DNA of 64,000 nt from contig JABCZH010000014.1 of assembly GCA_013289795.1 (NCBI GenBank), forward strand, positions 1 through 64,000, written 5' to 3'. A program made the position numbers and the translations under genes. This stretch comes from Acidobacteriota bacterium. GTDB taxonomy: Bacteria; Acidobacteriota; Terriglobia; Terriglobales; Acidobacteriaceae. Below the pieces are notes generated by a model. It searched no databases and had not been told where the DNA came from. It saw only the letters and a program-made list of their open reading frames with translations. The number at the start of each line of letters is the position of its first letter. Within the stretch, counting starts at the first letter, position 1. Below are positions 1 through 64,000 of the stretch, piece after piece.

Positions 1-2
1 GC

Positions 3-164
3 GGCAAGAAGACCTACCAGTGGATCACTATCATCGACAATTTTCTTACCGCGATGCAAACAATGGCCAAGGCAGCCGCCCAGCAGTCTCAGCCGACAGA
101 ACCCAATACGCTCCGACCCAGCAAGGCAAGCCAATTGAAGAGTGTGACGCCACAAAAGCGATAG
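3..164 (+). CDS. C-terminal end of an unidentified gene (partial)
   Basis: An open frame enters from the left edge and ends with TAG, four bases before the ATG of the next gene. That spacing suggests co-transcription with the excisionase-like and integrase genes. The 53 visible residues run from a Trp/Ile/Phe-containing stretch into an Ala/Gln/Lys-rich, probably disordered tail. No domain can be recognised from so short a piece. By position it is probably part of the integrated element. The frame is supported mainly by its tight spacing to the next start. Confidence 0.45.
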   Translation, partial: GKKTYQWITIIDNFLTAMQTMAKAAAQQSQPTEPNTLRPSKASQLKSVTPQKR

Positions 165-168
165 CGCG

Positions 169-414
169 ATGGATACCGTGGACAATGGCGATTGGATGAC
201 CCCGGCGGAAGCGGCAGCCTACTTGAAGGTGAAGCCGCGCTCCCTTCTCTTGTGGGCTCGTCAGGGCAAGCTGGGAGCTTACGCGCTCTCCGGAACAAAG
301 CGACGCGTTTGGAGATTCCGCCGTCAGGACCTTGACGCTACTCTGCTTTCGAAACCTGTAGTAAGCTCGGTGCCATCGTCATCTGTGCGCTCTGAGGACC
401 GGAGGACTCAATGA
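169..414 (+). CDS. Excisionase-like helix-turn-helix DNA-binding protein
   Basis: This 81-residue protein has the layout of an HTH_17/AlpA-type winged helix. The recognition part reads MTPAEAAAYLKV, PRSLLLWARQGKL and then GTKRRVWRFRRQDLDA (about residues 10-50), followed by a Ser/Val/Arg tail. Proteins of this kind bind DNA at attachment sites as recombination directionality factors, or regulate the integrase. It overlaps the integrase by four bases (ATGA), the usual sign of translational coupling. The start could also be the Met at residue 10 (position 196), because no strong ribosome binding site is visible for either. The role as excisionase is inferred from fold and position. Confidence 0.72.
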   Translation: MDTVDNGDWMTPAEAAAYLKVKPRSLLLWARQGKLGAYALSGTKRRVWRFRRQDLDATLLSKPVVSSVPSSSVRSEDRRTQ

Positions 415-1511
415 AAGCGCACATTGTTCCATCGAATACACGCGGCACCTGGAAACTGAGATATTTGGAGAACGGTGTCCGCAGGGAAAAGCAGGTAGGC
501 ACGTTTCGGGATTGGCCCACAAAGGCCGATGCTGAGAAAGCCAATGCCCATCTGCTCGATCTGTACAACAAAAACGTGGTCGAAGTTCCAACCGTTGAAG
601 CTTTGGTGGAGCGTTATCGGGTTGAGGCGATGCCGGAGCGGAAGTCAACGCGGAGGGGTTACGAGACGTGGATCAGGAACTACATCCTGCCCCGCTGGGG
701 AACCTTGAAGCTCACAGACTTGAAGGCCGATCCGGTGGAGGTGTGGTTGAAAGAGCTACCCCTCGCATCGAAGACCAAGCGCAACATCAAAGGCATTCTT
801 GCCATTCTGTGGACGTTCGGGATGAAGAAAGAGTTCGTCCCGTTGGGCCGCAACCCGATGGATCTCGTCACCATCAGGAAACAGAGGGGTGAGAAGAGAC
901 GCCTTCCGATGAAGGATCTAACAGTCGAGCAGTTTCAAGCTCTGCTGACGGCTCTGGAATCGAATCCCGAGTTGCAAACTATGGTGATCGTCACACTCAA
1001 ATCCGGACTCCGCATTTCGGAAACACGCGGATTGCAATGGAAGGACATCGATTGGTTTGCAAAAACCGTGACCCTGGAGCGTGGAGTGGTGAAGCAGGAC
1101 GTGGACGATGTGAAGACGGAGGACTCAGCCCGCACTATGCCTTTGGCTGACGATGTGATTATTGCCCTCACACAGTGGAAGCAGGTGTCAGAGTTTACGC
1201 GGCCAGAGGACTGGATCTTTGCCTCACCGTGGAAGCTCGGCCGTCAACCTGTGTCCTACTCCTGGATCTGGTACGGAGTGTCAATGGCCGGAAGAGCAGC
1301 GGGGATTGGGCACTTGAGTTCCCATGCATTCCGCAATGCCTTTCGCACCTGGCTCGACGCGAACGGCAACACACCGGGAGTGCAGCAGAAAATGATGAGG
1401 CACGCGGACATCCGCACAACGATGAACCACTACGGAACAGCGTTGAAGGCAGACATGCGGCGGGCGAGCAACAGCCTTCCGCAGGTTTCAGCGGGTTTCA
1501 AAGCAAGCTAA
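411..1511 (+). CDS. Tyrosine-type site-specific integrase
   Basis: This 366-residue phage/island-type integrase has three visible parts. The first is an N-terminal arm-binding region (residues about 5-50, RGTWKLRYLENG). The second is a core-binding SAM-like helical domain (about 60-150). The third is a C-terminal catalytic domain. Catalytic residues are present: Arg in SGLRISETRG, a Lys-containing beta-hairpin region, His and Arg in SHAFRNAF, His in MRHADIR and the nucleophile Tyr in NHYG. It ends 13 bases from the 3' end of a tRNA-His gene on the opposite strand, the classic position of an integrase whose element entered at a tRNA 3' end. The element itself extends left, beyond the window. 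Confidence 0.93.
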   Translation: MKAHIVPSNTRGTWKLRYLENGVRREKQVGTFRDWPTKADAEKANAHLLDLYNKNVVEVPTVEALVERYRVEAMPERKSTRRGYETWIRNYILPRWGTLKLTDLKADPVEVWLKELPLASKTKRNIKGILAILWTFGMKKEFVPLGRNPMDLVTIRKQRGEKRRLPMKDLTVEQFQALLTALESNPELQTMVIVTLKSGLRISETRGLQWKDIDWFAKTVTLERGVVKQDVDDVKTEDSARTMPLADDVIIALTQWKQVSEFTRPEDWIFASPWKLGRQPVSYSWIWYGVSMAGRAAGIGHLSSHAFRNAFRTWLDANGNTPGVQQKMMRHADIRTTMNHYGTALKADMRRASNSLPQVSAGFKAS

Positions 1512-1524
1512 GTGCTTTAGAAAA

Positions 1525-1601
1525 TGGGGTGGGAGACGGGAATCGAACCCGCAACCGTCGGAGCCACAGTCCGATGCTCTGCCAGTTGAGCTACTCCCAC
1601 C
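1525..1601 (-). tRNA. tRNA-His (GTG)
   Basis: The minus strand folds as a complete cloverleaf. It has an acceptor stem starting GGTGGGAG, with the extra G-1 opposite C73 that is typical of histidine tRNA, and a D arm with TAGCTCAACTGGCAGAGC. The anticodon loop is CTGTGGC (anticodon GTG) in a five-pair stem TCGGA/TCCGA. The T arm contains GGTTCGATTCC, and the 3' CCA is encoded. Its 3' end faces the adjacent integrase, so the T-arm/acceptor region is the probable attachment site (inference). Confidence 0.96.
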
Positions 1602-1683
1602 GCGTGGAATGTTGATTATAGCAATTTTGTGGAGAACCCCGGACGGAGGCGACGCGGGGAGCTGTTCTAATCCTTGACCTGGG

Positions 1684-1757
1684 TTTCTTCGCGATCTTCG
1701 CGGGAACTTTGCGATCTTCGCGGTGAAAGCTCTTAACCGCGGGGTTCGCAAAGAAAA
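1684..1757. repeat. CTTCGCG-type tandem/inverted repeat
   Basis: Two near-identical units (CTTCGCGATCTTCGCGG and CTTTGCGATCTTCGCGG) are followed by a partly complementary arm containing CCGCGG and TTCGCAAAG. The element sits between tRNA-His and the end of the minus-strand dehydrogenase-like gene. It belongs to the group of short extragenic repeats scattered over this window. No coding potential is seen. Confidence 0.6.
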
Positions 1758-1772
1758 TCTCTTGAATGAAGC

Positions 1773-3041
1773 TTACCCGCGGCCGACGCCGACGTATTCG
1801 AAGCCCATGGCGCGCAAGCGGACGGAGTCCAGCAGGTTCTTGGTATCGACGATCAAGGGACGCCGCAGCGTGTGTTTGATCCTGCCGAAGTCGAGGCCGC
1901 GGAACTCGGGCCAGCCCGTTCCCACAACCAACGCGTCAACACCCTCCGCTGCGGCATAGGGCGATTCGCAATAGTGAACGGTGCCGTTCAGTTCCATACG
2001 GGCGTCAGGGATCGCGACCGGGTCGTAAGCTCTTACGCGGGCGCCTTTGGCAAGCAAACTTTTCACCAGCCGCATCGACGAAGATCCGGCCACGGAATTA
2101 GTGTGAGGCTTAAAGGCCAGACCAAGTATCCCGACGTCTTTGTTCTGCACCGACTGCACGCAGTGGGCGATCTTGTCGAGCACTTGATCGGTGAGGCAGT
2201 GGTTCACTTCCCGCGCCGCGCTCAGCACTTTCAGCGACACCCCATTTTGCCGTGCCAGTTCGGCCAGCGAATCCATGTCCGATTCCGCGAACAGTCCGCC
2301 CATGCCGGCGCCGGGCTGCAGGCAGCGGGGCGCAATCCGCTTGTCCAAACCGAGGGCCAGCGACAGGCTGACCGCATCTGCCTTCACCAGTTCGCACAGG
2401 CTGGCAACTTCGTTGATGAACGAAATCTTGGTGGCGACAAATGCCGTCGCCGCTTCCCGCACCAGTTCCGCAGTCTCGTGATTGGTCACAATCACCGGAA
2501 CCCCGCGCATCACCAAAGAATGAAAAATTTGCTTGAGTACCAGTACCGCCTCGTTCGACGAAGTCCCCAGGATAATGCGGTCGGGCCAGTTGAAATCCTC
2601 CACCGCGCAACCCGGGGTGAAGAACATGGGCTGCGAGACGATGGTCGCCCGGCAACCGGCTTCTTTAATGCGGCGCTCGATGGCGGAAGCCGCGCCCACT
2701 CCAACCGGCGTGACGATGGAAAGAATCGAAGGCTTGGAAGCCGCGCGGGCAATGCGCAGGGCCAGATCACTGAGATTGTGGGGCGCGTCCTCGGCCAGAA
2801 AGATCACCTGGGCTTTCCGAGCGAAGGATTCCACGTCTGTGGAATAAGCGAGCCGCCCGCACCGCACGTTGCGCTTGATCACTTCGGCCAGGTTCTTTTC
2901 GTGGAAAGGCACCGTGCCCTGGGCCATTTCCACCATGCGCGAGCTGTCTGGATGGCAGCACAGAACCGGGGTGCCAAAGTCGGCCAAACACGCGGAAACC
3001 ACTGTTCCCAGATAGCCGGCTCCATAGACCCCGATTTGCAT
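1773..3041 (-). CDS. UDP-glucose/GDP-mannose dehydrogenase family protein, catalytic Cys absent
   Basis: At 422 residues it has the length and fold order of nucleotide-sugar 6-dehydrogenases. There is an N-terminal NAD Rossmann motif GVYGAGYLGTVV (residues 4-15), a central helical dimerisation domain with ATKISFINE (203-211; the family Lys and Asn are kept), and a C-terminal UDP-binding domain (LAFKP, AYDPVA). Active-site blocks are altered. The family NPEFL block reads QPMFF. The GFGGSCFPKD block reads GMGGLFAESD (246-255), so both the nucleophilic Cys and the following Lys are missing. The TDD/R block after LAFKP is also degenerate. ATG is preceded by GGAGAAACT. It is probably not a normal dehydrogenase; a regulatory, binding or altered catalytic role is possible. 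Confidence 0.82.
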   Translation of the reverse strand: MQIGVYGAGYLGTVVSACLADFGTPVLCCHPDSSRMVEMAQGTVPFHEKNLAEVIKRNVRCGRLAYSTDVESFARKAQVIFLAEDAPHNLSDLALRIARAASKPSILSIVTPVGVGAASAIERRIKEAGCRATIVSQPMFFTPGCAVEDFNWPDRIILGTSSNEAVLVLKQIFHSLVMRGVPVIVTNHETAELVREAATAFVATKISFINEVASLCELVKADAVSLSLALGLDKRIAPRCLQPGAGMGGLFAESDMDSLAELARQNGVSLKVLSAAREVNHCLTDQVLDKIAHCVQSVQNKDVGILGLAFKPHTNSVAGSSSMRLVKSLLAKGARVRAYDPVAIPDARMELNGTVHYCESPYAAAEGVDALVVGTGWPEFRGLDFGRIKHTLRRPLIVDTKNLLDSVRLRAMGFEYVGVGRG

Positions 3042-3218
3042 AGTTTCTCCGGCGGCCTAACTCGTGGGAAAAGGGGCCTGCCGCCACGCGAAAGCCCTGC
3101 TTCCTTATTACGCTCGCGTTCCCACCTTGGCAAAGCACGGAGGGGAACTGTACTTTGAGACCAACGGCGCGCCGGGCGCTGGAATTGGGACAATGCAGGG
3201 TGGGTGACCGATGGTACT

Positions 3219-3764
3219 CTAGCGCTTGACGAGCCTGCGTCCGAGCGGAACTCCGGCCAGATCCTTCCAGCGATTCTGTTCCTGTTCGCACACAAACGTG
3301 AGTTCGCGGATAGCAATGCGGCGGCTTCCCCGGTACTCCGCCCAGCGGTCGCGTGCGGTCAAGTACGCCTGCTCCGCCAGGGCTTCGCTACTCAGCTTGG
3401 CAATGGTGAGATGCGGCATGTAAGGCCATTCTTCGACGGCGCTGAGGGCTTCGGTGTTTAGCCGATCATGGAGATCACGCGTGCGCGTCGCACCCTGCTC
3501 CACGCGAATGAAGACGGTGGGCGTGACTGGGACAAACGTCTCCGCTTCTCCAAGGACAACCTCAAAAGGCTCGACCTGGCCGCAGACTTCTTCAAGGGTC
3601 TCCAGCGCGGCGATTTCGCTACCCCGCAGGTGACGCGGCGGAAGCAGCGTGAGATGGGCTGGCAGATGGGGCAAGTCCGGGTGCAGTTCCTGACGGAGGT
3701 TGGCAACGAATTCTCCGACTGCATCCCTGACGTAAGCCACCAGGGCATAACGGGGGTTGTGCAT
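3219..3764 (-). CDS. 2'-5' RNA ligase / 2H phosphoesterase family protein
   Basis: This cytoplasmic protein of about 181 residues has the two hallmark HxT motifs of the 2H superfamily: HLTLL in the N-terminal lobe and HLTIA in the C-terminal lobe. The spacing is normal for LigT/ThpR-like enzymes, which open 2',3'-cyclic phosphates or act on 2'-5' linkages in RNA. The two His and two Thr would form the active site. The ATG at 3764 is preferred to a TTG two codons upstream. It stands alone, with a gap on both sides, next to tRNA-Pro. The exact substrate cannot be told from sequence. Confidence 0.82.
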   Translation of the reverse strand: MHNPRYALVAYVRDAVGEFVANLRQELHPDLPHLPAHLTLLPPRHLRGSEIAALETLEEVCGQVEPFEVVLGEAETFVPVTPTVFIRVEQGATRTRDLHDRLNTEALSAVEEWPYMPHLTIAKLSSEALAEQAYLTARDRWAEYRGSRRIAIRELTFVCEQEQNRWKDLAGVPLGRRLVKR

Positions 3765-3844
3765 GACCAACGGGAATTATACCTCGCGAGACTCGCGGCG
3801 CCGGCAAAGCGCTCGGCTATAATCGAAGTGAACCTCCACGGAGT

Positions 3845-3921
3845 CGGGGCGTAGCGCAGCCTGGTAGCGCACCTGCCTTGGGCGCAGGGGGTCCGCGGTT
3901 CAAATCCGCGCGCCCCGACCA
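3845..3921 (+). tRNA. tRNA-Pro (TGG)
   Basis: Complete cloverleaf with acceptor stem CGGGGCG/CGCCCCG. The anticodon stem CCTGC/GCAGG encloses loop CTTGGGC (anticodon TGG). The T arm contains GGTTCAAATCC, and the discriminator A and 3' CCA are encoded. It reads proline codons of the CCA/CCN box. Confidence 0.96.
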
Positions 3922-3954
3922 GATCTTCATTTCAGCCGAGAGACCTTCAGACCA

Positions 3955-4662
3955 CTACCGCTGCTGAGCAGGCGGTAAAGCCATTTCCACTTGAAATTTG
4001 AGCCAGTCAACCTGCTGCAAGTCATTCCCAGCTTCATCTTTTCCCGACTTAACCACTTTTGAATCCAGAATGGTGAGCTTCCCCCTTCCCATCGCGGACG
4101 CGCCGAGCTTCGCAATAGCTTTTGGGGATGCTTTCTGCGAGACGTTCCCGGCAGTCGCGGCGCCTACAAATTCGAACTCCTGCCGGTAAGACTTGCAGGC
4201 GAGCACAAACTGAAATTCATGCGGCGACGCATGCACGGATTGTTCCTCGTTGCTGGTGTCGATGAACCGGGGATTACTGCCGAAAAAAGGCGGAGTGGCC
4301 ACGGCGACGAAGTCGTCGTGGCCTTCGGTTGTGCACTGCGTAGCGGGAAAGATGCTGATCGTCCAGCCGTCGTCCAGTGGGTCCAGCAAAAAAAAGAGAT
4401 CGCGGCCAATAGCTTTACGGAATTCCTGCCCGTGCGAAACCTCGCCGGAGAAGTGCAGTTCTCCCGGCTTCGCTGTCATTACCCTCGCTTGGGCTAGTTC
4501 CGGACGCCGCGAATCTGCTACGTTGTCCGCCTTGGCCTGATCCTCGGCAGCGAACGAGACTACCCCCAGTTTCTGGGTCGAATCCGGATGCTGAGGGCCT
4601 TCGTCTGCGGCAGCGGCGCAGGTACAAAGGATCACTAGCAGAGGGGCGAGTAATGTCTTCAT
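3955..4662 (-). CDS. Secreted protein of unknown function
   Basis: This 235-residue product starts with a clear signal peptide (MKTLLAPLLVILCTCAAAA, cleavage near residue 19-20). The mature part is hydrophilic, has two Cys (in ATQCTTEG and LACKSY) that could form a disulfide, and has no motif I recognise. The start at 4662 is chosen because the frame upstream lacks conservation-like features, while AGGA precedes this ATG and the signal peptide begins there. It is monocistronic, followed on the left by tRNA-Pro on the other strand. A periplasmic or extracellular location is inferred from the signal peptide. Confidence 0.6.
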   Translation of the reverse strand: MKTLLAPLLVILCTCAAAADEGPQHPDSTQKLGVVSFAAEDQAKADNVADSRRPELAQARVMTAKPGELHFSGEVSHGQEFRKAIGRDLFFLLDPLDDGWTISIFPATQCTTEGHDDFVAVATPPFFGSNPRFIDTSNEEQSVHASPHEFQFVLACKSYRQEFEFVGAATAGNVSQKASPKAIAKLGASAMGRGKLTILDSKVVKSGKDEAGNDLQQVDWLKFQVEMALPPAQQR

Positions 4663-4787
4663 CAAATCCTGGTCGCGTGGAACCGGAAAACGCTCTACGA
4701 TCCTCCTGCTCAGAGTAGCAAGTAGGAGACTTCGATTTGTAACGAGGTTGTAAAAGGTAAGACGGCAGCCTAGATTGTGGACCAACC

Positions 4788-4813
4788 CCCGTCCAGGCTT
4801 CCGCCTGGACGGG
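4788..4813. terminator. 11-bp perfect hairpin, possible terminator
   Basis: CCCGTCCAGGC and GCCTGGACGGG pair perfectly around a TTCC loop, 37 bases past the stop of the minus-strand gene ending at 4850. There is no T-run, so it may be a factor-dependent terminator. It may instead be another palindromic repeat; a related GGACGGGC/GCCCGTCC hairpin occurs inside imuB. Confidence 0.45.
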
Positions 4814-4849
4814 ATCAGGTGGCCCGCGGAGACTTAGCACATCACCCAG

Positions 4850-5317
4850 CTATTGCTTGTCGTAGACTGCGGTGCTGGACTGTTTCATGCCCATGGCATC
4901 CATTCCGCTAGCGGTGACGGTCCTGCTCTTCCCGTCGGCCGCGACGGCGATGCGGCCGCTGATGGTAACTTTGCCACCCTTCTTGGCGGCGAATTCCAGC
5001 GTGTGAGCGTTGACTTTCTTATAGGACCGCACGTCGGACGTGGCATCACCCGTGACCGGATAGTCTTTGCCGTCGAATTTGCCGGTCCATTCGGTGTGCA
5101 TCGGCTTGCCAGAACCATCAACTCCGTCGATGGCGACTTTCACGCTGTCTCCGGCAGCCGTGTAAACGACAGTGTTATTCTTCGCAGCCCCGGCTGCGAG
5201 CTTGGACTTGGCCTCGTTCAGCTTCCAAGTGCCCATATTCACGTCGTCTGCGGCAAAACATACTACGGTGGCAGCAAATAGCGCTGCCAGACTTAACAAG
5301 ATCGTCCTTGTTTTCAT
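4850..5317 (-). CDS. Small secreted protein of unknown function
   Basis: This 155-residue protein has a signal peptide (residues 1-22, ending CFAAD) and a mature domain beginning GTWKLNEAKSK. The remainder alternates in a way that suggests a small beta-barrel (repeated V-x-V/T-x-T strands, GRIAVAADGKS). The GTWKLN start resembles secreted acidobacterial and lipocalin-like proteins, but I cannot assign a function. GAGGAGCTCCA before the ATG is a strong ribosome binding site. The gene is monocistronic, with a hairpin after the stop. Confidence 0.65.
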   Translation of the reverse strand: MKTRTILLSLAALFAATVVCFAADDVNMGTWKLNEAKSKLAAGAAKNNTVVYTAAGDSVKVAIDGVDGSGKPMHTEWTGKFDGKDYPVTGDATSDVRSYKKVNAHTLEFAAKKGGKVTISGRIAVAADGKSRTVTASGMDAMGMKQSSTAVYDKQ

Positions 5318-5393
5318 TGGAGCTCCTCTATGGACTTCTCAATGGATTTAGAAAGCCCCCAAGTATACGCCCGCCGGGGTTGGATGCGGGGCT

Positions 5394-5738
5394 TTACCTC
5401 AAGGCCGTCGGATGCTTGGGTTGGTAGAGGCCGACTTCGCCGCCGCCCGGCAGCTTCATCTTGGTCACGCTTCCCCATCTCTCTTCGTGGATGGGCCCGC
5501 ACCCGACATTCCTCTTTTTCAGCGATTCCATCATGGCCTTGAGGTCGTCACACATGAAGAATAGTTCGTGCAGGTCGTTCTTTGCGGACGGATGAAACGC
5601 CACCTCCGTGCCCGGCATGGCGAAGATCAGCCATCCGTGGCCCGCGTCCACCGAGGGAAATTTGAGCACATTCTTGAAGAAGGCCCGGTCCGCTTCCGGG
5701 TCTTTGCTGTAGATGACAACGTGGGCGCCAGTGATCAT
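5394..5738 (-). CDS. VOC (glyoxalase/bleomycin-resistance fold) family protein
   Basis: This 114-residue single-module vicinal-oxygen-chelate protein starts GAHVVIYSKDPEADRAFFKNVL, the standard first beta-alpha unit. HELFFMCDD in the middle and GGEVGLYQPKH at the end form the second half. Potential metal-side residues (His in GAHVV and HELFF) are present. GGAG lies seven bases before the ATG and overlaps the end of hpnI upstream, so the two genes are probably one transcript. The substrate is unknown. Confidence 0.75.
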   Translation of the reverse strand: MITGAHVVIYSKDPEADRAFFKNVLKFPSVDAGHGWLIFAMPGTEVAFHPSAKNDLHELFFMCDDLKAMMESLKKRNVGCGPIHEERWGSVTKMKLPGGGEVGLYQPKHPTALR

Positions 5739-5751
5739 ACAGTCGCTCCAA

Positions 5752-6921
5752 TCACTTCTCCGCCGGGTTCGCGGTCACCGGCACCAGTTGGCCGTCGCGG
5801 ATGTAATACTCTCCTCCGCGCCAGCGAATGCTGCTGCGAACGAAGCTGAATATCCAGATGAAAAACGCCAGCGCATCCCACACCGGAATCAGCCATAGTT
5901 TCTTCCACAAGGCGCGATCGCCCAACCCGCGCACGCCGATCAGCCACGTCATGGCCAACCGCAGCCCGAGGTACGCGCCGAGATATCCCAAAGCGACTGT
6001 AGCTGTTGGCTGAATGGCAACTGCGGCCAGAGACCACGGCAGGCCCTGAGTAAACAGCAAACCCAGATGCCCCCACGGGCGCATGTGGCGCATCACCACT
6101 ACCCAGCGCATGCGTTTGTGCAGCAGGTCGGGCATCGACCCGTAATCAGCCACGGTAAGAATGGTGTAAGGGAGAAGCTCGACTTCGTAACCCTGTTCCG
6201 CGATCAGCCGCCCGACCAGGAGGTCGTCGCCAGGCTGGTTCTCAATCGCCTTGTAACCCCCGAAACCTGCGAGGCGCGTGCGTGTAGTAGCGATGGTGGG
6301 GCCGAGCGCGAACTTCACTCCGTCCAACTGCCGCGCCACCAGAATGCCAGCGTAGAAGTCGGACACCATGCCGATAGTCTGCAAGCTCTCAGCCAGGGTT
6401 TTTTCTTCAGTGGGAACGTAGAAGCAAGTCACCGCCCCGACTTTGGGATCAGCCAATGGGGCGACGACGGTGCGCAGATAATCAGGCCGGGCGCGGACGT
6501 CGCTGTCGCTGATGACCACCACTTCGTTTCGCGCTTCGCTCACCAGCCGCGCCAGCTTGGCCACCTTGTCATTGGCGGCGTTGCCGGAAGTGCCAAACAG
6601 CACGGTGATCCGCCGCTCGGGAAAATCACGTGCAAGTTTTTCGAGAATCGGCACCGCCGGATCGTCTCTTTCGCCAACGCAGAAAAGCAATTCGTAATCG
6701 GGATAATCCTGGCGGCAGAAGCTGGCGAAATTCTCGTACGCGTCGGGATCGACGCCTCGAATCGGTTTCAAGTTGCTGACCGGCGGGGTGAACTCGCTTT
6801 TCGGCCCCGGGACGGAGCGACGACGAAAGAACCCCCAGGCGCTATACAGGGAGATCAGATAATAGATGAAGGGAAAAGTTGCGACCCCCAACATCGCATA
6901 AATGAAGAGTGAGACGGTCAT
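5752..6921 (-). CDS. hpnI: Ceramide-glucosyltransferase-like GT21 family enzyme, HpnI type
   Basis: This protein of about 389 residues has one N-terminal membrane helix, a cytoplasmic GT-A domain and C-terminal membrane helices. The GT21 signature is seen in order: KPIRGVDPDAYENF, the D2 motif SDSDVR, the D3-like GDDLLVG, and the (Q/R)xxRW motif as KRMRW. In hopanoid-producing bacteria this family (HpnI) adds N-acetylglucosamine to bacteriohopanetetrol, and acidobacteria commonly make hopanoids. No other hopanoid gene is in the window, so a glycolipid glycosyltransferase is the safe call. A GTG three codons upstream (6930) is an alternative start. Confidence 0.75.
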   Translation of the reverse strand: MTVSLFIYAMLGVATFPFIYYLISLYSAWGFFRRRSVPGPKSEFTPPVSNLKPIRGVDPDAYENFASFCRQDYPDYELLFCVGERDDPAVPILEKLARDFPERRITVLFGTSGNAANDKVAKLARLVSEARNEVVVISDSDVRARPDYLRTVVAPLADPKVGAVTCFYVPTEEKTLAESLQTIGMVSDFYAGILVARQLDGVKFALGPTIATTRTRLAGFGGYKAIENQPGDDLLVGRLIAEQGYEVELLPYTILTVADYGSMPDLLHKRMRWVVVMRHMRPWGHLGLLFTQGLPWSLAAVAIQPTATVALGYLGAYLGLRLAMTWLIGVRGLGDRALWKKLWLIPVWDALAFFIWIFSFVRSSIRWRGGEYYIRDGQLVPVTANPAEK

Positions 6922-6967
6922 CCCCTGCACAGCTTAGCCAGATGCGGAAGCGCTGTCAAAACGCCGG

Positions 6968-9145
6968 CTAGAAGCTGAGCACGCTGGCGGGATGGCGAAG
7001 CAAGTAGTACTCATTGATAGGGCGGTCATCCTGCAACGCGGGAGTGTGAGGGGACAACGCAATCATCTGTTCGGGCTTGGTCTCCCGGGATAGCAACAGC
7101 TGAAACTGTTTCTCCGCGGTCTTTGCCGGCCCCCACTCCAGCATGTCTGCGACTGCTGCCGGCGGCATGCGGTCGACCAGTTCCGCCGCGCTACGCACAG
7201 GAATTGGCTGATCGCTCGCCAGGAAGTGCCAGCCCTGTCGCCCGTTCCACTGAAAGATTCTGACGTAAGGGAAAGAATTCTGAAGAGCGCGGGCTACCGA
7301 GGCTTTCAACTGGTCGTCGTTGGCGTCGTTGACGCCATCCGGCAGAAATTGTTGCAAGATGCCGCCCGGCCGCAGCCGCTTTCTCGCCACGGCGTAGAAA
7401 TCTTCCGAGTACAGCAGGCTGGAACCCGCGGCCTGCACCGGTGGCGGCGGGTCAATAATGATCACGTCATACTCGTCCGGTGAGCGCTCCAGAAACCGCC
7501 GCCCATCGTCGATGACCACACGCGCCCGTGGTGAGGCCAGAATCTTTCCGCCGTCTCGATGATAGTAGGCGAACAGCTTGGGCACGCTGGGCACAAGATC
7601 AACCGCGGTTGCAGGGATTCCCCACGACATCGCCGAGCGGAACGTCGTGCCCATGCCAAAGCAAATCACCAGTGCGCTGTGCGGCGGCTGGGCCAGCGAC
7701 GCCAGACTGAGATGCGCCATCATCTTGGGAATTGGCACCATGGCGGTGATGTCGACGCCGTTGATTACCAGCTTCTTGCTCATGCCTTCGCCGGTGGCAA
7801 TCACGGTTGCCGTACTGTCGCGCAACACTTCGTGCTGGGGATATCGAGTCGCGAAATCCTGGGTAAAAAACATGATTGTCATCGCCGCGATGGCAGCGCC
7901 GTAAGCTGCGGCCCGGGTCACCAGCCGGGACTTGGCCGCATAGGCGGCGCCAATCGCCATCGCCAGCCACGGCACAGTCAACAGCAGTGTGGACATTCGC
8001 TCTCCCAGGAACGGCAGCAGGAGGAACCCGCTCAGCAACGGTCCGACGATGCAGCCCAGTACGTTAATCCCATAAGCTCTGCCGGCGCGATCGGGGTCTC
8101 CGTCCGACCAGCGATCCACCAGCATTGGGGTCAGGAAGCCCATTACTCCAGCGAACGGCATGACGCCGAGGAACACACGCGTCGAGGAGTCCATCACCAG
8201 CCTGACGTCGGAGGTCACCAGTGAGAGCATTCCCAACGGCACCAGTGCGACCCACGCCAGCTCGATTTCGCCCCGGCCGCGAAGACTCCATTCGCGATAG
8301 ATTCGTGAACCGAGAAAAGTCGCGACCAGATACGCCGCCAAAATGGTGGCAAACGCGTACACCACCGGGCCCACGTAAGGGGTGAATAAGCGGATCCAGA
8401 TCACCTCCATCCCCATGGTGGTCAGCCCGGTAAGGAAAAGCAGGAGCAGCGGCGCTCTGCTCCTACTGAAGCTCGCAGAAGGCGCTATTACGCCCGCCGC
8501 AACGCTGCCATGAACGGTTGTTCCCCTTGCGAACGTCAGCGCAAACGCACTCACCCCTATCGCTGCATTCAGGCAGGCGCCAACCCGCAACGTCGCATGA
8601 AAACCTCCGAGTTCGATCAGCAAAGGCGCGAGGACGGCCCCGGCAATCGCTCCCACAACATTCGCCAAATAGAGAAAGCTAAAGGAACGGCGCGATTCGT
8701 GGCTCGACTCGGTGCGAATGGCAAACATCACAAACGGAATGGTCGCGCCCATGCAAGTGCACCACGGCACCAGTGTCAACGCCAGCCACGTACCAGAAGC
8801 CACATAATATCCAGCCGATGACACCGCCGCTTGCTCCGCCATTCTTTCCAGCAGGCGATGTCCGTATGAAAGCTGCAGAGGTACGGCCAGCGCGGAACAG
8901 CCGATCATCAACTCGGTCAATCCATACAGTTTCAGCGGGTGAATCTTGAGACGCTTCCCGTAGGATTGCACCAGACCGCCCGCAGCCCAGGCACCGAGTC
9001 CCAGCCCTCCCATGAACATCGAGAGTACGAGCGAGGTGAGGGCCGTGGTCACGCCAAACTGCGCCATGGCCAGCCGCAGCCAGACCAACTCATACACAAT
9101 GCCGCACAACCCCGAAATAAAGAAAAAGGTAAAGTACCAGGCCAT
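6968..9145 (-). CDS. Polytopic membrane protein fused to a spermidine-synthase-like domain
   Basis: Of 725 residues, the first 470 or so form many hydrophobic helices (starting MAWYFTFFFISGLCGIVYELVW). The C-terminal part is a class I methyltransferase-like Rossmann domain: CFGMGTTFRSA, then VDLVPSV, VVIDDGRRFL and DVIIIDPPPP. This matches the 'fused MFS/spermidine synthase' family, whose biochemical role is not settled. The canonical aminopropyltransferase acidic residues are not all visible, so polyamine synthesis should not be assumed. The start at 9145 is chosen because AGGATCACC precedes this ATG and it is where the hydrophobic part begins. The gene is divergent from the FG-GAP gene. Confidence 0.78.
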   Translation of the reverse strand: MAWYFTFFFISGLCGIVYELVWLRLAMAQFGVTTALTSLVLSMFMGGLGLGAWAAGGLVQSYGKRLKIHPLKLYGLTELMIGCSALAVPLQLSYGHRLLERMAEQAAVSSAGYYVASGTWLALTLVPWCTCMGATIPFVMFAIRTESSHESRRSFSFLYLANVVGAIAGAVLAPLLIELGGFHATLRVGACLNAAIGVSAFALTFARGTTVHGSVAAGVIAPSASFSRSRAPLLLLFLTGLTTMGMEVIWIRLFTPYVGPVVYAFATILAAYLVATFLGSRIYREWSLRGRGEIELAWVALVPLGMLSLVTSDVRLVMDSSTRVFLGVMPFAGVMGFLTPMLVDRWSDGDPDRAGRAYGINVLGCIVGPLLSGFLLLPFLGERMSTLLLTVPWLAMAIGAAYAAKSRLVTRAAAYGAAIAAMTIMFFTQDFATRYPQHEVLRDSTATVIATGEGMSKKLVINGVDITAMVPIPKMMAHLSLASLAQPPHSALVICFGMGTTFRSAMSWGIPATAVDLVPSVPKLFAYYHRDGGKILASPRARVVIDDGRRFLERSPDEYDVIIIDPPPPVQAAGSSLLYSEDFYAVARKRLRPGGILQQFLPDGVNDANDDQLKASVARALQNSFPYVRIFQWNGRQGWHFLASDQPIPVRSAAELVDRMPPAAVADMLEWGPAKTAEKQFQLLLSRETKPEQMIALSPHTPALQDDRPINEYYLLRHPASVLSF

Positions 9146-9251
9146 GGTGATCCTGCACTGATAGCTTAGGTTGGAACCCAGGTCTCGGCACGTGACCGAG
9201 GTAACGCGCCGCATCTCGCGACCCACGCGGCTTTCGGGAGAAGAACTGCTC

Positions 9252-9280
9252 TTGACGCTTTCGCCCGGCAAGAGGACAAT
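9252..9280 (+). promoter_or_regulatory. Candidate sigma-70-type promoter for the FG-GAP gene
   Basis: TTGACG, a 17-base spacer and GACAAT lie about 75 bases before the ATG at 9354. The same -10 variant and spacing occur in front of imuA, which supports both calls. Confidence 0.5.
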
Positions 9281-9353
9281 TGGCCCTCGGTTGCGGTTTC
9301 CTCAGGGGACTTCAGCCAAGGCAGCCGTCGATCCTCGATTTAAGGGGTTCCCA

Positions 9354-10604
9354 ATGCGAAGACCATTCGTGACTTCGATTCTGATTTTGTGCGCTGCGTT
9401 GACTCTGTCCGATGCCGCCCTCGCTGCTCCCGCCAATTGGCAACAGCTTGCTGAACTGACGCCCACCAACCGCGCAAAGAATGACTGGTTCGGCATCTCC
9501 ATTGCCATGAGCGGCAATACGGTTGTGGTCGGCGACTTCGACGCCAACATCGAGCAATTCGGCACTGTGGACGTGTTTGTGAAACCGGCCAGCGGCTGGA
9601 CGAATATGACGCAGACGGCCACGCTGACCTCGTCCGACAGTGGCGTTGGGTTCGGTACATCGGTTGCCATCAGCGGCGACATCATCGTGGTCGGGGCTGC
9701 CAACACTTCGAACTTTCACGGTCCAGCGGCGACTCCGGGCGCGGCTTATGTCTTCGTCAAGCCCGCTGGTGGCTGGAAGGACATGACGGAAACCGCCAAA
9801 ATCACCGCATCGGATGGCTTGCCCGGAGACGCCTTCGGCAACAGCGTCAGCATCAGCGGAACGACCATCGCGGTAGGAGCATTCTTCGTCAACAATTTCT
9901 CCGGCCGGGTTTACGTTTTTACTTGTACCAGCGGCGCTTGTACTCAGGCCGCCGAACTTACGGCTTCCGATAGTAACGGCATTCTTGACTACCTGGGCTG
10001 CTCGGTCGCGATCAGCGGCAACACCGTAGTGGCAGGTTCCTACGGTCACAACAATTTTCAGGGATCAGCTTACGTTTACGTGGAACCCACGGGCGGCTGG
10101 ACGGACATGACCGAGACCGCCGAACTGAGCACCTTGAACGGCAAAGCCAGTGACAACGTCGGATTCTCTGTTGCCATCGGCGGCGGCACTGTAGTGGCAG
10201 GGGCGCCCGGGGCGTTTACCGCCTATGGAGCGGCCTATGTTTATGTTGAGCCGCCAACTGGCTGGGCCAGCACAGGAAATTTCACCGCCGCTCTGGGAGC
10301 ACCCGATGCGGCGCAGGGCGACAGCTTCAGCCAATCCGTGGGAATCAACGAAGCTGGCAAGGCAATCGTGGCGGGAGCGCCGGGAGCGAATATCGGCGTG
10401 AACCTCGAGCAAGGCGCAGGTTACGCCTATGTTCTTCCCGCTTCTGGATGGAAGAACACGCGGCACGCCTACGCCGAGGTGACCGCATCGGATGGCGCGT
10501 CTGCCGACCTCATGGGTGTGTCGGTCGCCGTCAGTGGAAAAACCATGGTCGCGGGCGCGCCTAAGAGCAGCTCTCCCGGCGCAGCGTACGTGTTCGGACA
10601 ATGA
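9354..10604 (+). CDS. Secreted FG-GAP repeat protein, seven units (predicted beta-propeller)
   Basis: This 416-residue protein has a signal peptide (residues 1-24, ending DAALAAP). Seven repeats of about 50-60 residues follow, each with a core of the type FGxSVAISGxTVVVGA followed by a YVYVEP-like strand. Examples are FGTSVAISG, FGNSVSISG, LGCSVAISG and MGVSVAVSG. Seven such units are what a closed seven-bladed propeller needs. The fold resembles integrin-alpha FG-GAP domains, usually used for binding at the cell surface. AAGGGG precedes the chosen ATG, which is also where the signal peptide begins. No catalytic motif is seen. Confidence 0.82.
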   Translation: MRRPFVTSILILCAALTLSDAALAAPANWQQLAELTPTNRAKNDWFGISIAMSGNTVVVGDFDANIEQFGTVDVFVKPASGWTNMTQTATLTSSDSGVGFGTSVAISGDIIVVGAANTSNFHGPAATPGAAYVFVKPAGGWKDMTETAKITASDGLPGDAFGNSVSISGTTIAVGAFFVNNFSGRVYVFTCTSGACTQAAELTASDSNGILDYLGCSVAISGNTVVAGSYGHNNFQGSAYVYVEPTGGWTDMTETAELSTLNGKASDNVGFSVAIGGGTVVAGAPGAFTAYGAAYVYVEPPTGWASTGNFTAALGAPDAAQGDSFSQSVGINEAGKAIVAGAPGANIGVNLEQGAGYAYVLPASGWKNTRHAYAEVTASDGASADLMGVSVAVSGKTMVAGAPKSSSPGAAYVFGQ

Positions 10605-10633
10605 GAAATTGACGGCGAAGGAACGCAGTCGCT

Positions 10634-13174
10634 CTACTGCGCTCTCAATGCCCTCATCGGCTCGATGGATGCCGCCCGGCGAGCCGGTACCACGGACGCG
10701 ACAAGCGCCGCGAAGCTCAGCACCGCAGTGGTCAGTAGCAGAATACTCGGGTCATAGGGCTTCACTCCAAACAGTTGGGCCGCCATCGCGCGTCCGCCGA
10801 GGATGGTCACGGGAATTCCGATCAGCAGCCCGATTCCGACCTGCAGGAAGGCCCCGCGCAACACCAGTTTCAGTACGTTGATTCGGTCCGCTCCCAACGC
10901 CATACGAATGCCAATTTCACTAGTGCGGCGTTCGACCGAATACGCGGTCACACCATAAAGACCGATCGACGCCAACACCAGCGCCAAGAATCCAAATAGT
11001 GACGTCAGTTTTACGATCATTTCCTGCTGGCTGAAGTTCGCTTCCACCGTCTCCGCGAAACTGGTGAAATCGATGATCGCCAGGTCGGGATTGACCTGCG
11101 CTACTGCCTGTCGCACTTGCGGCTCCAGACCCTGGAGCTGGCCTACGGTTTCCACTTCTATCGAATCGAGATAATGGTTGGCGTCCTCGAATCGATTGTC
11201 CTGCGGCTGGTCATAGTTCATCCTCTGCGCTGCAGGCAGAAAGAACATGGGCGGCACCTTGCGCCTCGGGCCGCGGTACCGCGTGTCCTCCGTTACTCCC
11301 ACGATCTCGAACTTTCCTGAGTACTTCGTATCCAGGTCGCCGAAGTGTTTCCCCAGCGCGCTTTCACCCTTGAAAAACTTGCTCTCGAAGGTACGATTCA
11401 CCATCGCGACCGGACGTGTGGTTTGCGCGTCCTGTTCTGAGATCGCCCGCCCCTCCACGATCTTGGTGCCGATCAGGTCGAAGTATCCATCGCTAACCCG
11501 CACCCAAGAGGCCTCGTTCTCGTTGCTGTCGGGCGGAGGCGGGGCCTGGCCTTCGAGATAGACCGTCTCGCCCCAGTTGTTCCCTTCCATCGGCATGTAG
11601 AGCGAGTAGCTAACCTGCTTGACGCCGGGAACCGCGGCCAGACTTCCGCGGAGTTGCCGGTAGAGCGCCTCAAGCTGGTCCGGCTTGTAGCCTGCCATCT
11701 GCGGATCGACGTGCAAGAGGTAACGATTCGCGGTCTCGAACCCAAAATGCTGATTGTGCATGTTCCGCAGACTCTGCGTCAGCAAACCAGCGGCACACAA
11801 CAACACCAGTGATAGCGCCGCCTGCAACACCACCAGCGATTTCTGTGTCCACGAACCGCCTTGTACCGTGGAACGGTTCGCGCCGCGCAAAGCCTCGGCA
11901 GGATCGGCATTCGCCGTCATCCAGGCCGGAGCAACGCCGAACAATACGCCCGTCAGCAGCGATACCAGAAAAGTAAAACCCAGAACCGGCAACGAAGGCG
12001 AGGCTTGGATCGGCACATAGCTCTTCTGAAATGCCAAGTGCAGAATCAGCCGGGTGCCTCCATAAGCCAGACCCACTCCGGCAACCGCGCCTAGCAGCGC
12101 CAGCAGCGTGCTCTCTGTCAGCACCTGCCGTACTTGCCGCGAACGCGGGGCACCCAAGGCGGCGCGGATCGAGGTTTGTTGCTTGCGGGTAGTCGCCCGC
12201 ACCAGCATGAGGTTCGCCACGTTGGCGCAGGCAATCATCAGGACAAACGCCGAAATCCACATCAACAGGTGCAGGCCGTCCTGATATTCATCCCGCATCT
12301 CGCGCACCCCCGAACCGCCGGGAGCAAAGCGCAAAGTCTGCTTGGGAATCAGGCCGCGCTCTTCCGTCTTGAGTTCGGCTACCGGACTCGACAGCCACTG
12401 TTGCAACTCTAGTTTCATTTGCGCTTCAATGCGTTTCACATCCGCGCCGGGCTGAATCCTTCCCATCAGATCCAGGTAGTTCAAATGGGGCTGGTCCAAA
12501 AGTGCGGTCGAAGTGGTCAGCAAGGGTTCGGCCGTTAGCGGTATCCAGAATGCAGGCGGATTGGTCTCCAATCGGTCGCCGAAGAATCCCGGGGGCGCGA
12601 TTCCCACCACGGTGAAGGATCGTCCGTTGAAAGCAAAAGCAGCGCCCACGATCGAGGGGTCTTGCCCGTACTTTTGGACCCAGGTGCGATAGTTCATTAC
12701 GGCGACAGGGTCGGCGCCCTTGTGGTCATCCTGCGGAGAGAGCACGCGCCCGGCAAAAGCGCTGATACCGAACAGAGAGAAATAGTTTCCGGAGACGTAT
12801 TCCCCAACCATGGACTCGGCCGGGTGGTAGCTTCCGGCGCGCCGCGCCGCAACCAGATTGTGGCCTGCCTGGAACGCGGCCAGTTCCGCAAAGCCCTGTG
12901 TGCCATCGCGAAACGTCTTGTATAGATCGTAGGAGAAAAGCGTCCAGTCTTGCTGCAAGCCGCCGGTGACGCAGCAGTCGTCCACGCCCCCGATGCGGTA
13001 TAAGTCTCCCGGTTTAGCCACCGGCAACGACTTCAGCAACACCGCGTGCACCAGGGTGAAAATGGCCGTGGTAGCGCCGATTCCCAGCGCCAGGGTCAGT
13101 ACTGCTGTAATGGTGAAACCTGAAGCCTGCGAAAACTGCCGCATCGCGTACCGAGCATCCTCCATGAGCTGCAT
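10634..13174 (-). CDS. MacB-like ABC transporter permease (acidobacterial duplicated-permease type)
   Basis: This permease of about 846 residues has two MacB_PCD/FtsX halves. Half one has a TM helix at about residues 20-45 ([20 protein letters not shown]), a large periplasmic domain and FtsX helices near the middle ([18 protein letters not shown]). Half two repeats the plan, ending with helices around [27 protein letters not shown]. The conserved R-x-x-E-x-x-I-R-x-A-L-G coupling motif occurs in both halves. No ATPase lies next to it, as is typical of these orphan acidobacterial permeases. The N-terminal extension found in many relatives is absent. GGGAGAGAAG before the ATG at 13174 supports this start. 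The substrate is unknown. Confidence 0.85.
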
Positions 13175-13302
13175 CTCTTCTCTCCCGTAGGACGGAACGC
13201 TGGCAAAAGTATCGTCCTGATTAGGACGCTTGAGACGGGGAAACGTGAGCCGCATGGCAAACTGCGCCAGCTCAACCTCGAGCCTACGTGGACCTGGGTC
13301 TT

Positions 13303-14892
13303 TCAGGCGCCCGAATGAAGGCTATTGTGGGCTTGGTCGGCCTGCAACTCACGTAATTTGAACCGCTGCACTTTCCCCGTGGCAGTCTTGGGAAGCTCGG
13401 AGAGAAAACTTATCCAGCGCGGACGTTTGTAAGCGCCAATGCGCTGCGCCACCCAATCTTGCAGATCGGTCACGAGTGCATCATCAGCCCTGGCGTCAGA
13501 CTTCAGCACTATATAGGCCGCAGGCTTGGTCAGGCCGTTCTCGCCTTGGCGCGCGACTACGGCAGCCTCGCGTACCGCTGGATGGGCAATCAGGGCACTC
13601 TCCACTTCGACAGGACTCAGCCACCGGCCATTGACTTTGAACATGTCGTCGGCGCGGCCTGCATACCAGAAGTAGCCTTCTTCATCTTGCAGGTATTTGT
13701 CTCCGGTACGAAACCACTGCCCTGGAAAAGTCTCTGAGGTCTTTTCCTGCTGATTCCAGTAACCGGCGCAGGTGGAGTCTCCCTTGATCAATAGACTTCC
13801 GATTTCCCCCTGCGGGGTCTCTTCGCCACGTTCGTCCACCAGCTTGGCCTCGTAACCGGGAATGACTTTGCCGCTCGACCCGGCCCGGGCTTCTCCCGGA
13901 CGATTCGAGATCGCCATATGCAGGGTTTCGGTCGAGCCCCAAGCGTCAAGAATCTCCACTCCAAAGCGCTGTTTGAACCGCTCGAATAGAGGCGCAGGAA
14001 GAGCTTCGCCGGCTGAGATGGCGTGGCGCACACTGGAAAGGTCGAACTCGCTTCCCTGCTTGTGTGGATGAACCAGCAATGCCGCGTAATTTGAGGGCAC
14101 GGAGAAAAACAGAGTCGGCCGGTAGCGCTCGATGTCCGCATAGATGCCGGCAGGAGTGGGCCGCTCGCGGGAGAGTATCGACGTAGCTCCGCAGGACAGC
14201 GGGAAATATCCGGTATTGCCCAGGCCATATGCGAAGAACAGTCGTGCCACGCTGTAACAGCGGTCGCGATCGTTCATTCGCAGTATGCCCTTGGCGTACA
14301 GCTCCGAGCACACCGCCATATCGCGGTGCCGATGGATGCAGCCTTTGGGCGGCCCGGTGCTGCCCGAAGAGTAGAGCCAGAAGGCGGCGTCATCTTTGCC
14401 GGTAGGTTGGGCTTCCAAGTCCGGGGATGCGCCGGTCAGAAGTTCGTGAAACGAGAGATGCGGTTGACACCTCTCACCTACCACCACAACCTCACGCAAG
14501 TAATTGAGATTTTCTCGGGAAATCATTCGCAGTTGGGGAAGCAGACCATCGCTGACCACCACCACCCGCGCCTGAGCATCATTGAGAACGTATTCGTACT
14601 CTGGCGCCTTTAGCTGGGTGTTGATAGGAACTGCCACGGCGCCGATCTTAATGGCTCCGAAGAAGCAATATAGGAATTCCGGCCCATCCAGCAGAATGAG
14701 CGCCACCCGTTCCCCCGGACTCACATCGAGTTGGCGCAAGACATTACCAAACCGGTTGATCCGCTCCAGCAGTTGCTGGTAACTGACGCGCTGGTCACCG
14801 CATTCCAGTGCGGTCTTGATGCCTCTTCCTTCGTGGACATTGCGATCCACAAAATGCGCAGCAGCGTTAAAGGCTGTGGGAAGGTCAATCAA
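13303..14892 (-). CDS. Acyl-CoA synthetase, benzoate-CoA-ligase family
   Basis: This 529-residue ANL-superfamily adenylate-forming enzyme activates a carboxylic acid with ATP and CoA. Core motifs are all present: A3 P-loop [12 protein letters not shown]5 [11 protein letters not shown]7/A8 RTGDKY and [15 protein letters not shown], and the catalytic Lys near the C-terminus in [12 protein letters not shown]. The N-terminus ([17 protein letters not shown]) and the [13 protein letters not shown] block resemble benzoate-CoA ligases, pointing to an aromatic or short-chain acid, but the substrate is not proven. The initiation codon appears to be TTG with a weak ribosome binding site. It stands alone between an ABC permease and cytochrome c on the same strand. 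Confidence 0.85.
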
Positions 14893-14967
14893 GGGTCGCT
14901 ACTCGCAACGGTGCGGGAGTATAGCACGGCATGTCCGACGCTGTGCTGTGACTCGGTAGTGTCTCGC

Positions 14968-15516
14968 CTACTTCGTCGGTACAGCTTTCTCGTCGGTCAC
15001 CATAGGCACGGACAGGTTGTCGTGAACGGACTTCGGGAGCTTGTCGGCGTTGGCCACCAACAAACTCACCTGCCACATTTGTGTTTCCGACAATCTGGGC
15101 CGGAAGCCCGGCATGCCGGTTAGACGAATTCCATTCGCAACTTTCCAATAACTTTCTCCTGGCTCGTCGTCTGTGACACCTTTCCCCTCCAGCAGCTTCG
15201 GAGGACGAGGATACATACCGGCAGCGATCAGGGTCGGCTTCTGTTCTGGAAGTCCGTGACACACCGCACAATGTTCACGATAGATCTGTGCGCCAGCAGC
15301 GAGATTGGCATCGTCGGGCTGAAGCGGAACCGTCTTCGGCATCTCGCGGCCAACGGTTGCGTTCAAAGCCCAGTGCGCGAGCTTCTTTTCAAAAGGCATT
15401 GGGAATGCTGATGTGGCCACGGGCGCCTGGCCCGTAGCGAAGTAGAAGTAGACACCGACCACAATGGCTGCAGCCCCTAAAATCATTCCTAAGACAAGCA
15501 TCAAGAACGCTCTCAT
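14968..15516 (-). CDS. Membrane-anchored monoheme cytochrome c
   Basis: This 182-residue protein has one N-terminal hydrophobic helix (residues 3-26), so it is either membrane-anchored or exported. A class I cytochrome c domain follows. Heme attachment is CAVCH (residues 83-87), and a plausible distal Met lies in LTGMPGF. Its role would be periplasmic electron transfer, and maturation would need a system such as the ccm operon at 29-33 kb. The ATG at 15516 is preferred over an upstream GTG because AAGGAG then sits 10 rather than 3 bases away. It is divergent from the RND efflux operon. Confidence 0.86.
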   Translation of the reverse strand: MRAFLMLVLGMILGAAAIVVGVYFYFATGQAPVATSAFPMPFEKKLAHWALNATVGREMPKTVPLQPDDANLAAGAQIYREHCAVCHGLPEQKPTLIAAGMYPRPPKLLEGKGVTDDEPGESYWKVANGIRLTGMPGFRPRLSETQMWQVSLLVANADKLPKSVHDNLSVPMVTDEKAVPTK

Positions 15517-15809
15517 CAGACACACTCTCCTTAGTTAAGAAACTAACATGGAATGGGAGGAAGGATTTCCTAGCTACCGGGAATCTGGATGACGGTTCAA
15601 CCCACCGATTGCACCGTTTCAGCTTCGCTTAATCTGCGTTTCGGGACTATTGTTCATCTCCTCCGCTGAACCTGCGGGTTCAGTACCTTTGAGGGTCAAC
15701 TCCTTCAAATATGCAGTTACAAGAGACAGAGTCGTGGCAATCGGCAACCCGCTAATCGCGGGGATTGGCCCGAGTTAAAATCACATTCATATTTTGGCTT
15801 GGAGGCTCA

Positions 15810-17204
15810 ATGTTCACCACTGTGTATCGAAGACTTGACGCGCTAACGAGGATCGTGTTGCTGGGCACTCTTCTGGCTGTTCCAGGGTATGGACAGGGTC
15901 AGCCGCAAACCGCGACACTCTCACAAGTCAACGGACAGCTACTAACGCCGGCAGCGACCGCAGATACTGATTTCGGGCGAGCGCCCCTGGTCCTCACTCT
16001 GCAGGATGCTCTGACACGCGCCAAGGCGAATGATCCGCAGTTCCGGGCCGCTCTCACGGAACTGGGGGTGGCTCATCAGGACACAGTGCAAAGTCGCGCA
16101 CAACTCCTGCCCAACGTCACCTACAACATGCAGTTTCTTTACACTCAGGGGAATGGTTCTCTTTCCGGACGCTACATTGCAAACAACGGACTCCACGAGT
16201 ACATCGCGCAGGGGAACGTTCATCAGGCGCTTTCCCCGGGAATGTTGGCCGAATATCGACGGGTCGAGATGACTGAGGCTCTGGCGCGCGCGAAGTCGGA
16301 GATTGCAACCCGGGGGCTGGTCGTCACCGTCGTGCAGGCGTACTACGGATACGTCGTGGCACAACGCAAGTATGCGACTGCACAAAAGGCGGCCTCGGAA
16401 GCCGGCCGCTTTCTCGATATCAGCCATAAGCTGCAGAACGGCGGCGAGGTCGCGCGCTCTGATGTGATCAAGGCCCAGATTCAAAGCCAGCAGCAACAGC
16501 GCGAACTGCAGGATGCACTCTTAGAGATGAATAAGAGCCGTCTCGATCTTGCCGTGCTGCTGTTCCCGAATTTCGAAGAGAATTTTTCGGTTGTAGATGA
16601 CTTACGGTCGCCTGATCCGCTGCCCAGTCTCGTCGAGGTACAAACTGCCGCAACCAGGAACAACCCGGAGCTTCGCGTCGCGCTCGCCTCCCTGCGGCAA
16701 ACCGACCAGGAAAAAAGAGTAGCCTGGACAGCCATGCTGCCTTCGCTGGGCCTGGATTATTTCTATGGCATCGATGCCAATCAGTTCGCCGTGCGCGATC
16801 GAAGTGGGCTCAAGAACCTTGGCTATGCGGCCTCGGCCACCCTGCAACTGCCGATATGGAACTGGGGAGCCGGCTACAGCAAAGTGAAGCAGGCGGATTT
16901 GCGGCGGCAGCAGGCGCACGTGGAGTTGAGCTTCGCACAACGTCGCCTCCTCGCCGATTTACGGTCGTTCTATGATGAAAGCGAGACGGCACGCGCCCAA
17001 CTGGAATCGCTAAGTCAAACTACGGAACTTGCGTCCGACAGTTTGCGTTTGACTACTTTGCGTTACCAGGCGGGCGAAGGCACTGTGCTCGAGGTCGTGG
17101 ATGCCCAAAATACGCTGACGCTGGCCCGCAATGCGTATGATGATGGGCAGGTCCGTTTCCAGGTCGCTCTTGCGAACCTGCAAACCCTGACGGGGAGCTT
17201 CTAA
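15810..17204 (+). CDS. TolC-family outer membrane efflux protein
   Basis: This protein of about 464 residues has a signal peptide (residues 1-28) and two OEP repeats rich in long amphipathic helices. In the first are LTLQDALTRAKANDPQF and YYGYVVAQRKYATAQKA; in the second, QTDQEKRVAWTAMLPSLGLDY and VDAQNTLTLARNAYDDGQVRF. It forms the trimeric outer-membrane duct of a tripartite pump. GGAGG five bases before the ATG decides the start. It is the first gene of a three-gene operon, with five bases to the adaptor gene. Confidence 0.9.
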   Translation: MFTTVYRRLDALTRIVLLGTLLAVPGYGQGQPQTATLSQVNGQLLTPAATADTDFGRAPLVLTLQDALTRAKANDPQFRAALTELGVAHQDTVQSRAQLLPNVTYNMQFLYTQGNGSLSGRYIANNGLHEYIAQGNVHQALSPGMLAEYRRVEMTEALARAKSEIATRGLVVTVVQAYYGYVVAQRKYATAQKAASEAGRFLDISHKLQNGGEVARSDVIKAQIQSQQQQRELQDALLEMNKSRLDLAVLLFPNFEENFSVVDDLRSPDPLPSLVEVQTAATRNNPELRVALASLRQTDQEKRVAWTAMLPSLGLDYFYGIDANQFAVRDRSGLKNLGYAASATLQLPIWNWGAGYSKVKQADLRRQQAHVELSFAQRRLLADLRSFYDESETARAQLESLSQTTELASDSLRLTTLRYQAGEGTVLEVVDAQNTLTLARNAYDDGQVRFQVALANLQTLTGSF

Positions 17205-17209
17205 GAGGA

Positions 17210-18628
17210 ATGATCCAGGCCAGAAACGAATTCTTGCCTTACACCGCCAGCGTCGGGCCGGGCCAAAGTTGGGTGCGGCAACAACCCCGCGTCGGCGCTC
17301 GCTTCAGCTCCACGCGGCTTCGCCCAATTCTTTCATTGGCTTCAATCATCCCGGTTCTCGCGTGTGCGCTGGGCTGCTCGGCGGACAAGCAGCCGGAGCC
17401 TACCGTCAGCGTTCAGGTTGTTGCGGTGAAGAAGGCGACGATCGAGCAAATGGTAACGTCGGAGGCGATTCTGTACCCACTCGCGCAGTCAGCGATTGTT
17501 CCCAAGATCAGTGCGCCGATCAAAGCATTCTATGTCAATCGCGGCAGCAAAGTTCATGCGGGACAGCTGCTTGCCACATTGGAAAATAGCGACTTGGCCG
17601 CCGCCGCTCGAGACAACCAGGGAGCGTACGATCAGGCGCAGGCGAACTATGCGATTGCAACCGCGTCCACCTTGCCGGAGGACATCCAGAAAGCGCAAGG
17701 CGACGCGCAGGCGGCCAAGCTGGCTCTAGAGGCCGAGCAAAAACTCTACGACAGTCGGCAGGATCTGTATCAACAAGGCGCCCTGCCTCGCAAAGACCTC
17801 GATCAAGCCGCGGTCGCTCTCACTCAGGCAAAGAGTCAGTATGAAATTGCGCAGCACCACCTCGACGCTTTGATGGCTGGGGGTAAGCAGCAACAGCTCA
17901 AGTCTGCGGCTGGCCAGCTGGAATCGGCAAAAGGAAAGTACCTCGGCGCTGAGGCACAGCTTAACTACGCGGAAATCCGTAGCCCGATCGACGGCATTGT
18001 CACCGACCGTCCCCTGTATCCGGGAGAGCTGGCATCCGCCGGAACACCTCTGCTTACGGTTATGGATACCAGCTCTGTGGTTGCGCGGGCCCATATCCCG
18101 CAGGAGCAGGCAGCACTGTTGCAGCTCGGCGACACGGGCACGATTAGTGTTCCCGGCGGGGTGCCTGGCGAAGACGAGCCTATTGAAGGCAAGGTGACGG
18201 TGGTCAGCCCGGCGCTTGATCCGAACAGCACGACGGTCGAAGTCTGGGTGCAGGCAAAGAATCCGAAGGGACGCTTGCGTCCCGGAACCAGCGTGCAAAT
18301 TTCCATGCTCGCGCGCTCAGTTCCGAACTCGATTGTCGTTCCACAATCTGCCGTCCTCACCACACCCGACGGGGGCGGCTATGTGATGCTTGCCGGTTCC
18401 GACAACAAGGCGCACCAGAAGACAGTAAAGACCGGAATCCGGCAGGACGATGAAGTGCAGATTCTCGACGGCCTTGTGGAAGGCGATCAAGTTATCGCAT
18501 CCGGCTCCTATGGCCTGCCCGACAACACCAAGATTCGCATCGAGGCCGCCCAGAATTCCGACAAGCAGGAGTCCGATAAGACCGGCCAGGCCCCCGCCGG
18601 ACAAGGGGCTGAAAAGGATGCCAAGTAG
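17210..18628 (+). CDS. RND efflux periplasmic adaptor (membrane fusion) lipoprotein
   Basis: This 472-residue adaptor links the TolC and RND components. Its N-terminus has a lipobox (LACALGC), so it is probably lipid-anchored. Then come a barrel-sandwich half (IVPKISAPIKAFYVNRGSKVHAGQLLATLE), a long helical hairpin (about residues 130-250), the second lipoyl half (YAEIRSPIDGIVTDRPLYPGE) and a beta-barrel domain. The C-terminal tail is charged and Gln/Lys-rich. AAGAGGA lies directly before the ATG, only five bases from the tolC-like stop. It overlaps the RND gene by 11 bases. Confidence 0.9.
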   Translation: MIQARNEFLPYTASVGPGQSWVRQQPRVGARFSSTRLRPILSLASIIPVLACALGCSADKQPEPTVSVQVVAVKKATIEQMVTSEAILYPLAQSAIVPKISAPIKAFYVNRGSKVHAGQLLATLENSDLAAAARDNQGAYDQAQANYAIATASTLPEDIQKAQGDAQAAKLALEAEQKLYDSRQDLYQQGALPRKDLDQAAVALTQAKSQYEIAQHHLDALMAGGKQQQLKSAAGQLESAKGKYLGAEAQLNYAEIRSPIDGIVTDRPLYPGELASAGTPLLTVMDTSSVVARAHIPQEQAALLQLGDTGTISVPGGVPGEDEPIEGKVTVVSPALDPNSTTVEVWVQAKNPKGRLRPGTSVQISMLARSVPNSIVVPQSAVLTTPDGGGYVMLAGSDNKAHQKTVKTGIRQDDEVQILDGLVEGDQVIASGSYGLPDNTKIRIEAAQNSDKQESDKTGQAPAGQGAEKDAK

Positions 18629-21600
18629 CGCGATGGCCGCAACCAACGGTGAACGCTCCTACTGGTTTTCTCGCCACTCGCGCTCCATTCTCGTCCTGAT
18701 CATCACCTTCGCCATTCTTGGAATCTACGTCGCCTTCACCATCCCGGTGTCGGTTTTTCCCGACACCAATTTTCCCCGGATTCTGATCGCCGTCGACAAC
18801 GGCGTAATGCCCATCGACCAGATGATGGTGACCGTGACGCGGCCCCTCGAAGAGGCTGTGAACAGTGTGCCTGGCCTGCACCAGGTACGTTCCATTACCA
18901 GCCGTGGATCGGCGGAAATTGACCTGTTCTTCGACTGGAACGTGGATATGTTCCAAACCCTGCAGTACGTAAATGCAGCACTATCCAACGCACAACGTGA
19001 CCTGCCTCCGTCCGCGAAAGTGGAAGCTCATCGCATGACCTTCGCCAGCTTTCCCATTCTCGGCTACAGCCTCACATCCGACTCGGTTCCACAGACGCAG
19101 CTCTGGGAAATGGCCACCTACGAACTCAAGCCTCGCCTCAACCGTCTCGACGGAGTGGCCCGCGTCATTGTGCAAGGTGGCCAGGAGCCGGAGTTTCACA
19201 TCGTCCCCGATCCCGCGAAGCTCTTGCAGGCGAGTGTCACGGTTACCGATCTACTGGAAGCGGTACGGCGTACTAATCTGATCGACTCTCCCGGTCTGCT
19301 TGAACGCAACCACCAGCTGTACCTCGCGCTGGTTAGTGGACAAGTGCGCGATCCGCAACAAATCGGAGCCGCCGTCATCAAGACAACCCCCGCGAGCGTG
19401 CCCGTGCGAGTGGGAGATGTCGCGAAAGTGGAGCCGGCGGTTCGCCCGCTTTATACGATTGTGACCGCCAACGGTAAGCCATCAGTTCTGCTGACCATCG
19501 ACCGGCAGCCGGACAGCAACTCCGTGCAGGTGGCGGACGAGGTGCACGCGGAAGTCGAGAGGATTCGCAAATCCTTGCCGCCCGGAATCGAACTTCATCC
19601 TTATTACGACCAGTCCGACATCGTTAAGGAATCAATTGCAAGCGTTCGTGACGCCATCCTCATCGGGCTCATCCTGACTTCGATTATCCTCGTGATTTTT
19701 CTCCGTGACTGGGGCACGTCGGTGGTGGCTGGTCTGGTGATTCCGGTGACCATGACCGTGACATTTATAGCGCTCAAGTTGCTGGGAGAGAGTTTTAACC
19801 TGATGACGCTCGGCGGCCTGGCTGCGGCCGTCGGTTTGGTCATCGACGATGCCATTGTGGTGGTTGAAAACATAGTGTTGCATCGCGACGCAGGGCAAAC
19901 GCGGGTGCAAGCCATCCACAGCGCCCTCCGTGAAATCACAGTTCCGCTCATCGGCTCGACCGTCACTCCCATTGTCGTTTTTCTGCCGCTGATTTCCATC
20001 ACCGGCGTGACGGGTACGTTTTTCCGCGCTCTGGCGGTGACCATGTCGGTCTCGCTGCTGACTTCACTGGTGCTCGCGCTCAGTTGGACTCCGGCACTCA
20101 GCCAGTTCCTGATCAGGGGGTCTGCCAAAATGCCTTCCGATCAGGAAGCAACTCCCGACGAGGTTTCCTTTGAGCCCGACGCCGAGCCCATTCGTCACCT
20201 GATGGAAGTCGAGGAAGCATCACTGAGTGGCTTTTTTCGCACGGCAATCGCCTTTCACGAACGCTGGCTCCGGCGAGCTCTGAAGCGTCCCCGTTTGCTC
20301 GCCGCATTCAGTCTAGGTCTGATCGTGATTGCCTTCGCTTGCTATCAATTTTCGGGCTCCGACCTCCTGCCGGCCATGGACGAAGGTGGCTTTATTCTCG
20401 ACTACATCATGCCCGCGGGCAGTTCTTTGGCCGAGACCAATCGTGTGGTTGGCCACCTGGAGCGGATCTTGCGCGATACTCCCGAGGTCGAGAACACCTC
20501 GCGGCGAACCGGCCTGCAACTGGGCCTGGCGGCGGTGACCGAGGCCAATACCGGCGACATCTCCGTGAAGCTAAAGCCGTCACGCAGCCGGGATATCGAA
20601 GAAGTAATCGCCGAAGTTCGCGAGAAAATAAGAACTGAAGAACCAGTCATCGACGTCGAATTCGTGCAGGTTCTTCAGGACATGATCAACGACCTGACGG
20701 GAGAGCCGCAGCCGGTTGAAATCAAGTTGTTTTCTCAAGATGCAACCGCGCTCGAGGGATGGGCGCCGAAAGTTGCGGACGCGATCTCCAAAGATAAAGG
20801 CGTGGTCGACGTCTTGAATGGAATCGACAACACCATCAGCGGACCTGCTGTGATGTTCCAGGTCGACCCCTCGATTGCGGCACGAGCCGGGTTCTCTCCC
20901 GAAGAGGTTGCCACCGACGCGGCCGCCATTCTTGAGGGCGAGCCGTCGACCACTCCCGTAGTTAGTCATGATCGCGCATACACCTTGCGCGTGCGCTTTC
21001 CGGCACGGAATCGAGCTTCACTGGATGCAATGCGCGATACACTCCTGGTGAGTTCGACAGGCAGAACGGCTACTCTCGGATCGCTGGCCACCCTGACCGA
21101 GATAACCGGCCAGACGGAGATCCGGCGCGAGAACCTGCTGCGCCAAGTGGTGGTCTCGGCGCGTCTGGAAGGCGTGGACCTGGGCACAGGTGTTGCCAGT
21201 GTCAAGAAAAGCGTGGAGCAGTTGGGTCTGCCTTCTTCGATTCGAGTGGTGTATGGTGGAACCTATCAGGTGCAGCAGAAATCATTCCGGGATCTCGTCC
21301 TGGTGCTGTTTCTGGCCGTTGTGCTGGTCTTCATCGTTCTGCTGTTTGAGTTTCGAACCTTTGCCGCTCCGCTTGCGATTCTTACCTCGGCGGTGCTGTC
21401 GACCTGCGGAGTATTTCTGGCCCTGTTCATCACCCGCACTACTTTCAACATTTCATCTTTTATGGGGATGATCATGGTGATTGGAATCGTGGCCAAGAAC
21501 GGCATTCTGCTGCTCGATGCCGAGCAGAAATTCCGTGCCGCGGGACTCTCGCTTGAAGAAGCAATCATTCAAGCAGGCCGCCGCAGGCTGCGACCCATCG

Positions 21601-21815
21601 TCATGACTGCTCTTGCCGCGGTTGCGGGAATGCTGCCTCTGGCTTTTGCCATGGGTGCGGGCTCGCAGATGTTGAAGCCCCTGGCGATTGCCGTGATTGG
21701 AGGCGTGGTCCTTTCCATGATTCTGTCGCTGATCATCACCCCGGCGGTCCACCTGTTCGCGACCCGGCGGGCAGCGGGCGTTCCAGGCATAGCAGCTTCT
21801 GGAAATTTGCTTTAG
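18618..21815 (+). CDS. RND-family multidrug/solute efflux transporter
   Basis: This inner-membrane, proton-driven pump of about 1065 residues is of normal HAE1 length, with the usual duplicated plan of helix 1, a porter loop and helices 2-6, twice. Proton-relay residues are present: the Asp-Asp pair in GLVIDDAIVVVENI (TM4) and Lys in VIGIVAKNGILLLD (TM10). The start overlaps the adaptor gene; a second Met five codons later (18633) is also possible. The substrate cannot be predicted. No TetR or two-component regulator lies nearby. Confidence 0.92.
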   Translation: MPSSAMAATNGERSYWFSRHSRSILVLIITFAILGIYVAFTIPVSVFPDTNFPRILIAVDNGVMPIDQMMVTVTRPLEEAVNSVPGLHQVRSITSRGSAEIDLFFDWNVDMFQTLQYVNAALSNAQRDLPPSAKVEAHRMTFASFPILGYSLTSDSVPQTQLWEMATYELKPRLNRLDGVARVIVQGGQEPEFHIVPDPAKLLQASVTVTDLLEAVRRTNLIDSPGLLERNHQLYLALVSGQVRDPQQIGAAVIKTTPASVPVRVGDVAKVEPAVRPLYTIVTANGKPSVLLTIDRQPDSNSVQVADEVHAEVERIRKSLPPGIELHPYYDQSDIVKESIASVRDAILIGLILTSIILVIFLRDWGTSVVAGLVIPVTMTVTFIALKLLGESFNLMTLGGLAAAVGLVIDDAIVVVENIVLHRDAGQTRVQAIHSALREITVPLIGSTVTPIVVFLPLISITGVTGTFFRALAVTMSVSLLTSLVLALSWTPALSQFLIRGSAKMPSDQEATPDEVSFEPDAEPIRHLMEVEEASLSGFFRTAIAFHERWLRRALKRPRLLAAFSLGLIVIAFACYQFSGSDLLPAMDEGGFILDYIMPAGSSLAETNRVVGHLERILRDTPEVENTSRRTGLQLGLAAVTEANTGDISVKLKPSRSRDIEEVIAEVREKIRTEEPVIDVEFVQVLQDMINDLTGEPQPVEIKLFSQDATALEGWAPKVADAISKDKGVVDVLNGIDNTISGPAVMFQVDPSIAARAGFSPEEVATDAAAILEGEPSTTPVVSHDRAYTLRVRFPARNRASLDAMRDTLLVSSTGRTATLGSLATLTEITGQTEIRRENLLRQVVVSARLEGVDLGTGVASVKKSVEQLGLPSSIRVVYGGTYQVQQKSFRDLVLVLFLAVVLVFIVLLFEFRTFAAPLAILTSAVLSTCGVFLALFITRTTFNISSFMGMIMVIGIVAKNGILLLDAEQKFRAAGLSLEEAIIQAGRRRLRPIVMTALAAVAGMLPLAFAMGAGSQMLKPLAIAVIGGVVLSMILSLIITPAVHLFATRRAAGVPGIAASGNLL

Positions 21816-21902
21816 GCGGGATGCGGACGCCCCACTCCGTTAGCCTCGGCACCTGAAGCAAAAACAAACCGGCTGAGTTAGCGGGCTTTCGCGATATATA
21901 AC

Positions 21903-21977
21903 TGGTAGCGCTACCGGGAATCGAACCCGGGTTTGAAGATTGAGAATCTTCCGTCCTAACCCCTAGACGATAGCGCC
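21903..21977 (-). tRNA. tRNA-Glu (CTC)
   Basis: Complete cloverleaf on the minus strand. The 5' end is GGCGCTATCGTCTAG, the anticodon stem GAAGA/TCTTC encloses loop TTCTCAA (anticodon CTC), the T arm contains GGTTCGATTCC, and the 3' CCA is encoded. The first acceptor pair appears to be a G1:U72 wobble rather than G:C. Confidence 0.95.
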
Positions 21978-22034
21978 ATCCGGGCAGAACGTGATTATAA
22001 CAAAGCAGGTCGCCAAGCCGCCCTCGCCGGCACG

Positions 22035-22394
22035 TTACGCGCGTCGCAAGGTGCCGGCGCTTATCGAATGCTGTTCGGCTTCGTCGTAGCGCTTGCACAC
22101 GATGGGGCGCAAGAGCGAAAACAACAGCGCAAACAGGAATCCGATCAACAACAGCGGATACCAAATCCCGTACGGCTGCCGTTCATAAACGGCATAAAGG
22201 CCGATCACCAGGTTTACCAAGCCGACCCATTTCATGAACGTGAAGGCGCCCAAAATGAAGCTCCGGCCTTTACCCTTGGGAGCCAGCGCGGCGGTTACTG
22301 CCCCCAGAACAGCCCCTGACAAACCCAGCAATCCTCCGCCCAGGCCGCCATACCACGTGCCGAAGCGAATCGGGTCCAACCATGGTTCCATCAT
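22035..22394 (-). CDS. Small three-helix membrane protein, unknown function
   Basis: This 119-residue protein has three hydrophobic segments (about residues 14-38, 47-66 and 75-95) and a charged C-terminus. The first segment is very Gly-rich (YGGLGGGLLGLSGAVLGAV). GGGAGG six bases before a double ATG gives a clear start. It is divergent from the imu cassette. No domain is recognised. Confidence 0.65.
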   Translation of the reverse strand: MMEPWLDPIRFGTWYGGLGGGLLGLSGAVLGAVTAALAPKGKGRSFILGAFTFMKWVGLVNLVIGLYAVYERQPYGIWYPLLLIGFLFALLFSLLRPIVCKRYDEAEQHSISAGTLRRA

Positions 22395-22470
22395 ATGTGC
22401 CTCCCTTTAGCCTGCCTGAGCGTTATACGTAGGCTGGCGGGAAAAGGATTCCGGCCAAAAGGATTTTCGA

Positions 22471-22499
22471 TTGACAAACCCCTGGCTGGGTGGGACAAT
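22471..22499 (+). promoter_or_regulatory. Candidate sigma-70-type promoter of the imu cassette
   Basis: TTGACA, a 17-base spacer and GACAAT lie about 80 bases before the imuA ATG. The -35 box is perfect and the -10 box matches at four of six positions. Confidence 0.55.
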
Positions 22500-22508
22500 T
22501 CTGTAGGC

Positions 22509-22523
22509 GAACAAAAAGAGAAT
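22509..22523 (+). promoter_or_regulatory. Possible LexA-type operator (GAAC-N7-GAAT)
   Basis: GAAC, seven bases and GAAT start 10 bases past the -10 box, where a repressor would cover the transcription start. It differs by one base from the GAAC-N7-GAAC direct repeat (GTTC-N7-GTTC on the other strand) known for alphaproteobacterial LexA. imu cassettes are normally SOS-controlled. The acidobacterial LexA site cannot be established from this window. Confidence 0.3.
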
Positions 22524-22580
22524 ATACACTCGCCTCTGGGCTAGTCCCGCCCTGGCGTTCCCTGAAATTTGAGGTTTTCT

Positions 22581-23462
22581 ATGTCGTCGATTCCGCTTTT
22601 TCCCACGGAGGCGGTGCGTCGTCCCGTGGCTTCGGTTGTCTCGAACTCACCGGCTCGGGTTTTCGAGCGCCTGGCTGCGTTACCCAAGCTGGCAGAGGTC
22701 ACTCCAGCTTCGCGGCTAACGGTGCGGCCTACGCCGGAGATGGTCTCGAGTGGAGTGCGCGAGATAGATGCTCTCACCGGCGGACTGCCGCGCGGCGGCC
22801 TGACCGAAGTTTGCGGACCAGTGTCTTCCGGACGCACCAGCTTGCTGCTGGCGGTGCTGGCGGCAGCCACCCAGCGCCAGGAAGCTTGCGCGCTGGTGGA
22901 TGTAAGCGATGCCTTCGATCCCGTGACAGCCGCACTGGCAGCCGTGAATTTTGAAAGCATGCTATGGGTGCGATGCAAGACAAATCCACCACAGAGACAC
23001 AGAGACACAGAGAAAACCAATCAGAAACATGAGGATCCCTATCGTTGTCGAATGGGACCTCCAGTTGAGCAGGCTCTGCGGGTCACCGATCTGCTTCTGC
23101 AAAGCGGCGGCTTCGGCCTGGTGATCATTGATCTGGGTGACGTGGCGCTGAAAGTTGCTCGCCGCATTCCGCTTACTTCCTGGTTCCGTTTTCAGCGGGC
23201 GATAGAGCACACGCCCACGGTGCTGTTCGTAGTCACGCAGGCACCCTGCGCACAGACCTGCGCTGCGCTGCTGTTGAAAGTGAAGGCAGCGAAAAAGCTT
23301 TCAGCCCTCAGCCCTCAGCTCTCAGTTTTAAAAACCCTGTCTCATGCAGAACTTCTGGATGGATTTCGTGTCGAGACTGAAATCCTGCGGTCGCGAATCC
23401 CACGCAAGCCGGCGCAATCTGCCACCGCCGCCTTTGTCACCAAAACCGTACGCGCCGGATGA
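22581..23462 (+). CDS. imuA: ImuA, RecA-like translesion synthesis accessory protein
   Basis: This protein of about 293 residues is in the SOS mutasome. It has a RecA/SulA-like core with a degenerate Walker A, GPVSSGRTS (Arg where RecA has Lys), VDVSDAFDP, the LLWVRC-like MLWVRC strand and LLLQSGGFGLVIIDLGDVAL. ImuA works with ImuB and DnaE2 in damage-induced mutagenesis. Two stretches look inserted. The first, about residues 134-160 after WVRC, derives from CACAGAGA repeats and a flanking piece. The second, about 240-250 (SALSPQLS), derives from TCAGCCCTCAGCC repeats. Both keep the frame open. GAGG lies seven bases before the ATG. Confidence 0.87.
   Translation: MSSIPLFPTEAVRRPVASVVSNSPARVFERLAALPKLAEVTPASRLTVRPTPEMVSSGVREIDALTGGLPRGGLTEVCGPVSSGRTSLLLAVLAAATQRQEACALVDVSDAFDPVTAALAAVNFESMLWVRCKTNPPQRHRDTEKTNQKHEDPYRCRMGPPVEQALRVTDLLLQSGGFGLVIIDLGDVALKVARRIPLTSWFRFQRAIEHTPTVLFVVTQAPCAQTCAALLLKVKAAKKLSALSPQLSVLKTLSHAELLDGFRVETEILRSRIPRKPAQSATAAFVTKTVRAG
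22986..23020. repeat. CCACAGAGACACAGAG repeat inside imuA
   Basis: Three tandem ACAGAG units lie within the imuA frame, exactly where the family has a short link between the WVRC strand and the next helix. The same family occurs between genes at 55501 and, in a CGCAGAG form, at 41501. Confidence 0.75.
23298..23326. repeat. TCAGCCCTCAGCCCTCAG repeat inside imuA
   Basis: Tandem TCAGCCC/TCAGCTC units encode the SALSPQLS peptide of ImuA. It is a variant of the TCAGCACTCAGCATTCAG family found between imuB and dnaE2 and at 34271. Confidence 0.65.
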
Positions 23463-23510
23463 AGGATTTCAATGACTCATAATTCAATTTCTTAATGAAT
23501 CAATTCTTCT

Positions 23511-25121
23511 ATGGCATTTGCTTGTATCTTCGTGCCGGATTTTCCCGTGGAGGCGCTCCTCCGCACTGAGCCCGGCTTGCGATCGCAGTCTCTCGCCGTG
23601 CTCGAGGGGAAACCTCCGTTGCAGAAAGTTTTCGCGGTAAACGAAAACGCTCGCTGCGCCGGCGTTACGCCGGGAATGACCAAGCTGCAAATCGAAGCCT
23701 GCAGCGGCCTGGCATTCCGCACTCGATCTGTACTTCAGGAAGCCGCCGCTCATGCTGCTCTGCTCGATTGTGCGCAGTCATTTTCGCCGCGGGTGGAAGA
23801 TGCCGCACCCGACACCATCGTTCTCGATCTTCTTGGCATGGAGTTGCTGTTCGGTGCCCTTCCTGAAATCGCCCGCAACATCGCTCACCGTGCCTTGGAC
23901 CTTGGACTCACCGCGAATGTCGCTGTAGCTGCCAATCCCGATACCGCCGTCATTGCAGCTTGCGGACTCCGTGGCGTAACCGTGATCCCGGAAGGAAAGG
24001 AGTCTGAACGCTTGGGAAATTTGCCGGTGGAACTCTTGGCCGCGGGAGTGCATGAATCCGAACAGCTTTTGGAAACACTGCATCGCTGGGGGATTCGTAA
24101 TCTGCGCGATTTGGCCGCGCTGCCAGACGTAGCTTTGAGCGAGCGCACGGGACAGCGCGGAGTATATTTGCAGAAACTGGCCCGGGGTGAGACTGTACGC
24201 ACCCTGGTTCCAGTTGACCCTCCGCTAGTGTTCGAGGAGGCCATCGAGCTGGAATATCCGCTAACTCTGCTGGAGCCTCTGGCGTTTTTGCTGAGTCAGT
24301 TATTGGATCGTCTGTGTTCCCGCCTGGCCGCGCGCGCCCTGGCAACCCAGGAATTACGGCTGGAACTCGAACTGGCCAGCGAATATCAAGAAGAAAGTGT
24401 GGGGACGGGCGACCCCGCCCGTCCAGTTCGAGCGCAAGCTCGGCAGCGCTTTCACCGCACCCTCCGTCTGCCCCTGCCCTTACTCGATTCCAAGACTTTC
24501 CTCAAACTGCTGCAACTCGATTTGAAGGCCCATCCGCCCGGCGCTCCCATCGTCAAAATTCATCTGGCGGCGGAACCGGTGCGGCCGCGGCCCGGGCAAA
24601 GCGGACTTTTTCTTCCACCATCGCCCGAACCAGAAAAGTTGGAGCTCACGCTGGCGCGAATCGCAGCCATCGTGGGAGAAGAGAAAGTCGGCTCCCTCGA
24701 AATCTTGGACACGCATCGCCCCCAGGGATTCCGCATGCAGCGTTTTACTGCCAACCATTCGTTTTCCTCCGTGTCGGAGCCTGCCCTGAGCGCAGCCGAA
24801 GGGTATCTCCGTGGTGAATTAACTGATGGTTCTGACGATCTGGTCACTGCGCTACGCATTTTCCGTCCCCCGGCCGCAGTCACAGTTACCCTGTGCGAGG
24901 GCAGGCCAACTTTTATTTCCTGCCCTAGGCAAAAAGAGACTCGTGGCGAAATCCTCTGGGCAGCCGGCCCCTGGCGTTCTTCGGGAGACTGGTGGGAGCA
25001 GGAAGGCTGGGCGCGCGATGAATGGGACATCGCGGTGCAGGAAGAGACCAGTATTGGGTTATATCGCCTGGTGCGAGATCTGCTGGACGGGCGCTGGTTG
25101 TTGGAAGGCACTTACGATTAA
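23511..25121 (+). CDS. imuB: ImuB, Y-family polymerase-like mutasome protein
   Basis: This 536-residue protein has an N-terminal palm region (FACIFVPDFPVEALL, about residues 3-17) in which the Y-family metal-binding Asp/Glu set is not kept, as expected for ImuB. Next come the helix-hairpin-helix thumb (HRWGIRNLRDLAALPDVALSER), a little-finger-like domain and a C-terminal ImuB domain (RIFRPPAAVTV through WDIAVQEETSIGLYRLVRDLLDGRWLLEGTYD). It is thought to bridge DnaE2, ImuA and the beta clamp. Two repeat-derived stretches lie in frame: a hairpin at about 297-312 and the peptide PALSAAEG at about 424-432. No clear ribosome binding site precedes the ATG, 48 bases after imuA. Confidence 0.88.
   Translation: MAFACIFVPDFPVEALLRTEPGLRSQSLAVLEGKPPLQKVFAVNENARCAGVTPGMTKLQIEACSGLAFRTRSVLQEAAAHAALLDCAQSFSPRVEDAAPDTIVLDLLGMELLFGALPEIARNIAHRALDLGLTANVAVAANPDTAVIAACGLRGVTVIPEGKESERLGNLPVELLAAGVHESEQLLETLHRWGIRNLRDLAALPDVALSERTGQRGVYLQKLARGETVRTLVPVDPPLVFEEAIELEYPLTLLEPLAFLLSQLLDRLCSRLAARALATQELRLELELASEYQEESVGTGDPARPVRAQARQRFHRTLRLPLPLLDSKTFLKLLQLDLKAHPPGAPIVKIHLAAEPVRPRPGQSGLFLPPSPEPEKLELTLARIAAIVGEEKVGSLEILDTHRPQGFRMQRFTANHSFSSVSEPALSAAEGYLRGELTDGSDDLVTALRIFRPPAAVTVTLCEGRPTFISCPRQKETRGEILWAAGPWRSSGDWWEQEGWARDEWDIAVQEETSIGLYRLVRDLLDGRWLLEGTYD
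24403..24442. repeat. Double hairpin repeat inside imuB
   Basis: GGACGGGC/GCCCGTCC (six-base loop) is followed by CGAGC/GCTCG around GCAA. Both are in frame and encode a Gly/Pro/Arg/Ala-rich linker. The hairpin at 4788 is similar in kind. Confidence 0.5.
24781..24803. repeat. CTGAGCGCAGCCGAAGG repeat inside imuB
   Basis: This short element encodes PALSAAEG in the ImuB frame. A related CCTGAGCGAGGCGAAGG element lies between genes at 62099. Confidence 0.6.
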
Positions 25122-25127
25122 AGCAAT

Positions 25128-25175
25128 CAGCACTCAGCATTCAGCACTCAGTGATTGGCTGAATGCTGAGTGCTG
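25128..25175. repeat. 18-bp perfect inverted repeat between imuB and dnaE2
   Basis: CAGCACTCAGCATTCAGC pairs without mismatch with GCTGAATGCTGAGTGCTG around a 12-base loop. It fills most of the 68-base gap between the imuB stop and the dnaE2 start and leaves no recognisable ribosome binding site for dnaE2. The hairpin could uncouple or attenuate translation (inference). Confidence 0.85.
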
Positions 25176-25189
25176 AAAGCTGTGCTGCA

Positions 25190-28100
25190 ATGTACATCGA
25201 ACTCCACTCCCGCTCTGCTTTTAGTTTTCTCGAAGGCGCTTCCCTGCCTGAAACTTTAATTGCCACCTGCGCCAACCTTAATATGCCGGCCATGGCGCTG
25301 CTCGACCGCGACGGCGTCTATGGCTCACCGCGTTTTCACATGGCTGCGAAGAAAACGGGACTGAAAGCGCATATTGGGGCGGATGTGACGGCGCAATCCC
25401 TGGGCCACGGATCTACACGGATTCACACGGATCAATTCCGCCTTCCACTTCTCGTCTCGTCCCGCGTTGGCTATCAGAACCTTTGCCGCTTGATCACCAA
25501 AATGAAACTGCGCGCGGCCAAGGGCGAAGGCACAGTCCATAAAGAAGAGCTGCAAGAACATGCGGAAGGACTGATCTGCCTCACCGGCGACCACCATGGC
25601 CCGCTGGCTCTCGCTCTGAAAAATGGTGGGATGGACGCCGCGCACAGTTGCATTGAGCATCTGACTGAAATCTTTGGTCGCACCAATGTTTACGTCGAAC
25701 TCCAGCGCCATTTTCATCGTGAGCAGGAGGCCCGCAATCGCGCTGCAATAGAAATTGCCCACTCGCTCCGGCTTCCATTACTTGCGACCAATGACGTCTG
25801 CTATGCCACCGTTCACGAGCGCGAACTGTGCGACGTTTTCACCGCTCTCCGCCACCATCGAACCTTGGCCAGCGCGGGACGTCTGCTGGCTCGCAACTCC
25901 GAACGTCACTTGAAATCGCCACAGGAGATGCAGGCGCTTTTTGCTGATCTGCCTGAGGCCCTCGCCAACACCGTGGAACTGTCTTCCCGCCTCGAGTTCA
26001 CTTTTAAAGATCTGGGATACGAATTCCCAAAATACCCTGTACCCGCAGGCGAGAGCATGTCGTCGTTCCTGGAAAAGCGCACCTGGGAGGGTTTTTACGA
26101 GCGTTACGGACGAGCCTCTGCCGACCTGCAAAACCGCGCCCGCCAGCAGATTGAGCGCGAATTGAAGCTGATCGAGAAGCTCGCTCTGGCCGGCTACTTC
26201 CTCATTGTCTGGGACCTGGTCCGCTACTGCCGGGACGAAAATATTCTGGTGCAAGGACGTGGTTCGGCCGCCAATAGTGCTGTCTGTTATTCGTTGGGAA
26301 TTACTGCTGTTGACGCCGTCGGCATGGAGTTGCTGTTCGAGCGTTTTCTTTCTGAGGAGCGTGGCGAATGGCCTGACATCGATCTCGATCTTCCCAGCGG
26401 CGACCAGCGCGAGCGCGTCATTCAATATTTGTACAAACGCTATGGCGAGCGCGGCGCGGCTATGACTGCCAACGTCATTACTTATCGCAGCCGTATGGCT
26501 GGCCGCGAAATGGGCAAGGCGCTGGGTTTTGATCCCGAAACCCTCGAGAAAGTTTCGGCTGCCGTCTCCACCTGGGAATATCGCGACCAGCACGACACTC
26601 TGGATCACCGCTTTCGTGACGCCGGCCTGGACCTGAATCATCCCCGGCTGCGCAAGTATTTCGAATTGTGTGTTGCGGTGCAGGATTTGCCGCGTCATCT
26701 CGGCCAGCATTCCGGCGGCATGGTGATCTGCCAGGGTCAGCTTGATTCCGTGGTCCCGCTCGAACCGGCTTCCATGCCCGGCCGCGTGGTAGTGCAGTGG
26801 GACAAGGAAGACTGCGCCGATCTCGGCATCATCAAAGTTGACCTGCTCGGCTTGGGCATGATGGCGGTGCTGGAGGATTCTTTGCAGTTGATTCAGGATC
26901 ATTATCGCGAGGAGGTGAACCTCGCTCATCTCCCAGCCGACGATCCTGTTGTTTACTCCACACTGCAGAAAGCTGACACCATCGGCATGTTCCAGATCGA
27001 GAGCCGGGCGCAGATGTCGTGCCTGCCACGCCTGCGTCCGCAGCGCTTTTACGACATTGTGGTGCAGGTCGCCATCATCCGTCCCGGCCCCATCGTCGGG
27101 CAGATGGTGAATCCTTATTTGCAGCGCCGCCAGGGACGCGAGGCCGTCACTTACCCGCATCCCTCGCTCGAACCCGTGCTTAAACGCACTCTCGGAGTAC
27201 CGCTTTTCCAGGAACAGTTGCTGCGCATCGCCATGGTGGCCGCCAACTTCAGCGGAGGCGAAGCTGAAGAACTGCGCCGCGCCATGGGATTCAAGCGTTC
27301 CCAGGCGCGCATGAAGGAAATCGAAGCCAGGCTGCGGACGGGCATGACCGAGAACGGCATCTCGCAGGAAGCGCAGGAGCAGACTGTTCTTTCCATTTCT
27401 TCATTTGCACTTTACGGATTTCCCGAGTCGCACGCCGCGAGCTTCGCTCTGATTGCCTATGCCAGCGCTTATCTGAAGTGCCACTATCTGGCCGCCTTCA
27501 CCGCAGCCTTGCTCAATAATCAGCCCATGGGTTTCTATCGTCCCGCCACGCTGGTGAAAGACGCGCAGCGCCACGGCTTGAAAGTCCTGCCGATTGATGT
27601 GATGAAGTCAGATTGGAGCTGTACACTGGAGCAATCAGCAATCAGCAATCAGCATTCAGCGGATTCGGTCGTTGGTCGTCGGTCGTTGGTCGTTGGCAAA
27701 ACCGGTCAGACGCCATCCCTCCGCCTCGGCCTGCGCTACGCCCGCGGATTACGGGAAGAAGCCGGGCAAGCCCTGGTTCGCCAGCGAGGCCTCGCGCCGT
27801 TCACTTCCATCCGCGATTTCATTCATCGTGTGCCCGAACTGCGCAAAGATGAACTGAATACGCTGGCTGAAATCGGCGCACTAAATTCGGTTTCTAGTTT
27901 CCAGTTTCCAGTTTCCAGCGAAGATCGAAAACAGGTTCCTCACTTCGCTCGGAATGACAAGACTGTTGAGAGTACGTCTAACCACTGGAAACTAGAAACT
28001 GGAAACTGGAAACTGCACCGAAGAGATGCTCTCTGGCAAGTCGAACGCGCTATCCGCCATTCCGGCCCGTTGCTTGACAGCCTTCCCGAGCCCGACGGGA

Positions 28101-28534
28101 AATCCCCGCTGCGTCCCATGAATGCCGAAGAGCGTTTGGTAGCCGACTTCCGCGGCACCGGCATGACCGTGGGCCCGCATCCCATGGCATATCACCGCAC
28201 AAGGATGACGGCCATGGGAATACAGCAAGCCAGCGACCTCAAGCAACTTCCCAGCGGACGTTACCTGCGCATCGGAGGATGCGTCATCGCCCGCCAGCGT
28301 CCCGGCACTGCGAAAGGATTCGTTTTCTTGAGTCTGGAAGATGAAACCGGAGTAGCCAACGCCATTGTCAATCCCGATTTATTTCAACAAAACCGTCTTT
28401 TGCTGAGTTCCGAACAATTTCTGATGGTGGAGGGAATCCTGCAAAATCAGGATAACGTGATTTCGGTGAAGGCCCAGCGCGTATCGCCACTCAACATCAC
28501 TCGCGCTCAAACCTCGTCGCATGATTTCTATTGA
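25190..28534 (+). CDS. dnaE2: DnaE2, error-prone C-family DNA polymerase III alpha subunit
   Basis: This protein of about 1114 residues is the catalytic polymerase of the ImuA-ImuB-DnaE2 mutasome. Its order is an N-terminal PHP domain (MYIELHSRSAFSFLEGASLPE), the C-family palm with QGRGSAANSAVCYSLGIT and the DIDLDLPSG metal motif, fingers (GLGMMAVLEDSLQ, TIGMFQIESRAQMS), HhH and an OB domain near the C-terminus (GRYLRIGGCVIARQRPGTAKGFVFLSLEDETG), ending SSHDFY. Three in-frame repeat-derived stretches are at about residues 71-82, 814-837 and 900-943, which explains the slightly long size. The start at 25190 fits the family N-terminus; the nine codons upstream are repeat sequence. Confidence 0.93.
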   Translation: MYIELHSRSAFSFLEGASLPETLIATCANLNMPAMALLDRDGVYGSPRFHMAAKKTGLKAHIGADVTAQSLGHGSTRIHTDQFRLPLLVSSRVGYQNLCRLITKMKLRAAKGEGTVHKEELQEHAEGLICLTGDHHGPLALALKNGGMDAAHSCIEHLTEIFGRTNVYVELQRHFHREQEARNRAAIEIAHSLRLPLLATNDVCYATVHERELCDVFTALRHHRTLASAGRLLARNSERHLKSPQEMQALFADLPEALANTVELSSRLEFTFKDLGYEFPKYPVPAGESMSSFLEKRTWEGFYERYGRASADLQNRARQQIERELKLIEKLALAGYFLIVWDLVRYCRDENILVQGRGSAANSAVCYSLGITAVDAVGMELLFERFLSEERGEWPDIDLDLPSGDQRERVIQYLYKRYGERGAAMTANVITYRSRMAGREMGKALGFDPETLEKVSAAVSTWEYRDQHDTLDHRFRDAGLDLNHPRLRKYFELCVAVQDLPRHLGQHSGGMVICQGQLDSVVPLEPASMPGRVVVQWDKEDCADLGIIKVDLLGLGMMAVLEDSLQLIQDHYREEVNLAHLPADDPVVYSTLQKADTIGMFQIESRAQMSCLPRLRPQRFYDIVVQVAIIRPGPIVGQMVNPYLQRRQGREAVTYPHPSLEPVLKRTLGVPLFQEQLLRIAMVAANFSGGEAEELRRAMGFKRSQARMKEIEARLRTGMTENGISQEAQEQTVLSISSFALYGFPESHAASFALIAYASAYLKCHYLAAFTAALLNNQPMGFYRPATLVKDAQRHGLKVLPIDVMKSDWSCTLEQSAISNQHSADSVVGRRSLVVGKTGQTPSLRLGLRYARGLREEAGQALVRQRGLAPFTSIRDFIHRVPELRKDELNTLAEIGALNSVSSFQFPVSSEDRKQVPHFARNDKTVESTSNHWKLETGNWKLHRRDALWQVERAIRHSGPLLDSLPEPDGKSPLRPMNAEERLVADFRGTGMTVGPHPMAYHRTRMTAMGIQQASDLKQLPSGRYLRIGGCVIARQRPGTAKGFVFLSLEDETGVANAIVNPDLFQQNRLLLSSEQFLMVEGILQNQDNVISVKAQRVSPLNITRAQTSSHDFY
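25405..25433. repeat. ACGGATCTACACGGATTCACACGGAT repeat inside dnaE2
   Basis: Three ACGGAT units spaced 9-10 bases apart encode part of a loop in the PHP domain (residues about 72-82). Homologs normally have only a short turn between the GA-D/E strand and the RLPLLV strand. Confidence 0.65.
27631..27697. repeat. Two tandem repeat families back to back inside dnaE2
   Basis: AATCAGC units (27633-27660) are followed by GGTCGTTGGTCGTCGG units (27667-27697), both within the open frame. They encode SAISNQHSA and then VVGRRSLVVG, just before the RLGLRYARGL helix conserved in DnaE2. The first family matches the intergenic hairpin at 25128. Confidence 0.8.
27891..28014. repeat. Composite inverted repeat inside dnaE2
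   Basis: A left arm of TTTCCAG units (27891-27918) and a right arm of CTGGAAA units (27985-28014) are complementary. Between them is a CCTCACTTCGCTCGGAATGACA element. About 43 codons are inserted between GALN and HRRDALWQVERA, with the frame intact. Confidence 0.85.
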
Positions 28535-28567
28535 TCAATGATCGATGATCGAATGATCGAAAATCAA
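28532..28567. repeat. GATCAATGATCGATGATC repeat at the dnaE2 stop
   Basis: Tandem GATCRATGATC units begin at the dnaE2 stop codon itself. A partial inverted copy (ATCATTGATC) lies about 90 bases downstream. A transcription end or processing role is possible. Confidence 0.6.
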
Positions 28568-28735
28568 CTATGTTTCAGTGGGGTTAATTTCTTTCCAGTT
28601 TGTACACATCCACCGCGAACTGATTTATCATTGATCCATACTCGTCATACATTTTTGTGAGCCAACCTTAGCCGTGGGCCGCTGTGTTTTCGGGTAATTC
28701 ATACATAATCATTGTCTCTGTAAAGGAGTTTACAA

Positions 28736-28993
28736 ATGCCAAGAGCAAAAACGCCACGCGCCACCACACCATCCAACAAACAAGTTCTGACCATGCCGGA
28801 AGCGACCTCGACGTCGCAGCCTCGGAAGGCTTCTCCGGCAAATCCCCAAAATGTCGATCTCGAAGTCCAGGTCCGTCAGCGCGCCTACGAGTTGTACCAG
28901 GAGCGCGGATGCACTCCCGGTCGCGAGAACGAAGACTGGCTACAGGCCGAGCGCGAAGTGATGGCTCGGCAGAACCACAAGCAGAGCGCATAG
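28736..28993 (+). CDS. DUF2934 family protein
   Basis: This 85-residue protein has a Lys/Pro/Ser/Thr-rich disordered first half. The second half is the DUF2934 helix-turn-helix-like motif: VRQRAYELYQERGCTPGRENEDWLQAEREV (shown by key residues RAYELY and EDWLQAERE). Function is unknown; the family is frequent in acidobacteria and soil proteobacteria. AAGGAG seven bases before the ATG is a strong ribosome binding site. It lies alone between dnaE2 and ccmF. Confidence 0.82.
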   Translation: MPRAKTPRATTPSNKQVLTMPEATSTSQPRKASPANPQNVDLEVQVRQRAYELYQERGCTPGRENEDWLQAEREVMARQNHKQSA

Positions 28994-29107
28994 TCCAGGA
29001 GTATCATCGGGTCGGCCTTTCTTTCAGAATATGCAAAACACTGTAGCTTCTGGGTGATCCCAGTTGCCCCGGTGGGCTGTTTCTGAAAAAATGTCGCAGG
29101 CCCTCTT

Positions 29108-31126
29108 ATGCCCCTAATCGGCAGCTTCGCCCTTCTGCTGGCACTGGCTCTAACCGCCTACTCCTTTCTGGCAGGAATACTGGCGCTGGTGCGCGAGGGG
29201 CCCAGTTCCGCCCGTCTGAGCGAAACCGCTCGCCGCGCTGGAATTGCCTCCTTTGCCATCGTTTTCCTGGCGGCGGCGGTGCTGGTCACCGCCGCCTTCC
29301 AGGATAACTTTTCCATCGCCTACATTTTTCATCACAGCAATCGCGACCTGCCTGCTCCTTACAAGTTCGCTGTGCTGTGGTCGGGGCAGGAAGGGTCGTT
29401 GCTGTTTTGGTCGCTCTTGCTTTCTGCCTATGGGCTGGTGTTGCGGCTGCGCTACAAAACCGACCCGCGTCTCTTCGCCCACGCCTCCGTCGTCATCGCC
29501 GCAGTGCAGGTCTTCTTCTTGTTGCTGCTGAATTTTGCCGCGCATCCTTTCGCCATCATGCAGGGTTCGCTCCCGGCCGACGGCAGTGGCCTCAACCCGC
29601 TGTTGCAGTATCCCGAGATGGTGATTCATCCGCCCATGCTCTATCTCGGCTACGTCGGTTTCACTGTGCCTTTCGCGTTCGCGCTGGCCGCCCTGATCAT
29701 GCGCTACCCCGGCGAAAAGTGGATTCACATCACCCGCCGCTGGACCATGGTGACATGGGGTCTGCTGACCTGCGGCATTTTTCTCGTAATGCATTGGGCG
29801 TACTCCGTCCTCGGATGGGGCGGATATTGGGGATGGGATCCGGTCGAGAATGCGTCTTTCCTGCCCTGGCTGACTGGCACCGCCTTCCTGCATTCCGTGA
29901 TGATGCAGGAAAAGCGCGGCATGCTGAAGACCTGGAACATGTGGCTTATCTTCTCCACCTTTATGCTCTCGATCTTCGGAACCTTTCTCACCCGCAGTGG
30001 CGTGGTTAGCTCGGTGCACGCCTTTGCGCAGTCGTCGATCGGAGACTGGTTCGTGGCGTTCCTGGGCGTCATCTTCGTAACCTGCATCTTCTTTTACTGG
30101 AAGAACCGTTCGCACCTGCTCAGCGAGCACAGACTAGAATCACTGGTCTCGCGCGAATCCAGTTTCCTGTTCAACAATCTTCTTTTGCTGGTCGCCTGCT
30201 TCACCGTGTTGTGGGGAACCTTGTTCCCGGTTCTCTCGGAGTGGGTCCAGGGGACCAGAGTCACCGTCGGCCCGCCGTTTTTCAATCGTGTCAATATCCC
30301 CGTGGCCTTGCTGCTCTTACTGTTGACTGCGGTCGGCCCATTGTTGGCCTGGCGCAGGACTTCCGCCGAGAGTCTGAAGCGAAACTTCAGATTCCCCGCG
30401 CTGGGTGCGCTGGTAGTCGCAGCGGTCTTGGTGGCGTTCGGCATGCGTCCGTGGAAGGACGTTTCCTACTTCTATTCGCTTATGACTATCGCGCTGGCGG
30501 TGATGGTGGCTCTGACCGTAATCTCAGAGTTCGTGCGTGGCGGACGCGTCATCTCCGGTCACACCGGCCAGAACCTGCTGGCTTCGATGGTGCAGTTGAC
30601 CCGCCGCAACACCCGCCGCTACGGCGGCTACATCGTCCACTTTGGTGTGATTGTGGTTGTGATCGGATTTGCAGGTTCCGCTTTTAACCAAGACAAAGAA
30701 CAGGAAATGGGCTTTGGCGATAAGCTGACTATCGGCTCCTACACTCTGGTCTGCCAGTCTTACACTCAGGACGACAATCCCAATTACGGCAGCGAGTGGG
30801 CGGTGATGAACGTTTTCAAGGGCGGGAAGCAGATTGCCACGCTTAATCCCGAACGTCGCTTCTACAAAGCCAGCCAGCAGACGTCGACCATGCCTTCCAT
30901 CCGTTCGAGTGTGAGCAACGATCTCTATGTTGTTTACGAGGGTCAGAATCCGGACACCGGGCGGCCGATCATCAGGGCGCACTTGAACCCACTGGTGATG
31001 TGGATCTGGGTAGGTGTGTGGATCATGATCGTCGGCACCGTTGTTGCCATGATCCCAAATACCGCGCCGGTCAGAGTGATGGCTCCAGCTCGCGTCCAGC
31101 CAGCCCCGGCAGGAGCGGGGGATTGA
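29108..31126 (+). CDS. ccmF: CcmF-type cytochrome c heme lyase subunit
   Basis: This polytopic membrane protein of 672 residues is normal CcmF length. The heme-handling WWD domain is clear as WGGYWGWDPVENASFLPWL at about residue 237. Many helices and conserved His residues (for example in VIHPPMLYLGYVG) match the CcmF/CcsA family. A C-terminal periplasmic beta domain (about 520-630) and a last helix follow. It transfers heme to CxxCH apocytochromes at the outer face of the membrane. It overlaps ccmH by one base (TGATG). Confidence 0.92.
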   Translation: MPLIGSFALLLALALTAYSFLAGILALVREGPSSARLSETARRAGIASFAIVFLAAAVLVTAAFQDNFSIAYIFHHSNRDLPAPYKFAVLWSGQEGSLLFWSLLLSAYGLVLRLRYKTDPRLFAHASVVIAAVQVFFLLLLNFAAHPFAIMQGSLPADGSGLNPLLQYPEMVIHPPMLYLGYVGFTVPFAFALAALIMRYPGEKWIHITRRWTMVTWGLLTCGIFLVMHWAYSVLGWGGYWGWDPVENASFLPWLTGTAFLHSVMMQEKRGMLKTWNMWLIFSTFMLSIFGTFLTRSGVVSSVHAFAQSSIGDWFVAFLGVIFVTCIFFYWKNRSHLLSEHRLESLVSRESSFLFNNLLLLVACFTVLWGTLFPVLSEWVQGTRVTVGPPFFNRVNIPVALLLLLLTAVGPLLAWRRTSAESLKRNFRFPALGALVVAAVLVAFGMRPWKDVSYFYSLMTIALAVMVALTVISEFVRGGRVISGHTGQNLLASMVQLTRRNTRRYGGYIVHFGVIVVVIGFAGSAFNQDKEQEMGFGDKLTIGSYTLVCQSYTQDDNPNYGSEWAVMNVFKGGKQIATLNPERRFYKASQQTSTMPSIRSSVSNDLYVVYEGQNPDTGRPIIRAHLNPLVMWIWVGVWIMIVGTVVAMIPNTAPVRVMAPARVQPAPAGAGD

Positions 31127-31605
31127 TGACTGCAGCCAGCAAGCGAGCCTTCCGGATAGTTCTTCTAGGCATTGCCATTCCCATGCTGATGGGAGCGGGC
31201 GATCAAGCCGCTCGGTTTAATGATCTCGGCCATCGCATGATGTGTGTCTGCGGCTGCAATCAGATTCTGCTGGAATGCAATCACGTAGGCTGTACCTATT
31301 CTGACAGAATGCGCGCGGAACTGGTGGCCGCCGTCGATCGCGGCGACAACGACGATCTCACCCTGCAATCGTTCGTGCAAAAGTACGGCCCGCCAGTACT
31401 CGCCGCGCCCACCAAGAGCGGATTCGACCGCGTCGCCTGGGTCGCGCCTTACCTGGCGCTGGTCTTGGGGTTGGGGCTGGTCACGTTCATCATTCGTGGG
31501 TGGAATTCGCGGCCACTGGTTCTGCCCGCCAACGCCCCGGCACCCGTGCATGGTGCGGAACTTGACCGCTTCCGCGCGCAAGCCCGTAAGGAGACTGAAA
31601 CATGA
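31126..31605 (+). CDS. ccmH: CcmH-type thiol-disulfide protein for cytochrome c maturation
   Basis: This 159-residue protein has an N-terminal hydrophobic helix, a CcmH core and a C-terminal helix (about residues 110-130). Where classical CcmH has an LRCxxCQ motif, this one reads MMCVCGCNQ with further Cys in LLECNHVGC, five Cys in all. The classical proteins reduce apocytochrome thiols before heme is attached. AGGAGCGGG precedes the ATG, which overlaps the ccmF stop. It overlaps the next gene by four bases. Confidence 0.85.
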   Translation: MTAASKRAFRIVLLGIAIPMLMGAGDQAARFNDLGHRMMCVCGCNQILLECNHVGCTYSDRMRAELVAAVDRGDNDDLTLQSFVQKYGPPVLAAPTKSGFDRVAWVAPYLALVLGLGLVTFIIRGWNSRPLVLPANAPAPVHGAELDRFRAQARKETET

Positions 31606-31916
31606 CCGTCGCCCTCATGGCTTGCATGTTTATCGCGACTGCGACGCTGGTATACGTTTTCTACCTTCCTGGAACGCTATATCTGGGTCCGCGCAAGACT
31701 CGTTTGTCTTTCTTGCGGGAGCGCAGGGAAACGGTTTACGAGAATCTCCGGGACCTGAGTTTCGAATTCAAGGCGGGCAAGTTCCCCGACGCCGACTATC
31801 AGGCAATGAAAACATCTCTCGAGGAAGAGGCGGCCGCAGTGCTGTCGGAAATCGCACACCTGGAAGAAGTCGCAAGGAATTCAGCAGCAGGCAATAAAAA
31901 AGGAGCCAGAGTTTGA
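31602..31916 (+). CDS. CcmI-like membrane protein
   Basis: This 104-residue protein has one N-terminal helix (about residues 3-24) and then a soluble helical segment, YENLRDLSFEFKAGKFPDADYQAMK. That segment is the signature of CcmI N-terminal regions, which help deliver apocytochrome to the heme lyase. The TPR part of full CcmI is absent. ATGA overlaps on both sides place it firmly in the ccm operon. The assignment as a short CcmI is inferred from this motif and position. Confidence 0.7.
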   Translation: MTVALMACMFIATATLVYVFYLPGTLYLGPRKTRLSFLRERRETVYENLRDLSFEFKAGKFPDADYQAMKTSLEEEAAAVLSEIAHLEEVARNSAAGNKKGARV

Positions 31917-33193
31917 GATCTCCGGCAATTGTCATTCTCATCATTCTCGCACTCCTCCCTCTACTTGCCTCTGCCCAAACCATCACCGGCACGGTCACCA
32001 ACACCACCACCAACAAGCCTGCGGCTGGCGATGACGTGGTACTCCTCAGCCTGATGAACGGAATGCAGGAGGCCGGACGCACTCAGGCCGATGCCAAAGG
32101 CAACTTCATTCTCAAGCTCGACGCCAGCGGACCACATCTCATTCGGGTGATTCATCAGGGAGTGACCTACCACCGCATGGCTCCTCCGGGAACCACGTCA
32201 GTGGAAGTGCAGGTTTTCGATGTTGCGAAGAAGGTAGCCGGCATCCAGGTCACCGCCGATGTAATGCGCTTTCAGGCACAGGGGAATGAACTGGGAGGCG
32301 TCCGCTTGTTTGCGGTCAACAACGCCTCGAACCCTCCGCGCACCCAGATGAACGATCAGAATTTTGAGTTCTACCTGCCCGAGGGAGCGCAAATCGATCA
32401 GTCCATGGCTGAGACTGCCGGAGGCCAGCCGATCAACTCCGCCCCGGTCCCGCAGAAAGAGAAAGATCGCTACGCTTTCATTTTTCCATTGCGTCCGGGC
32501 GAGACGCAGTTCCAAGTGGCTTTCCACTTGCCATATAACGGCCAGATCAATATCAACCCGCGAGCGATCTATGGCTCCCAGCACTTTGTGGTCATGCTGC
32601 CCAAGAGTATGCAATTCATGCCTGGGCAGGGCGCCGCGTTCGTCGCGATGAATGATCCACGGCAGCCAGACGCCATCGTTCAAGTGGCTTCGAACACCAC
32701 CGTCGGCCAGCCGCTTGACTTCAGCGTCTCTGGCACCGGGACCCTGACCGATTCTGGAGATGATAATGCGGGTGCTCCGAGTCCCGTAGGCGGCGCGACA
32801 ACTGGTCGTGATTCTCGCCCCGGCGGCGGCCTCGGGCCACCAATTGACGCGCCCGATCCTCTGGAAAAATATCGCTGGTATATCCTCGGTGGCTTTGGGT
32901 TGGTGCTCGCGGCTGGCGCGATTTTCGTGTTAGGACGTTCCAAGGCCAGTGTGCCGCAGTTCGCCGCCTCTGATGTCGAAGTTATCGACGTGCCAGTGGC
33001 GACCAAGCCCGCTACCACCAACCGTTCCACCCTTCTGCTCGACGCCCTCAAGGAAGAATTGTTTCAGCTCGAGGTAGAGCACAAGCAGGGCAAAATCTCG
33101 CAATCGGATTATGAAAAGGCCAAAGCGGCGCTCGACCAGACGCTGGAACGGGCGTTGAAGCGCGGAGGAAGGGCAGCCTCGCCCGTCGCGTAA
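31913..33193 (+). CDS. Exported carboxypeptidase-regulatory-like protein with CcmI-like tail
   Basis: This 426-residue protein has a signal peptide (to about residue 22) and then a CarboxypepD_reg/transthyretin-like domain (ITGTVTNTTTNKPAAGDDVVLL). A beta-rich middle, a Gly/Pro linker and a single TM helix (WYILGGFGLVLAAGAIFVLG, about 323-342) follow. The cytoplasmic tail ends LEVEHKQGKISQSDYEKAKAALDQTLERALKR, much like the CcmI helix of the gene before it. The start is TTG, supported by AAGGAGCCAGAG; it overlaps the preceding stop (TTGA). It is the last gene of the ccm operon; its role there is unknown. Confidence 0.72.
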   Translation: MRSPAIVILIILALLPLLASAQTITGTVTNTTTNKPAAGDDVVLLSLMNGMQEAGRTQADAKGNFILKLDASGPHLIRVIHQGVTYHRMAPPGTTSVEVQVFDVAKKVAGIQVTADVMRFQAQGNELGGVRLFAVNNASNPPRTQMNDQNFEFYLPEGAQIDQSMAETAGGQPINSAPVPQKEKDRYAFIFPLRPGETQFQVAFHLPYNGQININPRAIYGSQHFVVMLPKSMQFMPGQGAAFVAMNDPRQPDAIVQVASNTTVGQPLDFSVSGTGTLTDSGDDNAGAPSPVGGATTGRDSRPGGGLGPPIDAPDPLEKYRWYILGGFGLVLAAGAIFVLGRSKASVPQFAASDVEVIDVPVATKPATTNRSTLLLDALKEELFQLEVEHKQGKISQSDYEKAKAALDQTLERALKRGGRAASPVA

Positions 33194-33399
33194 TTCAAGT
33201 GGTGGAGGACGCGTCCCCACCCGCCAGCAGGCGGCTCGGAGGGCGTACGGTTTAGCCCAGAACACGCCAACCTAGATTGCGAACCGAATCCCAAAGGGAA
33301 CAATTTGGGCCCTGTCACCGGAACCAGCCGCGGCCACGCCCCATGCCCCGGCCCTGAATCCCCAGGCTTCAGATACCATCTAACCTACCGAGAGAATCT

Positions 33400-34263
33400 A
33401 TGGGCAATACCTTCAAAACCGCGTTTCTGCTGACACTGTTGACCCTGTTGTTGATGTTCATTGGCCGCGCCTTTGGCGGTCAGAACGGCATGTTCCTGGC
33501 GCTGGGCTTGGCCGCCGTCATGAACTTTATCTCATATTTCTATTCGGACAAGATCGCGCTGGCCATGTATCGCGCGCAACCGGTAACTCGTGAACAACTG
33601 CCGCGCGCTTACGAAGTGGTCGAGCGCCTGACGCAGAAGATTGGCATCCCCATGCCGAAACTCTATGTCATCCCGAACGAGTCGCCGAATGCATTCGCTA
33701 CCGGACGAAATCCCAGCCACGCATCGGTGGCGATGACGCAGGGAATTCTCGATCTGCTTAATGATGAAGAACTCGAAGGTGTGCTGGCCCACGAACTGGG
33801 GCACGTGAATAATCGCGACATTCTGATCAGTTCCGTGGCTGCCACCGTCGCCGGCGCCATCACCATGCTGGCCAGCATGGGACGTTGGGCCATGATTTTC
33901 GGGGGATGGGGCGGTAGCGACCGCGACGACCGCCGCGGCGGAGGCATCGGGGCGCTGCTCATGCTGATCCTTGCGCCTATTGCGGCCTCGTTGATTCAGC
34001 TTGCCGTGTCGCGCTCGCGCGAATACCAGGCGGACGCAACCGGCGCGCATTTCACAGGAAATCCCTATGCCTTGGCGAGTGCGCTGTCCAAGCTCGACGC
34101 CTACTCCCGCCGCATCCCCATGCAAGGTTCACCCTCGACTGCCCATCTTTTCATCGTGCAGCCGTTGCTGGGGATGAGTTTCGGCAACCTGTTCTCAACC
34201 CATCCGCCCATCGCCAAACGCATTGAACGATTGACGGGAAGGCCGGCGGAGTTTACGCAATAA
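33400..34263 (+). CDS. htpX: HtpX-like M48 zinc metalloprotease
   Basis: This inner-membrane protease of 287 residues degrades misfolded membrane proteins and is normal HtpX length. There are two N-terminal helices, the HExxH zinc motif HELGH (131-135), two more hydrophobic segments (about 146-170 and 188-205), and the third-ligand region [17 protein letters not shown]. The C-terminal block ([14 protein letters not shown]) is typical. The 206-base gap upstream contains only short GC-rich hairpins and no gene. Confidence 0.92.
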
Positions 34264-34270
34264 GAGCTTT

Positions 34271-34350
34271 CAGCCGTCAGCACTCAGCATTCAGCCATCG
34301 CAGGATCGTGAAGTCTGCCCAAGCCTGGAATGGCTGAGTGCTGACGGCTG
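34271..34350. repeat. 17-bp inverted repeat of the TCAGCACTCAG family
   Basis: CAGCCGTCAGCACTCAG (34271-34287) pairs perfectly with CTGAGTGCTGACGGCTG (34334-34350); AGCCAT/ATGGCT extends the pairing inward. It lies eight bases after the htpX stop. The family matches 25128-25175 and the copy inside dnaE2 at 27631. Confidence 0.85.
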
Positions 34351-34415
34351 AGTGCTGAACGCTCCATAACCTCCGTAACCGCTCGCCCCATCGCCCCCAT
34401 AGTAAAATCGCTTTA

Positions 34416-35375
34416 ATGTCGCCTGAAACTGCCAGTGCTGTTTCTCATCGCGCCGCTCAACTGGAACAAGCGCTCCGCAAAGTGATTCGCGGTAAGGATG
34501 ATGTCGTCCGCCTGGCGGTGGTTTGCCTGCTCGCCCGCGGGCATTTGCTGATCGAAGGCGTACCTGGCGTCGGCAAGACGACTCTGGGGCAGGCGCTCGC
34601 CCGAGCTCTCGATTGCACTTTTCAAAGGGTACAGTTCACCAGCGACATGCTGCCTTCCGACGTCCTAGGAATCTCCATCTTCTCCGCCGCCGAACAGGAG
34701 TTTGAGTTCAAACGCGGCCCGGTCTTCACCAATGTGCTGCTGGCGGACGAGATCAACCGCACTACGCCCAAGACGCAATCCGCGCTGCTCGAAGCCATGA
34801 ACGAGGGGCAAGTGACCGTGGACGCGCACTCCTATCCCCTGCCACAACCGTTTCTGGTGATCGCCACTCAGAATCCGGTCGAACATCACGGCACATACCC
34901 GTTGCCTGAGTCGCAGCTGGACCGCTTCTTGATGCGGGTGCGTATGGGATATCCCGACAGCGGGGCCGAGCGCGAGATTCTGCGCTCCGATGCCGGAGCC
35001 GCCAAGTTGGAAGCGCTGCGGCCGGTGCTCACCGGCGCGGAGTTGTTGGAAATGCAGGATGCAGTGACTCGCATTCGCGTGGATGAATCGCTGGTCAGCT
35101 ACGCCCTTGCCATTGTTCAGAAGACGCGGCAGAACGAACAGTTCTCTTTGGGAGTGTCTCCGCGTGGATCCCAAATGCTATATCGCGCTGCCCAAGCCAC
35201 CGCATTTCTCGATGGCCGGACCTTCTGCACTCCTGAAGACTTTAAGCCACTGGTGGTGCCGGTATTTGCTCACCGGGTCGTGGTCAACGGTCTCTACGCT
35301 TCAACTCTGAAGAAATCCGAACAGGCGGAGCAGGTGATCCAGGACATTGTGGACAGTGCACCAGTGCCGATGTAA
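34416..35375 (+). CDS. MoxR-family AAA+ ATPase
   Basis: This 319-residue protein has Walker A GVPGVGKTT (48-56), Walker B region NVLLADEINR, sensor 1 IATQNPVEHHGTYPLPESQLDRFLM, and the C-terminal lid with SPRGSQMLYRAAQA. MoxR proteins act as chaperone-like ATPases, usually beside DUF58 and VWA genes. Neither follows here, since the next gene is DUF4149. Its partner is therefore not visible. Confidence 0.9.
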   Translation: MSPETASAVSHRAAQLEQALRKVIRGKDDVVRLAVVCLLARGHLLIEGVPGVGKTTLGQALARALDCTFQRVQFTSDMLPSDVLGISIFSAAEQEFEFKRGPVFTNVLLADEINRTTPKTQSALLEAMNEGQVTVDAHSYPLPQPFLVIATQNPVEHHGTYPLPESQLDRFLMRVRMGYPDSGAEREILRSDAGAAKLEALRPVLTGAELLEMQDAVTRIRVDESLVSYALAIVQKTRQNEQFSLGVSPRGSQMLYRAAQATAFLDGRTFCTPEDFKPLVVPVFAHRVVVNGLYASTLKKSEQAEQVIQDIVDSAPVPM

Positions 35376-35380
35376 GCTAG

Positions 35381-35411
35381 CTCTCGATTCTCAGTTGTCA
35401 GTTCTCAACTC
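35381..35411. repeat. TTCTCAGTTGTCAGTTCTCA repeat
   Basis: A tandem element of TTCTCAG/TGTCAGT units fills most of the 54-base gap between moxR and the DUF4149 gene. It belongs to the same family as the copies at 37081 and 37534. Confidence 0.65.
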
Positions 35412-35429
35412 ACCCCCGATAATGTCCGC

Positions 35430-35903
35430 ATGTCCTTTCTTCGATTCCTGATGTTGTTGTCTTTGGTCGTTTGGATCGGCGGGCTTGTCTTCTTTGCCTT
35501 CGCAGTTGCGCCCTCTGCATTTGCCGTATTGCCAACCCGGCACATTGCCGGCAACCTTGTCGGCCGCACTCTGGGAATCCTGCACTGGATGGGCATCTTT
35601 TCTGGACTGGTGTTCCTGGCGAGTTCCCTTCTTCATAACCAGCTGACTCGTGGCACGCCGCACGCATTCGCTGCCCGCAATGTTTTGATCGTCCTGATGC
35701 TTGCCCTCACGCTGGTTTCGCAGTTCGGAATCATTCCTCGCATGGACACATTGCGTGCCAGTATCGGCGAGATTGACTCGGTTCCCCCTGACAATCCCGC
35801 CCGTGCGCAATTTGATGCGCTGCACGAATGGTCCACACGAGTTGAAGGCGGAGTATTGTTGCTGGGCTTGGTGGCGGTCTATCTCACGGCTTCTAGCTTC
35901 TAG
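35430..35903 (+). CDS. DUF4149 family membrane protein
   Basis: This 157-residue protein has four hydrophobic segments (about residues 4-27, 48-68, 84-100 and 137-154). Conserved features of this family include GGLVFFAFAVAPSAF in the first helix and DALHEWSTRVEGG before the last. Function is unknown. The last codons and the TAG stop fall inside a GCTTCTAGC repeat, so the C-terminus is probably repeat-derived. Confidence 0.8.
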   Translation: MSFLRFLMLLSLVVWIGGLVFFAFAVAPSAFAVLPTRHIAGNLVGRTLGILHWMGIFSGLVFLASSLLHNQLTRGTPHAFAARNVLIVLMLALTLVSQFGIIPRMDTLRASIGEIDSVPPDNPARAQFDALHEWSTRVEGGVLLLGLVAVYLTASSF

Positions 35904-35988
35904 CTTTTGGCTTTGCCGATCAAGGGCTTCTTCATCTATTCTGATCCAGACCTCTTAAATCCATAAAGGCTAGCAGCTAGAAGCTAAT
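35889..35988. repeat. GCTTCTAGCTTCTAGC inverted repeat
   Basis: AGCTTCTAGCT (35895-35905) and AGCTAGAAGCT (35975-35985) are perfect inverted copies. The left arm contains the DUF4149 stop codon, and the right arm ends six bases before the ychF-like ATG. Confidence 0.75.
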
Positions 35989-35991
35989 CCC

Positions 35992-37077
35992 ATGAAAACT
36001 GGCATTATCGGCCTACCCCAGGTGGGCAAGACATCTTTGTTTCGAATTTTGACCAAGGCAAATCTTTCGGAGCAGGCCTACTCTAATCCTCGCGAAGCGC
36101 ACTTAGGCGTAGCCAAGGTCCCCGACGACCGCCTCGACCGGCTGGCGGCACTCTACAATCCCACGAAACTGACGCATGCATCCGTCGAATATGTGGACGT
36201 CGGCGCCATTGGACAGGACGCGCTCAAGGAAACCGCCTACCTTACCCATTTGCGCTCGGTAGATGCTCTGGCGCACGTGCTTCGGGCCTTCGACGATCCC
36301 TCCATCCCGCACGTGGGGCAGGTTGATCCTTTGCGCGATATCAAGAACGTCGAATTTGATCTTATGGTCAGCGATTTGGGGCAGATTGAAAAACGCCTGG
36401 AACGGCTGGAGAAAGACCTCAAGAAAATGCGCACGCCGGAATTGGAAAAAGAAAATGACTTGCTCAAACGTGCGAAGACCCATATCGAGTCGGAGCGCCC
36501 CCTGCGCGAAATGGAAATGACCCCCGAGGACAAGAAGCGACTGCGCGGCTTCATGTTCCTCAGCGAGAAGCCGATTCTGTATGTCTTGAATATCGGGGAG
36601 AGCACAACTCTCGGAGCCGATCTCGAAAACGCGGCTGGGAAATACAAGCTGACAGAAGTCGCTTCGCATCTCAACGCGGGCGCCGCGGCCATTTGCGGCA
36701 AGGTGGAAGCTGAACTGGCGGAGATGAGCGACGCCGACGCGGCCGAGTTTCTCTCCAGCTACGGCCTCAAAGAGAGCGGCCTGGTTCGCCTGATTCGCAC
36801 CACCTATGCGCTGCTGGGCCTGATTTCCTTTTTCACCGCGGGCGAGGACGAATGCCGGGCCTGGACCATTCCCGTCCGTAGCCGCGCCGTGGAAGCCGCC
36901 GGAGCCATTCACTCCGATCTGGAGAAACACTTCATCCGCGCTGAAACCATTCGCTGGGACCAACTGCTCGACGCCGGATCGGAAGCCGAAGCCCGCGCCC
37001 GCGGCACGTTGCGCCTCGAAGGCAAAGACTACATCGTGCAGGATGGCGATGTGATGCATATCCGGCATAGTGGTTGA
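35992..37077 (+). CDS. Divergent YchF/OLA1-like P-loop NTPase
   Basis: At 361 residues it is collinear with YchF. G1 is GLPQVGKTSLF (residues 7-17), followed by VAKVPDDRLDRLAALYNPTK. Next come a coiled-coil insert (about 125-180), the NxxE-type motif NIGE, and a C-terminal TGS domain (FFTAGEDECRAWTIP through GKDYIVQDGDVMHI). The G3/switch part differs: where YchF has [20 protein letters not shown], it reads DVGAIGQDALKETAYLTHL. Canonical YchF is a ribosome-associated ATPase. This one is either a diverged ortholog or a paralog with altered nucleotide chemistry. The right arm of a repeat lies directly upstream, replacing any strong ribosome binding site. Confidence 0.82.
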   Translation: MKTGIIGLPQVGKTSLFRILTKANLSEQAYSNPREAHLGVAKVPDDRLDRLAALYNPTKLTHASVEYVDVGAIGQDALKETAYLTHLRSVDALAHVLRAFDDPSIPHVGQVDPLRDIKNVEFDLMVSDLGQIEKRLERLEKDLKKMRTPELEKENDLLKRAKTHIESERPLREMEMTPEDKKRLRGFMFLSEKPILYVLNIGESTTLGADLENAAGKYKLTEVASHLNAGAAAICGKVEAELAEMSDADAAEFLSSYGLKESGLVRLIRTTYALLGLISFFTAGEDECRAWTIPVRSRAVEAAGAIHSDLEKHFIRAETIRWDQLLDAGSEAEARARGTLRLEGKDYIVQDGDVMHIRHSG

Positions 37078-37080
37078 CAA

Positions 37081-37112
37081 CCAGTTCTCGGTTCTCAGAT
37101 GTCAGTTCTCAG
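37081..37112. repeat. Left inverted copy flanking the four-helix-bundle gene
   Basis: This 32-base unit (CCAGTTCTCGGTTCTCAG...) begins three bases after the ychF-like stop. Its reverse complement recurs at 37534-37565 with 25 of 32 positions identical. Confidence 0.75.
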
Positions 37113-37170
37113 TGTTCACATGTCACAGCTTTCCTGATGGCAAACCTCCATAATTTGTTAGGAGGCCCTT

Positions 37171-37533
37171 ATGGGACAGTCTTACCGTGATCTGATTGCT
37201 TGGCAGAAAGCCATGGATTTCGTAATGGACGTGTACGCCGCTACGAAGCTCTTCCCTCGTGATGAGACGTAAGGGTTGGCGAGTCAGCTGAGAAGAGCTG
37301 CTGTGCTCATTCCGACCAATATCGCGGAAGGTCAAGCACGCTACTCGGCCCAGGAATTCCACTTCTTCTTGACCCGCGCCAGAGGCTCGTTGGTCGAGGT
37401 CGAAACTCAATTGATAATCGCGCAAAACCTGAGATATTTCAGCCCGGAGTATCGCAAGAAACTACTGGATAACGCCAGCGAACTCGGCCGCATTCTGAAC
37501 GGGTTAATCGGCTCCATCAAGAAGGCCGCCTAA
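37171..37533 (+). pseudogene. Four-helix-bundle (S23-like) protein gene with a nonsense codon
   Basis: Reading from the ATG after GGAGG gives MGQSYRDLIAWQKAMDF and so on, the start of the 'four helix bundle protein' family first found in 23S rRNA intervening sequences. Codon 34 is TAA (37270-37272), at the place where the family motif has Tyr in DETYGLxSQLRRAA. The rest (GLASQLRRAAVLIPTNIAEG to the TAA at 37533) continues in the same frame and is fully conserved in style. One base change (TAC or TAT to TAA) would explain it. The total would be about 120 residues. Recent inactivation is inferred; a sequencing error cannot be excluded. Confidence 0.85.
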
Positions 37534-37565
37534 CTGAGAATCGGGAACTGGGAACCGGGAACTGG
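37534..37565. repeat. Right inverted copy flanking the four-helix-bundle gene
   Basis: CTGAGAATCGGGAACTGGG... begins immediately after the stop codon of the pseudogene and is the inverted partner of 37081-37112. Confidence 0.75.
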
Positions 37566-37583
37566 TATTATCACTCCTCGCGA

Positions 37584-38315
37584 ATGCACCCTATTGTTCT
37601 CAGCCTTTTGCTAGGCCTAACCGCCGCTGCCGCCAATGTTTTCGGTGGCGCGATCATCGTGCAGAAGCACTGGGAGCGCTCTTATCTCAGATACTTCGTC
37701 GCGCTGGGTGCGGGATTCATGCTGGCAACCGCCATCGTGGAAGTCTTTCCCGCCAGCCTGGAACTGCGCGGCAAAGACGCTGCCTACCTGGTGCTCGTGG
37801 GCTATCTCATCGTTCACTTCTTCGAGCACACAGTCACTCCCCACTTCCACTTCGGCGAAGAGACCCACAAAGATCAATTCGTCCACACTCACAAGGGGTA
37901 CTCAGTCCTGATTGGGCTTACCATTCACACCTTCTTCGACGGCATCGCCATTACTTCCGGCTTCCTGGTTTCCAACTGGCTGGGCTGGATCATCTTCTTT
38001 GCGATTTTTCTGCACAAGATTCCTGAGGGCTTCACGATCACCTCCGTCATGCTGGCCAGTGGCCGCAGCCGGGGCGTGGCATGGGGCGCATCGGTTCTTT
38101 TGGGGGCGGCCACCTTCGCCGGCGTATTGACCATGGCAGTGTTCCGGCGCGAGGTGAGCTTTGGACTGCCGCTTTCGGCGGGCGTGACGATCTATGTGGC
38201 GGCGTCCGACCTGATCCCTGAGGTCAATCGCGAACCCGGAATCAAGATGGCCCTGGTGGTTTTTCTCGGGGTGGGATGTATGTTTCTGTTGGATCGCTTA
38301 TTCCACGTTCACTAG
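37584..38315 (+). CDS. ZIP-family metal transporter
   Basis: This 243-residue inner-membrane protein has about seven or eight helices. The ZIP metal-binding helices are clear: HTFFDGIAITSG (TM4-like) and HKIPEGFTITS (TM5-like), with the His/Asp/Glu needed for Zn, Fe or Mn passage. A His-rich loop (HTVTPHFHFGEETHKDQFVHTHKG, read by its His residues) sits between helices 3 and 4, as is usual. Metal preference cannot be told. Confidence 0.9.
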   Translation: MHPIVLSLLLGLTAAAANVFGGAIIVQKHWERSYLRYFVALGAGFMLATAIVEVFPASLELRGKDAAYLVLVGYLIVHFFEHTVTPHFHFGEETHKDQFVHTHKGYSVLIGLTIHTFFDGIAITSGFLVSNWLGWIIFFAIFLHKIPEGFTITSVMLASGRSRGVAWGASVLLGAATFAGVLTMAVFRREVSFGLPLSAGVTIYVAASDLIPEVNREPGIKMALVVFLGVGCMFLLDRLFHVH

Positions 38316-38321
38316 CCGCGC

Positions 38322-39542
38322 CTAGTCTACGACATGTTTCGCAGTGTAGCCTTCGCGGGCGTTGATCTCGTACTTCACATCCTTGCCCTTCTGATCGCGA
38401 ACTTTGAGCGGGCCGCCGTCCGCCGCCATCACTTCGACTTTCAGTTTGCGGTAGCTGCCGTCGAGTCTGGGATTGGTCGGGTGATAGGCGAGGCTGTACT
38501 GGTTGCGAATGTCTCCGGCAATGTCGTGGAAGATTCCAGGGTACTCAGCTTCGAAGCGTGGCTGGTAGAATCGCCCCCCGGTCATCTTGGCGAATGTCTT
38601 CATTTCATTGTCAGCCTGCAGGTAGTCCATCCGGTCTATCGGGATGCCTCCTGCCCGCGTGTAACCGGTGCAGTGATTGACCTCGCATAGTTCCCTTATC
38701 GTCCAACCTGTGCTGACGGTAAAGATAGTGACGTCTTTCGTGGTTTTGATCTTCTTCGAAATCTGGTCTAGGTTGAGCTTGCTGAAGCTGTCGAATCCGC
38801 TGCCGATCAGGATGACGTACTTGTGCCCCTCGACCCGGTCGATCCGGTCCAAAGTATCGTACAAAGCATCAAACACGTTGGTCTCGGCGAACCCTGGGAT
38901 GCGGAGCGTATTCAAGGCCCCGAGGACCGCACCTTTGTCCTGCGTGAAGTCCACCAGGATTTGCGGCTTTATATCGTACGAGGTCACTGCCACCCAATCA
39001 TCTTTTTTCAACGACTGAGCAAAACTGTACGAGGCTCGCAGAGTCTCAATGGTGATGGCAGTGCCATAGTAGCCAAGGTCCGCGAACTCGACCAGCAACA
39101 CGGCAGTAATGGGCGCGTCCGATATGCTGAAGTTGCTGATGGTTTGCTGCACTCCATCTTCGTAAACCTTGAAGTTTTCTTTCTTAAGGCTGGAAATAAA
39201 CTGCCCGTCTTTGGTCGTGACCATCACCGGCACATCCACCAGAGGCACGCTCACCTGGATTGAGTAGTCGCCAATGCCTTCAATCTTCTTCGGCTTGGTG
39301 GGGGGTGGAGGCGGCGGTTCTTCTTTCTTCTTGGGAATCGCGTAGGGGCCGACGTCACCCTGCGGGCCGCCCGACTCGGGCGGTGCTGGGCTTTGCTGTC
39401 CACTGCTGGAACCCGGCTGATCTTGCGCCGGCATCCAAAGCGCAGCCGCACCTACTGTTCCCACTAACAAAACTGCCCACAAGCCGTAGGCAAACAGGCT
39501 CCGAAGAGTCCGAACCAAAGATCTAAGAATGCAGGAAAACAT
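38322..39542 (-). CDS. Exported VWFA-related domain protein
   Basis: This 406-residue protein has an N-terminal hydrophobic segment (about residues 12-36), a Pro/Gly/Ser-rich stretch with a poly-Pro run, and a VWFA-related domain of the acidobacterial type. The latter starts VSVPLVDVPVMVTTKDGQFISSLKKENFKVYEDG. The MIDAS is degenerate: the expected DxSxS reads EFADL, and the later Asp position reads IGSGFDS, although a Thr region (ETNVFDALYDTL) remains. AGGGG precedes the ATG. It is probably a cell-envelope or secreted binding protein. It ends seven bases from the ZIP stop, convergent. Confidence 0.85.
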   Translation of the reverse strand: MFSCILRSLVRTLRSLFAYGLWAVLLVGTVGAAALWMPAQDQPGSSSGQQSPAPPESGGPQGDVGPYAIPKKKEEPPPPPPTKPKKIEGIGDYSIQVSVPLVDVPVMVTTKDGQFISSLKKENFKVYEDGVQQTISNFSISDAPITAVLLVEFADLGYYGTAITIETLRASYSFAQSLKKDDWVAVTSYDIKPQILVDFTQDKGAVLGALNTLRIPGFAETNVFDALYDTLDRIDRVEGHKYVILIGSGFDSFSKLNLDQISKKIKTTKDVTIFTVSTGWTIRELCEVNHCTGYTRAGGIPIDRMDYLQADNEMKTFAKMTGGRFYQPRFEAEYPGIFHDIAGDIRNQYSLAYHPTNPRLDGSYRKLKVEVMAADGGPLKVRDQKGKDVKYEINAREGYTAKHVVD

Positions 39543-39703
39543 TGAAATCCCCTAAAAATCCTATGCTAGTATAGACGCAGAGCTTCGCGATTGGGATGTT
39601 TTGCTAGGCTCCAATTCCTCTCCCATCAGGCAAACTCTACAAAAGGCGCGAAGTGTAAATAATTGTTCCGGGGCCGGTTGGCGGCCCTCCGGAGAAATTT
39701 GTG

Positions 39704-41485
39704 ATGAGATCAGCAGTTCTCGCTGCGGCCGCGTTTTGTCTTCTGTTGTCCCTATCCAGTGCCCAATCCAGCAAACCGGTAGAAACGCTTTCCGTCACCC
39801 AGATTCACGCCGGAATGCGCGGCGTGGCCTACACGGTTTTTCAGGGCACCAAACCCGAGGCCATGGAGGTTGAAGTTCTTGGCGTTCTGAAGAATGCCGA
39901 TGGGCCCAAGGGCGATGTGATTCTGGTGCGACTGGGCGGCGCCAAAGCGGAATACAACGGCGTAGTCGCGGGTATGAGCGGTAGCCCAGTATACTTTGAG
40001 GGAAAACTGGCCGGGGCCGTGGCCTTCCGCATTGGAGAATTCTCCAAGGAACCGATTGCCGGCGTGACTCCCATCGCAGAAATGCTCGAGATCAGCGCCT
40101 TGGACCGGACTCCCGCAGCGATTCCTGTGGATAGCAAGATTGCCACACTTCCTGCTCGCAAAGTTGCCAGCCCGGGTGCAAACCATCAGTCCATCCAGGA
40201 TTTTGCCAATTACCTCCAGCCGATTGAGACGCCTCTGGTCTTTGATGGATTCTCGGAAGATACGGTTCAGCGCTTCGCTTCCCAATTTGCCTCAGCGGGC
40301 ATCGTTCCGGTCATGGGCGCGGGCTCGGTCAGCAATGCCAAACAGCCCGAAGCCATCGAACCGGGCTCTGCGGTCAGCGCCATCCTGGTCCGGGGCGATA
40401 TGGATATTGCCGCTACCTGTACGGTCACCTTTATGGATGCCGAGCATTTGCTGGCTTGCGGTCATCCCCTCATGCAGTTCGGCATGGTGGACCTGCCGAT
40501 GACCAAGGCCCAGGTGCTGGCCACGGTTCCGTCGCAACTAAATGCGTTCAAGATCGTCAATGCAACCGAGACCATCGGGGCTTTTGTGCAGGACCGCCAT
40601 AACGGAATCCTGGGTGAATTCGGCAAAACCGCAGCCATGATCCCGGTCACCTTGACCATCCACGGCGGTTCCAGCCCTAAGCAGTTTCACTACGAGGTGT
40701 TGAACAACGCGCGCCTGAGTCCGGTGGCCATGATGGCAACAGTGTTCAACGCGCTGCATGGCGTGAACGAATATGGCGAAGAAACCACCTATCGCATGAG
40801 CGGGCGCATTAACGTGGATGGCTATCCCGACGTTGCCTTGCAGGACATGTTTGCCGCGCTTGACAGTGGACAGCCCGGCGCCATGCTGGCAGCCATGTCA
40901 CTGGGCGAGCATTTCAGCCGCATCTACGATAATCCTTATAGCGTGCCGGCGGTTCGGGGTGTGCAGCTCGATTTTGAAATGGTTCACGACCGTCGCTGGG
41001 CCCGTTTGGACAATGCCCGCACCGACGTCACCGAAGCCCGGCCGGGCGATGACATTGTCATTGAAGCCATGCTGCGGCCCTACCGCGGCGAAAGCGTCGT
41101 ACAACAGATTCACGTTCGGATTCCGCCTTCGACCTCCAAGGGCCCGCTGCGCATCCTGGTCAGTGATGGCGATACCCTTGACCGTTTCCGGCACGGCGGA
41201 CCCCCGTTCTTGCGCAAACTGGATCTGGCATCGACCATCGCCTATCTGAATAAGGAGCACGTGAACAACCGGGTGTACGTCTCCCTGCTCGAGGCCGATC
41301 CCGAAGCCATGATTGCCGACAAAGTAATGCCGTCGCTGCCACTCTCCATCATGAATGTGATGGAAGGCATGCGCGGCACTCAGGACATGGTGGTTTCGAA
41401 CGAGTCGTCAGTCAATGAAGCTGCCACTCCGGCGCTTGACTACGTAGTGGCGGGAGCGCAGCTGCTGACCGTCAATATCAAGTAG
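39704..41485 (+). CDS. SpoIVB/S55-like peptidase-domain protein, exported
   Basis: This 593-residue protein has a signal peptide (to about residue 21). A peptidase S55-like domain follows: IHAGMRGVAYTVFQG, then VVAGMSGSPVYFEGKLAGAVAF with the presumed nucleophile Ser in GMSGSP, PIAGVTPI, and DAEHLLACGHPLMQFG supplying a candidate catalytic His. The second half is a long beta-rich region without a named motif. In Bacillus, SpoIVB is a signalling protease; in non-sporulating acidobacteria the substrate is unknown. A GTG one codon upstream is an alternative start; CCGGAG is the ribosome binding site. Confidence 0.8.
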   Translation: MRSAVLAAAAFCLLLSLSSAQSSKPVETLSVTQIHAGMRGVAYTVFQGTKPEAMEVEVLGVLKNADGPKGDVILVRLGGAKAEYNGVVAGMSGSPVYFEGKLAGAVAFRIGEFSKEPIAGVTPIAEMLEISALDRTPAAIPVDSKIATLPARKVASPGANHQSIQDFANYLQPIETPLVFDGFSEDTVQRFASQFASAGIVPVMGAGSVSNAKQPEAIEPGSAVSAILVRGDMDIAATCTVTFMDAEHLLACGHPLMQFGMVDLPMTKAQVLATVPSQLNAFKIVNATETIGAFVQDRHNGILGEFGKTAAMIPVTLTIHGGSSPKQFHYEVLNNARLSPVAMMATVFNALHGVNEYGEETTYRMSGRINVDGYPDVALQDMFAALDSGQPGAMLAAMSLGEHFSRIYDNPYSVPAVRGVQLDFEMVHDRRWARLDNARTDVTEARPGDDIVIEAMLRPYRGESVVQQIHVRIPPSTSKGPLRILVSDGDTLDRFRHGGPPFLRKLDLASTIAYLNKEHVNNRVYVSLLEADPEAMIADKVMPSLPLSIMNVMEGMRGTQDMVVSNESSVNEAATPALDYVVAGAQLLTVNIK

Positions 41486-41500
41486 CGCATCGTCGCTCAT

Positions 41501-41620
41501 CCTCTGCGTACTCCGGGTTGTTCTCCGCGACCTCTGCGATTTAGGGCATGGCGTTTCCCTTAGTCTCACTCAACCTTAAAACGCAGAGACCGCAGAGAAC
41601 AGCCGCAGAGTACGCAGAGA
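41501..41620. repeat. Long inverted repeat of the CTCTGCG/CGCAGAG family
   Basis: Left arm 41501-41547 (CCTCTGCGTACTCCGGG...) and right arm 41581-41620 (ACGCAGAGACCGCAGAG...) are imperfectly complementary over about 38 bases. It lies between the S55 gene and serS, after the former's stop. Related copies are at 53376-53412. Confidence 0.8.
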
Positions 41621-41693
41621 CGCCGACTAAAACCTTACCCCCGCCCTAACCACGTGCATTCCAGCCCACTTTTCCGATAAAGTACTCGTTCCC

Positions 41694-42986
41694 ATGCTTG
41701 ACCTGAATTTTGTTCGCGAAAACCTGACTTTGGTCGAGGAGAAACTGCGCGCACGCGGTCTGGACCCGGCCACCTCGCTGAAGGATTTTCGTCAGGTCGA
41801 TGCCCAGCGCCGCCAGGCCATCACCAGCGCTGAGACCATGAAGGCGCATCGCAACCAGAGATCCGAAGAAATTGCGCAGTTGAAGAAGACCGGACAGGAT
41901 GCCTCCGCATTGATCGCAGAGACCAAAGACCTGCGCGAAGAAATTCAGGGACTCGAGAAGGCCGCCGAAGAATACGACACCCGGCTGCGCGACATTCTCA
42001 CCCGGCTGCCCAACCTGCCGCACCTCAGCGTACCCACCGGAAAGAGCGCTGACGACAATGTGGAAGTAAGCCGCTGGGGCACGCCACCGAAATTCGACTT
42101 TGCCCCCAAACCGCATTGGGAATTGGGGGAGCAGTTGGGCGTGCTCGACCTGGAGCGCGCGGTCAAACTGACCGGGGCGCGTTTTGCCGTCTACTGGGAC
42201 CTGGGCGCACGCATGGAGCGCGCGCTGGCCAACTTCATGCTCGACTTACACACCCGGCAGCATGGCTACACCGAGGTGTTACCCCCGTATCTGGTGAACT
42301 CAGATTCACTTTACGGAACCGGACAGCTGCCCAAGTTCGCTGCCGATCTGTTCCGAGTTCCTCACGGAGAGAACGATCTCTGGCTGATTCCCACGGCTGA
42401 GGTTCCAGTCACGAATCTTTATCGCAACGAAGTCCTCGATGCCGCGCGATTGCCGATTTGCCTCACCGCCTACACGCCTTGCTTCCGCAGTGAGGCCGGA
42501 TCCTACGGCAAGGATGTGCGCGGCATCATCCGGCAACACCAGTTTCAGAAAGTGGAGTTGGTAAAGTTCTCCCGTCCGGAGACTTCTTACGAGGAATTGG
42601 AAAAGCTGACCGCCAACGCAGAAACAATCCTGCAAAAGCTGGGTTTGCACTATCGCAAAGTTCTGCTTTCGACCGGCGACATGGGACCTTCTTCTGCAAA
42701 GACCTACGACCTTGAAGTTTGGCTGCCGGGACAGCAGTTGTTCCGCGAGATTTCTTCCTGTTCCAACTTCGAGGCCTTTCAGGCTCGCCGGGCCAACATC
42801 CGCTTCCGGCCCGAGGGCAAGAACAAGAGCGAGTTCGTTCATACTCTCAACGGCAGTGCTTTGGCCATCGGACGCACCTGGCTGGCAGTCCTCGAAAACT
42901 ATCAGCAGGCCGATGGTACAGTGTTGATTCCAGAGGTATTACGTCCGTACATGAATGCAGACCGGCTAGCACCAAAGAAGTTTTAG
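41694..42986 (+). CDS. serS: Seryl-tRNA synthetase
   Basis: This 430-residue class II synthetase charges tRNA-Ser. It has the N-terminal coiled-coil arm ([18 protein letters not shown] to about residue 105), motif 2 ([26 protein letters not shown]) and motif 3 ([18 protein letters not shown]). The serine-binding loop and TAEVP ([11 protein letters not shown]) are intact, and the length is normal. It stands alone, with a long inverted repeat upstream. Confidence 0.97.
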
Positions 42987-43052
42987 CAACAAAAGCAACT
43001 TGCAGCGCGTGATCGTGATCTACATTGCCAAGCTTGGGAGAAGAACATAGAC

Positions 43053-43475
43053 TTGGACGGGGCTGAATTGAACACCACCATATTGGCAACACCTGCGGCG
43101 CCAGTGCGAGGAATCTGGAGCACAATTCGCAGCTATGTTCTCTGGTCCCACGAACGGGGCACGGTTCAATATGATGTGATGGTCACCCTCATCCTACTTT
43201 TTGTCTTTTTCTCACCCCGGCTGATCAACTTCAAAGACAAACCGGTGGAACACAACCCGCGGGCCGCAGGAGTTGTGGTAACCCCGGACGGGCAAAACGG
43301 ATTCATCTATCAGATTGACGCCGCGGGTATCCAGGGCACGGACGACGACGCCATTCGTGCCGAACTGCTCAGCATTATTGAGCCGGTTTCCGGTGAGGTC
43401 AGCATCTCCAAATATGAGGTTGTCCGTGATCGCTCGGGGCACATCCTGTCCTACAGAGTCTGGATACAGCGCTAG
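43053..43475 (+). CDS. Single-pass membrane protein, unknown function
   Basis: This protein of about 140 residues has one hydrophobic helix (about residues 42-56, VTLILLFVFFSPRLI) and a soluble C-terminal domain of about 80 residues (GVVVTPDGQNGFIYQIDAAG). That domain resembles a biopolymer-transport-like or small alpha/beta fold, but I cannot assign a family. The start is TTG after GGGAG; a TTG at 43068 is also possible. It lies just upstream of the LolA-like gene, with 19 bases between the likely frames, suggesting an operon. Confidence 0.6.
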   Translation: MDGAELNTTILATPAAPVRGIWSTIRSYVLWSHERGTVQYDVMVTLILLFVFFSPRLINFKDKPVEHNPRAAGVVVTPDGQNGFIYQIDAAGIQGTDDDAIRAELLSIIEPVSGEVSISKYEVVRDRSGHILSYRVWIQR

Positions 43476-43494
43476 GCAAAACGGTTTTCGAAGG

Positions 43495-44181
43495 TTGCAC
43501 CGGCCAGCCCTACTGTGCCTGCTGTTCCTTCTTTACACCTGTGCCGCGTGGGCACAAAAGACTCCGCTGCAGCAGGTGCTGGAACAAATGGATCGCACCG
43601 CTGCCAACTTCCACACCACGCAAGCGAATTTCGTTTGGACTCAATACACCAAGATTGTGGATGACACGGACATTCAAAAAGGAACGGTGTTTTTTCGACG
43701 CTCCGGCAACCAGGTCGAAATGGCAGCGGATATCGCCGATCCTCAACCGTCCAAGTATGTTCTCTTTACCGATAGCAAGATTCAGGTCTACCAGACCAAA
43801 ATCGATCAGGTGACTGAATACAACGCAGGCAAGGATCGTGCGGCCTTTGAGAGTTTTCTGGTGTTAGGCTTCGGCGGGAGCGGTCAAGACATGCTCAAGT
43901 CTTTCGACGTGACCTACAGTGGAACCGAGAAGGTTGATGGCATAGACACTGCCAAGCTCAGTCTCGTCCCCAAGGCTGAAAAGATCCGCAACACTTTCGA
44001 TCACATCTGGTTGTGGATCGACCCGGCGCGGGGCGTATCGCTGCGCCAGCAATTGTTCGCGCCCGGCGGCGATTACCGTCTGGCCACCTATTCTGACATC
44101 CGGCTCAACGAGAAGATTCCCGAAAGCACTTTCAAACTAAAGACCACGGGCAAAACTAAGTTCTTGTCCCCCAAGGGTTAA
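43495..44181 (+). CDS. LolA-like outer-membrane lipoprotein carrier protein
   Basis: The product is about 228 residues. A signal peptide (ALLCLLFLLYTCAAWA) is followed by a LolA-like half-barrel: LQQVLEQMDRTAANFHTTQANFVWTQ, GTVFFRRSGNQVEMAADI, YVLFTDSKIQVYQTKIDQVTEY, and IWLWIDPARGVSLRQQLFAPGGDYRLATYSDIRLNEKIP. LolA carries lipoproteins across the periplasm; many acidobacterial relatives are annotated only as LolA-like. The true start is uncertain. The TTG at 43495 gives the best signal peptide but a poor ribosome binding site, and longer forms would overlap the upstream gene. Confidence 0.75.
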   Translation: MHRPALLCLLFLLYTCAAWAQKTPLQQVLEQMDRTAANFHTTQANFVWTQYTKIVDDTDIQKGTVFFRRSGNQVEMAADIADPQPSKYVLFTDSKIQVYQTKIDQVTEYNAGKDRAAFESFLVLGFGGSGQDMLKSFDVTYSGTEKVDGIDTAKLSLVPKAEKIRNTFDHIWLWIDPARGVSLRQQLFAPGGDYRLATYSDIRLNEKIPESTFKLKTTGKTKFLSPKG

Positions 44182-44189
44182 ACTGCACT

Positions 44190-44522
44190 ATGGCGACGCT
44201 CGAATGGCGAAAGATAAGGGCTGAAAAAGTCGGCATCGGGCGTTATACTGCATTCACGCCCCAAGGCAAAGACCAGCAAGAAGCCGCGAGGCGTTCTACT
44301 TTCATGGCTAAAGTATTTACGATTCCAGTACCACCCAAATTGGGACCCAGCCGACGACGGGAGCGAAGCTCCGACCCTCGCTACGTGGATGGCCAGCGTT
44401 TGCTGGTCGAGGCCATGAAGTATCTGACCCAGGCCGATCCCGTGACCAACCGCGCCGCGATTGCGTTGCTGTCCGAACACGTGCGCACGCGCTTCCGCAT
44501 GACCGACTCACCGCTGGGCTAA
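44190..44522 (+). CDS. Small basic protein, unknown function
   Basis: The frame covers 110 residues. The internal Met at 44304 (MAKVFTIPVPPK) may be the true start, giving 72 residues. The C-terminal part (YVDGQRLLVEAMKYLTQADPVTNRAAIALLSEHV) looks like a two-helix unit. It is rich in Arg/Lys, has no signal peptide, and contains no recognised motif. It is convergent with the TonB-dependent receptor gene. Confidence 0.45.
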   Translation: MATLEWRKIRAEKVGIGRYTAFTPQGKDQQEAARRSTFMAKVFTIPVPPKLGPSRRRERSSDPRYVDGQRLLVEAMKYLTQADPVTNRAAIALLSEHVRTRFRMTDSPLG

Positions 44523-44549
44523 CCCCCCGCGGCCCAAACATCGTCATCC

Positions 44550-47500
44550 TCAAAAGACAAACTTCAGCGCAAGTTGGATAATGCGTGGGTCACGCGCCTG
44601 CGTGATCTGGCCGAAATTCGCATCGAAACCGTTGTGGTCGGGGTTAAAGAACTGGGCATGATTGAATGCGTTGAAGAATTCAGACCGGAATTCGATGGTT
44701 TTGCTTTCAGTTAGCCTGAAAATACGCCCAAAAGTCAGATCGAAATTGTTTCGCCCCGGTCCGCGCAGTATGTTCCTGCCGGAATTTCCAAAGCTGAAGT
44801 TGGGAACGTTCACGCAGTCGAAAGCGTTGGGGTTGAAATAGAAATTCCCGCCGGTGACAGCTCCACCCAGGCAGTTGGCCGTTGAAGGGTCAAAGCTATG
44901 CAACGACCGGGGAGCAAAATACTGGATGGGCCCGATTATATCGGCGCGGTCGAGAAAGATGTTTTCGTTGCTGGAATTGTTATTGGAGAAAATGGTGAAT
45001 GGGGTCCCGGTTTGAAAACTGGCGATTCCGCTGGTCTCCCAGCCTTCCAGCACTTTGCGCACGAATCCATTCTGGATTCCACGGGCCATGGGTAGCTTCC
45101 AGATCCCGCTGATTACGAGCCGTTGCCGGATATCAAAGTTGGCCGACCCACGATCGAACCCATGGTTAAACGGATCGCTGTAAACCGAGCTGTTGTAGCG
45201 GAACCCCGATTGATCGTCGATGGTATGTGCGAAGGTGTACGCTCCGCGAATATTGAAGCCATGGCTGAAGCGTTTGTCCACCGTGAATTGCAACTGGTTG
45301 CTGCTCGAGGTGCCGCTGCTCAGATCGGTGAATAACTGCAAAGCTCCCGTAGGGGTGCCGTTCGGGTCCGCGGGGTTCGGGCAGGCGGCCAGCGGACGCG
45401 CACAATCGGGGTTGGTGAAACCGAAGTTCGCCAGTTGCTGCTGCATGATGCTCTGCACCGGAGCGTTCACATCTGTTGTGGCAACGGCTTTGCGCGAAAA
45501 AGTGCCCACATAGTCGGCTTCGATCATCGTGTCGGATGTGACCTGATACTGCAGTCCGTAGTTCACGTTCTCCGAATAAGGAGTCCGGAAATGGGGGTCG
45601 ACAACGTAGGCAAACTGGATCTTCGTTGGTACACCGAAGGTAGACCCAACTTTGCCGCCAGTCGGATAAGGATTCGGTTGACCAAACGGAGTGAATGGAT
45701 TGGCAATGGCGTCGGAAGCAATACCGGTATATTGCGCCGGGAGAATTTGGGTAACCTGGCCGAATGGGGCCTCACCGCCGAACTGCAGGTTCAGGGCGCC
45801 GTCTTCAATATCGTAAAAGATGCCAAAACCGCCGCGCATCACCAGCCTGCCCTTGCCCAGCATGTCCCAGGCGAAGCCGAAGCGGGGGGCAAAGTTGTTG
45901 CGGTCGGCATACGTCAACCCTGAATTAGGTGTCCCTGGGTCTCCGGGGTAGAGAATGCCTTTGGGCGCGGCGGGAAATACCTTGGATTGCTGGCCCGGAA
46001 AGAAGCCCAGGATCTCGTTGTGTGGATCTTCCAGCGGCGAATTGTACTCGTAGCGCAATCCGTAACTCAGCGTCAATCGCGGCAGGATCTTCCACGAATC
46101 CTGGCCAAAGAAGTGCCAGTCAGTAGTGCGAATGCCGTACACAGCTCGGGAGAATTGCGAGTACTCGTCGAAGAACCCGCCCACGAAATCAGCCAGCGGG
46201 TTGCCGGTGAAATTCTGATTGTTCCCGAAATCAAAGAGGCCGTTGTTATCGAAATCAAACGCAAAGTTGTTTCGAACTCTGCGGATGTCGGCGCCAAATT
46301 TGATGTTGTGGTGGCCACGGGTCATGGAAACGCTATCCTGCCAGTGAAACGTTGCATTGTGGATCTTGGTCGGACCTTCGGGGTTAGGCCCGAGGTTGAA
46401 GCTGGGGGTGGTAATGACTGGCGGCGCAGTGCCGGCGGGATCATCAGGGTTTACATTGGTGAAGCCAAGGGCCGACGGAGACGTGGTGTCATGCGGTACA
46501 AACTGAAGCACCGCGCTGCGGTTGGCAGCGAAAATAAACTCATTTACCAGGTTCGAGTTGAAAGTGTGGACCCAGGTAATAGAACCCAGCTGCGTACGGG
46601 TGGAGGTGGTGAAACCTGAACCCACTGGGACGTTACCGCCGGTAGTGCCGCCATTGGTGACCAAGAAGGGGAAATTCTGACCCTGATCATCGATAATGTA
46701 GGAAGCGTTGATGGAATCCTTCTGGCCCATGCGGTGATCGATGCGGACGATACCCTGGTCGTCGCGCTCGACTGCGACCGGCGACGATACAAAATTGTTG
46801 TTCGGCAGGTTGGGCAGCGGCAGGTACTTGGCAATATAGTTCGCAATCACCGGGTTCACGGGAATTTTGTTATTAACATACGGTGCTTGCAAGGTAATCT
46901 GGGTTCCATCCGCGCAGGTGAATAGTGTCCCTGTTGTCGGGTTGAAGAGTTGCCCAGCTTCGAAACTTGGATCACCGGCCATAGGAGTGGGACAGGGAGA
47001 AACCTTGAGCGCACCTGGATTCAGCAATTCGCTGAAGTCACCCTTGCGTTCGTTAGGGCTCAACACTTGCAGGCGCGGAGCTACCTCACCTTCGTGCCTG
47101 CGCACTCCCTGATAAGAGAGAAAGAAGAAAGTCTGATCCTTCTTGATCGGCCCGCCCAGGGTGCCGCCGAAGGTGTTGCGCTTGAAGGGCGTGACGGCTG
47201 GCAGGAAGTAGTTTCGTGCGTTCATCGCGTCGTTGCGGAAGAACTCAAACACATCTCCGTGAAGACTGTTCGTGCCTGACTTAATGACCTGATTGACGAT
47301 CCCGCCGGTAGTGCGTCCGTACTCGGCTTCGTAGTTATTGGTGAGGATCTTGAATTCTCCCAGCGCATCGGGGTTGGGATTGACCACCGCATTGTTGCCC
47401 AGGAAATCGTTGTTGTCGGCGCCATTTACCAGAAAGGTTAGAGACTCGGAACGCTGTCCACTGACGGAAAAAGGGTTGCCACTGCCATCGTCCTCGTCAG

Positions 47501-48029
47501 GGGGAAACACCCCCGCCTGCAGCAGGCCGAGCTGGAAGGCATCGCGCTCCACCAGGGGCAGATCCAAAATCCTGCGCTCGGTCTCCACGTTCCCCAGGGT
47601 CGCGCTGACAGTGTCCACCTGGGTCACATCCGCCGTGACTTCCACCACCTGACTCGCCGCCCCCACTTGCAGCGCAACATCCAGGCGCGCATTCTGATTG
47701 ACGTTGAGAACAATTCCCTCACGAACATACTTGCGAAAGCCGGTTTGCTCCACCGTCACTCGATAAGTGCCAATCGGCAGCAGGGTGAACTGGTAGGTTC
47801 CATCACCCAGGGTCAGGCTACTGCGCGACGCGTTCGTGCCTGTGTTGGTCACAGTCACGCTTGCCTTCGACACTACCGCTCCAGTCGAGTCTTTGACCGC
47901 GCCGGACAGAGTGGCAGTCACCTCCGCCGCCTGCACGGAAAACGTGCTCATCAGCAGAACGAGGGCAACGGACGCGAGTTGAAATATGTGAGTGCGAGGG
48001 CATGAGAAGGCAAGCAAGTCAGGCTTCAT
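44550..48029 (-). CDS. TonB-dependent receptor with N-terminal carboxypeptidase-regulatory domain (Oar-like)
   Basis: This outer-membrane protein of about 1159 residues has a signal peptide (to about residue 35, TFSVQAAEV). A CarboxypepD_reg beta domain follows (ATLSGAVKDSTGAVVSKASVTVTN). The plug domain contains LDLPLVERDAFQLGLLQAGV and VVNPNPDALGEFKILTNNYEAEYGRTTGGIVNQVIKSGTN. A large beta-barrel ends in a C-terminal Phe (QLALKFVF), the usual BAM signal. This is the large acidobacterial receptor type, thought to import or bind oligosaccharides or peptides. The start at 48029 is chosen because the signal peptide begins there and GAGAA lies upstream. Partner genes are not adjacent. Confidence 0.92.
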   Translation of the reverse strand: MKPDLLAFSCPRTHIFQLASVALVLLMSTFSVQAAEVTATLSGAVKDSTGAVVSKASVTVTNTGTNASRSSLTLGDGTYQFTLLPIGTYRVTVEQTGFRKYVREGIVLNVNQNARLDVALQVGAASQVVEVTADVTQVDTVSATLGNVETERRILDLPLVERDAFQLGLLQAGVFPPDEDDGSGNPFSVSGQRSESLTFLVNGADNNDFLGNNAVVNPNPDALGEFKILTNNYEAEYGRTTGGIVNQVIKSGTNSLHGDVFEFFRNDAMNARNYFLPAVTPFKRNTFGGTLGGPIKKDQTFFFLSYQGVRRHEGEVAPRLQVLSPNERKGDFSELLNPGALKVSPCPTPMAGDPSFEAGQLFNPTTGTLFTCADGTQITLQAPYVNNKIPVNPVIANYIAKYLPLPNLPNNNFVSSPVAVERDDQGIVRIDHRMGQKDSINASYIIDDQGQNFPFLVTNGGTTGGNVPVGSGFTTSTRTQLGSITWVHTFNSNLVNEFIFAANRSAVLQFVPHDTTSPSALGFTNVNPDDPAGTAPPVITTPSFNLGPNPEGPTKIHNATFHWQDSVSMTRGHHNIKFGADIRRVRNNFAFDFDNNGLFDFGNNQNFTGNPLADFVGGFFDEYSQFSRAVYGIRTTDWHFFGQDSWKILPRLTLSYGLRYEYNSPLEDPHNEILGFFPGQQSKVFPAAPKGILYPGDPGTPNSGLTYADRNNFAPRFGFAWDMLGKGRLVMRGGFGIFYDIEDGALNLQFGGEAPFGQVTQILPAQYTGIASDAIANPFTPFGQPNPYPTGGKVGSTFGVPTKIQFAYVVDPHFRTPYSENVNYGLQYQVTSDTMIEADYVGTFSRKAVATTDVNAPVQSIMQQQLANFGFTNPDCARPLAACPNPADPNGTPTGALQLFTDLSSGTSSSNQLQFTVDKRFSHGFNIRGAYTFAHTIDDQSGFRYNSSVYSDPFNHGFDRGSANFDIRQRLVISGIWKLPMARGIQNGFVRKVLEGWETSGIASFQTGTPFTIFSNNNSSNENIFLDRADIIGPIQYFAPRSLHSFDPSTANCLGGAVTGGNFYFNPNAFDCVNVPNFSFGNSGRNILRGPGRNNFDLTFGRIFRLTESKTIEFRSEFFNAFNHAQFFNPDHNGFDANFGQITQARDPRIIQLALKFVF

Positions 48030-48115
48030 AGACGGTTCTCGCTGCTGGAACTTACCCGGTTGGATTGGCATTGTATACACAATGCCAGAATGGGGAGCAC
48101 TTAATTTTCCTGAAG

Positions 48116-49519
48116 TCATGACCGCGAGTCAGCTAGATGCGTCGGCTTCCGGAACAAGGCAGCCGCCAACACGATCACCACCGGATAGCATTCCATTGTG
48201 TAGCGCGGTTCGGGATTCTCCAGCGTGGCCAGGAATAACGATCGCAGGACCACGAACGTAAGCAGCAACCCGAGCGCGGGTGAGAAACGCCCGCGTGCCA
48301 GACCGAGCAACCCAGCGCCGATGTAGGCAAGATTGATAATCCCCATCACGATTCCCAGAATCACCCACTTCGGCTGTTCGTCGAATTCCCACCAGCGGGT
48401 GCTGCAACCTGTCATTTCCGTCCGCGGACGCAGCCACATATCGACGACGCGGAGCGCCGGCAACCAGACGTAGTAGCGCCAGCGGGAACGCTGAATACGC
48501 TGCGCCGCCAGTCCGGCGAATCGCGCATCCAGATCGGGCGTGACGTGCAGAGACTTGTTGTAATCCGCCAGTAGTTGCTGGGTCTGATCGAGCTGATCAT
48601 CAGAATCGAACGCGCGATTCGGGAGATTGTCCACATCGATGGGGCTCCCGGGAACCGCCCAATAGACTTCTTCCACCGAGGCGTAGTTGGCCATCCATGT
48701 CTTTACCCAGCGGTTGAATCCTCGGGGCACAAGGTCGTCGGATTCATTTGCGTAGCGGGGAGCAAGTGGCTGAAACTCGTGAAATGTTCGTAGATTGCGC
48801 ACCGTCCACGGAATGAGGGGAACGAACGCGGCTACCGCGACAATCACGCCTGCTCTGATGACGGTCGAATATGCCAGAGGATGTGCACCCTTTTTCAGCC
48901 GCGCCCGAAACAAGTCCACGAGGGCTATAGCCAGACAAAGCTCTATCGCCGCCAAAAGCAGCCCGCCATCGGGACGCAACAAGATGGCGCCGCCGATGGC
49001 CAGCCCGCATCCCAACCATGCTCGGTTCCTTCCCTCGCCGGCGAGTCCGACCACGGCGAGATCCAATGCCAGCACCGTGAAGAATATTTCCCAAGTTTCC
49101 GTCAGCGCCGCCGCGGCGTAGGTAGCAAGAAATGGACAGAGCGCAGCTAGCAGAAAAGCAGCTCTCGCTGCGCGGGAAGAAAACACTCGGCGAGTGACGT
49201 CGGCGATCAGAAAGCAGGTGCCGATATCCACGAACACCTGCACGATCAGCGCGGCCCGGTAATGCTCCATGCCGAAGATCGTGAAAACAACGGCGAGAAA
49301 TCCAGGGTATCCGGGAAGACGGATGTAGGTGGGTGAGACTTCGTTGATTCCGCTCAGCCCGAAGACCCCGTGCTGCAACCAGTTCTTGGCAATATCTCCA
49401 TAAACCAACGAATCGGACACGACCGCGGGAAAGCGGAAAACGAAAAAGAGACGAAGCGCAAGTGCGGCGAGTGTCGCAGCGACAAAGAAGCGGAAGTGTT
49501 GGCGCACCAGTTCGCGCAC
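48116..49519 (-). CDS. Polytopic glycosyltransferase, GT39/PMT-like
   Basis: This 467-residue protein has about eleven membrane helices. The first large extracytoplasmic loop carries the catalytic-type Asp (SDSLVYGDIAKNW) and PTYIRLPGYPGFLAVVF, both typical of the Dol-P-Man/undecaprenyl-phosphate-sugar-dependent GT-C family. A soluble loop (about residues 265-360) precedes the last helices. The start is GTG. It may add sugars to lipid or protein on the periplasmic side; the acceptor is unknown. It lies upstream of the receptor gene on the same strand, with 86 bases between. Confidence 0.78.
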   Translation of the reverse strand: MRELVRQHFRFFVAATLAALALRLFFVFRFPAVVSDSLVYGDIAKNWLQHGVFGLSGINEVSPTYIRLPGYPGFLAVVFTIFGMEHYRAALIVQVFVDIGTCFLIADVTRRVFSSRAARAAFLLAALCPFLATYAAAALTETWEIFFTVLALDLAVVGLAGEGRNRAWLGCGLAIGGAILLRPDGGLLLAAIELCLAIALVDLFRARLKKGAHPLAYSTVIRAGVIVAVAAFVPLIPWTVRNLRTFHEFQPLAPRYANESDDLVPRGFNRWVKTWMANYASVEEVYWAVPGSPIDVDNLPNRAFDSDDQLDQTQQLLADYNKSLHVTPDLDARFAGLAAQRIQRSRWRYYVWLPALRVVDMWLRPRTEMTGCSTRWWEFDEQPKWVILGIVMGIINLAYIGAGLLGLARGRFSPALGLLLTFVVLRSLFLATLENPEPRYTMECYPVVIVLAAALFRKPTHLADSRS

Positions 49520-49656
49520 AGAGGCAATATAGCAGTTCTCAGCTTTCGGCTCTCGACCGTTGGCTAACCGCGCTACCTCGCCAACCCCGGCAGACCAGGG
49601 CGGGTTCGGTTTGACCCTGCTTTCCTTGCAGCTTAGGATGTACTCAACCCCAACTC

Positions 49657-52600
49657 ATGCCCCAACCAGTCTTCTACGATCCCAAGAAAGCGCGTTGGAA
49701 ACGCTTGCGGCGCGCATTTGACGCCCTTGCCATCTGCGTCATGTTGCTGGTGATTTTCTTTATCTACAACGCCTTGCACGGCGAACCTTTGCCCAAGCTC
49801 TTGTGGAAAACGGAAGCCAAGCCGTATCACGCACTGCGCGAAGCGGAAAACAAGAAAGCCCGGGAGCGGCGCAAGCTGGCCGCCGCCAAGCGTGGGCACG
49901 GCAAGAACAAGAGCACGCCCTTCAAACTCGACTCCCAAGAAGGCGTCCGCGCCGCCTTTTATGTCGCCTGGGACGCTGCCAGCTTCTCGTCCTTGCGCGA
50001 ATATGCGCACCAGATTGACCTGCTCTACCCCGAGTGGCTGCACGTACTGACTCCCGATGGCCGGGTGCAAGCCATCGATGAGGATAATGGCAAGTTCTTC
50101 CCGGTCGTCGAAGGTTCCTCAGTCCATACCGTGGACAATAAAGTGATGCCTTTCCTCAAAACTGAGGACACGGGAATGGAAGTGTTTCCCATGGTGAACA
50201 ATTCCGACGGCACCAATTGGGTTGACATCAGCACGTTTCTCAACGATCCCGAGGCCCGTGCGCACTTTCGCGAACAGATCATGGCGTTTCTTGCTACCGA
50301 CAAGTACCACGGTCTGATGGTGGACTTCGAGGAGTTCCCGAAAAAGGGTCAGTCCGGCTACAACGCTCTGCTCGGTGAACTCTCGGGCGCGCTCCACGCC
50401 AAAGGCCTGAAGCTGTATGTAAGCGTGCAACCGCATAACCAGGATTTCAACTACCCGGCGATTGCCGCAGCCGCTGACGGTGTCGTGGTGATGGACTATG
50501 ACGAGCACTACCCCGGCGGTCCGCCCGGCCCCATCGCCTCTCAGGACTGGTTCGTCAAGAACCTGCAAGTGGCCAAACGATTCATCCCCTCTGACAAGTT
50601 CATCTGCGCCATTGGCAACTACGGTTACGACTGGCCGCAGCGCGACCGTCATGGCAAGTTGCCAGCTGGAATGAAAGATACGAACTCCTCGGTGCAAGAC
50701 GCCTGGTTGACGGCGCGGGACTCCGAAGAGGATGTGGATTTCGACGGGGACAGTATGAATCCTCATGTCGGATATATGGACGAACACAATATCCGCCACG
50801 ACGTCTGGTTTCTCGACGCCGTGACGTCGTTGAATGAAATGCGGGCGGCGCAGGCGCTCGGAATCCAGACCTTCGCCCTCTGGCGTTTGGGTTCCGAAGA
50901 CCGCTCTCTGTGGAAAATCCTGGACGTGCCGGGCGAGGCCGATTCGGTGGACAAGTTGAAAGATGTCCCTCCCGGTGACGACGTGGACATGGAGGGCATC
51001 GGCGAGATTTTCCGTATCGAAGCCGAACCGTCCAACGGGAAGCGTGCCCTTATCGTGGACCCGGCATCTGGACTCATCACCGACGAGAATTTCGATCCTT
51101 TGCCTGAGCCCTACCGCGTAGCTCGCTACGGCTACAACCCGCACCAGGTCGCGATTACCTTCGACGATGGCCCTGACCCGAATTGGACGCCGAGGATTCT
51201 CGATGTCCTCAAGCGCGAGAAGGCGCCTGGAGTTTTCTTCTTGATTGGCCTGCAAGCCGACAACTTCGGCGCCATCGCATCCCGCATTTATCGCGAAGGC
51301 CATGAAATCGGAAATCACACCTTCACTCATCCCGACATCAGCAATATCTCTCGCCGGTTTAACGAACTGGAAATCAATCTCACGGAGCAGTTGTTTGCCA
51401 GCCGTCTGGGGATCCATACCATCCTCTTTCGTCCGCCCTACTCCATCGATCAGGAACCCGACACCACCGACCAGGTGCGGCCATTGAAGATCGCCCAGGA
51501 CATGGGATACATCATCGTGGGCGACAAAATCGATCCCAACGACTGGCTTCGCCCCAGCGCCACCGAAATCGCGGACCGCGTGATTGAGCACTTGCCTCCC
51601 TGCGCTCCGAGCGATCGCTTCTGCGGAAGCATCATCCTGTTGCACGACGGAGGGGGAGATCGCAGTCAGACCGCTGCTGCGCTGCCGAGAATCATCGAGG
51701 GCATTCGCGCCAAGGGATTGGAGATCGTTCCCCTTTACACTCTCCTCGGGAAGACGAAGGCCGACGTCATGCCGCCGGTTCCGACCAATGAACGCTGGTC
51801 TGCACGACTGGACCGAGTTGCGTTTGGGTTGTGGGACTTTGGCAGCAATGGCATTGTCTGGATCTTCTTCGTCGGCGATTTGTTGATGACCGGGCGCTTT
51901 CTCTTTATCGGCGCCTTTGCCATCTTCGATCGCTTGCGCACCTCGCGCCGCGCGGTAGCGGAGTTTGGAACACCCGCGGTCGCAATCCTTATCCCCGCCT
52001 ACAACGAGGAGAAGGTCATCGAGCGGACCGTGCGGGCCGCGCTGGCGTCGGATTACCCCAATCTGCGTGTGATCGTCATCGACGATGGATCTCGTGACCG
52101 CACCCTGGAGATCGCCCGCAGAGCTTTTGAGCGTGAAGAGGCCTCAGGCCGCGTGCTCATCCTGACCATGCCGAACTCCGGCAAGGCCGAGGCTCTCAAC
52201 TTCGGACTCGAACACCTGCGCGACGAAGAAATATTTGTCGGCATCGACGCTGACACAGTCATCGCCTCCAACGCCATCTCACGCTTGGTGCCGCACTTCT
52301 CGAATCCGAAGGTCGCTGCTGTCGCCGGCAATGCCAAGGTCGGAAACCGCGTGAATCTGTGGACCCGTTGGCAGGCACTGGAGTACATCACCAGCCAGAA
52401 TTTTGAGCGGCGCGCATTAAACGTCTTGGGCGCGGTGAGCGTTGTGCCCGGGGCCATCGGAGCGTGGCGAATTTCCGCGGTGCGCGAAGCCGGCGGCTAC
52501 CACACCGATACCGTGGCGGAGGACGCCGATCTCACCATGGACCTGCTGCGTCGGGGTTATCGCGTGGAATATGAGGATCTGGCGCTCGCCTACACAGAGG

Positions 52601-53139
52601 CGCCGCGCAACGCCAACGGGCTCATGCGCCAGCGTTTTCGCTGGTCATTCGGTATTCTGCAGTCGGTCTGGAAGCATCGCGCCGCTTTCGCGCGCAAGGG
52701 TGTGCTGGGCTGGGTGGCGCTGCCCAATATCGTGATTTTCCAGATCCTACTGCCGCTAGTTTCGCCGTTCATTGACCTCATGTTCGCGGTGGGCGCAATC
52801 TGGTACTTCGTCCAGAAACACTTTCACCCCGATTCCACCGATCCTGCGAGCTTTCAGCGGCTGGTCGTGTTTTTCGCTGCCTTCCTGATCATCGATTTCT
52901 TGACCTCCGCCCTCGCCTTCGCCCTGGAGCGCCGCCAGCCGGAAGCCAAAGAGGACGCCTGGTTGCTGAGCCAGGTGTGGCTGCAAAGGTTCGCGTATCG
53001 ACAGCTGTTCTCTGTGGTTTTGCTCAAGACCCTTAAGCGCGCCATCGAAGGCCAGCGCTTCGCCTGGGACAAACTGGAACGCACCGCGGCCATGAGCTTT
53101 GGCACGGCGAAAAAGCGCGAGTCCGTCAAGGTCCCCTAG
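49657..53139 (+). CDS. Three-domain polysaccharide protein: GH18-like, NodB deacetylase and GT2 synthase
   Basis: This 1160-residue membrane protein has an N-terminal helix (about residues 28-44) and a basic linker. A GH18-like TIM-barrel domain follows (about 85-445), with GLMVDFEEF at 218-226 as the active-site strand. The NodB deacetylase domain (about 495-700) has TFDDGP, NHTFTHPD, RPPY and LHDGGGDR. After TM helices comes a GT2 synthase (about 775-1000) with PAYNEE, IDADT, EDADLT and RQRFRW, then final TM helices. The plan predicts synthesis, deacetylation and export or trimming of a beta-linked N-acetylglucosamine-type polymer, as in poly-GlcNAc systems, in a single chain. The product is not proven. 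Confidence 0.88.
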   Translation: MPQPVFYDPKKARWKRLRRAFDALAICVMLLVIFFIYNALHGEPLPKLLWKTEAKPYHALREAENKKARERRKLAAAKRGHGKNKSTPFKLDSQEGVRAAFYVAWDAASFSSLREYAHQIDLLYPEWLHVLTPDGRVQAIDEDNGKFFPVVEGSSVHTVDNKVMPFLKTEDTGMEVFPMVNNSDGTNWVDISTFLNDPEARAHFREQIMAFLATDKYHGLMVDFEEFPKKGQSGYNALLGELSGALHAKGLKLYVSVQPHNQDFNYPAIAAAADGVVVMDYDEHYPGGPPGPIASQDWFVKNLQVAKRFIPSDKFICAIGNYGYDWPQRDRHGKLPAGMKDTNSSVQDAWLTARDSEEDVDFDGDSMNPHVGYMDEHNIRHDVWFLDAVTSLNEMRAAQALGIQTFALWRLGSEDRSLWKILDVPGEADSVDKLKDVPPGDDVDMEGIGEIFRIEAEPSNGKRALIVDPASGLITDENFDPLPEPYRVARYGYNPHQVAITFDDGPDPNWTPRILDVLKREKAPGVFFLIGLQADNFGAIASRIYREGHEIGNHTFTHPDISNISRRFNELEINLTEQLFASRLGIHTILFRPPYSIDQEPDTTDQVRPLKIAQDMGYIIVGDKIDPNDWLRPSATEIADRVIEHLPPCAPSDRFCGSIILLHDGGGDRSQTAAALPRIIEGIRAKGLEIVPLYTLLGKTKADVMPPVPTNERWSARLDRVAFGLWDFGSNGIVWIFFVGDLLMTGRFLFIGAFAIFDRLRTSRRAVAEFGTPAVAILIPAYNEEKVIERTVRAALASDYPNLRVIVIDDGSRDRTLEIARRAFEREEASGRVLILTMPNSGKAEALNFGLEHLRDEEIFVGIDADTVIASNAISRLVPHFSNPKVAAVAGNAKVGNRVNLWTRWQALEYITSQNFERRALNVLGAVSVVPGAIGAWRISAVREAGGYHTDTVAEDADLTMDLLRRGYRVEYEDLALAYTEAPRNANGLMRQRFRWSFGILQSVWKHRAAFARKGVLGWVALPNIVIFQILLPLVSPFIDLMFAVGAIWYFVQKHFHPDSTDPASFQRLVVFFAAFLIIDFLTSALAFALERRQPEAKEDAWLLSQVWLQRFAYRQLFSVVLLKTLKRAIEGQRFAWDKLERTAAMSFGTAKKRESVKVP

Positions 53140-53151
53140 GATCCATATTCC

Positions 53152-53370
53152 GTGAATGCGCTTACTGCATTTGGACTCTTCGCCGTGACAGCCATGGTAG
53201 TGTGCTACGCGTGCGAGAAGCGCAGCCGCTGGTTCGTCCTGGGGTTTGCCGCGTCCTGCGTGCTGGGATCGATTTATGGGTTTCTGCAGGGGGCATGGCC
53301 GTTCGGCTTAGTCGAGGCTGTCTGGTCCGTGATCGCGTTCCGCAGATGGTGGACTAACCAAAGTGACTGA
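53152..53370 (+). CDS. Small membrane protein, unknown function
   Basis: This 72-residue protein has two to three hydrophobic segments (about residues 4-19, 27-43 and 48-63) and a C-terminus ending RRWWTNQSD. The start is GTG, 12 bases after the stop of the polysaccharide protein, so the two are probably co-transcribed. It may be a small accessory to the synthase (inference). Confidence 0.6.
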   Translation: MNALTAFGLFAVTAMVVCYACEKRSRWFVLGFAASCVLGSIYGFLQGAWPFGLVEAVWSVIAFRRWWTNQSD

Positions 53371-53375
53371 CTCTC

Positions 53376-53412
53376 TCCGCGACCTCTGCGGCATTTCTCC
53401 GCGACCTCTGCG
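53376..53412. repeat. CTCCGCGACCTCTGCG tandem repeat
   Basis: Two copies of CTCCGCGACCTCTGCG follow the small membrane-protein gene. They match the left arm of the inverted repeat at 41501. Confidence 0.75.
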
Positions 53413-53426
53413 ATTCAAGGGTTTTG

Positions 53427-53460
53427 GGTAGCGGGGCAGTTCGAAACTGACCCCACTACC
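53427..53460. repeat. Imperfect palindrome GGTAGCGGGGCAGTT...AACTGACCCCACTACC
   Basis: This long near-palindrome around TCGAA could fold into a 14-bp stem with bulges. The right arm (AAACTGACCC) recurs at 53792-53801, followed by a similar CACCGCTAGCTTT, so two related elements bound the small frame at 53649. It may be a remnant of a mobile-element end. Confidence 0.45.
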
Positions 53461-53648
53461 GGCTTTTGGGTGGTGTCTCAGTTTTCAAATTGAGAAGCCA
53501 GGACCGGATCTGCACTCCATGCACTACAATTACGCGAGGCCGCCAAGGCAAACATGGTAACGCCAACGATAGAACAGGGCTAAGCGATCACGTCTTGTCG
53601 CTTGAGGAAATCGTGCTCCTAGCAAACTGAGGAAATGCCATAAAGAGC

Positions 53649-53798
53649 GTGCTACAGTTCATTGCTTTCTTCCTTCTGCTGTTTCTTGCCCTTCGTTACT
53701 TACCGAGACATCACGCAACGGTTCCCACCATCCCCGCAGCCTTGATGGCATTCGCTGGCGCGGCTTACTTGGTGTGGAGGCATAACAAATCAAACTGA
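53649..53798 (+). CDS. Possible 49-residue membrane protein
   Basis: A GTG-initiated frame encodes a hydrophobic helix (FIAFFLLLFLALRYL), a short linker with His-His, a second hydrophobic segment (AALMAFAGAAYLVW) and a basic end (RHNKSN). The pattern of two helices with positive ends is protein-like. No strong ribosome binding site is seen. Confidence 0.35.
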   Translation: MLQFIAFFLLLFLALRYLPRHHATVPTIPAALMAFAGAAYLVWRHNKSN

Positions 53799-53843
53799 CC
53801 CACCGCTAGCTTTGGGAACTGTTCGGCCCGACATAGTCGCCGG

Positions 53844-53868
53844 TGCTACAATTTAGGTTCTTAACCTA
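53844..53868 (+). promoter_or_regulatory. Candidate extended -10 promoter with palindromic operator
   Basis: TGCTACAAT (an extended -10 form) is followed at once by TAGGTT-CTT-AACCTA (53854-53868), a perfect six-base inverted repeat over the expected start of transcription. It lies 33 bases before the P5C dehydrogenase ATG. A repressor site for proline or glutamate catabolism is possible (inference). Confidence 0.35.
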
Positions 53869-53901
53869 TTCGAAGGCATCTATATTTCTTGAGGTTCAGC
53901 T

Positions 53902-55491
53902 ATGGCTACCCTTGAAGCTCCCGTCCAACCAAGAATTCGTCTGCATGAAACCCTGTTCGCCGGCGAGCCGCTCACCGATTTCAGCAAGGAAGACAATGCC
54001 CGGAAAATGCGTGCTGCCATCGAGAAGGTTCGCGGCCAGTTGGGCCGTGAATACGACCTCATCATAGGCGGCAAGCGGATCAAGACCGCCGACAAAATCA
54101 AATCTCTCAATCCAGCCAAGCCGTCACAGGTGGTCGGTATCCATCAAAAAGCCGGCAAAGAGCACGTTGAACCGGCGATGCAGGCCGCGCTCAAGGCCTT
54201 CGAACATTGGAAATACGTCCCGATCGAAGAGCGTGCCAGCTTGCTGTTTCGTGTCGCCGACATGCTGCGGGAGCGCAAGTTCGAGTTCGGCGCATGGATG
54301 GTATTCGAAGTCAGCAAGAACTGGGCCGAGGCCGACGCCGACGTCGCCGAGACCATCGATTTCTGTGAATATTATGCGAGAGAGGCTTTACGCCTTTCCA
54401 AAGTAAAGACCGACATTCAACTTCCCGGTGAGCACGATTCCCTGCACTACATTCCACTGGGTGTGGGCGCGGTAATTCCGCCGTGGAACTTCCCCTGCGC
54501 GATCATGGCCGGGATGACGGCTGCTTCCGTGGTCGCCGGAAACGCTGTCATTCTGAAGCCGTCGAGCGATTCGCCGACCATCGCGGCAAAGTTCGTGGAA
54601 CTTCTGGAAGAAGCCGGCGTTCCCGAAGGCGTAGTGAACTTCTGCCCCGGATCGGGCGCCACTTTTGGCAACGCGGTGGTGGGACATCCCAAGACTCGCT
54701 ACATCGCTTTCACCGGATCGCGCGAGGTTGGCCTCGACATCAATAAGCGCGCCGCCGACGTCGTCCCCGGCCAGGTTTGGATCAAGCGCACCATCCTCGA
54801 AATGGGCGGGAAAGATGCCATTATCGTGGACGCAGACGGTGATTTCGATGCTGCGGTCGAGGGCGTAGCTCAAGCCGCATTCGGTTTCCAGGGTCAAAAG
54901 TGCTCAGCCTGTTCACGTGCGATCATTGACGAACGTATCTATGACAAGTTCCTCGACGCTCTGAAAGCCCGGGTAGAGAAAATCACTGTCGGCGATCCCA
55001 CGGAAAACCCGAACATGGGCGCGGTGATCAACGAAGGCTCGATGAAGTCGATCCTGGACTACATCGAATACGGCAAGAAAGATGGACGTCTCATCACCGG
55101 CGGCGAACGCGTAGCGGGCGAGGGCTACTTCATTCGACCAACAGTCATTGCCGATGTCAAACCCAAGTCGAAACTTGAGCAGGAAGAGATCTTCGGGCCC
55201 GTGCTGGCAGTGATCAAGTCGAAGAACTACGACCACGCACTGGAAATCGCCAACGACACCGAATTCGGCCTGACTGGCGCGGTCTACACCAAGTCGAAGG
55301 AAAAGATCGAGCGCGCCAAACGCGAGTTCCATGTCGGCAACCTCTACATCAATCGCAAATGCACCGGCGCGATGGTCGGCGCTCATCCCTTCGGCGGCTT
55401 CAACATGTCAGGGACAGATTCCAAAGCCGGCGGCCCGGATTACCTGTACCTGTTCACCCAGGGCAAATCGATAGCCGAAAAGAATATTTAG
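53902..55491 (+). CDS. pruA: L-glutamate gamma-semialdehyde (1-pyrroline-5-carboxylate) dehydrogenase
   Basis: This 529-residue aldehyde dehydrogenase oxidises glutamate semialdehyde to glutamate with NAD+, the second step of proline breakdown. Seen in order: a P5CDH-type N-terminus (RIRLHETLFAGEPLTDFS), IPPWNFPCAI, the NAD fold GSREVG, the general-base Glu in LEMGGKD, the nucleophile Cys in GQKCSACSR, and the C-terminal FGGFNMSGTDSKAG. The single-domain form is the RocA/monofunctional type, without proline dehydrogenase; no putA or prodh gene is in view. GAGG precedes the ATG. Confidence 0.94.
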   Translation: MATLEAPVQPRIRLHETLFAGEPLTDFSKEDNARKMRAAIEKVRGQLGREYDLIIGGKRIKTADKIKSLNPAKPSQVVGIHQKAGKEHVEPAMQAALKAFEHWKYVPIEERASLLFRVADMLRERKFEFGAWMVFEVSKNWAEADADVAETIDFCEYYAREALRLSKVKTDIQLPGEHDSLHYIPLGVGAVIPPWNFPCAIMAGMTAASVVAGNAVILKPSSDSPTIAAKFVELLEEAGVPEGVVNFCPGSGATFGNAVVGHPKTRYIAFTGSREVGLDINKRAADVVPGQVWIKRTILEMGGKDAIIVDADGDFDAAVEGVAQAAFGFQGQKCSACSRAIIDERIYDKFLDALKARVEKITVGDPTENPNMGAVINEGSMKSILDYIEYGKKDGRLITGGERVAGEGYFIRPTVIADVKPKSKLEQEEIFGPVLAVIKSKNYDHALEIANDTEFGLTGAVYTKSKEKIERAKREFHVGNLYINRKCTGAMVGAHPFGGFNMSGTDSKAGGPDYLYLFTQGKSIAEKNI

Positions 55492-55500
55492 TTTGGTGAA

Positions 55501-55560
55501 CCACAGAGGCCACAGAGTTTCACGGGATTGACTCTGTGCATCTCTGTGTCCCCTGTGGTT
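55501..55560. repeat. CCACAGAGGCCACAGAG inverted repeat
   Basis: The left arm CCACAGAGGCCACAGAG and right arm CTCTGTGTCCCCTGTGG form an imperfect stem just after the pruA stop. It is the same family as the in-frame copies in imuA and ligD. Confidence 0.8.
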
Positions 55561-55587
55561 GGCCTTTTTCCGAAGCAAACTAGAAAA

Positions 55588-55609
55588 GCCGCCCTCAGGC
55601 GGCATTTTT
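55588..55609. terminator. Bidirectional rho-independent terminator
   Basis: GCCGCC-CTCA-GGCGGC is flanked by AAAA on the left and ATTTTT on the right, so it works in both directions. It separates the convergent genes pruA and the response regulator. Confidence 0.85.
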
Positions 55610-55626
55610 CATCAACCCAAGACTTC

Positions 55627-56301
55627 CTACGACGGCATCGCCTGCCCCGCAGGCTGCGGTGCAGCCGAAGCCGTAGCTGCCGCCGCCTCGTTCAAGATGC
55701 GGTGGTGAATCGTGAACAGCGCCAACTCCAAACGATCAGAGACACCGATCTTGTCATACACATTGCGCAGGTAATTCTTGATCACCTGCTCGGTCGTGCC
55801 GAGTTGAGAAGCGATTTCCTTGTTCTTGTATCCCTGCACGATGAGCGCAACGATGCGCAGTTCCTTGGCCGTCAGGCGGTCGCGCACTCGCAGACCGACC
55901 ATATCGTTCTCGGTCAACTCACTGGGGACAGCAATGTCCTGTATCCAGGTTTCGCCGCGGGCCACTTTGCGCACGCAGTCCACCAGCGCCGGGCTGGTCA
56001 CATTGCGATAGACCACCCCGTGGGCTCCGTTGCTCATGTAGCGCTGCGCGCTCTCTCCTGTGTCGGCGAGCACCACCACGCGCGTCTTCACTTTGTTGGA
56101 GGCCTGTAGCACGGCGTTGAAGTCGCCGTGGAATCCGCCCGCGACTACGAGCACTGCGGCGCGGAACTTGTCCAACGCCATGAACATCTGTTCCGAGGTT
56201 TGCGCCTGGGCCACAATGCGCATCTCGTCTTCCACCGCCAGAACTTTGGCGATCCCTGCGCGAAAAATTGCCTGGTTATCGGCCAGTATTAGTTTAAGCA
56301 T
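55627..56301 (-). CDS. LuxR/NarL-type response regulator with degenerate receiver
   Basis: This 224-residue protein has a CheY-like receiver (1-120) and a LuxR-type HTH (LTAKELRIVALIVQGYKNKEIASQLGTTEQVIKNYLRNVYDKIGV, about 143-187). In the receiver the acidic pair reads ADN rather than DD. The phosphate-accepting Asp position lies in VLVVAGG with no Asp, and the conserved Lys is Arg in VVYRN. It therefore should not accept phosphate in the usual way and may bind DNA constitutively or sense another signal. No histidine kinase is adjacent. The tail is Ala/Pro-rich. Confidence 0.85.
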   Translation of the reverse strand: MLKLILADNQAIFRAGIAKVLAVEDEMRIVAQAQTSEQMFMALDKFRAAVLVVAGGFHGDFNAVLQASNKVKTRVVVLADTGESAQRYMSNGAHGVVYRNVTSPALVDCVRKVARGETWIQDIAVPSELTENDMVGLRVRDRLTAKELRIVALIVQGYKNKEIASQLGTTEQVIKNYLRNVYDKIGVSDRLELALFTIHHRILNEAAAATASAAPQPAGQAMPS

Positions 56302-56355
56302 CGCGTCAGTCCTCGAATCTTCATTGCGCCGGCGGTTTGGCCGGGCCGCGTCATT

Positions 56356-56682
56356 TTAGCCATGCCGAATGAAATCGTAAGAATCAATCACACAGGCCAC
56401 ACCTCGCGGATCGGTGCCTTTGCCGGACTCAGGTTCGTCCGTCCGCACCACCCGCCCCCGGCACTGGACCAATACATTCTCTTTGGCCCCGGTCACTTCC
56501 GGCGGCAGAGCAATTTCAAATTCGACGTTGGATCCAACTTCCAAGGAAGCATCCGCGCGGATGTAGACCCCCGCCGCGCTCAAGTTTCCCGTGACCCCGC
56601 TGTGTTGCCCGCCCTCTTCGGCTTTATGAATCTTGATGGGCAATTCCAGAGGGAAGCGTTTTCCCGTCCGTGCTTCGGACAC
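56356..56682 (-). CDS. PilZ-domain protein
   Basis: This 108-residue protein has the c-di-GMP-binding PilZ features: RTGKR (the RxxxR-like motif) at the N-terminus and GNLSAAGVYI (D/NxSxxG type). A six-stranded barrel pattern follows, with VQCRGRVVRTD and GVACVID. The GTG at 56682 is chosen because GAGGAGG lies four bases upstream; a longer frame to 56730 lacks such a site. It lies upstream of the response regulator on the same strand, 54 bases away. A role in c-di-GMP control of motility or polysaccharide is plausible. Confidence 0.82.
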   Translation of the reverse strand: MSEARTGKRFPLELPIKIHKAEEGGQHSGVTGNLSAAGVYIRADASLEVGSNVEFEIALPPEVTGAKENVLVQCRGRVVRTDEPESGKGTDPRGVACVIDSYDFIRHG

Positions 56683-56959
56683 AAGACCTCCTCGTTCCTG
56701 GCCGTTCCTGCCTGCAAAAGCCAGCTCCATGCGGCATCTCTCCTGCTGGAGTCCAGAATCTTCCTAACTGGCCTTATATCACGGATGACACTCCCCGTGA
56801 AAGCCTGGTAACTCCTGTGACAACGGTAGCAACTAGGTTCCCCCAGCAACAGGCACCGGGGGAGCATTGTCTTCATCGCCATTTCCTGCGTTCCCGGTGT
56901 GGCGATCACCTTTCATTTACACTGATCTGGCTGCGAGTCCAAGTTAGGAGTGACCTCCC

Positions 56960-58456
56960 ATGTGCGCCGCAATTGCCCACAAACTGCATTCCACTTTTCT
57001 TGCCTTGCTTCTTTCTTCCATTGCCGTATCTGGCACCGCCCAACTGGTTTCGGCCCAGGCACCACCGGCGAAGCCGAAGACCAAGCCAGATGCCAACCTC
57101 GTCAAAGTGACACCTTCCCCCACCCAGGCGCCGCAGGCACTACAGCAATTCAACTCGGCCTTGGAAGCTCTGGTTGCCCGGGTTTCTCCCGCAGTGGTTC
57201 AGATCCAGGTCACCGGTTTTGGCACGCTCGAAGGGAGCAGCCGCAACGAGACCGCTCTGGTCGCCCGCCAGCACGCAATTGGTTCGGGAGTCATCGTGGA
57301 CCCCGACGGTTACATCATCACCAACGCGCACGTGGTGCAGGGAGCGAAACGCATTCGTGTGGTCATTCCCATGCCTTCTCCGGACGCGCCTGAGATTGAA
57401 CCGGTGGGCCGGGAGCACGTTCTCGATGCCAAGCTGATTGGCATTCACCAGGATACGGATCTTGCTCTGCTCAAGATTGATGCCCACCGCCTGCCTACTC
57501 TTGAACTGGGTAACGCCCGCCCAGTGCGCCAAGGCCAGTTGGTCGTCGCCATCGGCAGTCCGGAAGGTCTGCAGAATTCGGTCACCATGGGAGTCGTGAG
57601 TTCAGTCGGCCGGCAGCCTGATCCCGATCGGCCCATGGTGTACATCCAAACGGATGCACCCATCAATCCAGGAAACAGCGGCGGCCCTTTGGTTGACATA
57701 GATGGCTATGTGCTGGGCATCAACACGATGATTCTGTCGCAAGGCGGAGGTAGCGAGGGCTTGGGGTTTGCCATTCCTGCTCGCGCGGTCCACTTTGTCT
57801 ACCAGAGTCTGCGCAAGTACGGACATGTGCACCGGGTCGAAATCGAGGCCGCGGCGCAAAACATTACTCCCAGCCTGGCCGAGGGCCTGGGGCTTCCCCA
57901 GAGTTATGGCGTGATTATTTCTGATGTCATGCCGGGTGGGCCTGCGGAGGCAGCCGGGCTGAAGGTTGGCGACATCGTCCTTAGTGCCGACGACCGCCGC
58001 ATTGACACTCTCCCCGGCTTGACCGCCGCCATGTATTTGCATCCTCTGGATCAGGTAATGAAACTGGTTATCCTGCGTGGCAGGGTAAGAAAGACCCTCG
58101 AGGTTCCCGTGGTACACAGGGACTCGATGGACAAACTCATGGATGCCATCGATCCAGACACCAACCTGGTGCGCCGCCTCGGGATTCTGGCAGTCGATCT
58201 GACCCCGGAGTTACGATCCGTGGTGGGTGAATTGCGTATTTCCTCGGGAGTTGTTGTGGTCGCCCGGGCCGCCGATCTTCTAGATCCGGACACTGGCCTC
58301 AAATCTGGGGACGTGATTCACAGCGTGAACAACACGCCGATCGATTCTGTCATTGCGCTGCGGGCGGCTCTGCGAGATATCAAATCCGGCGCCCCGGTAG
58401 TGCTGCAGTTGGAGCGTAGTGGTGGATTGCAGTGGTTGGCCTTCGAAATGGAATAA
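56960..58456 (+). CDS. DegP/HtrA-like S1C serine protease with two PDZ domains
   Basis: This periplasmic protein of 498 residues has a signal peptide (to about residue 33), a Pro/Lys linker and a trypsin-fold domain. The catalytic triad is His124 (TNAHV), an Asp in HQDTDLALL (165-167) and Ser240 (GNSGGP). Two PDZ domains follow: GVIISDVMPGGPAEAAGLKVGDIVLSADDRRI and, at the C-terminus, DPDTGLKSGDVIHSVNNTPI. It would degrade or fold envelope proteins. TTAGGAG lies upstream of the ATG. It is divergent from the PilZ gene. Confidence 0.9.
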   Translation: MCAAIAHKLHSTFLALLLSSIAVSGTAQLVSAQAPPAKPKTKPDANLVKVTPSPTQAPQALQQFNSALEALVARVSPAVVQIQVTGFGTLEGSSRNETALVARQHAIGSGVIVDPDGYIITNAHVVQGAKRIRVVIPMPSPDAPEIEPVGREHVLDAKLIGIHQDTDLALLKIDAHRLPTLELGNARPVRQGQLVVAIGSPEGLQNSVTMGVVSSVGRQPDPDRPMVYIQTDAPINPGNSGGPLVDIDGYVLGINTMILSQGGGSEGLGFAIPARAVHFVYQSLRKYGHVHRVEIEAAAQNITPSLAEGLGLPQSYGVIISDVMPGGPAEAAGLKVGDIVLSADDRRIDTLPGLTAAMYLHPLDQVMKLVILRGRVRKTLEVPVVHRDSMDKLMDAIDPDTNLVRRLGILAVDLTPELRSVVGELRISSGVVVVARAADLLDPDTGLKSGDVIHSVNNTPIDSVIALRAALRDIKSGAPVVLQLERSGGLQWLAFEME

Positions 58457-58560
58457 GGGTCCTAATCTAATCCAAATTCTCCGCTCGCCTTGCGGAATGG
58501 CAGGCTCTTCTGTGATCCTCAGTGCCTCTTTGGTTGCGGTGTTCTACAGGCACAAGCGGC

Positions 58561-60351
58561 TTAAAACGCGCCTCCACCGCCACCGCCAAAACCGCCGCCC
58601 GAGAAGCCCCCGCCACCGCCGAAACCACCTCCGCCAAAGCCCGAACCGGTCGAACTGGCGCGCGGCGCCGACACGAAGACCTCCTGCATGTTGTTCGACA
58701 TGCTGCCCATCGAATTCGTGAAGAAGATGGGATTGAACCCCGCCCCGTAATACCCACCCGGACCGGCATACCAACTCGGCGGGTTGATCACGATGCTCGC
58801 GAACGCTTGTGCCCACTGATGCTCCACTCCCAGCGCCATGGCGTAGGGCAGAAATCTTTCGAAAGTGTTGGGAGGCATGCGCTTCAGCCGGTCCGCATCC
58901 ACGCGATTCATGAATTCCTGGAATCCAAGAACGGCAACCCGGGTGCGGCCGCCTTTCACCGTCTTGGCGGTCATCTGCCGGGCAAACAGCCACCAGATGA
59001 GCGCCGACAACAACCCACCACCGATCAACAGGCCGATGGAACTGAACACGTCCTTGTGCCACAGAAATTGCAGCATCAGGAAAGGCGCAACGATAAACAG
59101 AATCCCCACAAAACTGTAGCCGTTCGCCGAATCCGGATCGACCAGGTACATACCCTTGTTCTTCAGCGCCGCCATCACATCCTGCTTGATAACTGGAATC
59201 GCCGTGTAGAAGCGATTCTTCAGGCTGGAAAGGCGGGTTTCGTTCCCCTCGCCAAAAACGTTGGTCAGCATGACGCGCTCATGGGGAACAAGATCGGTCC
59301 ATTCGGCCATCGGCTTCAGTAAATGAAAAACGTAGTCCTTGTGGTGAAAGACGAGGCCTTTGTCGTCAACTTCTTCGATTTTCACGAATCCCCGCACAGC
59401 CAAGTCAACCAATGTACAGGTAATGTCGCGCGGGTGGACGGCGTCCTCGAGCAGCGTGCCCGCCTCCGCCGGGGACATGTCGGGCGGAGGCTCGTACATG
59501 GGAGCGACCGAAACGCCAGGATCGGGATCGCGGCCTATGTACCACCATAAGGTAAACATCACCGCCAGAGTCCAGAAGGGCAAAAACACAATCGGATTGC
59601 TGCCCAGGAACCAGAGCCAACGCGTGAATGCGCTGGGCTCTTGGAGATTCCCCTTGGGGATGTAGATATCGACGGTCAACCCTCCACGCATGGGCAGCGG
59701 ATTGTTCGTCTCGAATGAAACTTCGGAGCCCTTGACGGCAGCGGTCGCGCCGCGCTCCGCCGAGCCGTATACGCCGGTGAAGGCTTGCGCCCGCAGCGAT
59801 CCGGCAGCCGAACCCGGAAAGCTGACTGCGGCCGTCGCATGGTCAATCGGCACCGGCCAATCGTTCCCGGTCACGTTCCAATAGAATTCGTCGTGATCTT
59901 CGAAAAAGCGAGTGCCATTGCGCACCGTGTACGCGATCTCAACCGTACGGGTCGTGTCCACGGCCCCGGGAATGTAGATTTTCAGGTCGCGAAGTCCATT
60001 CGACGTGGAGGATTCATATTTCAGCTTGCCACCGTCACCGTCGGTTACGCCGGTGACGCTCAGGAACAAAGTGTAGTTTGTGCCTCGCGGTCCGGGATAT
60101 TCGATAGGGATAAACCGGTGAATGCCATGCCACTCGCCATCAAACGTCAAGGTGATGCGCTCGCGGACAGTCGCTGAGCCATCCTCAGCAACAGAAATCG
60201 TGTCGTTGTAGTCGGAAACCCGCCAGCTTCGGGCGAATAGCGGTGAAGAGATTAGCAGGAACCAAATGACAGCCAGGTAAAGATGCGGATTGCTGCGTCT
60301 CAGAGGCGTTGCCAGCAACGTATCCTCGGAACATACTCTCTGACGAGTCAT
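58561..60351 (-). CDS. DUF2207 membrane protein with Gly-rich tail
   Basis: This 596-residue protein has a signal or TM helix (about residues 23-41) and an extracytoplasmic DUF2207 domain ([36 protein letters not shown]). TM helices come around 250-268, 415-430 and 438-455. A cytoplasmic helical region precedes the C-terminal Gly/Phe repeats ([19 protein letters not shown]). Genes of this family commonly follow lemA, as here (three bases after the LemA stop), and are presumed envelope-stress or cell-surface factors; the mechanism is unknown. Confidence 0.88.
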
Positions 60352-60354
60352 GCC

Positions 60355-60903
60355 TTAGAACTTTACCGCGACCGGCTCGCGGTCGCCCTCAGCCGCTTCA
60401 AAGAATTGCCGTGCCTGGAAGCCGAACATCCCCGCCAGAATGTTTGTGGGGAACGACTGGATCTTGGTATTCAGGTCACGTACCACCGCGTTGTAATAGC
60501 GGCGGGCATTCTGAATGGTATCTTCCGTTTGGCTCAGTGATCCCTGCAATTGGGTGAACTGCTCCGAGGCTTTCAACTCGGGATAGTTCTCTGCCACAGC
60601 GAACAGGCTCTTCAACGCACTAGTAAGCTGATTTTCCGCGGCTGCTTTATCGGCTGGACCAGTGGCCTGCATCGCCATGGAGCGAAACTTGGCGATGTTT
60701 TCGAACGTGCCTTTTTCGTGGGCAGCATACCCCTTGACCGTTTCCACCAGATTCGGGATCAGGTCATGGCGACGTTTGAGCTGCACATCGATGTCGGACC
60801 AAGCCGAGTCGCAACGCACCCTCAACTGGACCAAGGTGTTGTACATCCCCACCAGTACGAAGGCAATGACTACCAGAACTCCAAGGATGATCCAGCCCGC
60901 CAT
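60355..60903 (-). CDS. LemA family protein
   Basis: This 182-residue protein has one N-terminal helix (residues 3-21) and an antiparallel helical domain. Typical LemA blocks are YNTLVQLRVRCDSAWSDIDVQLKRRHDLIPNLVETVKGYAAHE and ARRYYNAVVRDLNTKIQSFPTNILA. AAAGGA before the ATG sets the start. It is the first gene of a two-gene operon with DUF2207. The family is often linked to membrane remodelling, without a proven reaction. Confidence 0.92.
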   Translation of the reverse strand: MAGWIILGVLVVIAFVLVGMYNTLVQLRVRCDSAWSDIDVQLKRRHDLIPNLVETVKGYAAHEKGTFENIAKFRSMAMQATGPADKAAAENQLTSALKSLFAVAENYPELKASEQFTQLQGSLSQTEDTIQNARRYYNAVVRDLNTKIQSFPTNILAGMFGFQARQFFEAAEGDREPVAVKF

Positions 60904-61042
60904 ATAGGCTTCCTTTCGCTCGCAAGTGGAATCAAAGCGACGGTACCATAGGGGACGGGGAGTTGCAATTTTCGGCGAGTGGCACAAGCAGGTAGAATCA
61001 GTCATTGGTCCGGCCTGCGTCGTAAGATCGCTGTGTGGCTTT

Positions 61043-62053
61043 ATGGACGTGTCAAAACACTCACGCCTTTTGGGTTTGTGCCTTTTACTGCTGTCTTCGG
61101 TTTTCACCGTAATCGCTCAGGCACAAACTTGTCTGACCCACAGCGACATGGACGAACCCATTCGCTCGGCGCTGGAAAGCACGGCTAAGCGATATTTCAA
61201 CCTGGCGGCGCGAGGCGATACTGCCGCGCTGAAGCAGAACGCGACCGCCAGTCTGGCGGCGAATTTTTCCAGCGTCGAGTCCGCTGTCAAGGACAGCCAG
61301 GCGAGTTTTTCCGGGGCGCAGGCCCAGCCGCGCCCTCCATTCCTGTTGAAGATCGAAGGTGATAAGCCGCTCGAACGGGCTGAGTTTCTTTGTGGAGTCT
61401 TCGGAAAAAACGGACAAACCGCCAACAGCGCCGCGTTTGTGATTCCAAACCTGGCACCGAGCACCTACGGACTGGTTACGCTGGAAATCGCCGGCGGCCC
61501 GACGGCACAAACGGTTTCGTTTGTTCTGCAGCAGCAGGGGGCGGACTGGAAGATCGGCGGCTTTTACGTGCACGCTTCCGAAGCGGCGGGACATGACGCC
61601 GATTGGTTTGCCGACAAAGCGAGGAGCTTCAAAACCAAAGGCCAGAATCGCGATGCCTGGCTCTACTATCTGGAAGCGCGGGAACTCGCAGTGCCGGTGC
61701 CGTTCATGTACACCCAGATTACCGACAAGCTTTACGACGAGTCTCAAGCCGTCAAACCGGCCGACCTCCCGCTGGACGGAAATACTGTTGACCTTCCGTC
61801 CGCGGGTAAAACCTACAAGCTCACCACCCTTTCTCCGGCCGGTGTTGGTCAGGACATCGATGTAGTCGTGAAGTATCAGGCGAGCGACGTTTCACACACC
61901 GCCGAAGCCTTCAAGGACAATATGGCGGTGATCCACGCGCTAGTGACGAAGTATCCCGAACTGCGCGACGCTTTCGGTGGAGTGGTCGCCCGCGCCGTGG
62001 AACCGTCGGGACAGGATTACGGTTCCATGTTGCCCATGAAGGAAATCAAGTGA
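61043..62053 (+). CDS. Secreted protein of unknown function
   Basis: This 336-residue protein has a signal peptide (MDVSKHSRLLGLCLLLLSSVFTVIAQAQ). An alpha+beta NTF2-like part (about residues 45-190) contains YFNLAARGDTAALKQNA and DWKIGGFYVHASEAAGHD. A helical part with DAWLYYLEARELAVPVPF and a C-terminal beta part follow. The NTF2-like reading is tentative. It is divergent from lemA and convergent with ligD; its stop codon lies in a long stem-loop. Confidence 0.65.
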   Translation: MDVSKHSRLLGLCLLLLSSVFTVIAQAQTCLTHSDMDEPIRSALESTAKRYFNLAARGDTAALKQNATASLAANFSSVESAVKDSQASFSGAQAQPRPPFLLKIEGDKPLERAEFLCGVFGKNGQTANSAAFVIPNLAPSTYGLVTLEIAGGPTAQTVSFVLQQQGADWKIGGFYVHASEAAGHDADWFADKARSFKTKGQNRDAWLYYLEARELAVPVPFMYTQITDKLYDESQAVKPADLPLDGNTVDLPSAGKTYKLTTLSPAGVGQDIDVVVKYQASDVSHTAEAFKDNMAVIHALVTKYPELRDAFGGVVARAVEPSGQDYGSMLPMKEIK

Positions 62054-62097
62054 CGGCGTTTTGCGGGCGTGAGCGAAGGGGGAGCCCGCAGCCGTCA
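62051..62097. terminator. Long stem-loop over the stop codon (terminator or repeat)
   Basis: TGACGGC and TGCGGGC pair with GCCCGCA and GCCGTCA, 14 pairs with a small bulge and a 15-base loop. The TGA of the preceding gene is part of the stem. No T-run follows. It may end transcription between convergent genes. Confidence 0.5.
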
Positions 62098-62122
62098 TCC
62101 TGAGCGAGGCGAAGGATCCCTT
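62097..62122. repeat. CATCCTGAGCGAGGCGAAGGATC repeat
   Basis: A short element with GATCC/GGATC-like ends, related to the CTGAGCGCAGCCGAAGG piece in imuB. It lies eight bases before the end of ligD. Confidence 0.6.
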
Positions 62123-62129
62123 TCCCTCG

Positions 62130-63944
62130 TCAAATTTCGGTCTTCAATATTGGAATCTGATCAGCCAGCGTGCACTGCTTGGGATCTTTGTCTTCCCGCA
62201 ACCCCATAAACACCGGTGCGCGCAATTTCATACCACCCTCTACGGTTTCGTGTGTCCACTCCGTGAACTTGATTTCCGCAACCCGCTGGGGCTTTACCCA
62301 ATGCGCATTTGCAGCCTCCACGGTCCCATAAAAGGGCGAGCGCTTCGTCTCCAAAGGCTTGAGTATCTGCCAGATGCCTTTCAGTGTGGCCTGGGTGAAA
62401 CCAGTCCCCGCCTGACCTACATGAATCAACTGACCGTGTTCGTTGTACAGACCCAGCACGACCGATCCAAAGTACTCCCGGCTGCCCTCGGGATCGGTGT
62501 AGCCCCCAATCACACAATCGACCGTTTGCGTAATCTTGATCTTCAGCCAATCTCTGCTGCGGCGTTCTTCGTAGAGACTACCGCGCCGCTTGGCGAGAAT
62601 GCCCTCCAGCCCTTGTTGCTTGGCGGCTTCAAACAGTGCAATGCCGCGTTCGGGGAAGTGCTCGGAATGGCGAACAAATTCATTGGCGCCGACGATCCGA
62701 ACCAGGGCCTGCTTCCGCTCCTCGAGCGCAACCCGCCGCACGTCGTATCCGTCGGCATAGAGTAGATCGAAGATGTAATACACCACCGGCACATCCAGAC
62801 GAGCGGCCGCCCGCCGGCCACCGCTGCGAATTCCGGTACGTTGTTGCATTAGACTGAACGAAGCGCGGCCTTGCTCGTCGAGGGCTGCGATCTCGCCGTC
62901 AAGGATCGCGTTCTTGGCCTTCACCAATTTCGGAAGATCATGTAGGTCGGAGTATTGGCCAGTAAGATCGTTCTGATTGCGGGAAACCAGCCGGACCTTC
63001 CCGTTTTCAATGAACGCCACCGCTCGATATCCATCCCACTTGATCTCAAAAAACCATTCGGGATCGTCGAAAGGCTTTTCCACCGGCGTGGCCAGCATCG
63101 GCGTGATCGCAGCTGGCATGGGCCGCTTCACCGCGCCAGGCAAAGACTTAGCCACAGGGAGCACAGAGATCACAGGGGAGGGCGAAGGCCTTCTCTTCGT
63201 CTTTCCTCTGTGCTCCTCTGTGCCCCCTGTGGTGAGCGGTTTTGTTTTTTTCTTATCCAACTTGGCCAGCGTCTCCGCCAGCCACGGAGCTGTTACTTTT
63301 CCCCGAGACGCCGGACGGCTGCTCTTCCACTCGGCGGAGTCTTTGTCGCCTGCGATCTGTGCGATCGTCTTGTGGCTGAGTACTGATGTGTCATAGGCCT
63401 CGATGTCATAACCCTCGACCGCTTCATCGTCCTTCTTCTTGATCAACAGCCATTCCGTTCCCTTGCTTCCCGGACGCCGCCCTTTGATGTGAATCAGCGC
63501 AAAGTCGCCCTTCAAACGTTGGCCGTGCAACCGGAACTTGAAATCACCCTTCTGCAACATCTCCCGGGCTTCGGCCGCGGTTCCAGGAACGAATTTTCCC
63601 TTCACTGGTTGCGGTGAAAGCGGCTCCCATGTCCCCACATCCCACACGATGACCGCTCCCGCGCCGTAGTTACCTTCTGGAATTGTGCCTTCAAAATCAA
63701 AATAAGAAACTGGATGGTCTTCCACCTGCATCGCCAGGCGCTTATCGGCGGGATCAAGCGACGGCCCTTTGGGCACCGCCCATGATTTCAGCACCCCGTC
63801 CATTTCCAAGCGAAAGTCGTAGTGCAACCGAGTAGCATCGTGCTTCTGCACCACAAAACGATGCCCGGATTTCTTTTCAACCTTCGGCGGCGGCTCCGGA
63901 GTATCCTCGAAGCGGCGCTTGCGTTTGTATTCTTCTAAGGCCAT
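62130..63944 (-). CDS. ligD: LigD-type ATP-dependent DNA ligase (phosphoesterase plus ligase)
   Basis: This 604-residue enzyme serves non-homologous end joining. The N-terminal 3'-phosphoesterase domain (about 28-180) has [18 protein letters not shown], with the His/Asp/Arg metal set, and [12 protein letters not shown]. The nucleotidyltransferase domain has Lys302 in EIKWDGYRA as the AMP acceptor, and the downstream [13 protein letters not shown] and LAKRRGS motifs. A C-terminal OB fold follows. The primase/polymerase domain of full LigD is absent, and no ku gene is in view. Residues about 236-266, between the two domains, derive from an in-frame CACAGAG-type inverted repeat. Confidence 0.92.
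63150..63233. repeat. CCACAGGGAGCACAGAG inverted repeat inside ligD
   Basis: Arms 63150-63178 and 63205-63233 (CCTCTGTGCTCCTCTGTG...) are complementary. It lies in the interdomain linker of LigD, and the frame stays open. Same family as 22986 and 55501. Confidence 0.8.
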
Positions 63945-64000
63945 CGGCCCATTCTAACCAGAAGACGTGATTTAGGCATTGCGGACACCAAACCGACGCT

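Follow-up and report, generated by a model that had tools for sequence, protein, structure and literature searches.

Small dispersed repeats occupy recurrent loop positions in the putatively LexA-controlled imuA-imuB-dnaE2 genes of an acidobacterial family

The mutasome genes imuA, imuB and dnaE2 of the acidobacterium studied here hold small repeats at a few fixed sites, and their relatives hold repeats of different sequence at matching sites; the reading frames stay open through the inserts, the arms of neighbouring arrays are often complementary, the repeats turn over between species, and other genes are nearly free of them. The original prediction, made on the window (the whole stretch of 64,000 nucleotides that was analysed), had described at least seven internal repeat stretches of several families in these genes and two at gene borders, and every one is present, the internal ones in frame and built on differing units. 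The reading that we prefer, with a probability of about 0.5, is that dispersed hairpin repeats enter many genes and are retained in the mutasome, because moderately altered activity there may cost almost nothing or sometimes be favoured.

All three genes lie on the plus strand, with stop codons included in their coordinates. The product of imuA (22581..23462, 293 aa), a RecA-like mutasome accessory protein, matches Pfam RecA (PF00154, E 1.6e-14) and scores 37 bits against NCBIfam ImuA_translesion, under the model cut-off of 150; its identity is also backed by its place ahead of imuB and dnaE2. The Y-family-like protein encoded by imuB (23511..25121, 536 aa) matches Pfam IMS (PF00817, E 4e-17), and that of dnaE2 (25190..28534, 1114 aa) scores 1212 bits against the NCBIfam error-prone DNA polymerase model NF004225 (cut-off 939). 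The cassette thus has the make-up of an ImuA-ImuB-DnaE2 SOS mutasome, a DnaE2 with adjoining ImuB and ImuA, in the order imuA, imuB, dnaE2. The candidate imuA promoter region (22471..22522, plus strand) comprises TTGACA (22471-22476), 17 bases and GACAAT (22494-22499), hexamers picked by eye, with a LexA-like box, GCGAA-N6-GAGAA, 3' of GACAAT at 22507-22522. The corresponding motif TTCGC-N6-TTCGC, derived from lexA promoters (exact in 11/13), stands upstream of imuA exactly in 35/48 cases and with at most one mismatch in 41/48, the present copy having one mismatch, against a background of exact copies in 77/2708 upstream regions; on these motifs the cassette is putatively LexA-controlled. Since dnaE2 is missing from six genomes of the same family with completeness of at least 96%, it looks dispensable. 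Its core is conserved nearly as well as that of DnaE1 (mean identity 74.9% vs 81.3%), and on that basis dnaE2 does not appear to be a decaying gene.

Arrays were called with TRF, at thresholds from 36 to 45 and with period sets varying by analysis, and all inserts in the cassette are given on the plus strand. In imuA, the first insert (22988..23019, residues about 137-145) is a CACAGAGA array with a tandem core of three copies at 22990-23013, and arrays of other kinds occupy its site, ImuA 133-159, in other species. The second (23299..23325, residues about 241-249) is a TCAGCCC array with 3.6 copies at 23301-23325 and nine intergenic matches in the sampled genome; its site, ImuA 235-249, is also shared across species. 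Hardly any folding is predicted for either. In imuB, a palindromic GGGACGGGCGACCCCGCCCGTCC element followed, in the predicted fold, by a second small hairpin (24402..24446, starting at residue 298) falls at the shared site ImuB 290-315, and its part 24402-24424 has five genome-wide matches including itself at up to three mismatches, with none for the reversed control. The other imuB insert, a CCTGCCCTGAGCGCAGCCGAAGG dispersed repeat (24780..24803, about residue 426), falls at the shared site ImuB 411-443; 24786-24802 finds 14 genome-wide matches including itself at up to one mismatch, against one for the reversed control. Three sites of dnaE2 are filled. S1 (25406..25433, residues 73-82) holds 2.8 copies of the 10-mer CACGGATCCA; S2 (27630..27696, residues 814-836) holds AGCAATC (4.4 copies, 27630-27660) and GGTCGTT (4.3 copies, 27667-27696); and S3 (27890..28015, residues 901-942) holds a GTTTCCA array (4.1 copies, 27890-27918), a CACTTCGCTCGGAATGACA centre and an inverted ACTGGAA array (4.6 copies, 27984-28015), the two arms pairing with each other in the predicted fold. 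At the borders, two inverted AGCACTC-type arrays, seen by TRF and by folding, form a predicted hairpin between imuB and dnaE2 (25122..25182; -39.8 kcal/mol for 25119-25190), and 13/16 of its sample matches, itself counted, are intergenic. The array at the 3' border of dnaE2 (28532..28561), whose first unit provides the TGA stop of the gene, occurs only once in the part of this genome that was sampled. Synonymous shuffles of the three genes gave a mean of 0.25 arrays and a maximum of 1, and the seven observed are not due to chance.

Outside the cassette, 1.282 Mb of the same genome was sampled (27% of the genome, 976 genes called by a home-made gene caller). At period 7/14 and a score of at least 45, this sample holds 30 intergenic arrays, 3 at gene edges and 4 within genes, all four in dnaE2; a wider search (periods 7/8/10/11/13/14, score of at least 40) finds 12 in-gene arrays, of which imuA and dnaE2 account for seven. 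Tandem heptamers scattered mostly between genes are also what defines the STRR of cyanobacteria, and the genome resembles them in this. The claim that the families lie almost only between genes elsewhere held for most copies, with 18/21 sample matches of the repeat at 27631 and 10/13 of that at 27891 intergenic, and failed for a few genes: a 10-mer array (TCCTCTGTGC; 63204..63231, minus strand), with an inverted partner nearby, sits in the interdomain linker of ligD, the RNase R gene holds two repeat clusters, and six more genes hold a single repeat piece of 13-17 bases each. Support from sample matches is weakest for the repeats at 22986 (three including itself, reversed control 1), 24403 (itself only) and 24781 (one other).

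The clustering proved larger than first claimed and is not confined to one genome. Across 345 sequences of this and related genomes, arrays of at least 24 bp with period 7/14 and a score of at least 45 number 55 in dnaE2, 13 in imuB, 10 in imuA and 1 in recN (some GC-rich ones in the order-level relatives L085, L087 and L089 may be chance), and the same class is found in 0/16 dnaE1 genes and 0/2469 other genes, most of which stem from our own genome; the denominators may count cut copies, as arrays were deduplicated by sequence and genes only if identical. Six in-gene arrays of other genes at scores of 40-44 (units of 13-14 bases, 1.9-2.8 copies) were judged by eye to be chance. In the cassettes of 35 relatives (out of 40 with a dnaE2-like match, omitting G045, G046, G049, G057 and G060; periods 7, 8, 10, 11, 13 and 14, score of at least 40), there are 56 arrays in 15/35 dnaE2, 17 in 9/31 imuB and 5 in 4/17 imuA, and 5 in 259 non-mutasome genes. 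Other genes, then, do not share the density of the mutasome, and the equal density elsewhere that would have told against the original prediction did not occur. The search that gave these 40 relatives was made without the S3-repeat peptide pattern WKLETGNW; one other locus search, ranked by similarity, used that pattern and could favour array-bearing loci. Arrays also sit at matching sites in two loci titled Blastocatellia or Pyrinomonadaceae. The invasion of the mutasome takes in much of one family and a few outside cases. Array density per kb in mutasome genes against intergenic DNA is 0.86 vs 0.193 in G000, 1.41 vs 0.349 in G018 and 0.68 vs 0.564 in G025 (p 0.47), the last two genomes having been picked as invaded ones. 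Genome-wide, AGTTNCN-type arrays, those of the mutasome itself included, are more numerous in 15 family genomes with mutasome arrays than in 13 without (Mann-Whitney p 0.0008), yet G021, with 58 heptamer-pattern matches, has array-free mutasome genes. Manufacture of the arrays by DnaE2 itself was rejected: of the genomes lacking a dnaE2-level match, G029 and G007 hold 44 and 7 pattern matches and six others none. Nor does SOS transcription serve as the common factor, since recN carries period-7 arrays within the gene at one site in 2/16 genomes (a third array lies at the recN 3' edge in G003) with the exact LexA-like box upstream in 0/17 rows, and the lexA genes called (13, from 15 lexA loci) have no array within them. 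DNA repair genes in general are not the target either: uvrA has no internal period-7 array in 30 loci (one two-copy 11-mer occurs in L310), ligD has heptamer arrays in 0/25 and dnaE1 has arrays in 0/16.

Recurrence is clearest in DnaE2, where 96 of the 102 arrays in 111 proteins fall in three loops that make up 100 of 1114 residues, 12 proteins carrying arrays at S1, 25 at S2 and 22 at S3. That the insert sites correspond to short loops in homologs was borne out, as the median lengths of S1, S2 and S3 are 15, 13 and 9 aa without arrays and 41, 36 and 36.5 aa with them. A conserved peptide was rejected, there being 18 distinct units among the 22 S3 carriers; relatives have repeat-like DNA at matching sites with different peptides, the opposite of the shared peptides without repeat-like DNA that would have told against the original prediction. 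On a FastTree-only tree, presence changes 10 times at S1, 17 at S2 and 14 at S3, by a parsimony count that is blind to gain versus loss. L125 has a filled S3 and its close relative L126 an empty one; at S1 of L125 a dispersed element is nested within the array. In G055, one gene has a heptamer match close to S1. Neighbouring arrays are inverted-complementary in 21/37 pairs and direct in 1/37, against 36/581 and 28/581 of random pairs. Mutasome arrays are short, with 4-5 units in 95/99, and their units are imperfect; this size is also typical of intergenic arrays (117/135).

None of the 28 array-carrying dnaE2 genes has a broken frame. Among 116 dnaE2 loci, ranked by similarity and so favouring intact genes, 112 are whole in one frame, three are cut by contig ends (L137 and L193 among them) and one, L084 (G036), has a frameshift close to residue 1000, outside S1-S3 and in an array-free gene. 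A reading as intron, intein or bypass element was rejected, as the frame is open through every insert, which such elements do not need. Stops in any frame of the arrays occur in 26/99 on the coding strand vs 52/99 on the opposite strand. In the predicted DnaE2 structure, pLDDT falls below 50 at 74-79, 818-838 and 904-940, among seven segments so low, which would make the array loops some of its least ordered regions, although low pLDDT at the inserts owes something to the thin alignment there.

Rickettsia palindromic elements differ from the mutasome inserts in sequence and host, and hit varied genes. They resemble them as in-frame palindromic repeats in functional proteins, according to the available part of a survey (PMC3733652) that also describes intragenic REP elements of the GTAG and CGTC superfamilies, often within genes for replication and repair, DnaE2 among them, that in some species are the sole tagged genes. 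REP elements are likewise short palindromic genome repeats that lie within genes and favour repair genes, but the mutasome arms are heptamer arrays, imuA and imuB are also hit, and the mutasome sites recur, whereas REP elements, in that part of the survey, share a site only in recB of two Xanthomonas species and otherwise differ (PMC3733652). Membership in the REP family was rejected, since the tags are not enriched beside the arrays: within 12 bp, GTAG/CTAC occurs at 5/99 and CGTC/GACG at 17/99, against 7.8% and 17.5% of 990 random places. The P6b stem of the Nostoc tRNA-Leu intron, as described in the available part of PMC4476775, also pairs complementary heptanucleotide repeats, and at this one place one sequence class has repeatedly given way to another, though in a tRNA-gene intron and with two repeat classes, whereas the mutasome inserts are protein-coding and of many classes. 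Tandem heptamers such as GGGAATC of Xanthomonas and TAACTGA of Beggiatoaceae are dispersed mostly between genes, and the available part of one source on such repeats describes no concentration in one gene set, unlike the mutasome arrays (PMC4692102). Mismatch-repair mutability switches are likewise tandem repeats within a mutation-rate gene, but there copy number toggles functional and defective alleles (PMC2955026, in the part available), and no off allele occurs among mutasome carriers. MITEs are marked by terminal inverted repeats with a target-site duplication; the array pairs have inverted arms, and the filled/empty pair L125/L126 shows only an ambiguous AAAT on both sides.

Among other explanations, it is rather unlikely that the loops merely belong to the small number of proteome positions where insertion is entirely free, with no selection on mutation rate. 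The inserts do sit in predicted disordered loops and their units, hence peptides, differ in nearly every carrier, but the 2469 array-free other genes must contain many loops, dnaE1 has the same fold and no arrays in 16 genes, and mutasome density is not under the intergenic level. High tolerance, which the original prediction had offered as one cause, is by itself uncomfortable because array density in the mutasome reaches or exceeds the intergenic level in three genomes while the DnaE2 core is conserved nearly as well as DnaE1. That same density, the LexA-like box before most imuA genes and loops whose density per base is many times that of intergenic DNA would fit preferential insertion or copying into the SOS mutasome locus, for example through damage-induced synthesis or strong SOS transcription, with only in-frame loop insertions surviving. 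Because the loops that tolerate inserts make up 9% of dnaE2 and insert lengths must be multiples of three, a strong bias of this kind should leave many broken alleles, and the single frameshifted locus of 116 is array-free. Special landing, another cause first suggested, is thus disfavoured, as no array carrier is frame-broken despite the apparent dispensability of dnaE2; recN is invaded without the exact box, called lexA genes are free of arrays, and we hold this account to be unlikely. The third cause first suggested is that the added linkers may tune the mutasome.

Distinctly unlikely is a tunable or self-limiting mutator, in which heptamer arrays are retained either because a one-unit slip, by shifting the frame, turns the mutasome off or because hairpins slow translation, making mutation rate evolvable. 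One 7-base unit gained or lost does shift the frame, each gene holds several arrays, and in the available parts of the two sources repeats within Salmonella mismatch-repair genes act as mutability switches (PMC2955026) and REP insertions in repair genes were proposed to contribute to mutators (PMC3733652). A phase-variable contingency locus should show off alleles, and at one genome per species there were none among the 28 carriers; the arrays are short, imperfect and no larger than intergenic ones; the imuA inserts barely fold; and the S3 hairpin (-55.9 kcal/mol) is no exceptional barrier, because other 136-base dnaE2 windows reach -53.2 (median -40.0). Preferential landing and slippage switching are both weaker than retention as explanations. 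More doubtful still is a bolder idea, that the mutasome of Acidobacteriota is under recurrent selection for slippage-prone, hairpin-forming heptamer arrays as a built-in, fast-evolving brake or switch, its sites being reused independently in distant lineages, so that mutation rate would be set by repeats captured in the mutator. An assembly or gene-calling artefact is scarcely credible: most named loci are MAGs and repeats can misassemble, but misjoined dispersed repeats would break frames, and matching sites recur in many bins from separate projects, every carrier keeping its frame intact.

Retention after general arrival would run as follows. The inserts are copies of the organism's own small dispersed repeats, mostly hairpins with tandem-heptamer arms, that came into the putatively LexA-controlled genes on many occasions, at fixed loops, and would be translated as disordered linkers. 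We infer that rare ectopic events bring them into any gene and that selection purges them nearly everywhere; they may be kept in the mutasome because it is rarely used and a moderate change in its activity would be near neutral, or would sometimes be favoured where selection on mutation rate fluctuates. Since 7 is 1 modulo 3, a heptamer array reads as one seven-residue cycle in all three frames, so that a stop-free array could be a harmless linker in any phase if the total insert length is divisible by three; a loop already holding a repeat would be a bigger target, both for insertions nested in it and for related repeats that replace it. Against retention stand the density above the intergenic level in G000 and G018, where tolerance alone should give no more than parity; the many non-essential genes that should tolerate arrays equally but are free of them; the few repeats in recN, ligD and RNase R, although none of these is a mutagenic gene in rare use; and the heptamer-rich G021 with its array-free mutasome.

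A preference of REP elements for repair genes including DnaE2 is already published (PMC3733652); it concerns a different repeat class and other phyla and agrees in direction with the present finding. The heptamer class, the fixed sites and the turnover appear to be new. Whether selection at particular loci shapes mutation rate is an old question, and here, in soil-dwelling Acidobacteriota, an inducible error-prone polymerase set collects in-frame repeats, which hints that the mutation machinery is itself repeatedly remodelled. The filled and empty loops of near relatives are natural alleles that may bear on damage-induced mutagenesis.

The imuA-imuB-dnaE2 mutasome cassette of the window comprises, by Pfam and NCBIfam, imuA (22581-23459), imuB (23511-25118) and dnaE2 (25190-28531), the last encoding an error-prone polymerase, in a genome of 4.67 Mb. 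All nine repeat stretches of the original prediction, seven inside these genes and two at gene borders, are present in the sequence. The internal ones fall at about residues 137 and 241 of ImuA, at about residues 298 and 426 of ImuB, and at residues 73-82, 814-836 and 901-942 of DnaE2, with two arrays apiece at the latter two. Seven arrays of short tandem repeats were observed in the three genes, against a mean of 0.25 and a maximum of 1 after synonymous shuffling. They had also been ascribed to several families that are elsewhere chiefly intergenic, and most do recur in this genome, mainly outside genes; the weakest, at 22986 in imuA, has two further matches in the sample described below versus one for a reversed control.

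Array sites coincide between species: DnaE2 has three of them, ImuB about three and ImuA two. For DnaE2 this was assessed in 111 distinct proteins from 116 loci (this genome, 35 relatives and 80 named loci), four duplicates and one contig-cut row having been dropped. Three loops, S1 (66-86), S2 (812-845) and S3 (899-943, in residues of the window's protein), hold 96 of 102 arrays, yet span 100 of 1114 residues. Arrays occupy these loops in 28 of the 111 proteins, and median loop lengths with and without them are 41 and 15 residues at S1, 36 and 13 at S2, and 36.5 and 9 at S3. On the DnaE2 tree, array presence requires 10, 17 and 14 changes at S1, S2 and S3, and the repeat unit differs in almost every carrier. 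One clade of 67 rows contains 24 of the 28 carriers; the others are L150 (titled Blastocatellia), with clear inverted GTCCAAA arrays at S1 and similar arrays at S3, L136 (titled Pyrinomonadaceae), L144, and L085, whose sole, GC-rich array may be due to chance. In G055, a genome from another family of the same class, the heptamer pattern occurs at four places genome-wide; an AGTTTCG match at G055:C6:60565-60584 falls close to the S1 position, inside a second DnaE-like gene with 37% identity.

Of 37 pairs of neighboring arrays, 21 are reverse complements and one is in direct order, as compared with 36 and 28 of 581 random pairs. At S3, arm pairs include AGTTTCC/GGAAACT, AGTACCG/CGGTACT and AGTTGCC/GGCAACT, and the two arms thus change jointly. 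Some inserts are nested within others: at S1 of locus L125, a CCTTCGGCTGCGCTCAGG-type element is embedded in a CACAGAG array. Near relatives may also differ, as at S3, where L125 holds a long element and L126 is empty. Four to five units make up 95 of 99 mutasome arrays and 117 of 135 intergenic ones, and the REP tags GTAG and CGTC are not enriched beside the mutasome arrays. As RNA, the S3 insert is predicted to fold at -55.9 kcal/mol; other dnaE2 windows of its length reach -53.2 kcal/mol, so this fold is not outstanding, and the imuA inserts have hardly any predicted fold.

The dnaE2 gene lies in one open frame at 112 of the 116 loci and is truncated by a contig end at three; the sole frameshift, at L084 from a draft genome 76% complete (G036), falls near residue 1000, outside S1-S3 and in a gene without an array. 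Thus, no array carrier among the 28 has a broken dnaE2. By simple arithmetic, any heptamer array encodes one seven-residue cycle whatever the frame. A stop in any frame occurs in 26 of 99 mutasome arrays on the coding strand and 52 of 99 on the opposite strand, the intergenic values being 72 and 81 of 135 on the two strands. An AlphaFold model of the window's DnaE2, based on 30 aligned sequences and with a mean pLDDT of 76.6, gives values below 50 at 74-79, 389-391, 427-431, 503-508, 818-838, 904-940 and 1107-1114. Since these segments overlap all three insert sites, the inserts are predicted to be among the least ordered parts, low pLDDT there being owed in part to thin alignment.

How far this is peculiar to the mutasome was assessed in 62 stretches of the genome including the window, which total 1.282 Mb (27%) and hold 976 called genes. 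Of the arrays with period 7/14 and a score of 45 or more, 30 lay between genes, three at gene edges and four within genes, all four in dnaE2. With periods 7, 8, 10, 11, 13 and 14 and a score of 40, seven of 12 intragenic arrays lay in imuA and dnaE2; four of the remaining five look like chance, and the fifth is in ligD, at 63204. Furthermore, 13-mers common in intergenic DNA were found in 10 of the 976 genes, most heavily in an RNase R gene (Pfam; two clusters) and then in dnaE2, so that mutasome exclusivity is not absolute. The RNase R clusters (L203:17417-19933) are in frame and of CCTGTGCCCTCTGTGGTTAA type. The CACAGAG-type array of ligD (62133-63944, minus strand) occupies 63204-63231, with an inverted partner, in the linker joining the phosphoesterase and ligase domains; several relatives have an interrupted protein match at about this linker, and a single TGA occurs in each of the ligD matches from G006 and G013.

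When this genome and 60 related ones were searched, 40 relatives showed dnaE2-like matches, and the cassettes of 35 of these were analyzed. With the same six periods and score 40, arrays occur in 15 of 35 dnaE2 (56 arrays), 9 of 31 imuB (17) and 4 of 17 imuA genes (5), and there are 5 in 259 non-mutasome genes and none in four genes for DnaE1, a polymerase of the same fold. A wider count of period-7/14 arrays (at least 24 bp, score 45) in 345 sequences (4.33 Mb) placed 55 in dnaE2, 13 in imuB, 10 in imuA and one in recN, with 94 intergenic, 12 at edges and none in 16 dnaE1, 25 ligD-like or 2469 other genes. At score 40, these sequences show six arrays in other genes (units of 13-14 bases, 1.9-2.8 copies), judged to be chance, and two in recN of G018 and G025, at the same position preceding the Walker B motif. 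The recN arrays (L247:2899-2927 and L252:1804-1835) consist of differing heptamers directly before that motif. No period-7 array was found in uvrA at 30 loci. Four relatives have heptamer arrays within 10 bases of a called lexA (L346:1471-1493, L349:1462-1492, L351:1408-1498, with 13 units, and L357:1463-1493), and none inside lexA itself.

The imuA promoter carries a putative LexA-like box in common with lexA promoters. The motif, derived from the latter and exact in 11 of 13 of them, is exact upstream of 35 of 48 imuA genes and within one mismatch in 41, the window's copy among these; it is exact in 77 of 2708 upstream regions overall and in none of 17 recN rows. One study describes intragenic REP elements, many of them located in genes for replication and repair, DnaE2 among these, such genes being the sole tagged ones in some species, and proposes a connection to mutators (PMC3733652). 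Other published accounts cover a Nostoc intron with repeatedly replaced complementary-heptamer stems (PMC4476775) and mismatch repair genes with repeat switches (PMC2955026). Among the matches listed, searched by title and abstract opening and with subscription literature mostly outside coverage, no publication on heptamer arrays in mutasome genes was found.

Why the mutasome should collect these arrays admits several explanations. Neutral tolerance predicts at most the intergenic density, and arrays per kb in mutasome and intergenic DNA are 0.86 and 0.193 here (p 0.007) and, in two relatives picked because they were already invaded, 1.41 and 0.349 (G018, p 0.0025) and 0.68 and 0.564 (G025, p 0.47). 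The dnaE2 gene is not decaying, since the DnaE2 core is almost as well conserved as DnaE1 (74.9% versus 81.3% identity to the window genome's proteins over best matched stretches in 15 genomes). Were repeats instead biased toward landing in this locus, broken array-bearing genes would be expected; none was observed among the 28 carriers, although six genomes of the family that are at least 96% complete have no dnaE2.

AGTTNCN arrays, counted with the mutasome's own, are commoner in family genomes with an invaded mutasome than in those without (15 versus 13 genomes, Mann-Whitney p 0.0008). Heptamer arrays do not require DnaE2, as G029 and G007, which lack a match at the level of dnaE2 in other family members, possess them. 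In G021, 58 heptamer pattern matches occur genome-wide and the mutasome genes (L072) are array-free, in contrast to G010 and G018. On these grounds we favor gene-specific retention over two rivals, a landing bias and a control of the mutasome through slippage of the arrays; inserts would be kept in the mutasome genes through near-neutrality together with fluctuating selection on mutation rate.
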